This document shows, piece after piece, positions 1-64,000 of a stretch of DNA of 64,000 nt. Where the stretch lies: positions 18,778,611 through 18,842,610 of the forward strand of contig NC_092576.1 in NCBI RefSeq assembly GCF_037975245.1, read 5' to 3'. How positions within the stretch are numbered: position 1 is the stretch's first letter; each line of letters begins with the position of its first letter. This stretch comes from Apostichopus japonicus. Taxonomy: Eukaryota; Echinodermata; Holothuroidea; Aspidochirotida; Stichopodidae. The position numbers and the translations under genes are program-made. The notes below the pieces were generated by a model. That model was not told the DNA's origin. It did no database searches and was given only the letters and a program-made list of their open reading frames with translations.

Positions 1-3000
1 TAATAAATTTTATGATGCTGTGAAGGAAGAAAATTCATTACAAATTTTAATTTGTACACTGCATGTCATATACCTGTCCAGAAACTAAAAAGAAAAATTC
101 AAACTCATAGAATGCACTGTACCTGGCTCCAAGCAATGACATATAAATCTAGTCCTCATTGTATCTACAGAAGTTGTTTGTCCAATTTTAATCGAAAGCC
201 TTTCCTTTCATTGAAAATTTTGATCTTCAGTAAAAATATTCTTCTGTCTGTAGATTTTATTGATGACAGTACTTCCTTCTCTTGTGGAGAAATTCCACCA
301 GCTCTTGTTAACTTACAACAAACCAAAACAACATTTCAATCATATGTCAAAGTTTCACTGAAGTACATTCCATGTAAATATTTTTTTAAAGCCTCACATT
401 TTGATATTGACATTGTTGCAAAAGGTACAAATAAACACATCATAATCAAGGTTAAAATGTGATGGTGTGTTAACACCTCAAGTCTTTGCTTCACAATCCT
501 ACCTACAATTCATTCCAGCCTGCCAGATGGCAGATTTACAGTACATTTGGTTTTCAAAGACTACACATGAAGTCATTTCAATTCTGATAACATTCTATGA
601 TGGTGGAAGTAGCAAAGTAAAACAAAAGGTTTGGCAGTGGACTTGGTGGGAAGTGGAAAGCCTTTCTTACATTACTTTGTTAGCCGTTGCCTTAGATCGT
701 TTACAGTTTTTGAAAATAAACAGCAAATTTTCATCATCTTTGTTCGTGTTGAAACTTAGTACAGTAAATTTATATTTTGTATAGTGTGTGTTGATCAGAC
801 TTAGAGGATATTAGAGGGAAGACTTTAGAAAACTAACTTCAGGTCATAGGGATTTAAAATATATCTCACAGTCAATACTTACTGAATATTAAAGACAACT
901 GGGGATGTTTGCAATATATGCTTGTGGAAGCTCCTTATTTCCATATAAGCCATTTCTCGCTGCATCCCATGGTCAGCATGAACTAGCAGCTCAAAGTTAC
1001 TGTACAGTATTTTGATATCCTGTGTTGACCTTGAAATTGCAGCCCTGTACTTCTTGCAATAAAGTGGAGCATATCTGCTGTGGTGTTCTCATTCTGCATT
1101 CATGCATTCCTCAAATTGTGCCAAATTTAAGCCATCTTTTCTGACAAGAGAATGAACATAAATAAGTCCAGATAATTGTTTCATAAATTGCAGGTGGAAG
1201 TCTTGACAGTGCAGTTCCCTATTTGATGTCAATACTTAGTGTACATGTTGTCCAATATTCATGTCAGTTTAGTTAATTTAGCTATCACTTTTTTCATGGA
1301 AACCGCATATGCAACAATTGAGAAAAATGCCACACTACTAAGTTTGAATATTGATCTATTATTTGGTATGTAAGTTGTACCCAGGAATTTAGCATGCAAT
1401 CACTTCAAGGGATTGACTGAGTATTCATGCATGGTTCAATGCCTCATCCCGCATGCAGTTCATTTACTTAAAAATTGCATGCACCCTAGACTATGTATAC
1501 CGGTACATTTAGTCCCTCAACGTATCATTTGGGGTTTAAGCTCAGAACTACTCGTGAACACAGACTTTGGCATTATGACTGAGTTCATTTTTAATGTTTG
1601 GTTTCAATGATGTTGAAACTTTCCACTCACGATGGCATATGTGTGCGTGTGCATTGGTAGGAGTACTGTGTTTGTGATCCTAGCTTGTTAACACAGTTTT
1701 TCATGACAATAAGCTTTATTGGACAGATCTCATAGTTGGTACAGTATGTATGTATAGATGCATCACAAGTACAAGAAGCCTATTGTTTTTGGTGAAGGTC
1801 AAAGGAAATTTAGGTAAAAATGGTCAAATTGTGAAAACTCAATTTGAAGCATGGATAGATCTATTTATTGATATGTCTAGGGCTAGGCTGGTTGGGTCAA
1901 CAGGGCAAACTTGTGAAAACCTTATTTAAACCATACATCTCAAAGCAGGGTACACTAGCTTGCAGAGATATATAATGTTTAGTATCATGTTATATCGCTA
2001 CAGAAGGCTTTCAGTGGTCTTTTTAGATCCCCAACTGTCACTTTGAAAATGTTGTTTATCACAGTTCTCAATAGTTTTTTGCTGTATATTATTAAGATAC
2101 AATAAGTTGTACATGCAGCCTACACATATACTGTACAGTAGCATACATGTCAGATTGACAAATTCATAAAATGAAACATTACATAATGGAAACCATGTGC
2201 AGTGCAGTTTGCATAATGGTGATCTATTTATACACCCAACCAGCTAGTATCGGATCATAGCAACATGTTACCACATGTATGCATTTAAGTGTTTTGTCAC
2301 ACAGTACAGTGCTAACATCATACAAGGGAGTTTTATGTGTTCCATAACAACTCTGATCATAATAGCCTGTTCGTGCAGGGAGTTGTAATGGAACAACTCC
2401 CTGGTTTGTGCTATGGACATGAGAACTATCTAGTGCCTGTTGAACACTAGTCTTGTGCATTTTCATGTTACTTACTAACACCAAATTACTGCACACAGAT
2501 GGTCATTTTTAAAAGTATGAAAACTGAATACAATCAAGAGCTTTTATTTGGACATGATACTAATATGAAACTGCTTTAGTTGCACATAATGTATGTATGC
2601 TGGTTTTTATCATGAATGATTTTTATAGGAGCCATGAATTTTTTTTTTTTTTTATGAAGTAGGTCTGGATTCCCTTGGCATTATAACCTGATTGAAATTT
2701 AACCTCTGTGATTGCACTAATATGTGAGACCATTGATCAACCTAATTAATAGCTTTTAATGATGAAGACACTGATAACAATTTCATAACTCATTAGTGTG
2801 AACACAATGCAAGGTTCAATGAGGTACTGTTTATTTCCTTAAAATGCATAGCTGGTGGTTTTTCAACATACTCTAATCCTTTCAAATATGTTACATTGAA
2901 TCTTTACACTTTTCCATTGATATATCACAGACTGTGTTTTTTTGTTATGGGACTCCGTAAAACTGGATCAAACCTAGCAATTTTGGACAAGTAATTTGCT

Positions 3001-4318
3001 CTTTTCGCAAAACTCCTAAGTGCTCAAGTGACTATACAGTAGGTCACCCTGTGAAGGCATTGTGGGACTTTGAGGAATACTTTTGATCAAGCTATTACTT
3101 CAGCACTATTAACACTACCCACATCATAACATTAATATCAAAATGCCTAAATTACTTAGCCATGATTGCGTTGTTATTCTAAAATGAATACTCAATTGTT
3201 TACCTTCAGCCATGATTCATCCCATACAGTAGGTGCAGGGGGAAAAAACTCATGTTACAAAAAGTTGTTGTACACTGCTACACTGAGGCCCTGTGTGACT
3301 TAGTTCTCTGAATCAGAACCAATGACACACCACTACTACTGTGTAAGTGATGCACACTAACACATATAGAGAATATTGTGGGGATGAATATTGTACTGAG
3401 ACGGCAAACGTTTTCACATTTTTTACTTTTGTAACTCGTTTATGGAATCTATCAGGCCCTTTCTTTTACTGTAGTGTTCCGTTTGCTTGTGTATCTGTTT
3501 TTGTGGAGTTGTGACTTTCTGACTGCCTTATTTTATGGCAGAGAGATTGAGACATACCCAAAGATTTATATTTCGTGAAATGGTTCAAAATTGCATCGCA
3601 CGAATGCAAGTTCTTTCATACCCCTAAATTGACACATCTGTCGATAAGCTTACTGTAGTGAAGGGCCTAAGTAAACATCCATTATCTTTGGATGCTGTTT
3701 GCTATGCTCTGAGCCTCTAACCTCAGAAAGGTCAGGTCCCAGAGATTAGTGGTATTATATTGAGGTAATTTTGGTTATTTTTAGGGAGTAAGATTTCCAA
3801 ATGCCCCAAAACATGCACAAACACAATTTGATCAGCATATACCTGAAATGGATTCAAACTCATGAAATATTTAACTCTGCTTGGCTGCAAAACGTTATGG
3901 TTGCCTGCTGTATAGTTACTAGTACTAGCTACAGTACAGTAGTAGTAGGCTAGTATAGTAATAGTAGTATGCTACTAGTAGGCCTAGTAATATTTGGAGG
4001 TGCGTCAATTATTAAGCCTTTACTTTAAAAGATCTGGAAGATCACCAGGCTGCAAAATGTGTAGGTTGACCAGTCTGTTACAAGTATATACTTTAATTTA
4101 TATATCACATTTTATATTCCGAGTATCAGCAAAGACAGTAGCAGGTAGCTGTGATTTACCATAGCCAGTAATACTGATAGGTCCAATTTAGGGCTAACGT
4201 TAGGCCTAGGCTAGTCTACTCTAACTCTAACCATGGTCTTACTTTATTTGTGTTCAGCATGAAGGTATTTACTCTAAATGTTATTAATATATCCGGAACA
4301 CTTTTAAGGAATTTACTT
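1..4318. other. Non-coding stretch without a recognised gene
   Basis: Both strands were read; I see no exon I can name. The short open frames near 52-784 and 1413-1610 have no family resemblance and no convincing splice context. A T-run lies near 2641, and a CTAG-rich patch (ctactagtaggcctag type words) lies near 3917-3990. It could be intron or untranslated sequence of a minus-strand gene. Confidence 0.5.
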
Positions 4319-4320
4319 AC

Positions 4321-4500
4321 AATGCATATACTCCACCAAAGTTCCAAAAGCCAACTTCAAATGGGCAACGTTTACGGTAACCTGCGGCACTTTCCTTTGT
4401 AGACTACATGGCTAGGCCCACATAGAGTAACGTTGAATGTAGGCTATTGGGATAGCAACGATACGATACGATCGACTGCCCTACCACCGAACACAGAAAG
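4321..4500 (-). other. Possible 5' exon with a strong donor
   Basis: On the minus strand this locally CG-richer sequence ends in ATT followed by GTAAGT (donor GT at 4320-4319). That is compatible with a first, perhaps untranslated, exon of a gene running toward coordinate 1. No start codon or protein is recognised, so this rests on one donor match and base composition only. Confidence 0.18.
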
Positions 4501-4890
4501 AACTGCTTAGATATGGGGGCGTTGTTTCGTTACGTGTAAATTTGCCAGTTAAAATAGAAACTCTTATTTTCTTAAATATCCCAAATTAATGGAAGAAAAA
4601 GTACAAACACGAAGATTTCAGTGTAATTAGAGGAACCTGTAAGTTTCGGAACTATATACAGCCGCATTTGGTCAAAATCGAGGTGTAAAGTTGGGATCAA
4701 CATAAATACCATGTTCGTAATTCTGTCATATACCCTTCGGAATTACCTCCACTTTTGAGGGGAAATTTTACCCTTTAAATGAACGATTTTTTTTTTGTAA
4801 CTTCGGAATTGAAAAGTTTATGAGGTTTTCTCTTAACTCGAAATAATCATTCCTCAAAGGAAGTGAAATTGATTGAACAAGAAGACCCTA

Positions 4891-4943
4891 GACTTAGGTT
4901 TACCCGGTGTCAGGTAAACCTATCCCCGAGGTAAACCTAAGTC
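4891..4943. repeat. Perfect 14-bp inverted repeat (hairpin) beside a (TA)n tract
   Basis: GACTTAGGTTTACC at 4891-4904 is the exact reverse complement of GGTAAACCTAAGTC at 4930-4943, with a 25-base loop that contains a further copy of GGTAAACCT. It lies about 40 bases from a long (TA)n tract. It resembles in layout, but not in exact sequence, the CTTAGGGCGACA hairpins at 19726 and 47152. Confidence 0.8.
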
Positions 4944-4978
4944 CCAGCTACCATGCATTGAAGTAAACACAAATACCA

Positions 4979-5190
<212 letters not shown>

Positions 5191-6183
5191 GGAAATAAAA
5201 TAAAGGGTCTCCCATCAGTAAAGGTAAAATGGATTATAAACAAAAATTTTCTTTAGAAAAATATGTATTTCAAAGAAATATGTTGGATTTAAACTGAGGA
5301 GGGTATTGGTTTCCTTGGTCTAACTTGCCTTAATTTTTCTATTTAGCTGATGTTGACATTAAAAAATGTTAAAGTCTTACTTCCACTACTTTTCTTTAAC
5401 TTCAAGTACGAATGAATTTATATTGATTTTTCGATATATGAACAGCAAAAAGCATACAAAAAATAAAAATCAACTCATACGATAAAGAAAACGCTGTAAT
5501 AATAAGTTAGAGAAATACAAATGCAACTACATCATACAGTAAAAAAAAGAGAAAAAATACTAAATAAACTTGAAATATATAATTAGTATAGACCAAGTAA
5601 TTTTGAACAGTTTCCAGACCGACCACAGTACACTTCGGTACCTAATCACGGTACAAAGGGCATTCGATGACTTCAGTCATATACAACTTATTAGAATGGT
5701 GTGCGTCTGTTTATGTTCTCAAGTTGTGAATATGAAATGATAGCAGTTTTATGAGACAATGACTTAAGATATACTGTACATGGGGAATTCGTTAGAATGA
5801 AGTGCGTGGTTGCGTACAGATTTGTAGGGGATTCTGGAAGACATCGTGTTCGAAAATAAAGTACATTATGTTGTGCCCTGCAGGGCCCATGTTTTGATCA
5901 AGTTAGTTAAGACCGATGACTATATAATGTAAAGACACTCAGTTATAATGGTTAAAGAAATCATTGACACCAAATAATAGAAATATCGATAATTGAAAAC
6001 ATCGTCAAAAAGATAACCTTGTTTACATTCAGTCTAACTATTTTCAATCAACAAAATTATGTTAAAATTTACATTATTCATTCGGTGTGCTTAAAAAACA
6101 AATATGTAACATCAGAGTAGCATAGTTTAACAAAATATGAAAAGAGAAAGAGAGATAAGAAAGAGTTTTTCCGTACGTCTCCA

Positions 6184-6339
6184 TCAATATAAGGAGGAGG
6201 TGGCAACGACAATTTCAATTATCACGTAAATAGTAATCCACACAATACCGATACCAAGGGATATCTTCGACCACAATTTAGCGCTTGCAGAGGCTTGCTC
6301 GGCACCTTGTATGTCACCACTACTGAAAAGGCTTCTCAC
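6184..6339 (-). CDS. Dispanin exon 4 (C-terminal half of CD225 domain)
   Basis: The acceptor is TTGTCAAG before 6339; the exon enters in phase 0, codes 51 residues and ends at TGA (6186-6184). It begins [20 protein letters not shown], the conserved GD...A...S..AK loop of CD225, followed by a hydrophobic helix ([19 protein letters not shown]) that would be the second membrane segment. The tail after the helix is only a few residues (TSSLY). Confidence 0.88.
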   Translation of the reverse strand: MRSLFSSGDIQGAEQASASAKLWSKISLGIGIVWITIYVIIEIVVATSSLY

Positions 6340-9300
6340 CTTGACAAGAAATAAACATGGAAAGATATAAATAGACATTTTATCACTTGAAAAAGAAGAC
6401 TGTTCAAGCTTTTCTGTCACTGATATGTGATATACCTGCCTATGCCTATACCCACACGTACCGTAATGTAACTTCTTAATGCCATTAATATCACACACGG
6501 CCGTAGCCACAATTAATATGCCAACATGTACATTCTCCCCTCCCCAAAATGTTCTTACAAATGCCTTACATATATTACACACCCAAAGTCGTATAAACAT
6601 ATGATATTAAAATGACGCAGATGATAACACCATTTTGAAAAATGAAAAATCATGTATCAATATAATAATTAAACTTAAAGTCCCTGACTCTCCAAAAAAA
6701 TGGGACAATTAAGTTTTCTCTAGTACGAAGGTAGGCTATGCTCCTGCGTGGAACAATCTTCACCGCCCACTACCCCTATCCATACCCCTCGCCTTACCCA
6801 CTCTTCCCTTATAAATGCTACATCATTGACTATGTGCACTACTTTCACAATGCAAAAAAAATACTATCAGACTGGATTTTGTGGTCCAATTTTCATGTCC
6901 ATTTTTTCCAAAATTGAAATGATGATTTTATTCGCCTGCTGGTTAATATAAACGGGGATTATATGGGATTATAGTACTTTTGAACTGGTAATAAACAGTT
7001 ATGCACAACTAACAAGAGACTGCTATAAAGTTCTCCAATAGGCCTGCTGGGTCAAATTTGAATTAGCTTCTAAAGGTTTACTCAAGTTTTGATTTTTTTT
7101 TGGGGGGGGGAGGGGAGGGAGTCGGGGGATTGGTTGGGAATGGTGGGAGATGAGAGGGTCTGACCTTTCAATACATTCTCATGTTAAAGATGATAACTAC
7201 AGTTGTGTCAGTGAAACCTCCAGATGGTGGCAGTAAAATGTTTCAGCATTGGTGACCACTTGTTCTATATAACATATTTATGTGCAACACTGGAGATATT
7301 TCATGTAGGAAACCAAACAAAGTGTTATAAATCTGATCATTCTGTACTAGCCAGGAATATGCTAGAATGAAAATGATTCTCATAAAATACTTACTTTGGC
7401 TGCAAATACAATAGCCACGATACCAGTAGGGCAGAAACAGAAAACGGTGACCAGAATTGCAAATACCAAGTAGTCATTAGGTTGTACCTGGGTTGTACGA
7501 ACAATTGTGACAGGAGCAGGCTGTGTGGCGACAGCGACAGTGTTGACCTATATACGGAAAACATAGAACGATTAGCAACTTCGCATAGCAAACTATGCAT
7601 GTAACAAAACACATCGGGGTACTACCGGCCATTAGTATATCATAACAGTATTATGTCTGTAACAGTGTTATGATGTCATAAATAACCAATCTTGAGTATT
7701 ATTGGTATGATCTCACGCACACACAATTCCCCACATTCCAGCTCGCTTTAAACTACACCAGAGCCTCCTCTGCTCTATGTTCAATCCTGCACTCGCCCGT
7801 GTTCTGCTGGTATGGAGTAAGAAAATGCCAATCAAACAGAGAAATATGTATAACCTTAGTGAGCCCAGGACTATAATAACGCAAACTATAGAACTTTACA
7901 TAGGTTGCAATCCCTTTGTTTTTGTTAATAAAGGAGAGCCAAACGTTCCATGATTGTGGAACACTGTATTGAGATGTCAAGTATGTGTAAGCATGTCTAC
8001 ATAAATATCAGCATTTAATAGTATAACAGAAGTATGGCGACTTACGTACCGGTAATTATTAGCGAGTGATATTTGAAACTAACATTCCGAAGACAGAGAA
8101 GGAGAAGAAAAGACATCAACCTAAATGTATATACATATATTCAAGAGTATCGTAACAGTAGCGTGCCTGTAAGTAACAACAAATGCGCCAATATGTTCAA
8201 CGTATCTCACATATATGTTCAAATGTATTGCCCTTATAGTATTAAAAGTACTTCATCAATATAAGTAGACTCTCACGGCTATATGTTCAAAGGTATGGCG
8301 CCTATAGGTTCCTAATTATTTATTTCTCTTTTCTGTCTTCGACATGTCAATTGATGTCACGCCAAAGTGTAACTCCTAATGGGTATATAATACGCTAAAG
8401 TTTGTATTCTACTATAACATTGACATCTCATTTCAGGCTTCGATTGTACGAATCGTTTGGCTCTCCGTTGTTTCCTTTGATAATTACGAGTGCTTGAAAA
8501 ATTGGTACAGAACTTTAAAAGACTCTAATAAAACAAGTCCTGAGGTCGTCAGCGTATTTATAAATCTGTGGGAATAATAAGTTTTGTATAATGAAATAAA
8601 TGGGTCGATATATTGAGATGTGGATTGGAAATATGCTGTGATAATTTGTAACAATATTGCTAATAACAAACGTTAGAACATCTGCCTCTGAATATATCTT
8701 TGAAAGATACAATGAAAAAAGAAAAAAAAAATCATTGCTTGTAGCGCTTCCTACATTTTCTCCATAGTTAACACCAGCCCTAGACGTACCACTGTAACTT
8801 GTTGCTGCTGCTGTTGGGGCGGATAACCTTGTTGAGGCGGATAACCTTGTTGAGGCGGGTAACCTTGTTGAGGCGGGTAACCTTGTTGAGGCGGGTAACC
8901 TTGTTGAGGCGGGTAACCTTGTTGAGGCGGGTAACCTTGTTGAGGCGGGTAACCTTGTTGACTTCCGATATTCCCGACTTGTTATCATATGGAGGAGGCT
9001 GTTGATCTGGAATATATTAATTTGAGTGGTAACATTGTTTCGTGCATTTGTTAACCTATTACTCCTATAACTGGGAGTATACAGCGACTACAGTTTGACC
9101 TTTTCTTACAATGTATCAAGGCATTAAAAAAGTATATTACATCTAGTATCGCTTACGTCGTGTCTCCCTTTAACCAAAATGCTAAGGAAACTGTTTCCGA
9201 TACTATTTATTCTACCCTGGCACATGCGATATATGCAGTGCCCATGTTATATTGTAAGAAAGCAAAGAAAGAAGAATGAAGTTTCTTAAATACACATCAG

Positions 9301-12300
9301 CTATGTTTAATTTAGATTACAATATACTTTTAGAAAAAGTAATGGCTGCTGCAAGAACTGAGTATACGCGAATGACAAATAAGATTCATTACAGTATTAG
9401 AATCACCCGTTGTATACTGAACTAAAAAGTCTCCTGCACAAATTGAGCAGAAACCAAAGAGATCCCCACAATATACCAAACGTAAGTTTACAGTAACTCA
9501 TTATGTACCATACTGCTTTATACACTCCATCCAAGCACTTTGTTTGTTGTTTGTTGTAGTGTGTTTCTTATATCGTTCTATGTGTTAACTTTTGTATGTG
9601 TAGATGTATTTTATATTATATCCTATCATCTTAACATTTTCCCTTTGAAATTAGTTAATGCATGGACTGTTTGTTGAAGTCTGTTTGTTATATCGTTTTA
9701 TGTATTAACTTTTGTATGTGTAAACATATTTGATATGATATCCTATCATCTTAAAGAAATATCACTTTATATATTAGTTATTCTTCTTGTTGAGGTATTT
9801 TATGACTCCTCTCTATAAATGTAATACGTATTCTGGAGGGAAATAAAAGAGTAAGAACCACATATAATAGTAAAACTTGGAAACACTTGAACAATGGCAT
9901 AGTTGTTTCCTTCTTTTAATCTGTTTTGATACAATTTTCCATACCAAAGTACTTAGTCGAAATACGTAAGACCAGCAGAAACAGAGATATATGAGACTTT
10001 TAACGTGTTGAAATTAACATTCTACTATATGAGCTATCTTACACTTGTAACGTATCGGAATAAATGTCATACTTTGAGCTATCTTGTTTCATGAACACTA
10101 TTACCTGCGATCAAATTAATTAATTTCTCATTAATACTGATGTCGTTCAGATTTGATACAGTTTTACACACCAAGTACTAAGTTAAATACGTAGGACCAG
10201 CAGTAACAGATTATCACAACTCACAAGCACATGCTGAAGTGACCCCACCAGCTTTTATGTCTACAAAACACACCCCTCTTTTTATCTACTCAATTAGTTT
10301 CATAGTATGAAGAAATTGATGGTGGATACTTGAAATACAAATAACCAACACGAATTGTTGTTGACCTGCATGCTTTCAAAGCTAATGTGACAAAGTCAAA
10401 ATATGTTAAAAACCAATAGGCCTACAGTGCCAGTTTAAACCAACTATTTGATTTGCCTTGCTTTCACTGTATATATTGTGGGGTTTATTAAATACACTTC
10501 AGAAAAAAAATTACATGTGTGCGTGCTTTGTACACATTTCATATACATCACTGTCACGCAAGCCAACTTTTCAAACAATGAGAACGATATGTAAATAAGG
10601 TTGCATATATCAAATCAATTCAAAAGGCGTGTTAATGGTGCATGCATTGAATGTCTCCTTCAGAAGTATAAGGAAGTGGTTTACTAATTGTATAATTATG
10701 CCATCAAAAGAAACCATCTAGGTATAAAATTTTTATCAATTGTAAAAGAGGAACTAATTCAATCCCTTTACATAATATCCGGCATACAAGGTTAACGTTT
10801 TACGCCTAAATCGGTATTTTCTTCACGACCGGAGATTGCATACTGACGACTAAAAGAATGGTTCCGTCTTAAAACTAATGCAGTGTTAGTTATTGTTAAG
10901 ACCAAAAATGCGACACAAAAAATTCATTCAAAAACTAACTTACCTTGAATATTCTTGCAATAATCATTCCACCGTTTTTTTATTATTAAAGTGTAGTTGA
11001 TCTGTAATTTGTTACGCTGTCCTCCTACTCCTAGGCTAGGCTCGATAGCATTGTAAAATCAATTAATAAAGCATGTAAAAGCCAAGTTACTATTGTCATG
11101 ATTGTAACGACAGGAATTTCAAAAGTTACTCCCAAATTTGACACGAAAAAGTACCCCAACAAGTTGCGGCCGTTTGTCTCGGGCAAACGCGAACCTTGCC
11201 GACATATGCTTCTTCTACAAACTGTTGGTCTAAATTATAAAGCACATTTTGTAACCAAAAGCAGAAGAAGCTGGTAAATGCAACGTCTCAATGTACATTT
11301 GCACACATACTGTCATCATCAATATTTTCAAGTTGATTGTTTTGAACTAGGCTGACGTGCTGTCACTACAACGGTTGTGAATTTATGCAATATTAATCAA
11401 CGAAAACGTATTCATATTATAATTAAACATTCACCTCTAAGGTGGATAATTGGCGTTAACTGTTGGAACAAAACAGTCAGTTGTGGAGGCAGAAGATATG
11501 TTATGTGTCTAGACTTCAAATAATGCTAGAATTGTATCCCTGAACTAATTGGCTAGATAACAAGGGCGTCTGGGGTGTGCCACCATGAAATGAAAACTGT
11601 TTAAACGATTGCATTGACATAGTCTCTATACGTGCCTGTATATGATTAGCACAAGATATAACAATATAGACCTAACGGATTTAAGGTTGGATTTAATCTT
11701 ACGCACTTTATTTATTATGGCAGTACCAATGATGTACTAAAATATTGAATGTCGAAAGTAAGGAGACATGCTCTTTAATGGCCTCGATATATTTCACAAT
11801 GATCAAATACAATTACACAGTAGTTAAGCCATACCTACACATACACTGTAGTTAAACCATACATATATATATACTAGTTAAACCATACATAAACATACAC
11901 TGTAGTTAAGCCATACCTGGTACAACATGCAAACACATAGCAATTCAAGTAAAAGCAACAATGTTAGCACCCTCCTTTGTACTTAAAAGTGTGACATCAC
12001 TGCTTGATATACGTGGTCTGCAGGCTAGCCATGTGCATTACGATTTACGTATTAACATTTTCAATATATTCATCGTCATCGTCATCGTCATCATCATCGT
12101 AGTCGTCATAACGTCGTAATAGTCATAGTTCATCGGCATTGTAATCTTTAGTGTCACCATCATCGTCATTGTCATAAATATCGTCATGGCACTCGTCTTT
12201 GGACCGTCATTACCATTACCAACATAGCCGTCATCGTCCCTGCAATCGTCATCGTCATAGTTGTTTTCCCGTGGTCCCGAGGTCATAGGTCTGAAGGTAC

Positions 12301-12559
12301 AGTTCTCCGTTTCACTAATATCCAGTGGCAAAGCAAAGCAAACGTTTCGTTTTTGCCGTTAACATGTGCGCCATTGTGTGCAGTATACCATATGTCAATA
12401 TTACGTGGCATGAATTATGTATCGTACGTATGTAAGTACACTTGTTTTCTCCAGCTATTATGAAAAAACATTGCGATATTATATTCATAAAGTAGTTCAA
12501 ATATAATAATGTTAACAACTTATTCCTGTCTCTTTTTCATTTACAAACTTACCAGTCAT
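6184..12559 (-). CDS. CD225/dispanin family membrane protein, four coding exons
   Basis: A small proline/glutamine-rich protein ending in a CD225 domain, the fold shared by IFITM and other dispanins, which are two-segment membrane proteins of plasma and endosomal membranes. The coding exons on the minus strand are 12559-12553, 9006-8790, 7547-7395 and 6339-6184, all with GT-AG borders. Exon 1 holds ATG ACT G. Exon 2 holds a PPPY motif and eight QQGYPP-type repeats. Exon 3 carries the first membrane segment ([19 protein letters not shown], then IVAIVFAAK). Exon 4 carries the loop ([20 protein letters not shown]) and a second hydrophobic segment before TGA. Junctions 2/3 and 3/4 are phase 0. 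Exon 2 does not stay in one frame: the PPPY start and the QQGYPP repeats are offset by one base near the run GGG at about 8966. This may be a sequencing error, a mutation, or use of a different acceptor. The exact cellular role cannot be read from sequence. Confidence 0.85.
6740..7085 (+). repeat. Dispersed repeat, copy 1 (truncated)
   Basis: It shares long matches (cttataaatgctacatcat, gtgcactactttcacaatgc, aacaagagactgctata) with 12890-13340 in reverse complement and with 16525-16888. Compared with those it lacks the 3' part ending in cttggcagtgga. It is a non-autonomous repeat family of unknown class. Confidence 0.85.
7102..7126 (+). other. G-rich tract, possible quadruplex
   Basis: Runs of nine, four, three and five G separated by one to three bases follow a T-run. 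It fits the usual G3+ four-run pattern. It lies in dispanin intron 3, on the strand opposite to the transcript. Confidence 0.5.
7395..7547 (-). CDS. Dispanin exon 3 (first membrane segment of CD225 domain)
   Basis: The acceptor is CTATATAG before 7547 and the donor is GTAAGT at 7394. The exon is 153 bases, 51 codons, phase 0 at both ends. After a polar, proline-containing stretch ([20 protein letters not shown]) it encodes [20 protein letters not shown] and [12 protein letters not shown]. This matches the CD225 signature of an aromatic start, double cysteine-type helix, PxGI and a following small-residue helix. Confidence 0.9.
8790..9006 (-). CDS. Dispanin exon 2 (proline/glutamine-rich N-terminus)
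   Basis: The acceptor is TATTCCAG before 9006 and the donor is GTACGT at 8789. With the G from exon 1 it starts [12 protein letters not shown], containing a PPPY (PPxY-type) motif. It ends in QQQQQQVTV in phase 0 with exon 3. The 217-base length is one short of keeping both ends in one frame: the start reads into STRLPA/NKVTRL nonsense, while the proline-rich reading is offset by one base. An acceptor at AACAAG before TC (about 8969) would bypass the break but has a weak pyrimidine tract. Confidence 0.75.
8818..8961 (-). repeat. 18-bp coding minisatellite, eight copies
   Basis: Eight perfect or near-perfect 18-base units (minus strand tcaacaaggttacccgcc; two units have tatccgcc). In the expected dispanin frame each adds six residues, QQGYPP, as in proline-rich dispanins. 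Such a tract is prone to copy-number change. Confidence 0.95.
9548..9770. repeat. Local tandem duplication (about 120 bp, two copies)
   Basis: The block around ttaacttttgtatgtgta followed by tatcctatcatcttaa occurs twice (about 9548-9650 and 9667-9760) with scattered differences. It is non-coding, within dispanin intron 1. Confidence 0.8.
9950..10215. repeat. Diverged local duplication
   Basis: Two related blocks, ccaaagtacttagtcgaaat...gaccagcagaaacag (near 9943-9983) and ccaagtactaagttaaatac...gaccagcagtaacag (near 10171-10210), are about 230 bases apart. Non-coding, intron 1. Confidence 0.6.
11821..11925. repeat. Short tandem repeat, about 32-bp unit
   Basis: About three to four copies of tagttaa(g/a)ccatac followed by acatacactg-like sequence. 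Non-coding, in dispanin intron 1. Confidence 0.75.
12060..12260. repeat. Degenerate trinucleotide (TCATCG-type) repeat
   Basis: Interrupted tcatcg/tcgtca repeats. They create a low-complexity Asp/Met/Thr-rich open frame on the minus strand that I do not regard as a gene. Confidence 0.85.
12553..12559 (-). CDS. Dispanin exon 1 (start codon exon)
   Basis: ATG ACT G followed at once by GTAAGT (donor at 12552-12547). Its phase 1 end joins the acceptor at 9006 to read [12 protein letters not shown], a plausible dispanin N-terminus. The second dispanin gene also enters its corresponding exon in phase 1 with an Asp codon completed by AT, which supports this start. The exon is so short that a chance match remains possible. 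Confidence 0.55.
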
Positions 12560-12889
12560 AATGAATAATTTCTTTCCACTTCGTAAAACCTGTCACTTGG
12601 TGAGAACGCTTACGTTGTGAATATGTTAGAGAAATGCTATATACAGCCGTGGTACGTTATCGTTATTTCAAAGTACGATTGATTAGAAACTATATAGTGG
12701 TAATGTATTTGTCTAGTCTTGTGATATTATCCACTTTTCAAACTGAATATTCAGTTTTATGAACCGAAATTTTAGCTGTCTTAAGTATCAATAAGGTTGT
12801 ATGTTTGGCTCAGTAGTTTTGTTCAGACTTTGCCGGTTCACTGAGCAGGGTAAAAAGGGAAGTGATACATTCCATACTTTCATCCCACT

Positions 12890-13340
12890 GCCAAGTATTT
12901 CTGTAGGCTTATTCCACTGTAGGCTTTTGTCACCTGTATGGAACAATACAAGTTCTGTTTTTGGTGACAGACCTTGAGTAAACATTAGAAGCTAATTCAA
13001 ATTTGACTCAGCAAGCCTATTGGAGAACTTTTTAGCAGTCTCTTGCTAATTGTGCATAACTGTTTATTACCAGTTCAATAGTACTATAATCCCATATCAT
13101 CCCGGTATATATTAATCCGCCGGCGAATAGTATAGTGTAATCATTTCAATTTTGGCAAAAAGGTCCTGAAAATTGGACCCCATAACCCAGTCTGATATTG
13201 TTTTGCATTGTGAAAGTAGTACACATAGTCAATGATGTAGCATTTATAAGGGAAGAGTAAGTAAGGCGAGGCGTATGGGTAGGGGAAGTGGGCGGGGAAG
13301 GTTGGTCCATGAAGGAGCATTTTAACCCCATTTGTTTATA
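12890..13340 (-). repeat. Dispersed repeat, copy 2 (longest)
   Basis: Reverse-complement match to 6740-7085 and 16525-16888, including the 3' end ccactgccaagtattt that copy 1 lacks. Part of it lies inside the right arm of the inverted duplication. Confidence 0.85.
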
Positions 13341-14620
13341 CGACTTTGAGTGCGTGTGTTATATATGTAAGGCATTTATAAGAAAGGTTTGGGGAGTGAA
13401 GAAGGTGATATTAATGACATAAAAAAGTTACATTACAGTACGTGTGGGTAAAGGCATTCGCGGGTATATCACATATCAGTGACAGAAAAGTTTTAACAGT
13501 TTTCTTTTTCAAATGATAAAATGTATATTTATATCTTTCCATGTTCATTTCTTGTCAAGGTGAGAAACCTTTTCATTAGTGGTGACATACAAGGTGCCAG
13601 GCAAACCTCTGCAAGTGCTAAGTTGTGGTCGATGATCTCCCTTGGTTGTGGTATTGGTTGGATCGTTGTTGTCTCAATACTTCAAATTGCAGTTCCATAG
13701 ATACGTATGGAAAGACAAATAATATCTCATTATTCGCTTTTTCTCTCTCTCTTCCTCTTTTAATTTGTTTGGAACCTATACTACTCAGATGTTACATATT
13801 TATTTCTTAAGCACACCGAATGAATAAAGTTAACTCAAAATAATTTTGTTAATTAAAAATAGTTAGACTGAATGAGAACCAGTTTATGTTTTGATGATCT
13901 TTTCAAATATCGATATTTTTATTATTTGGTGTCAATGATTTCTTTCATCATTATAACTGAGTATCCTTAGACTATATAGTCATCGGTCTTAACTCATCAA
14001 CGCTATACACATGGGCCACTGTAACGTACATTATGATGTACTCTATTTTCGAACACGATGTCTTCCAGAATCCCCTACAAATCTTTACGCAACCATGTAC
14101 TTCATTCTAACGACATCCCCTATGTATGGTATATCTTAAGTCATTGCACCATAAACTGCTATCATTTTATATTCACAACTTGAGAACATAAACAGAGGCA
14201 CACTATTCTAATACGTTGTATATGACTAAAATCATCGAATGCCCTTTGTACCGTGGCTATGTACCGAAGTGTACTGTGGTCGGTCTGGAAACAGTGTTCA
14301 AAATGACTTGGTCTATACTAACTATATATTTCAAGTTTATTTAGTATTGTATCTCTCTTTTTTACAGTATGATGTAATTGCTTTTGTTTTTCTCTAACTT
14401 TTTTTATTATTTCAGGGTTTTTCTGTTTCGCATGATTGGATTTTTTTTTTGCTCTTTGTTGTTCATATAACGAAAAATCAATATAAAAAGAAAAATTCAT
14501 TTGTATTTGAAGGTAAAGATAAATAATGGACGTAAAACTTTAACATTCTATATATACATTATGTTTATAATTCATGCTACCTTTACTGATAAGAGACCCT
14601 ATCTTTTCTTACCATTGAAA
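12975..14620. repeat. Right arm of the large inverted duplication
   Basis: Reverse complement of about 5190-7085. The two arms are separated by about 5.9 kb that hold dispanin exons 1-3. Only the last exon was duplicated. Confidence 0.85.
13560..13700 (+). pseudogene. Orphan copy of the dispanin last exon
   Basis: After the acceptor TTGTCAAG, 46 codons are open to TAG (13698-13700). They begin VRNLFISGDIQGARQTSASA and continue KLWSMISLGCGIGWIVVV, a clear relative of the exon at 6184-6339. The C-terminus differs (SILQIAVP against [11 protein letters not shown]). No copies of the first three exons are seen on this strand, so on its own it cannot make a full CD225 domain. The acceptor and open frame are intact, so splicing to an unseen upstream exon cannot be ruled out. 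Confidence 0.75.
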
Positions 14621-16524
14621 TATATTAATGTTAATATCTGTCTGTGTCAATGTTTATGTAGAACAGACGATACTGAAACCATCGAACAGGAACGTCAATG
14701 AAACAAAAAAGTTAAAAGGAAAAATTCAGTAAACATTCAACATTTCTCTTGTAAGGATAAGTTGTTTCCAAAAACTTCAAATAACATTTACGTTATGGAT
14801 GACACGATGACTGGAGTAAACGATCGTAGATTGATTAACTTTCGAGAACCCAGCTAGATAATAGAAAATTCTTGAAACTGTTAACGCTTACAGGATTACA
14901 ATTGTTTGTAGTTAATTTGATCAAAGACCAATTTCTAAGATGACTAAACTAGATTTACTAAGAAATGATATTCCAGAGAGTGAATACTAATTACAGTGAA
15001 TTTCTAAATAAATTTCTCTCCACAGGTAGAAAGTTACCATTAGGGTTAAATATATCGTTAACAAATATGATGTCCTATTGCATACAATGTCGATAATTAC
15101 ATGGTTAGAACCTAAGTGTGGGTGTGTGTGTTTTTGCATTATAATTGTCAAAAGATTAGGATTCGAGTTTGCTTTACTAGTATTTTATCTGTTTTAGTTT
15201 TTATGTTTCACAATGTGATGTACAGTTGCTTTATTTTTTGTTTTATTTTTTTTTTATTACAGCGTTTTCTGAGAAGTAAATGAGGAAGTTGATTAAAGAA
15301 GGAAGGGCAAAATGAAAAGAAAAAGTACGTTTTTCATATTTTTTTGACCATGATTACATAGGCTATTCATTTGAATAGTTTTCAACTTGTATACTAACGC
15401 TGTATATCAACCTTGTACGCTAACGTTATATGCCAACATTGTATGCTAATCGTGTATGCATACTAATTAACTCAGTTGATGTCTGTCAGTTAAGTACTGT
15501 CGCGAATGTAAGTTTCAGTTTCGCTTTCTTCATTAAGACCACCGAACGCTCTCACCGACCTACTAATATCAAGTTAAAAGGTACATATTTAAACAAGCAC
15601 ATACATAATCAATATTGTCATTTTTCATCTCAGCAATATATAATAATTACTACTTGAGTTTGTGACAATTATTCATTCGTCTAACCTGCCATTATAGAAA
15701 CATTTATTGAGTCGAGCTAAGTTTCTGCATACAATTACCGCAGCCTACACGTCTATTACAAACAGGATGCAGATCTGTAACATTAGATAATGCTTATATT
15801 TCTTTCATCAAATATTCTTTGCTGGTAGCCTATATATCTATTACAGTTTCAAAACACACATAGACCCACATATACCCACCAAGACAGACACACATTGAAA
15901 GAGGCTCATACGGTAGTTTATATACTACCGTGATCCCTTTATTGCAACATTACGTGTAAAACGCTTGGAAATCCCCCGACGGATTCCCTATCTCCATCGG
16001 TGTTTGTTTCGTTTCTTTTGTAATGAATAGTTAAATAGATTCAATACAAATAACATCAACAATGCATACAAACAAATCGACGGACCGTCTTGCAGCTTGC
16101 AGCCATGCAGGTGTCGCACAACAATTAATTGCTCTCAATTGACTCACACACTAAACTCGTCACTTTCCAAGGCCGCTAGAGCCAATAACGTACACAACAA
16201 ATACATCCCGCACAGTGAGTTCCGGGTTAAATTAAGCTGTATAAGTCATACACCTACCTGCATGCTCACCTGTGTCATATTTATTGAGAATTTTTTAGTG
16301 TGTATTTTAGGGAGAAAGGAACTGATATATGAAGTTCGACAGTTATAATAATTTAATATTCAAAAATGATGAGTTGGACAATATTGTCTGCAGTTTAACT
16401 ATTTTGATGAGAGATGTTGATCGATTATGAGACCTACTTCCAGGGGCGTCAATCCGTAGTCACAGGTAGGGGGTACAGTCATTATACATACATACAAACG
16501 AACACACACAAACACACACACACA
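14621..16524. other. Non-coding stretch without a recognised gene
   Basis: AT-rich sequence with a short imperfect tandem motif (tgtat/gctaacg words) at about 15385-15465 and a (CA)n-like tract near 16500-16526. No family is recognised in the small open frames. Confidence 0.5.
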
Positions 16525-16885
16525 CTCACTATTCCCTTATAAATGCTACATCATTGAATATGTGCACTACTTTCACAATGCCAAAAAATCAAACTGGGTT
16601 ATGGGGTCCAATTTTCAGGTTCTTTTTTTTTTCCAAAATTGAAATGATGACAATATACTAATGGCCGGCAGATTAATATATACGGGTATGATATGATATT
16701 ATAGTACTATTAAACTGGTAAAAAAGAGTTATGCACAATTAACAAGAGACTGCTATAACGTTCTCCAATAGGCTGAGTCAAATTTGAATTAGCTTATAAA
16801 TGTTTACTCGAGGTTTGAACTAGTATTGTTCAATACAGGTGACATTCGCCTACAGTGGAATACGCCTACATAAATACTTGGCAGT

Positions 16886-16888
<3 letters not shown>
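16525..16888 (+). repeat. Dispersed repeat, copy 3, ending at a (TA)n tract
   Basis: It matches 12890-13340 along its length (cccttataaatgctacatca at the start, cttggcagtgga at the end) and passes directly into (TA)n at 16889. The abrupt passage suggests the (TA)n tract is the element's tail. Confidence 0.85.

Positions 16889-16982
<94 letters not shown>
16889..16982. repeat. (TA)n microsatellite
   Basis: About 94 bases of pure TA between dispersed repeat copy 3 and the tRNA-like/hammerhead element. Confidence 0.97.
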
Positions 16983-16984
<2 letters not shown>

Positions 16985-17120
16985 CCAAATTGTGGTCTAG
17001 TGGTACGGGTTTAGGTTCGTGACACGAAGATCTGGGGTTACCCTCGCCTGATGAGTCCAAAAAGGACGAAACCGGTCGTGAAGTGGAATTTTTCTGGTGT
17101 GTTATTCTTTTTTGATTTAC

Positions 17121-17123
<3 letters not shown>
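16983..17123 (+). mobile_element. SINE-like element: tRNA-like head plus hammerhead ribozyme
   Basis: The head (about 16990-17045) looks like a tRNA gene: tggtctagtggta fits a pol III A box, and ttcg...cgaa could form an anticodon stem (17016-17028). ggggttaccc stands where a T arm and B box would be, but the B box is poor. A complete hammerhead core follows directly (17048-17077). The element ends in tgatttactaaa and passes into (TA)n. A tRNA-like promoter followed by a hammerhead is the layout described for schistosome Sm-alpha SINEs; the similarity here is structural. Only this one copy is seen in the window. Confidence 0.7.
17041..17090 (+). ncRNA. Hammerhead ribozyme, type I-like, minimal stem III
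   Basis: The core reads CTGATGA (17048-17054), stem II GTCC-AAAAA-GGAC (17055-17067, perfect four pairs), GAAA (17068-17071), then ACCGGT with a GTC cleavage triplet at 17075-17077. All conserved core bases are present. Stem I pairs CTCGC-side bases 17044-17047 with 17078-17081 (C-G, G.U, C-G, U-A), and further pairs follow with bulges (17041-17043 with 17083-17086). Stem III is the self-complementary ACCGGT with no loop, so one molecule could hardly close it; dimeric action is known for minimal type I hammerheads in Penelope-like and related retroelements. Cleavage is predicted after C17077. Confidence 0.85.
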
Positions 17124-17205
<82 letters not shown>

Positions 17206-17257
17206 TATATATATATATATTTATATATATATATAATATATATATACATATATATAT
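17124..17257. repeat. (TA)n microsatellite shared by two tail-to-tail elements
   Basis: Interrupted TA tract with the hammerhead element ending on its left and the minus-strand tRNA-derived SINE ending on its right. Confidence 0.95.
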
Positions 17258-17402
17258 CGTAATGAGTTGGAAAATCAAGAACAGGGAAAAAACTTCCAGC
17301 CTCAACCGGGATTCGAACCCGGGACTGCCGCTTTGTACGCGGACACCCTAACCAACTAGGTCATGGACGCTGATTGTATGTTCAGAGGTTCTAAACCGGA
17401 AA
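17258..17402 (-). mobile_element. tRNA-derived SINE, copy A
   Basis: On the minus strand: an A-box-like ctagttggttagggtg, an anticodon-like stem-loop (ccgc gtacaaa gcgg), and a perfect B box GGTTCGAATCC inside cccgggttcgaatcccgg. The tRNA-like part is followed by ttgattttccaactcatt and a (TA)n tail. The acceptor stem is not convincing, so this is a SINE rather than a working tRNA gene. The second copy is at 47575-47705. Confidence 0.85.
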
Positions 17403-18627
17403 GGAACAATACAATACTATATCGATTCTGATTAGCTGATCTTGGATGGCTCGGAAATAGCAGTTTTCATCACCTAAAACAAGCTATCTGACTCTCAAGT
17501 TACATCTATTCATATTTGAAATAAGACGGTCGTGATTATTTTCTGTATAATATTTATAGATTAATAAGACGCAATTTAAAAACAAGGGATTAATTGTGCT
17601 GTGATCCCAAAGCTAATAAGTAAATTTCCCAACATTTCGGCCCACACAGCCGGTTCACAGATCTCGGTTAACCTGTATCAATAACGTGAGTGGATGAGAG
17701 CCATTCAGATGCCTTTCTAAATATAGAGGCAGATGGGACGTCACTCTACAGATATTCTCCTCATCAGTGTTTCCGCTAAGCCGCTATGACGCGATTTTGA
17801 CGCAATGGATTGCCGATATGTTGCACTGGCATTCAGAGATAGAAACAAATAGGGTGTCTTTTGTCCTGATATTTATATAGTGTGAATGAAAACTAAAACG
17901 TTTCAAAAGGCATGGTGTTCAGAACTTCAACTTGAAGTGACGAAATTATTACTGCAAATTGTTTCCAATTTATCGTCAGAAATGTTAAATTAGCGATCGT
18001 TAACTGAACCTTAGCTATGTTTTTTATTTTTTTTTATAGAGTCACGCATGAGACTTATTCCATACTTTGCTTTTGTACTGGGGAGAGGGCGGTCGTAATA
18101 AGTTTTCCTGACTGTTATATTACTTATAGTATTCTCATAGGGGGAATATAGCACAACTTTAAAAATGGGATAAGTTGAAAGATTTGTTTTCTTCATATAC
18201 TGGTCTAGTTCCGATGATATGGAAAACAAGCAAAAAACATTGAATCAAATAACTCAATGACTAAACCGAAATTGCATTGAAACCAGGCATATATGTACTT
18301 GACTTGGAAATGACATTTGCAAAGCCACTGACATCGAGGTGGGGCGAGGTTATGCCCCCCCCCCCAATCATTTAAAAGCAATGATTTTCAAAAAGACCTC
18401 ATCTTACAGGTAAATTTGGTGAATTTTGACAACTTTTGTCCTGACCGCAGGTTGTCCTGCCTCCCCCAACCCACAGATAAGAAACCCGTATCGGTGCTCT
18501 GATTAACAACTTTAAGGAGGAATGTTAAAATCCACTCATATAATGACGTCTGAAGCGATGCAAAAAATATGACAAAAAGCTGTTTTTATTATTCCATGTA
18601 CTAGGAATCAATCTTTGCAACAAATGA
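17403..18627. other. Non-coding stretch without a recognised gene
   Basis: No exon, tRNA or repeat unit recognised. A C-run lies near 18355-18365. Confidence 0.5.
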
Positions 18628-18823
18628 AATTGTACGGTGGCTTAATAGGGACATAGACAAGAAAGTAGTATCCTCAAATCTCAAAATTCTGACTTCTTAT
18701 CGCAAACTTTTGACTTTTAAAGTCAACATTTTGATTCATATCTCAAAATGTTGACTTTTGTTTTAATTTTGAGATTTGAGGACCTACTTTTTCCCTATCT
18801 CCCTATTCAGCCACCTTACAATT
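18628..18823. mobile_element. Foldback MITE, about 196 bp
   Basis: The two halves are imperfect reverse complements over about 65 bases: the outer ends AATTGTACGGTGGC and GCCACCTTACAATT, and the inner perfect stretch TCCTCAAATCTCAAAATT (18670-18687) against AATTTTGAGATTTGAGGA (18765-18782). It has no coding capacity. No clear target-site duplication is seen. Confidence 0.75.
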
Positions 18824-25468
<6,645 letters not shown>

Positions 25469-25630
25469 TGAAAAATGCATCAATTCAATGGAATGTGTAA
25501 TTAATTACTTAGTTAATTAAATTATTTGCTATATTGATTATACAAAGGGAATTACTTTCAATAGTACCCATACTGGAGTCCTTACAGTGGTCCAGTGTGA
25601 TGATATAACATTGAATTGATGCATTTTTCA
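25469..25630. mobile_element. Inverted partial satellite unit bounded by 22-bp inverted repeats
   Basis: The ends are exact reverse complements over 22 bases (25469-25490 and 25609-25630; core GAAAAATGCATCAATTCAAT). Between them lies part of a satellite unit in the orientation opposite to the array (taattaattacttagttaat, then agtacccatactggagtcc). The piece marks the right edge of the array. Confidence 0.8.
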
Positions 25631-25957
25631 TTAAAAATCAACTTAAGGTTGCAGCCATTTGAGGGAGATATTTGATATACATGACAGTTAAACTACCAAA
25701 AACAGGTTTCACCTGGCTTATAACGTGTTTCTCCTCACTGCAGCATGCATTTAACTGTCAAGTGCTGCAGGAACGAAAAATTAGCAAAATTTCCTAAAAT
25801 TCAGAGTGCCCCTTTAATAGTTGGCATGATTCTAGAAATGATCAACTTTGTTTTGAGTATGAAAGTCACCTTGAGACCTTCCACCTTCTGCAAAGTTACA
25901 GGTGTCTATATGAATAGAAGTCTTTGTGTGATTTCTTGAAATAATGAGTGTGGACAT

Positions 25958-27963
25958 GTCCCATCAGTCACAGTTTTTTAACATTTGTTTTGGTCATAAG
26001 CCAACAGAATGATTTTAGCTGTTGTTGGGGGTCCATCTATCTAGTACTACTCAAGGCTTAATCTGGCATGAGCAAAGATTCTTCAATTGTGTATAGGGTT
26101 ATGTGCAAGACAACCTGAAACTTCTGTCCCATCAGTCACAGAATTAGGCTGCATGTGTGGTGCAATGCAAAATGGGGAAATCCAGTGCTGAAAGACAGTG
26201 AAACAGGAGGGAACGTTTGAAAGCAGAGGGGAAATATGATGCATATAAAAAACACAATCAGCGTATCGCAAACAGTGGGCCCACAAGAAGAAGCGGGAGA
26301 TGTCTTCACAACAGAAGCGTCGAGAACGTGAACAAAAACGCAAATCAGAATACAGGTACAGTATATTTCTTCAAATTAATTTGTTAGACCATGTTATTGA
26401 AAGCAGCTTGTGTCACTGACATGATGGTGACATGATGAAGTGTTCATTGACCTGTGAAGGTTATCCTGAATCAAGATTGGTATATACATGTCAGATCTTT
26501 GGATTTTACTGTCCCATCAGTCACAGTATATGGTTCAGATAGTATAGCCTATATTGGACAGTTTGCAATGCCTAAAAGTATTAGTACAAGAATAGTGTCG
26601 TTCCATTCATACCTAATTTCCTAAAAAGAAATGACATAACAACTATTATCATCTACAGCAGTGGCATGCACAGAGGTTTGTAGAGGCTGGATCACTGCAT
26701 ACAGGCCCTTCTGTCCAAAATTTGAGGAATGCAATATTCTTGGATCACAGAACAATGAGGCCGAGTTGAAGGAACTGGTGGGTCTATCAGGGGGGAAAAG
26801 AACCTGAAGCACTGTACAACACACTCCTGGTTGGCAGTATCACCACAGGAGTACCCATCACACAAGTGAATTAGTTTTCACCGAACCACTAGGCTGTAAC
26901 TTCAATGATGTACTGTAAGGTCCAATCCAATCATTGGTAAGGCCAGGTGGATCCTTTTTATAGTATATGTATGCCCCTTTGCCTATTAGTTTTGGCTCTA
27001 ATCCTCATGGGATGTTGACCACTTTAGTATTTTGGGGGGAAATGGAGAACATGGCTCAAAAAATTTGTATTAGACTTTCACTATATGATGGGCAGATTGG
27101 ACCCTTTAAATCCACAGTTGAGAGTAACTCGGTACTTTTGCTGCCCAGGGTTAAGCTCAGCATATTGTCAAAAGCTCATGTGACTTAAATGACTTCATCA
27201 ATGTTGTATAATTAGTATCCTTTTCATTATCAATGTTTGCATGTTTCAAGGCTCAGCTTGTTCTGTTGTTGTTAATAAATAAAATGCAAGTTTCAAATGC
27301 ATACGGATTGTGTTTCATTTTTCCAGATGTCATTACTTGATACACCGAAGTGGGATGACATGAGTCCCATACATGGGCAACAAACCTCACCAAATATGGG
27401 CCCAAACAGCTTTCCCAGTGAGGCCCCAACAAATCACACACCCATGACTCAGTCATATGGGGCTATATGAGACAGCAAGTGTGGAATGGAACAGGTTTTC
27501 CCATGGGCCTGTGTCTGTTCTACATATGCCAGTTGCTTCTATGGGATGCTCATATGGCAAACCAATGTGGGACCCACACCCCCATTGGCCAACTCGAGTG
27601 GGCCCTACCTGTGATGACTATGGGTGGCTAGAGCCCAGATGACCCAAGTTTAATGCTAGTTGGCACCATATGTGGATGCAAACTGAAGTTAGTGCAAAAC
27701 AAAATTTGCTATAATTTCGGAGGAGATACTGTAGCGTCCCATCAGTCACAGAGCTTCTGTCCCATCAGTCACAAGGGAAATGCCACTGTGTGAAATAGTT
27801 AATGCCAATATTCTCTCAATGGTGGTGCTCTGATATAGCTACATTAAGTAGTTACCAGGAGGGATATATACCCAACTCATTCTTTTCATTCTGATAGATA
27901 GCGCTTACAAGTTAACTAAATGTACCTAAAAATGGTGGTCCGCAAATGTCCCATCAGTCACAG
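25958..27963. repeat. Six scattered copies of an exact 16-mer
   Basis: GTCCCATCAGTCACAG occurs at 25958, 26126, 26511, 27736 and 27948, and in a 15-base version at 27759, all on the plus strand. Flanking bases differ and spacing is irregular (14 bases to about 1.2 kb). No reverse-strand copy was noticed. The function is unknown. Confidence 0.9.
26172..26355 (+). pseudogene. Decayed exon for a highly charged Arg/Lys/Glu-rich protein
   Basis: From ATG (26172) the frame reads MGKSSAERQ, then TGA (26199-26201), then NRRERLKAEGKYDAYKKHNQ. A one-base shift near 26268 leads to QWAHKKKREMSSQQKRRERE and QKRKSEYR, ending at a possible donor (AG before GTACAG, 26355). The ERQ.NRRERLK..GKY.AYKK pattern resembles charged N-terminal regions of transposon-like proteins common in invertebrate genomes, but I cannot name the family. 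One stop and one shift argue for a pseudogene. Confidence 0.5.
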
Positions 27964-28950
27964 GGCTACTCTAAGTGCTCCCTATCTAAAAGGAACATAC
28001 TTATGTGAACAGTTCTTCAATGATGGACCACAAGACAGGGGCACATACTCAAAAACCACTGCAGTGTTAGTCCAAGATGTCTGCTTTGTTAATCATAAAA
28101 TATCTTTTGATACCTTCTTAAATAACAGTGACCATAATAATGTGAACATTTGGTGTAAGTATATACTGAGAATAAAAAGCTTTGAAGAGGTTCAATCCAA
28201 ATCATAATAACAAATGAGGAAAAAACCTGTCTTTATGTTGATGTGACAAGGACTTACAGAACCAAAATAATGGCAAGTTCTTCTCAATGTCAAGAAATAT
28301 TTAAAAACTTCTTGAATATGCAAATTCCTGTCATACCCATTAAACAATATTCAAAGAACACAATTGTTAGAGGAGATACTAGTTAGGATTTTTGAAAATC
28401 TAAAACTTGAGCACATGCTTGAGTATAAAGTGCAAGAATGCCTTCACTCAAGATGTTTTCACTGAAAAAGATGATAAAAAGAGGGAGCACCAACCTAAAA
28501 ATTACTGAGTTTATAGATACATTCATTATCTATTACTATTGTTAAAACATTATGTTGCAAAGGTCCCTTTGTAAGAAAAGTAAACTGTGACCTTTGGGTG
28601 CATGCCCAAAGAAATTTCAATGATAAAAAATGTTGAAATTCATATCGAAAATATTTCCAGGTATGTTCTTTATAAAGTTGTATGAACTGGTCTTCTTAAC
28701 CCACCCACCCCCACCCCCATCCACAAGACATGGTTTTTTGGTGGGGTGGAAGTAGATCACTTTTGCATATTTTAGTGGAGCTATGTTATGTTTCTCAAAG
28801 AATTGCATAAAAAGTTCATGTTTTGGTCCCTACATTCACTCAAATGTCCAATGAATTCTAAAGCGATTCTAACACTGGACGTCACACAGTCACATTCTGG
28901 AGGCAAGGGTGTCAATGGAGCATCAATATAGACCGGGAGCCCATAGGGTT
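27964..28950. other. Non-coding stretch without a recognised gene
   Basis: No family recognised. A plus-strand open frame at 27920-28207 overlaps the last 16-mer but has no known relative. Confidence 0.4.
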
Positions 28951-28959
28951 TGGGTAGCT

Positions 28960-31688
28960 GGGAAGGTAATCAATTGCCTTGTACATCACAATGTTCACAG
29001 TGCATTCCTGTATATGAAACCAGACGACTGGCAAACCGGCTGTGGTGGGTGTGGCTGGGAAAGCAATTTTAAAGTCACCTAAAAGCTAACCTAGATCAGC
29101 TTTCATGGTAACCACATCAAAGTAAATACAATGTGTCAGGTATGGCCCCATGAGCAACAAATGGCCATCGCCAGTAATTATTGGTGGTGGGGTAGCTTTG
29201 CCAGCCTCACGGATGACCTAGGTCAGCTCATGAGGTAACCACTTGAAACCTATTGGAAAATGATGGTCAGGACTTCAGTTACAAGGGATGGGCATTTCCA
29301 GTCATTTTTATTGGTGGGTACCCCTGCCAGTAGACCCCCAAAATGCCCATCCCCTCATTGACCTAGGTGGCTCATGAAGTAACCAGTTGAAAACTACTGG
29401 AAAATGATTAGCAGGACTCTATATGTGAGGGATGGGCAATTCCAGTAATTTGTATTAGTGGGGTACCCCTGCAAGTAGACCCCCAAAATGCCAATCCCCC
29501 TCATTGGCCTAGGTGTGCTCATGATGTAACCAGTTGAAACCTACTGGAAAATGATAGGTATCACTTCATATGTAAAGTTTGGGCATTTCCAGAAATTTCT
29601 ATTAGAGGGGTACAAGATGCCAGTAGACCCCCAAAAAGCCCATCCCCTCATTGACCTAGGTCTGCTCATGAAGTATCCAGTTAAAAACTACCGGAAAATA
29701 ATTGGCAGGACTCTATATGTAAGGGATGGTCAATTCCAGTCATTTATATTAGTGGGGTACCCCTGCCAGTAGACCCCCAAAAAGCCCATCCCCTCATTGA
29801 CCTAGGTCAGCTCATAAGGTAACCAGTTGATACCTACTGGAAAATGATAGGTATCACTCATATGTAAGGGATGGGCATTTCCAGAAATTTCTATTAGTGG
29901 GGTACCCCTGAAAGTAGACCCCCAAAATGCCAATCCCCCTCATTGGCCTAGGTGTGCTCATGATGTAACCAGTTGAAACCTACTGGAAAATGATAGCTAT
30001 CACTTCATATGTAAAGTTTGGGCATTTCCAGAAATTTCTATTAGAGGGGTACAAGATGCCAGTAGACCCCCAAAAAGCCCATCCCCTCATTGACCTAGGT
30101 CTGCTCATGAAGTATCCAGTTAAAAACTACCGGAAAATAATTGGCAGGACTCTATATGTAAGGGATGGGCAATTCCAGTCATTTATATTAGTGGGGTACC
30201 CCTGCCAGTAGACCCCCAAAAAGCCCATCCCCTCATTGACCTAGGTCAGCTCATAAGGTAACCAGTTGATACCTACTGGAAAATGATAGGTATCACTCAT
30301 ATGTAAGGGATGGGCATTTCCAGAAATTTCTATTAGTGGGGTACCCCTGAAAGTAGACCCCCAAAATGCCCATCCCCTCATTGACCTAGGTGAGCTCATA
30401 ATGTAACCAGTTGAAACCTACTGGAAAATGATAGGTATCACTTCATATGTAAAGTTTGGGCATTTCCAGAAATTTCTATTAGTGGGATACACGTGCCAGT
30501 AGACCCCCCAAAAGCCAATGCCCTCATTGACCTAGGTCAGCTCATGAAGTATCCAGTTAAAAACTACCGAAAAATAATTGGCAGGACTCTATATGTAAGG
30601 GATGGGCAATTCCAGTAATTTCATATTACTGGGGTACCCCTGCCAGTAGACCCCCAAAGAGCCCATCCCCTCATTGACCTAGGTCGGCTCATAAGGTAAC
30701 CAGTTGATACCTACTGAAAAATGATAGGTATCACTCATATGTAAGGTTTGGGCATTTCCAGAAATTTCTATTAGAGGGGTACAAGTGCCAGTAGACCCCC
30801 AAAAAGCCCATCCCCTCATTGACCTAGGTCTGCTCATGAAGTATCCAGTTAAAAACTACCGGAAAATAATTGGCAGGACTCTATATGTAAGGGATGGGCA
30901 ATTCCAGTCATTTATATTAGTGGGGTACCCCTGCCAGTAGACCCCCAAAATGCCCATCCCCTCATTGACCTAGGTCGGCTCATAAGGTAACCAGTTGATA
31001 CCTACTGGAAAATGATATGTATCACTCATATGTAAGGGATGGGCATTTCCAGAAATTTCTATTTGTGGGGTACCCCTGAAAGTAGACCCCCAAAATGCCC
31101 ATCCCCTCATTGACCTAGGTGAGCTCATAATGTAACCAGTTGAAACCTACTGGAAAATGATAGGTATCACTTCATATGTAAAGTTAAGGCATTTCCAGAA
31201 ATTTCTATTAGTGGGATACACGTGCCAGTAGACCCCCAAAAAGCCCATCCCCTCATTGACCTAGGTCAGCTCATGAAGTATCCAGTTAAAAACTACCGAA
31301 AAATAATTAGCAGGACTCTATATGTAAGGGATGGGCAATTCCAGTAATTTATATTAGTGGGGTACCCCTGCCAGTAGACCCCCAAAAAGCCCATCCCCTC
31401 ATTGACCTAGGTCGGCTCATAAGGTAACCAGTTGATACCTACTGAAAAATGATAGGTATCACTCATATGTAAGGTTTGGGCATTTCCAGAAATTTCTATT
31501 AGAGGGGTACAAGTGCCAGTAGACCCCCAAAAAGCCCATCCCCTCATTGACCTAGGTCTGCTCATGAAGTATCCAGTTAAAAACTACCGGAAAATAATTG
31601 GCAGGACTCTATATGTAAGGGATGGGCAATTCCAGTCATTTATATTAGTGGGGTACCCCTGCCAGTAGACCCCCAAAATGCCCATCCC
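28960..31688. repeat. Tandem array, 146-bp unit with 439-bp higher-order period
   Basis: The landmark tcattgacctagg is spaced 146-147 bases (29355, 29501, 29648, 29794). Three-unit blocks repeat at 439 bases, so that the segments at 29551-29772 and 29990-30211 are almost identical. The clean array runs from about 29230 to a sharp end at 31688; 28960-29230 holds degenerate units. Each unit contains the palindrome GGGGTACCCC or a variant and most contain TGACCTAGGTCA or a close form. The duplicated 73-codon open frames are by-products. Confidence 0.95.
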
Positions 31689-34121
31689 CAATCATCTCCA
31701 CCCAAACTACTTTTCACCCAAAAAGTTATATCTATATACATGCAAGGTATACTTAAAGATAGGATATAACAAAGTTTTGTGCAGCTTCAGCACTTTCGGA
31801 AATATATTTTTAAATTCATAACAGAGTCAATACAATATTTGAATGTTTGTTAGCCAATATATTAATATTTATGGTATTAAATAATAATAAAAGTCCAAAA
31901 CCAACATAAACTTTGCTTACAAAGTAATGACCTTCAGTACAATACAACATTTGTGTAATCAGGGCTCTTATATCGCTCACTGAAATATTCAACTTGTCTC
32001 AATTTTGCCAACTAATAATTCTCCAATTGTGCAGCATCAGCCAATACTGCAATCCTTATCATCCACAAAAGTTTGTGACTTTGTGAGCTTCGGAATTATC
32101 ATCCTGGCATTTTTTAATATTAAAGGTATAATGTCATGAAATTCAAGGCAAAATGCAGTCAAGTGTTAGTTTAGTTTCTAATTATTGGTGCATGCATCAG
32201 CATCCTAACCACATGTGTTTGTTGTACCATTTATGTTGCATGATCATGTGCAGTGGAACAGATCATGATTGCACAGGAGAATACTTGTCAGCCTACAGCT
32301 GGTTTACAAGCACCACTTGTTAAACGCTCATACTGGCATTACTGTTATTGAAAGAAGATGCAATATGAACCACAGAAAATAATGCATTTTTTTTTTCATT
32401 AGATGCAGACATTGAAGAATTTCATTGATATCCAATGCATATTTATATACTCTCTTCACAACATGTGAAAACAATATTCTGTATGTATAATTTGTAAAGG
32501 TGTTGTAGAACTAGGTGTTTAGCATTAGCAGTACATCAGTTAGGAATGCATTATTATGGGCTCTGTTTTGGTGTCAACACAATAACAGACTAAAACCTGC
32601 TAAATGTAGCACTTTATCATCAGGTTTCTAGTGCAATTATGTGGAAATGACAACCAGCTAAAAACTTGGGTTCTAAATTAAACTGCATAACTTTACCTTT
32701 ACTTACTTACCCTCAACCATGTACATGCCCCTATTCAGTATTGTGGGTAATGTCAAATTTAATACACATCAACCAGTCACTAGTCAACAACCTCACACAT
32801 CAACTTCCAGTTGCAGTATTATTGTACTTTCCATAACCTCATTATTCTTTTTGAAATGAGCGCCAAATGCAATGTGGGTTAATCTACTCACCAAGTACGA
32901 GAACAGTCTAACTGACATCAGATGCAAATGCAAATACTACACTGTACATATGAGATTAACTACTGGCAGTTGTAACACATATTTTAAGAGAAGTCAATTA
33001 TAAACTACTTTGAAAATCTATCTGCTTTAGTAGAAGATTCCAATTCGGGCTTTTTGTTCAGTGTATAGTAAAGGTTTTGAAATTATAAAAACAGAAAAAG
33101 AGCATCAATTCAGTTTTAATATGCAATACATTTTTAAATTGAAGTAAAACATTATTTAAATTCAATACAACTCATCAAATTTGTAATATAAACCTGAATG
33201 CAAATTGGTATAAAAGGAAGTTCCAATGCCCTAATAATGAAGTTTTGTAGATAAAAGGCAATAAGGATCATTAACTTAATATGATCAAATATGAAATATG
33301 ACATTGTGTTTACAATTTAGCTGTATCTGGCTTATATCTCTCTGGTGCAAACTGTTCATAAATTATTATTGAGATGATGCTGTCCCCCATAAATGGAAAA
33401 GAGCAGGATATTGACATTTTATTAATTTGGAACAAGAATTTATAATGATGTGACATGGCTTAATACTCCTTAGCCAGGTACAGTAACTCTCTTTTCTCTG
33501 CAATCACATGGTATTACAGGGCTTCAGGTTCAATTAACATACACTTAATTTGGAATACTAGTTTGTAGTATAGGTAAGTTCTTTTTCATTTGCAAAAAGG
33601 GACATCTAGTCAGGGGTTGCATGATCTATGCAGGGATTGCTTGATTTGTAATTTGAAGTTGTAACAACATTCCATTTGTATGCTATTGAAAATGTACAAC
33701 CTAAGCAAATCAAATATCATTTTGTGTTACTATTCTGTTTTAATAGGAGACCTGTTCAATTATGGCTGAACCAAATTGCTTAATAGTTTTCCAAAACTAC
33801 AAAGAACATGAATAACGCTTATTAATTTGAAAAAACAAATAATGTACATGAATACAGTGGTTCAGTTTCACCCTAATTACTTTGTGTTAGTGGTTGGTAA
33901 TTTTGAATTGGTGTCGATAATATGACATACTTCTCCAGTTTTCCAAAAAAAAATAGGAAGATCATCTCATTAATTTCTTCTCTCACTAATTAATTGTTTT
34001 TCTGAGACTACAACTTTAAATCTTTGTAATATTTTACAGGATCAACACACAAGATTAAATTAATCTGCCAACATACTTAACATTCTTTTCTCTGCCAGCT
34101 TCTGGCATTTGCCAGATTCAT
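31689..34121. other. Non-coding stretch without a recognised gene
   Basis: AT-rich, no repeats with a clear period and no convincing exon. It may be 3' flank of the minus-strand gene ending at 34122. Confidence 0.45.
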
Positions 34122-34204
34122 TTATAATTTTGGTTTCACAATAAACCCATTGTATGGGACATCTTCGCCCTGTGTCTTAAGGAAGTCATTAATCTTTTTT
34201 TGAT
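34122..34204 (-). CDS. Possible terminal exon of the minus-strand SET-related gene
   Basis: After the acceptor CACCTAG, a phase 1 entry gives (D)QKKINDFLKTQGEDVPYNG then FIVKPKL and TAA (34124-34122). The residue pattern looks like protein, but I do not recognise a family. The preceding candidate exon (35572-35500) leaves in phase 2, so the two do not join directly; an unseen exon would be needed, or this exon belongs elsewhere. Confidence 0.4.
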
Positions 34205-35499
34205 CTAGGTGCAAAAAGAAACATCAGCAAAGTATTAGCGACTTCTTAATATACAAATAAAAAAAAATGCCAGGGAAAATCACCCCCTACCCCAGCTGAC
34301 AAATTAAAAAAAACTGACTGAGGCAATCCCCCATTACTAACATCCTAGTAAAAACACTGCACAACTCATGAATAATTGATGACATAATGTCCTTTCCCAT
34401 ACGATCAATTGTATATCATTATTCACATGAATATTTAACAGTTTAATTCAAGTGGTTTTCCACACTACACTTAATTTTTACATATGTTATCAGAAAAGAC
34501 TTGTAGATGACCTCGTTCTTTAACATCATAGATGAGCCACTACTTCATCGGCCATGTTAGGTTAGAAGCATTTGCAAAACGACATTTGACCTAATATTCA
34601 TGTAAAATAGCTCAATTAAATATTATAACTAGGCTAACCATTATGTTTCAATACATGCCAATAATTAATATCAACACAAATGTCCACAAATCATCTGATT
34701 ATGCACATTTCAGGGTAACATAGGGATAATTTGACACATTTCTTTACCAGAATAATAACAACATGGGTGCTAAAATATCTGATTGTGACTCATCTGACAA
34801 ATCTCTCTTGCAAGTTTCCTTCTGTAGTGAGGGTGAGAGATTAAATTTTGAAAAGGAATGGGCTTGAGAAGTTAGCCTATGTTGGCAAAGGCTCTTACTA
34901 TGTATATCCACCCCCCCCCTCCCAAAAAAAAGTGAAACACTGACCTGTTCTGTGAATTTTGACAGATTATTAACAATATGAACTATACAGTGATGTCACT
35001 GAACCCCACATGGAATACTGTTGCTACTGAAAACTAGCTTACTCTAAGATACAGATACATGCAGTAGTCAACAGTATTGTGCCTGGCTAACCATAATTAT
35101 GATATGATGGTATACATATATAGCAGACACAGTTGTCAACAAAGTTCTTGTTATTGAACTTTTTACTGTCTAGCTTGTGACTAATATGCCTAATATACAT
35201 GATTACAAATTGAAACTCATGGTTTTAGTAAGTGGAATGCTGGAATGAATGATTACAAGTAAATGGTCCATTCCATTAATTGAGGTTCCAGTTACTGACA
35301 TTTTATGTGCCATTTTATGTGCCATATAGTCTTCCATATTGTTATGCTTTTAAGCTTTATGGAAGACTTCCCTCCAGTTTGTACTTTTGTGGCAAACAAA
35401 TAAATAAATAAATAATTAACTAATACTTAAGTCAAACATGGATCCACAATTGATTGAAGGTTTGATAAGACTTCCTGTGATTTAAGCAGATTTTTCTAC

Positions 35500-35572
35500 C
35501 TTGCATCGTCTTTGAGGTTCCTGTGATGTATTTTCTTCTCATGGTTCTTTTCCCATATGGTATACTTCCTTA
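35500..35572 (-). CDS. Candidate internal exon, SET-related gene
   Basis: The acceptor is TTCTTACAG before 35572 and the donor is GTAGAA at 35499. Only one frame is open: RKYTIWEKNHEKKIHHRNLK then DDA. Its phase 1 entry matches the phase 1 exit of the upstream acidic exon (36539-36456), which completes a Val codon. The residues are strongly basic and unassigned. Confidence 0.5.
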
Positions 35573-36455
35573 CTGTAAGAAATAATATCATATCACATCA
35601 AATAGTAGAAGGTACTCAGTACTAGTAAATTACAGTGAAAACTTACAAAAAACACAAACTATTTTGAACTGACGTACACGTGACCCTTGATACAATCTAT
35701 ACTCTCCTGCACTTCCATGAACAGGCATCTCTACACATGGAAGCACTTTCTATAACTAAAATGTCATGATTACTATAATTGCCCAAATTCATGCAAAAGC
35801 ATTCAGCTTTGATATTATATGATATCACAATGCACAAGTGCTTCATCTGTCCCCACAAAGAGAGACACTGAACAGACACGGACCCATATTTAAGTGATCT
35901 TTAGCAGACCACAATAAGAGCTGGGGTGGAGTCTAGAGTAATATCTATTTGCTAGAATTGAATGTGTAGGAAAATTCCTCTTGACAAACCATCCCTGGTA
36001 CTGTTGTACCACAACCACTTTGGGGTTGATTGGTCAAGATGCCCAAACAAACAATAATTTTGGCATCGGTGGGTAAGAATGAAGTACAACTGGTAGTCTG
36101 GTAACCAGTGAGATTTGGCCAAATCTTTATCCTTATATCACTATGTGTAGAGAACCATATGATGGTAAACTATGTTCACAGTGTTTCAAAATAACAATTT
36201 CAGAGCATCAGATTGGGATTGAATGTCCATACAACAAACAACCACCAGTCATTGCCTATCAGTTGTTAGCAGTGGAAGACTAAAACCTAATGAGCAGCAC
36301 TGCTAAAATATACTTTGCATGTGATGAAATGATATGTGATCTAAAAATAATTGAGTAAACATAAAAGGAATTAACATAAATACTTCCATCCCTCCTATAA
36401 ATATATATATATAAATTTTTGCTTTAATGCAAATGGTAGAGATTGCAGTCCATAC

Positions 36456-36539
36456 CTTTTTGACCCTTTGAAGTGTTGCGACGGTTGCAAACAGGGATAT
36501 GATCTTCATCTCCATCACTCTCCTCATTAGTTGTTACAG
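36456..36539 (-). CDS. Acidic linker exon, downstream copy
   Basis: 84 bases, acceptor TTTTAG, donor GTATGG. It reads VTTNEESDGDEDHIPVCNRR then NTSKGQK in phase 1-1. It is a tandem copy of the exon at 38461-38378, and similarity extends into about 60-80 bases of intron on each side. A 1-1 exon can be added or skipped without changing the frame. Confidence 0.6.
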
Positions 36540-38377
36540 CTAAAATTCAAAGCAGAAGACAGAGCTGGTTTACAGCATTATATAAAACAATATACTGGCA
36601 AGATAGTCAGAAATGCATGTTATTTGCTCATATATTTATGATCAATATCAATTTTATGTTTTCATTCCAATATTTAGCAAGTATGCCCAATACAGCAGAA
36701 CTTTGTCATGTGATTGTTTATCAATTGATATGCCACGTCAAGACCAGCTGTTGCACATAGGTGTAAACAGGTAAATCTTACTTTCCTTAACAATGCATTC
36801 AATTTGCTGTAACAATTGAGTGGAATATATGGTGTAATTATAATAGCACCCATACTACCTCGATTTGTCTCCACCTCTCCCCCACAATTTTTTCCAACAT
36901 GGGTTAGCCATATCCATAACATAACATTCTTCATTCAATTAATTTCCAAATGAATAAAGACATTCCAAATGCAATGATCATGTCACAAGTTGAAATATTT
37001 TAATGAAAAGAATATTAAAAATGTGGATAATTCACATTGGAGCTTCATGGTGGAATGTTGGCTTAAGTCAAAAGTAAAGGCAATTGATTCCACTGGTCCA
37101 ATTTAATGAAAAATGATGGTACAATTGCTCATACAAATTCAACAAAGCATTACAGTATGTATCATGTACACAGTAATAGATGCATGTAGACATACACATG
37201 CAAAATGCTTCAGACAAGTGACAGCCTACAGTACAGTACAGTATATAATAAATATAGATCTGAAATGCTCTTAGTTTAATAATATTCTTTCATACCTGTA
37301 AAATTGTGCTTCCCGTTAAGAAATACAAAAAGAAATTTTACACTCTAAGATTTTTCTGCAAGTGCATCTTTTTGTTTTTATCAAATCTATTGTGGCCCTT
37401 GCTCACACATCTCTGGTCTGTGTAATGTTCCACTGGGACAAGTCCAAATTTTCCAAATCAATTATCAATAACTTTTCAAGTGTGTAGTGTACTTGATATG
37501 AAGCTGTTGAAAGTTTAAAATCTATTCAGCTATTCAATGTATACTAGGTTGCTGCATGAATATGGAAGAATTTTCCTTAACCTATTCTCACATGTCCAAA
37601 AAAAAAGGACGGACTGCCTCCAGTTGACTATTCACACCATGCGCATGAATCTGTCTTGAATAGGTTTGTTCATTGTACAAATCAACAAAACACTCATTGC
37701 TGCAGGAATATAGCTCTCGAAAGTTATTGTACAAATCTCACAGCCCCACACTGAGACGTACCTACTGTACCACAGGTACAAGTACCATCGATAAACAGCT
37801 CTCTAAACCACCATGCAACAGCTCAAACAATTTGTTTGTTTCCTTTTGACAGATGAGATCAAAACCTATGTTCAGTTTTCCCCCTTAACACAGAATCCCA
37901 CCACGCATACAGCCTCACACAGGTCTAAACAAAAAATAGAAGTTTCAGAGCACAAGTAAAGCAGGTTGGAAGTGAAAGTCCTAATAAAAAAAAAAATGCT
38001 AATTGCCCATTAGGTGTTGTCGGTGGATAAAACTACATGCTTATACCTCTGATAAGTAGTAAAGTTGTAAAGTTCTGTATTTTGTCAGGGAGTGTCACTA
38101 CTCAACAAGCCCCATAGGGTTTTTAGTACACTTCCTTTCACAGGTTTTGGTTCATATCTCCTATGTTGTTATATCATACTTATGTTATAAAACAATATAA
38201 ATGAAATGAAAAAATGAAAGAAGCACTTCAAAAATATAGTTGCTCTAAAAATTAATATATGTGTGAAATAAGAATAAGCAAGTTACAAGGTGTTAGACAC
38301 ATTCATCTATTTCTCTCCTGTATATGTGTACTATTAATTGTGGTTTCAATGCAAATGGCAGAGATTGCAGTCCATAC

Positions 38378-38461
38378 CTTGTTGACCCTTTGAAGTGTTG
38401 TGACGTTTGCAAACAGGGACATGATCTTCATCTCCATCACTCTCCTCATAACTTGTTACAG
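38378..38461 (-). CDS. Acidic linker exon, upstream copy
   Basis: 84 bases, acceptor TTTTAG, donor GTATGG. It reads VTSYEESDGDEDHVPVCKRH then NTSKGQQ. It follows the SET exon in matching phase: the single G left by that exon plus CT completes an Ala codon. The copy at 36456-36539 differs by a few substitutions. The acidic EESDGDED core suggests a flexible, surface linker. Confidence 0.6.
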
Positions 38462-38826
38462 CTAAAATTCAAAGCAGAAGACAGAGCTGGTATAGAGCAT
38501 TATATAAAACAATATACTGACAAGATAGTCAGAATAACGCATGCTACTTGCTCAAGTTCCTTCAAGACAGTTGAGTAAATATGATGGGTGAAAACAGTAA
38601 TAGAGGGTAGAGCAGGTAACTATGATAATGGAATTAGATGAAAAGCAGGACTGCATTGAAAAGCTATGAAGAGGGAGAGGGACAAACAGTAGTTGAAACT
38701 GGTTGGAAAAGCCTTAGGGGTTGAGTTCATTATAATAAGCTCTTCACTTTTATCATGCCATACTCAATGGTATCAATCCTAAAATACAGTATTACAAAAT
38801 GGGGTCTATGGCCTCAGCTACTCTAC

Positions 38827-38951
38827 CCCATCCTTTTTCCTCATGGTACACCTTTTCCCTCTTCAGGGCTTCCTTGTGGGAAATTAGCTCTCCACAATAT
38901 TCTACTAGGAACTCCCCTATGATGAACTTCCTATGTGCAATACTCCATAAC
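38827..38951 (-). CDS. SET-domain exon, lysine methyltransferase-like (KMT5A-type)
   Basis: The acceptor is GTGGTTACAG before 38951; the proposed donor is GTAGAG at 38826. The exon encodes LWSIAHRKFIIGEFLVEYCG then ELISHKEALKREKVYHEEKG. GEFLVEYCGELI..KEALKRE is the conserved early part of a SET domain, closest in flavour to KMT5A/SETD8-like proteins. The later SET motifs (the NH..NP-type substrate pocket and the final tyrosine) are not seen in the window. Either they lie in exons I did not find, or the domain is truncated and inactive. Entry is phase 2 from an unseen upstream exon. Without the proposed splice the frame runs on to a stop at 38794-38792. Confidence 0.65.
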
Positions 38952-38959
38952 CTGTAACC

Positions 38960-41900
38960 ACAAAATATGCAGTTACAGTTGGTCAAGTTAATATCATTTT
39001 CTGGCCATCATAGTACTCACAATAATATGAGAGTTGATTACAACATGTAATTGACATTTAAAGGCGTTCACAAGTAAAAGCCCTGTCAACCTAATAATTT
39101 GGAGACATTCTTGAATCATCTGTTGTACCTCCAGGTTTACGTTATATTTTGTACCCATGCAATATGACATACACCTACATGAATGACCCACCTTCAATTA
39201 TTTTTTGTACCTGTAGCTGATTTAAAATGATTTTGTGCAACAACAGTTAAATAACTAATGACATAATGTGTTGTCCTACCTAACACTATCAACTTCTAGT
39301 TTGTACCAAGTAATCTATGTAATATATCATGCTTGCAAAATATTGGAAAGATAAACTATTGGAAGACCTAACGATAGGGCTCATTTGCGATTCAAGACCA
39401 ACATAAAGTTGAGTCTGATGCTAACATAGTGCCCTTCATGTACAGTATTATCATGTTTATAAGCACACATGTAGTACATAGGCTATCTCACTGATTTTAA
39501 ATTGGTGGCACCACTAATATGAGATTTTGCCATGTACTATATAAATTGTTGTTAAAGTATAGCTTCATACCAAATATTATGCAGATCATTTGCATAGGAT
39601 CATGCCAAATTAAATTGAAATTTTACATTAAGCCCCACATTAAAGGGAGCAGCTGCACAATGCACATATCTTCTACCCCTGACCAACATGTATACATTTA
39701 CTGCAATACAACATGTTTTAAGCATATATTATTACCATTCACAACACTGTTCGTCAAATACTGTGAATAATTCAAAAAGCTCAACTAACATACACACCAG
39801 TGCTGTTGTATTTGAGACAAATTTAGACTCAACAATAAAGTCATCAATAAACTGGACTGAAAATCCCCATTGATCAACATTGTTAGTACATTAGTGAAAA
39901 GCCTTTTTTAATGGCCCCAAACTTCTCTTTACACGACATCTAAGTTGCATCGGTTAGAAAAATATCATAAAATTATAATGCTTTTGCAATAAACATTTCA
40001 TGTGCAAGAGCGGATTTAAAACAGGGGAACTACTTTCAAAGCACTGAAACATCCACATAGGCACTAATTTTTATTTTCTGGAGGTACAGTATAGACCCAA
40101 CCATGCACGCATCGCCTGACGTTAGGCTACTTCTGGGCTCGGTCTAGCGAAAGGAGGATCCCCCGGATCGAATGTTTGGCTCATTGCTTTGATAAGGCGT
40201 CATACTGAAGACAACATACTGAAGACAAAAGTTTGAACTTTGCATCAAGATGGCTTAACTTAGTTCAAGACATATCTTTAGTTACCACCTGAGGCTTGAA
40301 GTTAGATTTGCAAAGAAAATCATAGGAATATTTCCACTCCCAGAGATGACAACCCTGAGAATCAGAGACCAGACCAGAGCTGATGTTTATTTTTTTACCA
40401 GTGGTTTTTAATATTTGTGTAACTTTTTGATGTGCAATTGGCAATTTAATGGGTGAGTGAAACCATGCTGTCTCCATTTTTTTTTACTCTCCCCAATGAG
40501 ATCAAAGCATAACCGTGCCATAAAGTATTATTTTAAGCAAGTGTTGTAATAATATTGTAGGGTAAGTGTATCCTAACCCAGTAATGTTACTAAAAAATTA
40601 GGTCCCGATCGAACAACAATTGCATTTATTTTTACTGGGCCCTAGTTGCTATCATATCACTTCCCAATCCCATACTGTGCAGATATATTCTACACTATAG
40701 GGCAGCTGGTCAAGTACTGTACCTTACTAGCTTCACTGTTTTACCTCTGTTCGCCTGTCCTGCCCCTTCAATCAATTTTCACCGCCCAGTTCCCCATTCA
40801 TTAGCCCTTATATTTGTACTTCCCTGTCGCCAACTCCATAGGCTTATTTTTTTCTTGCTAAATTCCACAGTTCACTATTCACTATTTGTATGCGCATATC
40901 GTAAGCCTGTTTGAACTTCAGAGTTTTAAACTACACATGCGCAAAGCCTCAAAACCTGATCCAATATTTACCCTGGGCTCTTTGCAGTGTCTGTAAACAA
41001 CCAGCTCCACGAAAATTACACTTACCCAGGGATAGGCTATATCAATAACTTTCTACGAAATATGCATTAAAAAAATCCTTCAAATTTGACAATGCAGGAA
41101 GTTCAGTAATTTACCCAGGAACCTGTTTTAAAAATTACCAAATTTATTGTATGCATGGTTCGCCACAAATAAGCATATTCTGAAAATTTTAGTTGAATTG
41201 CTTCACAACTGGTCTGATTTTCAATGTGAATTGCTTCCCAATGGGTTTGAAATATTCACTAGAAATGCCAGTTGTTGCATCTGTACCTGTACTTGAAGTT
41301 CCTCTTTTGCATAAAAAAAAGGTTGGTAGATTAGAAACTAGAAAGGGAAATTGTGAACCCCCTTTAGAGTTGTATATTCAACCTCAACCATTGACAACTA
41401 GAGTGATTCAAATGAAACCTAGTCACAATTTTTAACAAGCAGATTTGAGAGCTATGAAATTCATTCAGTTGCACGCACTGATCAAGGTTTTCAACTCAAA
41501 ATGGGATGTTTAGATTTGCAGCTACAGCAAGGGGCGGGTCCATTCTTTACTAATTTATAATATAAGACTATCATGATATTCCACCCAGTAATGCAATATC
41601 TGCCAGAAGTATTTGTTCACAAGCAGAAGATATTTATTGTGTAATGGATTGTTCAGGAATGTTTTGCCAAAACCAAATAGTGGATAAAGTCATGTGTATT
41701 ATGTGTACAGAAGCAGTTTAAATGGCATAGTTTGTATATATATAGGTTATCATAAAGGGTTAGCCTGTCATTTTCTATGAGTTACTGTGTATGTACATTA
41801 CCAAAAATGTTATTTACATGTATGCCTTTAATGAAAAAATATAGGAGTTTCATATTGTAGCTACTGTAGGCCTTTTCTTCATAATAGTACCAACCATTGG

Positions 41901-44900
41901 CAAATGTGTTTCACTTTGTAGGAAAGAAATACTTTTTTTGAGATGTGCAGATGAGTTTTTGCATCTCTCAAATGTTTCATATTGATAGGTCAGTATATAC
42001 CTTTTAAAAAACATGTGTAGATTTATTTTGGTGTGATGTAGCATAAAATTTGCAACTTGTGGATTTGGCCAACAATTTACTCAGCGATTAAAGTTAAATT
42101 TATAGTGGATATTAGTGAAATTACTAGTGATTGCTCGAAAAGATTGGAGAGTTGCAAGCAAATCTGCCAAACCAGTGGTGACATGTGAATACAAGGGGTT
42201 GACAGCACCAAAATTAATGCATGTAACTTTTGACTGCATGTTATTTAAATAGCTTACATGTGTGTGCGCACGTGTGCATGCACACATGTAAGCTATGTGT
42301 GCATGTGCATGCAAGTAAAATATTCAGTGTCCCGAAATGGCCTACATAAACAAAACCCCGGAGTAACTTTGAAAACACCATTTTTGTATTTTTCACTTGT
42401 GGTGCAGGTAATGATTTGTTTGTGCAGGTAATTTTTGTTTAACCTACATGTGCATGTACAATTTTTTTTTGGTAATTGGAACACTGGTTGACAGTCACCA
42501 GTTTATTACACCTCTGTTTATAGCTCCATGATTACACATTCAAGAAAGAAAACAGCCTCAGGCCATACCAATTACAGGTCACTACATCAAACCACTATAC
42601 ATCTGTTGCATTCAATTCAATACTATGAATGCCATAATATATTGACAAATCCCAAGACTTCTAGTCATTAAAGTTACAGTAAATTCATCAAATCTTTGAC
42701 ATGGCAATGTGTGCACCTACTCTAAACAATGGCAGTGAGGGAAGATCTCACCATGATATGTATAAATGTCCCAATGCACCAACTCACATATCCATGAAAG
42801 TAAACACCTGTTCCAACATGCATGACCATAAACATAATACTTTTTTATAGAACAGGTTTAGCAGATGACTCTTTAGTTCTGTTTCTCGATAGACATAAAT
42901 TTGGCATCCTAATAACCACATCTTAGATAACAATTATTTTACCTCTGTGTGAAAGCATCCGTGACTAAAACAGCTATGTAAATTAGGGTACTGGTTTCAT
43001 CTTAACAAGTTATACGTGCTGGGCAGAAGAGCAATAGAGACAGAAATTGCCCTAGGATTGATTACAGATAAAAGATAAAAGTGAATCTGTGTAAGAATGG
43101 CACTGTATAACCTACTGCGTGGCACAGTGCAGCACAGTGTAACAGGAACTGGAATAGATACTTACAGTTGGAGTAGTTTTATGTGGTTCGAGTTAGTGTT
43201 AATATTTACTAACAGCTGTATGCCGTTCTATGCCATATACTGTGTAAGGTGGGAGAGGGAAGGGGAAAGGGTAACTACTGTACAATGTTCGCTCTACATT
43301 AGCAACGTAGGTCTCTGCAGGTTGATATGTACATATGCTTTTACTTTAACCTTTGATTTGGTCCATGACACTTGCATTTAATAATTTATGTGTAGTGGAT
43401 TATGTGCAAAGACTTGATGCGTCATGTATAGTAATGCTCAGTTAACAGAGACAGCAAATGAATATACTGTTATCAGTGTTCTTTCTGGCAAAGTAATCTT
43501 GAATTTCAAGGTAATAATTCTCATGTCTGCTTTGGTAGAATACTGTACCTAGTTTTGCAGTACTTTTCTAGGACTTATATTCCGAGAGCACCATTGGTAT
43601 TCATGTGTAGCCTTACCTATGGAAAATGGTGACATATTTTTAGTGTGTTTCACAGAGCATGAGTCTTGAAAGTAGAATGCATAAATATGCTATTGTTTAA
43701 GTGTAAAATACATTTTAAAAATTTAAGGGTTGGAACAGCCCTTTTCCTTTCATTTACATCAAACCTCTCATTGACCAAAAATCTTTCACTTGTATTCTTT
43801 TTTATCATATGCTTTTTATATTCATGATGTAAGATCCTTTTATAATGAAATTTGTTTGATGTAACTTTGATGTTTACCTACTTCACAAGTTAAAGAGAAA
43901 TTTGTTCAAAACTTTCTCAAGGCAAGAGGGATGTTATGAAGTGATATTCTACACCCCCCTCGCATGTACTTAAAGTTCTTATCAAACAAGATTATTTATT
44001 CCTTTGCACTATTGACCTTCAACTTTCCCCTTCTAGGGTAGGGTACTACAGTTCCCAAAATTATAGATATACTTTAGAAATTGTTCTGTCCATTTCCCAG
44101 ATGAATACAGTACTGTAAGGAAGGTTCAGACAAGGAAAATCAACTAAAATTAGGATAAAGAGTTGTTTTCATTCTCACTTTGTGATATTTGGACCAGCGA
44201 AGACTAGAGAATACCCAGAGTTTTAGCAACTGCCTAAAACTGTATGATCTGATCTATTATTTACGTCAATGAGTTTCATTCAATCTGGGATCAAACAATA
44301 TAATAGAAAACTCATTAATGATAGCCTTTAAACTTTGTTTCTAAACAGATATGCTTGAATTACAAATAAAAGAAAAAAAACCCATAATCAATGCATCTAT
44401 CAATGCATATACATATACATACATAAACAGAATAATTTGAAATCGCGCAAGTGAACCCTGCACTACATTAGATCGAAAAAGACGTGCAATTAAACCAAAC
44501 TAAACATTCTAAATTTCCCGTTACTTCTACATAAAATATCAATACAAAAACAACAACTTACTTCTATGGCAGTATACTAAAATCACACGCTATAATAACT
44601 TCAGACTATCAAGCTTTCCTGAGAAAAAAAACGGTTAATAGTTCTTACAGTAAACAAATCGACCGTGAAGGAATGTCGTAATTGTTTCCTGAGCGTGACC
44701 GGAAATTAAATGCTAAAATATGATAAATGGAAAGGTTAAATAGAACTGAAGCGTGCAGTAATCCCGACTGCTCGCAACATCATTCATCAGTGATAAATTT
44801 GAAAATGTTCTTTCTGTTCAACATTAGGGTATATTGAACCAGTCACTGTTGAGATGCACATCATGTGTCCGTCCAAGCTTTTACAAATTTCGGATTGTTT

Positions 44901-46631
44901 TTCTTGGGATTTATTATTTCTGGAAAGTTAGCAGAATCAATCAGACATATCAATTCCTTTCTTTCTAAAATGCACACTAAACATCCTTCAAAATAGCCCT
45001 CTTACTGACCGACGCGTATGACTCATCACCTGGACCGAAAATCCTGTGGCTCTGTGCGGACAAGTTGGTTGAACTATTCCATTCATCAAACAGTGTTTCT
45101 ATAATTAGGATTGCATTAGATAAGTTAATTGGTAATTACTTGCTTCAACATTTAATGATGCATATTCTACGGTCATTTTCTTTGAAATAATATTAAGTTC
45201 GATATAATATGACGTTTTGATTGCGAATCTCAGCTGTGGCGTTGTAGGTGAACACTGTCCATTGTGTGGCTGTACCCTATTGCAGAGTACAGGATACACA
45301 TATTACGTAATGGCGTGCCCACCGAAGAAAGCGTAACTTGTATTTTTCTTAGAAGATATTCGATTGGATTGTACTTGGTCCGATTGAAGATAGTGACCAA
45401 TGAAAATGAATTTAACATCAATTTAAAGTAATTATATATAAAGAAAAAATACTTCCCAAAACCATTTGAACTAAATTTGTCAATGAATATTCAAGAGGAA
45501 GGTTACGCAAACAAAGTACGGCTATCAAATGGTGATTTTCTTCAGTATTTACTGTGTGTTATCAATGAGGGTTTTGAGTTTGATATTTATTAACCTTGCA
45601 TCGTAAATCACCCAAGTCCGGTGGAATTTTAAACTGTATCGTTAAGAAAAGAACAGAACTTGAGTGACAACACATTTCTCTGTTTAGTGCAGTTTGAACT
45701 AAGTTTTTTCGGTATAAACTTTTCACATTATGGCTGTAGGAAAATGGTCTATATGGTTAAGTCATAGGCCTAAAACTGTGGCGGTCGAACTCAGTTCGCG
45801 TGCCGCACAGGGAATGGCGCTGAGGAATTGATATGCTTACAATGGTTGTTATGGGTATGATTTAATGAATTGTGTGTAATCAGTATCTTGAAGTAATTTT
45901 ACAAAGGACTTTATTGAACTTTTGTATTACAGAAAAAATGATTTGTATTGTCAATGGAACTCTTTGATCATTTTTTTTTTGAGTGGGACTTCTTGGAGCA
46001 TTATAATAAATTTCCCCCGCGGGCAGCGATAATGCCATATTTTTCCAAGCTTACAGGTGGTATTTGCCACATAGGCCAATAGTATTGGTGGTATTGTTAA
46101 CAGGTGATTTGAATTAGTGCTTTCAGAGAAATCCCAAGATAAATGTTTTGTTGCAATTAATGACCTTTTTTTCCATACAAAATGCAGTAGGCACTAGGCC
46201 TAGGCCTTTATAATTAGGCTAGTCCAAAATCGGTCAAATAATGAATCATTGTTTATCAATGAAGCTCAACCTAGCTCAAATATATATTCATATGAGTGCT
46301 CAGCAAAAAGGAAAACAAAATTGTGAAAAAACTATCCATACTCCAAACACAACTCTCTTCTAAGTTTCTGAAGCCCTGACGCGAAACGTTTGGAATTGCC
46401 CTAGTACTACCAAGTACTAGGCTAATAGTAATACACGATAATATCAATTAGGCTTATGATAAACATAGTTACGTTTTAACTAAGTTAGGCCTAACGTTAT
46501 GCACAGCCTATAGACCTAACCAGCTGGCGTAATTAGGAGAAAGCCATAAATAATAGCCAAGGAGAGTGTGCTTCGAAAATATAATACGGCCGCTTATGCC
46601 ATTAAATGAACTACACAAATAGTTAACTTAC
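38960..46631. other. Long stretch without a recognised gene
   Basis: Open frames at 40265-40477 (minus) and 41193-41435 (plus) have varied composition but no family I recognise and no splice support. A donor-like ATAGAA before GTAAGT lies near 44560 on the minus strand. The region is probably intron or intergenic. Confidence 0.4.
42250..42295. repeat. 15-bp inverted repeat in a (TG)-rich patch
   Basis: TAGCTTACATGTGTG (42250-42264) and CACACATGTAAGCTA (42281-42295) are exact reverse complements around an alternating purine-pyrimidine core (tgcgcacgtgtgcatg). The whole could form a cruciform or Z-DNA. Confidence 0.75.
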
Positions 46632-46853
46632 CGTTCTTCCCGCGCCGTGTGACTCGCACATCTGCATTTGGATGAACTGTATCTAGGCATATACTCGATA
46701 GGCTAGCTAGGCACGATCGAGGTTCGCGTACGTACGTATAGCTGTACTGCGCGAAGAGCGTAACGTAATAGAGGGCCGGCTTCTCTTCGGTGCAATAAGA
46801 TACCGTGCAATACAATATTGGCAATATATCTTCATTTTCGCGATTCATTGCTT
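46632..46853 (-). other. Possible first exon of a minus-strand gene
   Basis: CG-rich compared with its surroundings (cgcgccgtgtgactcgc, ttcgcgtacgtacg) and ending in AACG before GTAAGT (donor GT at 46631-46630). An open frame begins MNRENEDILP at the upstream end, but I recognise no family. It could be the promoter-proximal exon of the SET-related gene downstream on this strand. Confidence 0.3.
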
Positions 46854-47151
46854 AAAAGAGGCTAATATATTTTTCCTTTGGGTAATATGTTTAAAAGGGT
46901 GATTTTATAATAAACATATACATATCGATTTTCATTTTAAAGGCCTTAATCAAAATGTTGCCGAAAGTGCTGTTTTTAACACACGCACATATAGCCATAT
47001 CAGAATGCCCATCTTCAATGCTTTCTAATTTACCTAGTTTTTAATTAATCTTTATAAATCTTAATAGAAACGAACATTTTTCAACCCCCCTTGACTCGCT
47101 TCCAACAATATTTGCAGAATGTAACTCTATCGTTCCAATTTAAAAGGCAGA

Positions 47152-47202
47152 ACTTAGGGCGACAGTATATATGTCGCCCTAAGTCAAATGGTGCCCTAAG
47201 TG
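47152..47202. repeat. Hairpin of the CTTAGGGCGACA family beside a (TA)n tract
   Basis: ACTTAGGGCGACA (47152-47164), a seven-base loop, then TGTCGCCCTAAGT (47172-47184), followed by another gccctaagtgc. The motif is identical to the satellite at 19.5-25.5 kb. This places a relict of the same family 22 kb away, again next to TA repeats. Confidence 0.85.
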
Positions 47203-47238
47203 CTATTTTTTTCACATGAAGTGTTGCCTAACGGTCGG

Positions 47239-47705
<467 letters not shown>

Positions 47706-47720
47706 GAAGATCGTAATTCT

Positions 47721-48008
<288 letters not shown>

Positions 48009-49216
48009 CCTAGCTCTTTGGGGGTTCGGTGGGGATGGGGGAAGAGAATGCACATGAAGCTCAAACGTTATCAGTTGTTTCTCTAGTATAGAGGTCAGAG
48101 TACGACATAGACGTGAGACGGAGAAATCCAATTTCTGTGGGATATATTTTCACAAACCTGGTGGGGCTCTACAAGTTGTAGGATCTTGAGATAGCCTATT
48201 CTTCTTTCATAGCGACTTATAAGCACAAAAACACATGGCACATGTCAGAAACAGAAACTTAATTTCTATGGAAGGTATTCCAAGCACGGAACTGCATTGC
48301 TTTCAGACAGTGTTCTTACAAACTATAATGATAAACGTCAACACAGTCATACCTTCCAGAGAGGAACTCAATTTCATTGAAAAGTTTAGTTTCATTTCGT
48401 TTACTTAGTTATATTAGCAGTGAGGCAGCGGGACCAGAAGTAAGATAACAAAATGTCTTTCAAAGAAACCGTGCAGCGACTGACGAAGGTACAGGGACGA
48501 AATCACCGACGTATACATAAATATCTGGACCGAGTATGTCAATAAAGAGACGCGCACATAAACGTAGCAAGCATGGCCGGTCATGTGACGTGCTCCCTTG
48601 TAGCACTCAAATCTTATAGTACTCCTTATATGTATATTCTACGATAACTATTCTCATGATCTCATAACTACCACATTCCCGGTGAAGCTATGCGAAAAAC
48701 GGAATCTAGCATAGTTGTACATTGTTTCAATGTTAACCGCAATTTTAGTTCCAAAATTTCCATTTTGAGATATTTTCTTTCAAAGAAATGATCTGCAACT
48801 AGAACGCACGTAGCTTATCAGGACTGTACACAATGTGCATAGACACGAGGCAGACGACATGACCCGTGGTTCCTTGCAACTCAAGTCTTCTTCAGCCTTT
48901 TATGAGACAGAAAGTTGATCTTAACGTTATTTTCATCCAAAACTAAGCAACTATTCTCAATTTTACCACAGTGACCCGTTTAAGAAGCGTTCTGTTGTCT
49001 ACATTACGCTTAAATATTATTTCGAGCTGACAAAGGGTTAAATAAAATATTAGTTGGACCTGGGAGCACATCACAGGACCCTACATGGTTGGTACGTTTT
49101 CTAAGTTCCAGATCGTATTAAAATTCGATGGACGAAATCGCTGGAAGGTGTAGCATTTTGTTAGCCCAATGTTACACAAAACTGAGAAATTTTATAACAG
49201 GGAATGGGGAGCGGCG
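48009..49216. other. Non-coding stretch without a recognised gene
   Basis: No exon or repeat recognised on either strand. Confidence 0.45.
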
Positions 49217-49291
49217 GATCTCCCCCACCCCCACCCCCACCCTCCAACATCCCCATCCCACCCTCCAACACCTCCACCCCACCCTCCAACC
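49217..49291 (-). repeat. C-rich minisatellite, possible G-quadruplex on the minus strand
   Basis: ctcccccacccccacccc followed by several accctccaac(a/c)cc units. The minus strand has at least four G3-G5 runs separated by single T, a strong quadruplex pattern. Confidence 0.75.
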
Positions 49292-49384
49292 CCCTCTTCC
49301 AATATTCTCAGTTGCTGCCAGCAAAACAAACAACCACGCTGACTGTTATGTTTTAATTACGTTGATTTTAAATAGCATAGGTCA

Positions 49385-50243
49385 CGGTGACGTGTAAAAT
49401 AAACCAAGCTACAGCAGGTCACAAGGTCACGGTGACGTGTAAAATAAAACCAAGCTACAGAGGGTCAGAAGGTCACGGTGACGTGTAAAATAAACCAAGC
49501 TACAGATGGTCAGAAGGTCACGGTGACGTGTAAAATAAACCAAGCTACAGAAGGTCACAAGGTGACGGTGACGTGTAAAATAAACCAAGCTACAACAGGT
49601 CACAAGGTCACGGTGACGTGTAAAATAAACCAAGCTACAGAAGGTCACAAGGTCACGGTGACGTGTAAAATAAACCAAGCTATAGAGGGTCAGAAGGTCA
49701 CGGTGACGTGTAAAATAAACCAAGCTACAGATGGTCACAAGGTCGCGGTGACGTGTAAAATAAACCAAGCTACAACAGGTCACAAGGTCACGGTGACGTG
49801 TAAAATAAACCAAGCTACAACAGGTCACAAGGTCACGGTGACGTGTAAAATAAACCAAGCTACAGAAGGTCACAAGGTCACGGTGACGTGTAAAATAAAC
49901 CAAGCTACAGAAGGTCACAAGGTCACGGTGACGTGTAAAATTAACCAAGCTACAGAAGGTCACAGGGTCACGGTGATGTGTAAAATAAACCAACCTACAG
50001 AAGGTCACAAGGTCACGGTGACGTGTAAAATAAACCAAGCTACCGAAGGTCACAAGGTCACGGTGACGTGTAAAATTAACCAAGCTACAGAAGGTTCACA
50101 GGGTCACGGTGATGTGTAAAATAAACCAAGCTACAGAAGGTCACAAGGTCACGGTGACGTGTAAAATAAACCAAGCTACAGAAGGTCACAAGGTCACGGT
50201 GACGTGTAAAATAAACCAAGCTACAGAAGGTCACAAGGTCATC
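49385..50243. repeat. 45-bp minisatellite, about 19 copies, rich in AGGTCA half-sites
   Basis: The unit contains gtgacgtgtaaaataaacca, agctacagaagg and tcacaaggtcacg, spaced exactly 45 bases at most junctions. Since 45 is a multiple of three, frames of 213 and 218 residues stay open on opposite strands; neither has splice or family support. Most units carry AGGTCACAAGGTCA (a direct repeat of AGGTCA with two-base spacing), the palindrome GTCACGGTGAC and TGACGTG. Confidence 0.95.
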
Positions 50244-51300
50244 ATATTGTTGTACTCCGTTAAAAGATCAAGCCTGGTATAACATATAACACCTGATTGT
50301 CTATATACCTACAGTGTTGATATATGCCGCTAACGCATGCTAGACAGAACGCTTAGCTTATTCTATTCTCCATATATGATACATGTCCTCGTGTATAGCT
50401 GAATTGTGTAAGTTCGTACAATATGAATAATAAGTCTGTCGTGTTGTAGTGTTCTTTTTTTTTTGTTAGCTTTAAGGTCTGTTTGGGGCTGGAATAAGTT
50501 TCAATAATAGAAGCATTCCTATTCATTTTTTATTCAATTACGCCATTGTTGAAGCTCTGCTGTACTACCACGGTAAGTCGTAACGAGACAACTTACAATA
50601 TGAACAATATTAACAAACGAAAGACGAATAAAAACAGCAATGAACAAATTCAAAGGAAACTGGCAAGTCATGCGTTTTGGTAATTGATATAGTGTTACAG
50701 AAATTTGACGTATAAGCCTAGCAGATTTCTTACTGTTAATTTGTTTCGTTCTGTATTGAGCTCGGGCTGTTTACTATTCTTATTTTGATCCCCGTCTCGG
50801 GCCCCAGACCTTTAACCCTTTTCTCTTTAGATCTAAGGAAGATCACCGTGTTTTCCAGTAGTGTAGACAGTGTTCCAAAACAAAAAGGAAGCCGCTTCCT
50901 GCGTGCGCGCGCTTCGGCTTACATAAAAAACATTAAAAGGGGGTGACCGAGTTCAGCTATTCAAGCTACTTGGTATAAAAAGGATTGGTTTATTGTTCGT
51001 AAGAGGCAAAAGCCCAAAAGTTGAGAAAGTAGTCAGTTAGCGCTAATTAGTTGCAATCGTTTACTGCAATATCACTAATATGTACTCTCTACACGGATCT
51101 TCATAAAAAAGTGATATTTGTGTATCAAGGAACCGTTATTGTGTTTACTGGCTCTACCTGGTGACTGGTGATTCTACACATTTTACTTGACACTGTGTTC
51201 CGACTTGACTGAATAGAATTCGGTCTGCGTTACAATAACTATATTGTCACGCAAGTAGGCCTACCTTCACTAAGCCTGTTATACTATTGTCCTCATGGTT
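50244..51300. other. Non-coding stretch without a recognised gene
   Basis: No exon recognised. A short tgcgtgcgcgcgcttcgg patch lies near 50898. Confidence 0.45.
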
Positions 51301-51936
51301 ACATCTCTATGTTCCGACGTCTCTATGTTCCGACAATTTTTTGGGACTCTAATTTTTGTTACCCAAATTTTTTCGGGCTCAATTTTTTTGGACCAAAATT
51401 GTTGACCAACATGTTTTCGGACCAACTTTTTTCGGACCAAAATTATTTTAGACCAATATATTTTTATGACCAATTTTTTTTTGGACCAACATTTTTGACA
51501 CCAACATGTTTTCGGACCAACTTTTTCGGACCAAAATTGTTTTTGACCAAACTGAATTTGGTCCCAAAAATTTGAGTACAAACAATTAAATTTCGGGTCA
51601 CAAACAATTTTCGGTCACAAGCACTATTTGGGTCGTAACAAACTTTGGGCCCTTTTTTCCTGAGAAAAATTTGGTGCGTCCAAAAAATTGTGTCCCCCAA
51701 AAAGGTAGGTCAGAAAAAATGTTGGTCCAAAAAAATTGAGTCCCCCCAAAAAAAATTGGGTGCCAAAAATTTGGGGCCCAAAAGATTAAGTCCCCCAAAA
51801 AAACTTGGTCTGAAAAATGGGGGACCAAAAAGATTGAGTCTCCCCAAAAAAATTGGGTCCGAAAAAATGTTGGTCAACAAAAATTAAGAGTTCAAACAAT
51901 TTGTCGGAACATAGAGACGTCGGAACATAGAGATGT
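51301..51936. mobile_element. Foldback element with perfect 36-bp terminal inverted repeats
   Basis: 51301-51336 and 51901-51936 are exact reverse complements, each made of two copies of tctctatgttccgac. The interior is built from short degenerate units (ttttcggaccaac on the left, ggtccaaaaaaattgagtcc on the right), which makes the two halves roughly complementary. No target-site duplication is evident and no transposase is encoded. Confidence 0.85.
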
Positions 51937-53935
51937 CACCTAACGTACAATTGCTCTCTAACACGTTATACTCAGAAGTATCCATGTATAACCTACTATG
52001 TGGCTATGTGACTGCTTGGGAGGGGTGAAAACATTCATATGGAGCCATACAGTCACCTTAGGCGAGTGCTCAGAGAATAATAAAGACTGAAAAACACTGC
52101 AAAGTCATGTTGAGGTCAAAATTGTTAAGGCTATTTTACATCAACAAATGTTGAAGTTAAGTGAAACATCTTCGGAAAATTGCTTCCTTTTTAATTGAAA
52201 GGTACCTCACAGTAATGAAACAACCACAGCAAGGTGATGGTACAGGTGGTTGGAAAATATGTCAAACCCCACTTTTGTCCATATCACATCTGCAAAACGG
52301 TTTTGGACAGAATTTCCCAAAATATAATTCCCCTGTACTTTCTGACTATTTTAAATGGACTTATCAGATTGGCTGAGAGGAGACAGGTGTAAACATACAA
52401 CATATAAGTTAAAATGGAAGAAGAACTATATAACTTCCGAAAAGAATCTAAAATTAGGCCTATATAGTTTAACTTATCGAGCAGCAACAAACTGTTTCGT
52501 TGAACCAAGTTTAATTTCATAAAAAATATGTTCAAGATCCCTTTTCGCTTTCCATTCCCTTTACATACTTCCTTCGAAGTCGCTCACAATTCTTGGCTTT
52601 TATTTAATTTTAAGAATTCCTTACAATCCTAAAAATTAAGGTACTTCATTGCCTGACGTTGAGAATTAACGTAAAATATTAGCTTGGGTCGACGCTTTTG
52701 CGTGAGCTGTTTGTTCAATATGCTGCAAGCGACAAGCCGGAAGTAGCTTAAGTCTATGTGGAGTATTTTTTTTTCCGTATTAAGTTTGTGTATGAATTAC
52801 GTACAAATATACGGTTGGAAGGTTCATTGGGCTGTCGGTTATCAATCCAACTTTTGACCTTTGCACAATTATACTTGTTCTATTGAATAGTTGGCGCTAG
52901 TTATATTTACGCAGAGTTTCATCTATAAGCATGGAGTTGGTAAATCCTAAATCAGAGCGTAACCGGTGGATTTCAACGACGCAGGTACGTGTATTGGTAG
53001 TGTATGGGGTATGGAGGTTCTTAATTCCCAAACAAGTTTCGGAAGAGTATCAACCTTTACGGAAGTTCCAGCGGCGGATCACAAAGTTCATGTAGGAGGG
53101 AACATTTGGCCCTGCATGGAAAGTTTTAGCTGACTCGTTGGAAAACAAGGTAAAAATGTAGACGTCATTTTGGAGGCCCTGTATATAGACTGTTACTTAG
53201 ATCTAGAAGAAGGTCTAAACGTTATGATTTATGTATAAAGTTGGCTTTTCATCTCCTACCCTTAAATCTTAGGTCCGGATGGGTGGTCTTTTTTCTTCCC
53301 CGACTGAACTTTGAATATTTATCAATTGGGCAACTTAATTATGACTTACTTTTAAATGTACATGCACGTAAATATCAGTTGGCTTATAGTAATAAAACTA
53401 TTCATATTTACCATTACATCCACAAAATTAAGTTTATGGAGTTTAGACACTTCTGTGGAACACTTTATATTGTCATGTAATGAATAAACAGTTCAAGTAA
53501 GTTAATTGCACGTTTCTCAGCGACCGTTTCGCCATATATGGAAACACAGATGACTAGGAAACACAGATATCACTTCCTGGTCCGATTAACTTAACACTTG
53601 GTAGATATGGGCCAGGGTATGAGTTGTAGTGCCTCCATGACGAATGGCGTTATATAGGGTCTAAAGTCAAACGTCAAAGAACCAAATATCACGTATTCTC
53701 GTTAAGTCAAAATAACTACATTAGCTATAATAACTTTATAAACCATCTGAGTAATATACAAATAACCAAAATAAAACTGATCTTGAACTATGAAACAGAG
53801 ACATGATATACGGAGCAGTTTTCTTCTTCTCCCTCAAACCAGATAGGGTCGGCTTGAGAGTTTACTTGCGGTTTGTACATTTCCAAACTTGCCCCCGTCC
53901 CCCCCCCCCCCAGTCTCTTCATTTGGCATCAAGTT
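51937..53935. other. Non-coding stretch without a recognised gene
   Basis: No exon or repeat recognised; a C-run is at 53895-53911. Part is the 3' flank of the second dispanin gene. Confidence 0.45.
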
Positions 53936-54068
53936 TTAAGTACTCATGGTAATGTTAAGTATAACAGAGATTGTTATCAAGATTAAACCAATAACAAGAG
54001 AACTTCTTTGCTTTTGCTGCAGCGTCTTGGGCCCCATCTACATCCCCACGGTTGAAAAGATCTTTGAC
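53936..54068 (-). CDS. Dispanin 2 last exon, with a frame break
   Basis: The acceptor is CTTTCAG. The conserved loop (LFNRGDVDGAQDAAAKAKKF) and the second hydrophobic segment (LVIGLILITISVIL) lie in different frames, separated by one extra or two missing bases at the ttctcttg run near 54000. It may be a real inactivating change or a consensus error. Confidence 0.75.
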
Positions 54069-56350
54069 CTGAAAGAAAACAGAGGATAGTAGTGAATGAA
54101 GAAAGTTATAAACAGAATATTAAAAGAAAAGTCCAGGTCAAAATTTGATATGTTTAAGAGGAACGTAATCTACGCACTCTAGTTAAATTTTCATTTAATT
54201 CCTTTGCACCGTTTTTGAGATATTGACAGTTGAAGTTGCCACCTTTGTTACCAAAGTGAAATTGGAGCAAACAGGTGTGACGTCATAGTGACACACTGAC
54301 AACTAATGTTTTGACCTGGACTATTCTTTTAAAGGTGGAAGAACGCGTCTGGTGTAATGAGCTTTCCATGAGTCATAACAACGACAAACCATTTTGAGTG
54401 ACTTCCTCTTTCGTCTGTGCCTTCCATGAATCTTTAACAATCGATAGGTGGAGACAGCTAATTAATTTCTTCAATTAAAAGTCAGCATCAATCAATATAT
54501 TGAAAACGATATGTAGGGCAGGAGAAGAACGTAACTCTTTTGGCTTTTATGTTTGCCTTGTGTACAGCTGTCAAATCCAAATACCTGAATAATGCATTAG
54601 TTTCATTAGATGCTATGACTAAATATATTAAATATAGTTATTGAGAGATATATAAGTGAGTCGCTGATTTATAGTAGCTTATATCTCACCTTTGATTGAG
54701 TGACGTGCCCATGATTCCAAAGGTGGTCGGGGGGAGGGGGCAAACTTAAAATTTTGCACCAACTCATCTAAGTATATGGGGCTGAACTTTCACCGAAGTA
54801 CCAAAGGCGTGTACAAGATTTAATAATGTAGCGGGGATACCCTCTGATCATTGAAGGCGACATTTTTGTTAGGTGGCCTGCCCCCATAGATTTGTTTTGT
54901 CACTCTAGATGTCGAGTATTGCAATCTGATGCATGCTAAGATTATACTTTAAAGCTATAAGTAGCTCTAAACAGAACAAAAATATACTACAAAATACCGT
55001 AAAGAACTCGTGCATGCCCTCTAATCGCAACCTTATACTGCAGGATTTTTGCTATAGATAAGTAAATTTATTGACAGGCGTTATTCATTTCATTTTCGTA
55101 GAGTATAAGGATGAAAACGGATAAATCACTTACTCTGCTAGAAAACACAATCGCTGCGATACCAGTGGGCAGGAAACAGCATATCGTTACAAAAATGGCC
55201 AGAGACATGTAATTATTAGGCTCAACTTGAGCATCACGAGGGATATTTACCGTGGTTGGAGTCACCTAGAGAAAATACATAATTTATCATTGGTTAAGAG
55301 ATACAGTTGTCATTTATTGTGATATAATGTATGTAAACTTACCGCGATACTGATTTAATTTCAAACATTGAGGTGAGATACACTCTGATCTAAGCTTCAT
55401 GTTGAAACATTGTTAACGTTGAGCAAAGATAAGAACGTTTGTAATGTAACGTTTGTTATGGTAACACATGCATGCATGATTATACAACGTGTTTATCGTT
55501 AATGTTTAACAGTCATATTCTTCGTGTAGCCTAACAGACAGAATTTATTACAAATGGAGGCTTTATAAAATCCAACAATTTCTCAGAAGGGAAAATCCCC
55601 CCCTCCCAACTTTCACACATCTAATCCCGACCCTTGGTTCAATTATAAAATCATCAGGTCGTTTGGTTTTACTGTTTTGTCTTACTACTACAACTGTACA
55701 GTTAAGTGATACAATTGATTTGCTTCATCGATTACATCAGCTGTTATAAAGAAACCTCCGTGGATGTGTATGTACATCAACTCACCAAGGTCGTTTTAGG
55801 TTATTATTATTATTATTATTATTTATGCATAATAGCTTTGTTAAACATCCGACTTCCTGAAACACAGCTGAATCACACAAAACTTCTTGGATGCACATTT
55901 AAATTTGATTGTTGTTTTTTTCTTGCTCTATAATGCAATTTCGTTCAATTGTTTATAACTTCCTCTTTACACCTACTATCTACTCACACATGCATGACAC
56001 ATACTTACCCTTGACTTACCATGGTGAGTGACACTATTGATTTGTTTCATGTATTACATCAGCTTTAATAAAAAAAAACTTCGTGTATGTACGTCAACTC
56101 ACCAGGCCGTTTTATGTTATTTACTGTTTTAATGTATAATAGCTTTGTTAAACATCCGACTTCCTGAATCACAGCTGAATCACACAAAACTTTTTGGTTG
56201 CATATTTAAATATGATTGTTTGGGTTTTTTTCTTGCTCTCTTTAAATGCAATATCGTCCAATTGTCTACAACTTCCTCTTAACACCTACTACCTACTAAC
56301 AAATGCATGTCGCATACTTACCCCTGACTTGCCATGCTGAGGATTTGGAT
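53936..56350 (-). CDS. Second CD225/dispanin family gene, last three exons
   Basis: Minus-strand exons are 56350-56322, 55265-55134 and 54068-53936. The first codes (D)PNPQHGKSG, with the same phase 1 entry and KSG as the other dispanin. The second codes VTPTTVNIPRDAQVEPNNYM and SLAIFVTICCFLPTGIAAIV then FSSR: the first CD225 membrane segment with the double cysteine and PTGI. The third codes VKDLFNRGDVDGAQDAAAKA then KKFS. After that the frame shifts near 53997-54003: the frame from the acceptor stops at 53957-53955 without a helix, while the neighbouring frame gives LVIGLILITISVILNITMST and TAA (53938-53936). The upstream start exon was not found. Junctions are phase 0. It lacks the QQGYPP tract of its paralogue. 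Confidence 0.8.
55134..55265 (-). CDS. Dispanin 2, CD225 first membrane segment exon
   Basis: The acceptor is TTTCTCTAG before 55265, the donor is GTAAGT at 55133; 132 bases, 44 codons, phase 0 at both ends. NNYMSLAIFVTICCFLPTG is a textbook CD225 start, and the adjacent cysteine pair is the site palmitoylated in IFITM relatives. Confidence 0.9.
55700..56340. repeat. Tandem duplication (about 315 bp, two copies) around a dispanin exon
   Basis: The blocks about 55700-56025 and 56025-56340 share tttgttaaacatccgacttc, agctgaatcacacaaaac and the splice region catacttaccc(c)tgactt. The left block carries a second, damaged version of the end of the exon (minus strand ccatggtaagtcaagg then GTAAGT). 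Confidence 0.8.
56322..56350 (-). CDS. Dispanin 2, short N-terminal exon
   Basis: 29 bases between acceptor TTTTCAG and donor GTAAGT; phase 1 entry, phase 0 exit. It reads (D)PNPQHGKSG. Confidence 0.6.
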
Positions 56351-56547
56351 CTGAAAATAACAAGAAATCTACTGATGTTCGAATTGGCAGAGATTGAACA
56401 AGATATAAATTGTCCAGTGTAATCGTTAATAAAAATGGAGGTTGGGTGTGGGGGGGGGGTCAAGTATCTGTCATCAGTATGTGCGACGAAGGTACTTATC
56501 TGCTTTATTGATATGAAAGATTTAGTAATGACTGGAAACGGCAAGAA

Positions 56548-56797
56548 GAATGGGTGATGGATTAGGAACCGTAACGGAGAACGGGGTGGGGGACAAGGGG
56601 ATGGATAAAGAATTGTAACGGAGAATATTGAAGGCACAGGGGATGAAAAGGAACTATAACGGAGAATGGGAGGGACAAGGAGATGGATAAATAACCGTAA
56701 CGGAAGACATGAGAGGGACAAGGGTATGGATAAGGATTCGTAACGAGAAATGGGAGGGAGAAGGGGGTGGATAAGGAACCGTAACAGAGAATGGAGG
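56548..56797. repeat. Degenerate minisatellite, about 50-bp unit
   Basis: About five copies of ggataaggaaccgtaacgga, each followed by a G-rich gaatgggagggacaagg block. Confidence 0.85.
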
Positions 56798-56831
56798 AAA
56801 ATTAGGTCATTCGGTACGAATTTCTCAAAGC

Positions 56832-56834
<3 letters not shown>

Positions 56835-56874
<40 letters not shown>
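56835..56874. repeat. (TA)n microsatellite
   Basis: Short pure TA tract. Confidence 0.95.
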
Positions 56875-56877
<3 letters not shown>

Positions 56878-56881
56878 TTTT

Positions 56882-57100
56882 TTGTGGATTGTTGAAAGTG
56901 ATCATCAAATTGGCTTTATGACCTTGTTTCACTTAAAGGATGACTCTTGGCACAACATTACATTTGACCTGCTGCAGACTGTTAAAAAGACTACAATTAA
57001 AAATATAACTCATGCTCAACAGTTAGAGCGGCTGAACTGCTTAGTCTATCACACAGACCATAAGGTCTATTTCCCAGAAACAACACAAAAGTCAACATAG
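56882..57100 (+). other. Unassigned open frame, possibly coding
   Basis: It reads ESDHQIGFMTLFHLKDDSWH, then NITFDLLQTVKKTTIKNITH and on to a TAG. The mixed composition looks more protein-like than most chance frames here. There is no recognised family, and no clear acceptor is seen. Confidence 0.22.
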
Positions 57101-57181
57101 AAATTCCCCAAAAATATCAAAATTATGACGTACAATATCTTGTAAAATTATTCAGATGTATGGTCACTAACACCATTCTCT

Positions 57182-57387
<206 letters not shown>

Positions 57388-57660
57388 ATTGCATTCTCAC
57401 TGCAGTGAAAAATAAAAATAAATGAAATTTAACCGCTTGTTTTAAAATATACATTCTGGAGTTAAGTCATTTTTTTTTTGTCTAATCGCATTAACAACAT
57501 TGGGCTTTTAAGTTTTATTTTTCCGGTGTGTGTAAGAAACACATATCCATTGTCTCCCAATTCTGAATATTGTTTGCATGAAACAGGATATGTTGAATTA
57601 ACTGTATGTAGAGTAGTGTATAAACAATATTATCAATTTTCTTTTCTTTCAATTTCACAG

Positions 57661-57962
57661 TCATCGTCAAATCTTTTGATCAGCTAAAGCAGAACTTATC
57701 AGAACATCTTGATAAAGACCAATCTACCCTGCTGGCAAATATTTTCCAACTTCCTGAGGAAGACATTTCTGATATCAAGAAGCATAAAACACCAGGAATT
57801 CTTTTGTTAGAGAAGCTGAGCACAACATCATTGATATCTACCACAAACATCACAACATTGGAAAATGCCCTAACAGAACAAGGCAATGAAGAATGTGAGA
57901 AACTTGCCAGAGATTTTAGATGGAAAAACCCTGCAGTTCAAGCAACATTGTGCCCAGAATAA
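57661..57962 (+). CDS. Terminal exon with a death-effector-like domain
   Basis: After a good pyrimidine tract and acceptor TTTCACAG, the exon enters in phase 1 and is open for 99 codons to TAA (57960-57962). The helix pattern fits a six-helix death fold, best a DED: FDQLKQNLSEHL, STLLANIFQL, EEDISDIKK, GILLLEKLSTTSLIS, ITTLENALTEQG and ECEKLARDF. DED proteins assemble apoptosis or innate-immune signalling complexes in the cytosol. Upstream exons were not identified, so the rest of the protein is unknown. A CARD or DEATH assignment is the main alternative. Confidence 0.6.
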
Positions 57963-60900
57963 TGACTGAAATAATATTTTGGGTTATTGTAAGCAAAAAT
58001 TGTAGATACGAACATATCACCAGTGGTGCTGTACCTAGAAATTCAACTGTAAGGGCATAAGGAAGTCGGTGATACATTTTGTACAAACTGTTATTTACAG
58101 TCAGAGCTGATAAAGACAGGACTATTAGTGTAATTACACTGTTAGGAGGTACATGAAATAGTCTCCTCTCTGTCGAATATGGTTATGTATGTATATTCTA
58201 CATGTGGCTACGTTCATATTGGTATACTTACCTTTAAAGATCAACTATGGAGACACATTTTTTTGGGGGGGGAGGGGGGGGGTGGGGGGAGATTTTCCAT
58301 TAATTTGGGAGTTTACATACCCATAATCAACATGTGTAAAAATAATCTTCGAAAACCTACTATAACCCATCAAAAAACGACCACGAAAATGGACATTTTG
58401 GGTAGTCACGTGACATGTACCTCTGAAATGTCTGAAAACAGAGATTGACCCAAAAGAGCCTCTGGTCCCCGTGTGACGTCATGATTGGTATACCGCGAAA
58501 TCAAACGCTGAAATAGGCACTGTTTATACACAAATAAAACAATGGTGCTGTATTTGACTTCCAATTTTGAGCGTTTGAAAAGCTGTTAGCTTAAAACAAG
58601 AACACATAAAGGTTAACAACTAGTTTTAAGACAATTTTTAGCAGTAAATTTAGTAAAATGGCTTATTTTATAAACAAAATTTACACTCAAATGGAGGCAT
58701 CGTCAACACAACGGAGCGTCAATAGGTACGTACCGTTCCATATACTGTAGAACATGCAAGCAGCTTGCCGATTCCGTAATATAATTTGATCGCAAGATAC
58801 CGCAAACTAAACAGAAGAATATACCTAAAAGTTGACTCATGCGTGATGTGTGACGGGGAAATGGCTTACGTTACTGTCAACGAGCTACCGAAAAGACACT
58901 AAACATAACCAAACAACTACGAGAAGACGCTGACCCGAATCGACTAGGGTAGCATATACATGACTAAGCTTCAGTTGAACATAGTACTTATTCGTTTCAA
59001 TATCCAAAAGTACAAACAAAGAAAAATTATCCTTTCAATAAACCAAATTTAGCAATGAATATCAAAGTCCACTTTCTCGTTCAAACCTGAGCGAAATGAT
59101 ACCGTGACTCTATGTAATTCCATAGATTTTGGTCTAGTTGAAACAGGTCTTGACCAGTAATATCCCACGATCACAAGACAGTCACTACGAAATAAAATGT
59201 CTGATCGCTACATAGTACCGTTTTTATTCAACTCCTTGGACTATGCAGATGCCGGAATAAACAAAACGGACAAATAACACATGTATCACGAACTCACAAT
59301 ACTGAAATACAACAAATGAAATAGACAAATGCGATGAAATCCTAACATGACTATTTACCCATACTGTGAGCCAACCCTGACGAGAGTTGTTACTCACTAC
59401 ATGTACTAACAATGCTACCCTAGGCCCGGTATATACACGGTCATCTCTGACAGTAAATATTATACTGTCAATTGTGTGATATAATGTTACATGTAAGGAC
59501 GTACATGGCGTGTTTACGAGGAGACTTGAAAGGATCAATTTCACATTAGCTATGTCCGCCACATCTGTCGAAAGTATTTAAGTTTCGCAGAATGAGACAT
59601 TTGCAGCGTACACAGAGGCAGGGTCATGCATGCGGACTCGTGGGCATGATATACTCCGGGTGCTGAAAATCTTTCCGCAAAATTGATCCAAAGTCTACGG
59701 CGTTTTACTGTAATATTTTGACGAGCCCGGCTCCTCCGATAGTGATACTATATCGGGACTCGCGATAGAAAGGTACTGGGATATCTTGATGCCGTATTTA
59801 TGCTTCTTCAGGAGATGTCTCGAACGGGCGAAAACAATGAGTTCACAGAAAAACAATTTGACAAGATCGGATTTGATTATTGATTCGGTATAATTTCTTC
59901 TCTGTCGATTCTCTTTACAAATAAAACTAAATTACAATGATTTGACTTGACTCCGTCAATTTAGCAATTAGAAGGAGTGATAAAATGGTGACGAAGCGAC
60001 GAACTGATGACGGAGTGATAAATTTCTGACGGAGTGATAAATTTGCAGGACATACCGCCTTTTATACCTTACTTCCATAAAATCCCTCTGCGCACAATCA
60101 GTAGGCAGCCAATAACCTGACCATCCTGTATTAACTTAACGATATAAAAATAAGTGCGCTGGCACTGATCTGCCCTGATTGGTTGGGAGTTTGGAAGTCC
60201 GTCCCCTTTCTATGGAAACTTCCATACCACGTGAGAGAACCTTCTCGAATGTTCCACAGACATAATGGAATCCATTTTGGGAAAAGGCCCTGTACCAAGA
60301 TTCAATAAGATAGTTAAAAACTTCTCGTGGGAAAACTGAATCCATGACCTAGATAAATACATAAGAGGCCTGTAAAGTGTCTCGATGGAGTGTTTCGGTA
60401 ACATCAAAGAGATGGTATCACTATTTCATAACATTACGTTGGTTCTTCAACTCGGAAAGCTACAAAACCGGATTTTTTATTTATTTATTTTTTTTGGTTG
60501 AGATATAACTGCAACCTTCAACAACACAGGATTGTGTCATTTAGGGGGAAAAGGGGTAATATCGTTGAATGTTTTTGGCAGCTCAAGTATACAACTTTAC
60601 ACACTAAAAGTATTGTTGTGAGTGAGGTATACCAACGATGACGTCACACGGTTACCTGATGTCTTATGAATGTCTTAAATAGGTTTCCGAAAAAGCTGAC
60701 TTTTCTTACCATTTTCACGTATTAATGTCAGAAATTGGTAAAGTTAATTACAGCAATGTAATTGGAGTGAGTTAAGGATTATATACATGCAAACCGGTGG
60801 GATTTTATGTTCATCGAAAAGTCTCCATTGTTGGTCTTTTATAGTCAAACAATAACATATATTATATACAGTTATGTCAGTATGGGTATGTGCGTGTTTG

Positions 60901-62440
60901 TCGCCCTACCTTGTCAACATAATATATCAACAAACCTTATACTACGGATTCATAGCTTCTCTATTGTGGGTTCTAATGTTGTGATTGTTTTAGTGGCTCT
61001 CAAAGGTCATATAAATTCAAAAGATGGCAAAATCTGGAATCGTTCTAAATCAGAGAAATGGTAACTTTGACAGAGTTTTCATATGGAAGGTGCATTGTTT
61101 TTAGAATCTCTAACAGTTTTGTTTCATGAAGTTAAGTTGAGGTCAACAGATGTTGAAACCTGAAACATTTTGTAAGTATGGTGTATTGAGAAGTGCAAAA
61201 GTTTCCAAACTTTTAGACACCTTTTTCAGATTTTCTTTGTTATTTGAAAATTTTAGGTAACATTTCGCACTTGAACTGATGTGTCAGTTTGTACATCAAC
61301 CTGTTACTTAAAGATGATGTCTGGTAATTCCTTTCCTGATTGGCTACTCATAAAAGGCATATTCCGGTATTTTCAAAACAATTCTTGGAAATTTACTGCT
61401 TCCTTTGGTCAAACCAATTCCTTATAGCATTTGTTTGTGGAAAGATATGAATTTGTTAAATTTGATCATAGTGAGTTGATAATGAATCTGGCATTAACAG
61501 AATGAATATCATCATGGTAATTGAGCAGAATATGTTTTGGTTTTTCTTCATAGTGTCTATTTATTGTATGTATAGAAGTGAAGAGAATCTTCAAGAAAAG
61601 CTGAGAGCTGATGAATTCTCTAACTGTTTTAAAAAAATGTACATACTCTTTTAATTTTATTGACAATACAGATACAAACCCCAAAAGATCGGTGATTATT
61701 TCTATAGAGTTGTTTTTACCTGTAGGTTGAGGGTGATGGGAGGGGGACTATGCCCATGCCAAATATATCTCTGGATAATGTGGAGGCAACATATTAAAAA
61801 TACATTACAACAATACTGATTTAAGTACAGAGATCATACGATTCTCATTAAGACCTTGAATATAGCTTTTACTTTGGCAGACCTTTGCGTTCATAACCCT
61901 TTTGAAATCACGACCCTTACTATTTGGACAAGCTGGAAAACAGTAACTCCTGAACAATACAACTGTTTTTTCCAATTTCTATTTTATGCAGTAATTTAAA
62001 ATGAACGAAACATCACCGCACAGAACGACTCTTTACATGTGACTGTGCGGAGTTCAGTTAGGCCAAATGCTTATTTATTAACCCGTGGTTGGTTACTTTT
62101 GTTAAGACTAGACCTAAAGGAATATTCCAGTGGCTGAAGATGATTACTTAATAAACATGCTAAAATATATTGCATCAATAGTATAAACTACATCTTCATA
62201 GAAGTTTGCGTAGTGAAGATATCCTTTTTTTTCAAATTTGGTGATATTTTGTGATTGCGTCTGGCAACAGCAGAATGATGTCATCACAACTTGGTGTTGA
62301 CATAGAGAAAAAAGATATAAGCATTTGCTACCGTCTTCTGGAAATGGCAAAAGGGCCCCTTCTCGCCACTGTGAGGTATGTCTCAAAAAAAGGAAATAAG
62401 CCAAGAAAAACTTGAAAGCTAAGACTCAGTACAAGAGTTT
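57963..62440. other. Stretch without a recognised gene
   Basis: A minus-strand donor-like AAAG before GTAAGT lies near 58222. CG content rises around 59560-60000. No exon could be named; open frames at 59224-59562 and 60136-60407 lack family or splice support. Confidence 0.4.
58265..58289 (+). other. G-rich tract, possible quadruplex
   Basis: Runs of eight, eight and six G separated by single A or T after a T-run, long enough for four stacked G runs. Confidence 0.5.
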
Positions 62441-62456
62441 TTATAGCAACGATGAC

Positions 62457-62532
62457 CAAACTAGACTTAGAAGAAGGTTGTGAAGATGATGCAAACTAGA
62501 CTTAGAAGAAGTCTTGTGAAGATGATGAAGGG
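62457..62532. repeat. 38-bp tandem duplication
   Basis: aaactagacttagaagaag followed by (g/t)ttgtgaagatgatg occurs twice in succession. Confidence 0.85.
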
Positions 62533-62868
62533 CGATAAGGATATTCAAAAAAGTTTGGACAATTGATGAAAATATTTTTTTTTTATTCTGGATAAAGTAG
62601 GGGGCAGTACAAATGTTGTGTTGAACTATATTGGTGATATCCCGAAGCTGGGATTGGATGATGAAAGGGTGCAGGGCTTACGTTATATATGACATTATGA
62701 GCCAGGTAAGCACCAGATAACGAGCACGAGAGTGACCCAGAGACCACACCTTAATACGAAACTAATACGATCTCCGTTAAGCATAATGATCCCTATCAAT
62801 CTAGCTCTAGTTCTAACATCTCGATATGTCTACAGTAATGTGTTCTAAGACAACTCCCTGGAGGAGGC

Positions 62869-64000
62869 GGATTCGGGGGAGCTCATGGCATCGCGTTACT
62901 TATCTAACACTCATTGGGTGGAACGTATAAAGTTATTTCAGAAATTTGCTCAAACACAACTTTATGGATAAAGTTGAACCACATTTTCTTTGGTAAAGAC
63001 CTACCACTTAGTGCCACCCACATTCCTCATGAAGGTTCTACATACCATGACCATGACTCACAACGATTGCGTTCAGCTTAATGCCTCAATCTGTATTGTA
63101 GGGGAAATCAATTCAACTAATTGATATGTGTCGATGCATTGATCTACATATTGTTAATCAAAAAATAGGTTCCGATTACAACATCAGCAATTTACTTGTA
63201 ACAACAGGAGCACTGTCGATCACGTTATTACCTCCCTAGACCTATTTCCAAATATTGATACATTATGTGTAGATATCTTCGATAATGTAATGTCCGATAA
63301 GCATAACCCATTTTTTTTTTGTAAATATTTCTGAATAGGAACCCGTGGCATTTACACTGATAGGAGCGTTTTTAGAAGTAACAGTAATATCCATGTTTGG
63401 AAAAAAAGCCTCAAAGAAGATTCTATGGAAGGACGAAACGAGGGATAAGTTGAGGAACTAGCTAAGTACCACTGTAGATCTTAGCAACATTTCGGAACGT
63501 CGTGATGGTATTATCAACGCCTAAAAAAATGAAATTGATAGTACAGTAGATTATTTTTAGAAGCTATATGTAGCGGTTGCGGAAACAAGTTGTGTTAACA
63601 ATCCTAAAAGAGTTGCTAAGAGTTTCGAAAATAGAAATAGTAGGTTTAATAGCTGTTGCAAGGTGTTAAAATCGCAATGCATCTAGTCAAAATGGATTTT
63701 AAGCTTTTAAGATATATAGACAGCATCCCCAGGCAAAGGAATGCTGCTAAGCGTTATAAGAAAACTGTGAAAAATGCCAAAGAAAACCTTTTACTACTTT
63801 GCATCGATAATTAAGGCAAATGCGTAGTTCCAACCCTAAGCACTACTGGGATATTATCAATAGATCTGTACAAAGCAAAACTATGACGAATTGTGTGGTT
63901 AAAATATAGTCGTTTGTTGATCATTTAAAGCAAAGTTATTCAAAGTTAAAATGAGTGTTGTGATGGTACAACATCATTCGCCATCGTTCACTGCCCCAGG
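62869..64000 (+). mobile_element. Decayed non-LTR retrotransposon (LINE): endonuclease and linker
   Basis: Pieces of an APE-type endonuclease appear in order in shifting frames. GFGGAHGIALLI (from 62869), then a TAA (62905-62907), is followed by LWIKLNHIFFGKDLPLSATH and IPHEGSTYHD (to about 63054). GKSIQLIDMCRCIDLHIVN comes next (from 63100), then STVDHVITSLDLFPNI and the catalytic-type SDKH (63293-63304). Further on, SSNPKHYWDIIN (63826-63864) matches the linker between endonuclease and reverse transcriptase. The reverse transcriptase would lie beyond 64000. Several stops and shifts make it inactive. The clade (CR1/L2-like or other) cannot be fixed from this part. Confidence 0.85.

Follow-up and report, generated by a model that had tools for sequence, protein, structure and literature searches.

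A decayed hammerhead element of Apostichopus japonicus, a sea cucumber, is one member of a dispersed family of 349-bp units with pol III-type boxes and Penelope-like insertion structure

The 64-kb stretch of Apostichopus japonicus DNA analysed here (hereafter "the window") contains a real type I hammerhead ribozyme at positions 17042-17083, which matches the Rfam model RF00163 (Hammerhead_1) with 36.0 bits (E = 2.4e-5 for the 64-kb window; gathering score 34 bits) and possesses the conserved core. It is part of a copy of a 349-bp unit that is dispersed in the genome, and judged by its sequence this copy is best seen as a relic. We consider it, with a probability of about 0.6, to be a decayed non-autonomous retroelement of the retrozyme type, whose unit transcripts would be multimeric, cut by the hammerhead, and reverse transcribed by an enzyme of the Penelope-like element (PLE) type into (TA)n. 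The features of the window copy and its immediate flanks are as follows (unit coordinates carry the prefix U):

16888..16982, no strand assigned: (AT)n on the 5' side of the window copy (read from sequence)
16983..17122, + strand: window copy of the 349-bp unit, decayed; 89% to U210-349, plus a short remnant of pre-head sequence
16983..16989, + strand: AGCCAAA, remnant of the 5' part (global alignment to the 349-bp unit)
16993..17003, + strand: box A of the tRNA-like head, TGGTCTAGTGG (read from sequence; the box A of the family)
17038..17039, + strand: site of an 8-nt deletion (alignment to other copies)
17042..17083, + strand: type I hammerhead ribozyme (RF00163, 36.0 bits)
17048-17054, + strand: hammerhead core CTGATGA (read from sequence)
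17055-17058/17064-17067, + strand: stem II, GTCC/GGAC (read from sequence)
17068-17071, + strand: hammerhead GAAA (read from sequence)
17071..17076, + strand: minimal palindromic stem III, ACCGGT (read from sequence; Rfam alignment)
17078..17122, + strand: tail 3' of the predicted cleavage site, with a T5 run at 17089-17093; ends TTTACTA
17123..17257, no strand assigned: (AT)n on the 3' side of the window copy (read from sequence)

The core elements, claimed to be complete in a sequence-only reading of this DNA, could be read directly, and the deuterostome host guessed there proved to be right, the source being a sea cucumber. Allowing up to 3 mismatches, a search for the 25-nt core pattern gave a single hit in the 64 kb and none in 100 shuffles, and cleavage is expected after position 17077. 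The copy is nevertheless a fragment: the 8-nt deletion takes out box B together with the 5' strand of outer stem I, inner stem I has a single mismatch (17043/17082), most of the 5' part is missing, about 29 nt are gone between the AGCCAAA remnant and the head (the 5' strand of the basal helix included), and the fold of the 141-nt copy is no better than that of shuffles (z = 0.40). Its head, judged alone, is suggestive only. The earlier interpretation is partly supported: it recognised a real hammerhead in what turned out to be a family member and was right in outline, but it concerned a relic.

Part of the (AT)n on the 3' side of the copy may be the tail of a tRNA-derived SINE on the opposite strand, located at 17250-17406 (-) (Rfam tRNA, 44.3 bits at 17298-17370). 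A second such SINE is found at 47560-47708 (-), with an Rfam tRNA score of 24.2 bits at 47599-47672, under the threshold; the bodies of both run into (AT)n, and the two match each other over about 290 bp. A tail common to the hammerhead element and the neighbouring SINE was considered and rejected, with alignment scores within those of shuffles (p 0.07-0.47 in six comparisons). The window also contains three copies of a dispersed repeat (6738-7092, 12885-13320 (-), and 16524-16887), the third of which ends at 16887, at the start of the (AT)n that holds the element, a tandem-repeat array at 19556-25618 with copies at steps of about 209 bp, a minisatellite-like array at 49379-50241 with steps of about 90 bp and two frames open, a duplicated stretch at 29214-31689 with repeated 80-aa frames, and an exon-like frame at 6187-6606 (-) with a CD225 (interferon-induced transmembrane protein) domain (40.1 bits).

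Searches of the genome (671,581,487 bp in 35 contigs) revealed the family. The 141-nt window copy used as a query gave 46 matches (40 scored of 897 first-look candidates), and with 316 nt taken from a more complete copy 146 were obtained (40 scored of 1152), many of which correspond to the (AT)n end of this query only. Seventy fetched loci, merged by position, yielded 52 distinct loci, which were picked by similarity and are the best-scoring ones; some of them resemble duplicated regions (L241/L242, L253/L254). The ribozyme region is present in all 52, with the core intact in 42 and changed in 10, and Rfam detected a hammerhead in each of the 20 family loci submitted. A genome search with RF00163 itself gave 59 matches among those listed, 50 of them above the cut-off (74 scored of 66,307 candidates), and the same model had no match in 14 control genomes. 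Seven of the 59 (L427-L433, chosen by us among the higher-scoring ones) were read, and all seven belong to the 349-bp-unit family (78-96% identity). The two sequence-based checks proposed with the sequence-only reading, namely a covariance score above background and the presence of a second genomic copy, thus came out in its favour. For most intact copies the best model is Rfam Hammerhead_HH9 (RF02275), to which stems and loops align with 30-41 bits, below the gathering score of 52. Hammerhead_HH9 has a vertebrate intronic setting.

The unit (U1-349, taken from L243) is composed of a 209-bp 5' part (U1-209, with TATAAA near U55, as read from sequence), a head that begins at U210 and has box A at U212 and box B at about U255-265, the hammerhead with its core from U275, and a 45-nt tail that ends at U349; cleavage is expected after U304. 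The 61 unit places that we compared are spread over 20 contigs. Direct tandems are found at L243, where 135 nt of the preceding unit abut the 349-bp unit, and at L268 (204 + 341 nt), and contig C14 has three head-to-tail unit matches about 341 bp apart; in the tandems the units adjoin without a coding part between them. In size and composition (small, non-coding, tandem, 349 bp, GC 41%) the unit corresponds to a retrozyme, and as a circle it has a stable fold (z = -3.05, 100 shuffles).

The head carries the internal box A and box B expected of a tRNA-derived SINE, with box B absent from the window copy. The strict pair is present in 24 of 30 loci and in 41 of 52 in the larger set; when the unit was shuffled 2000 times, it never arose, and a looser pattern arose twice. 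Among the copies found by RF00163, the pattern matched two of the four loci tested. The Rfam tRNA model (RF00005) gave no match at E <= 10 to the head of the window copy or of the intact copy L238, in which, by eye, the T arm lacks the pairing seen in tRNA and the anticodon loop is short. Since this model misses even an intact head, it is the boxes, with the distance between them, that justify the label "tRNA-like". The tRNA-like head reported directly before the hammerhead is borne out by the boxes of the family, and not by a tRNA fold. The head alone as a genome query gave 41 matches, all at 97% or more (40 scored of 644 candidates), a result uninformative on ribozyme-free heads.

Box B overlaps with the ribozyme. 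Its GATTCC can pair with GGAATT located 3' of the cleavage site to form an outer stem I of six pairs, with a UAC/U internal loop between it and the inner stem I, which likewise has six pairs. When imposed, this structure has -9.3 kcal/mol, versus -17.4 for the free fold of the same 58 nt, in which the core is partly paired. In the free fold of the 180-nt consensus, the upstream AACACACCAG pairs with CTGGTGTGTT, located after the ribozyme.

A comparison of eight diverged copies with the unit (L428, which lacks the head, was excluded) gave differences at 3/85 sites in box A, 4/88 in box B, 48/248 between the boxes, 32/262 upstream, 24/297 in the tail, and 10/360 in the hammerhead, the last figure being biased, because six of the eight copies were picked by ribozyme score, a bias of which the box figures are free. 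The boxes are less changed than the stretch between them (7/173 vs 48/248 sites, p = 1.6e-6) and than the upstream sequence (p = 0.003), with both p values to be taken as a guide only, because sites in related copies are not independent. Covariation is weak: the hammerhead stems exhibit one-sided changes and no covariation, and the one two-sided change is a head-hairpin pair, C-G to U-A, in 3 of 14 distinct rows. In the alignment 94.3% of cells pair, a value equalled by 9 of 500 shuffles and falling to 40-47% when the alignment is slid, and the covariation score is attained by 114 of 500 shuffles. The self-complementary stem III, from which activity as a dimer had been proposed, is kept as a palindrome in L427 (ACGCGT) as well as in the window copy, and is broken in L275 and L431.

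The insertion structure of the 52 loci resembles that of PLEs, in that 3' ends lie inside the unit, 5' ends vary, pieces are arranged in tandem or inverted, and the sites are AT-rich. The 3' ends fall in two places, 40 at U340-349 and 12 at U29-40. An inverted piece occurs in 22 of the 52 loci, on the 5' side in our listing, and a direct tandem longer than one unit in six. In the 60 bp next to the insert, (TA)5 is found at the 3' end of 47 loci and at the 5' end of 36, with 32 loci having it on both sides; the baseline is 2.7% of random 60-mers from the window. TATATA continues past 28 of the 40 ends at U340-349; because the unit border itself reads CTATATAT, the exact junction has no unique position there. 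In 51 of the 52 loci, whether direct tandems or single copies, the part of the unit that precedes the head is represented as well. The earlier description of a SINE-like element applies as far as dispersal and the pol III-type head are concerned, whereas the 349-bp, partly tandem unit with PLE- or retrozyme-like insertion is not a simple SINE.

Taken together, these features suggest the following scheme. Pol III would initiate transcription at the head, unless transcripts begin at another place. The hammerhead would reduce multimeric RNA to lengths of 349 nt, perhaps acting as a dimer through the palindromic stem III, and a host RNA ligase may circularise the product. With a nicked (TA)n target as primer, a Penelope-type reverse transcriptase might then start at an internal position of the RNA, the UAUAU of the unit border; the cDNA would span a shorter or longer stretch than one unit and would end up in a (TA)n microsatellite. 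The gene with RVT_1 and GIY-YIG found in this genome (L307, see below) is in keeping with such a scheme. Several observations speak against this scheme. The hammerhead stems do not covary, the head has no Rfam tRNA match, and the enzyme itself could have synthesised the (TA)n on the 3' side, in which case this repeat would not be the target. The T5 run would terminate a pol III RNA early and most copies include pre-head sequence, which implies that templates start elsewhere or come from read-through. In the single PLE that has been examined in vitro, hammerhead mutants left insertion unaltered (PMC11167929). Finally, none of the GIY-YIG matches listed connects a unit to a PLE: the nearest of the 37 (150 scored of 626) has a distance of 191 kb to the closest of 61 unit places, which come from two similarity searches and are a subset of the matches. 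No PLE-type ORF was noticed in ten 9.9-kb regions inspected for frames above 200 aa.

Among the alternatives, we regard as unlikely, yet as the best of the three, a SINE similar to Sm-alpha of schistosomes, transcribed by pol III from the head and moved by a LINE, with the hammerhead trimming the transcript or riding as a passenger. It would account for the presence and conservation of both boxes, it has the schistosome precedent (PMC2770079), and it agrees with three copies that begin near or past a pol III start, L428 at U267, L429 at U215, and L430 at U205, so that L428 is devoid of the head and L429 of part of box A. The pre-head sequence in 51 of 52 loci, the tandems, the inverted 5' pieces, and the T5 run before the tail argue against it.

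Less probable still is that the unit is a pseudo-LTR of an autonomous PLE, left over once the coding part was lost. Tandem pseudo-LTRs of PLEs carry hammerheads (PMC7761336, PMC11167929), and the A. japonicus genome has a PLE-type gene in tandem: in L307 (1-3801), a frame of 910 aa scores for both RVT_1 (30.1 bits, cut-off 29.6) and GIY-YIG (24.2 bits, cut-off 22.6), and the end of a second copy is present. In this locus, the sole PLE locus read, we found no Rfam match at E <= 1, no hammerhead, and no similarity to the 349-bp unit, the spacer included; the tandem units abut directly, without the reverse transcriptase and GIY-YIG that a PLE has inside the element, and no GIY-YIG was near a unit among the matches listed. 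A chance match, or a dead repeat with a functionless hammerhead, would fit the damage of the window copy and the 10 changed cores and is very improbable in view of the shuffled controls of the core pattern, the few hammerhead differences relative to upstream sequence (in copies mostly picked by ribozyme score), and the conservation of boxes for which no such selection was made.

The retrozyme-type retroelement that we favour has precedents. For metazoan non-LTR retrozymes (PMC7229834), linear and circular RNAs were shown and PLEs were proposed as the movers, and our family shares with them the type I hammerhead, a unit within 150-450 bp, GC below 50%, tandems, the non-coding character, and a stable circular fold. 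It differs from them in the pol III-type boxes fused to the hammerhead and in occurring mostly as single or partial units (52 loci) instead of long arrays. With PLEs (PMC11167929) it has in common partial tandems, AT-rich sites, the hammerhead, and a 3' end inside the unit, and it is distinguished by the absence of a coding part, by microhomology to (TA)n at the 3' junction, and by no linked PLE having been found among the matches listed.

The closest counterparts on the side of the head are Sm-alpha and Sj-alpha of schistosomes, described in PMC2770079 and PMC8490949 as short SINE-like elements with tRNA-related sequence and a type I hammerhead (for Sm-alpha, PMC8490949); of the 2,368 tRNA-Gln-TTG genes predicted in S. 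mansoni, 2,342 were assigned to SINEs resembling Sm-alpha (PMC2770079). The sequence-only reading had cited this precedent correctly, and because of it the combination of tRNA and hammerhead is not new in itself: the A. japonicus family is a variant of known hammerhead retroelements. By description it departs from Sm-alpha in the echinoderm host, box B within stem I, inverted 5' pieces, and PLE-like (TA)n insertion, and its head is not recognised as tRNA by Rfam. SINEs make up 0.02% of the published A. japonicus assembly (PMC10344927). The literature searched, with most subscription papers outside its coverage, yielded no hammerhead retroelement of an echinoderm or sea cucumber and no retrozyme with a pol III promoter. 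A hammerhead motif filter of IMG/VR returned at least 35 rows from viral contigs (one site twice) and is uninformative on our family; one of these viral contigs (L010, 2408-3833) has four hammerhead-like motifs within about 1.5 kb.

More tentatively, and with considerable doubt, the family may represent a class of animal retrozymes in which one stretch serves as both pol III box B and a strand of stem I, so that promoter and ribozyme would evolve as one module, and which Penelope-type machinery would carry to TA microsatellites, with priming at UAUAU in multimeric or circular RNA. The repeats of metazoan retrozymes have no conserved motif that would point to the mobilising retrotransposon, according to a review (PMC7761336). 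The A. japonicus family does have such marks, namely the two places of the 3' junction, the microsatellite site, the inverted 5' pieces, and the conserved promoter, and these allow direct tests, in a farmed animal, of where transcription starts and of which enzyme is the helper. An element lodged in TA repeats, in which a gene switch of the tRNA type is coupled to a self-cutting RNA, offers a route to understanding how self-cutting elements spread.
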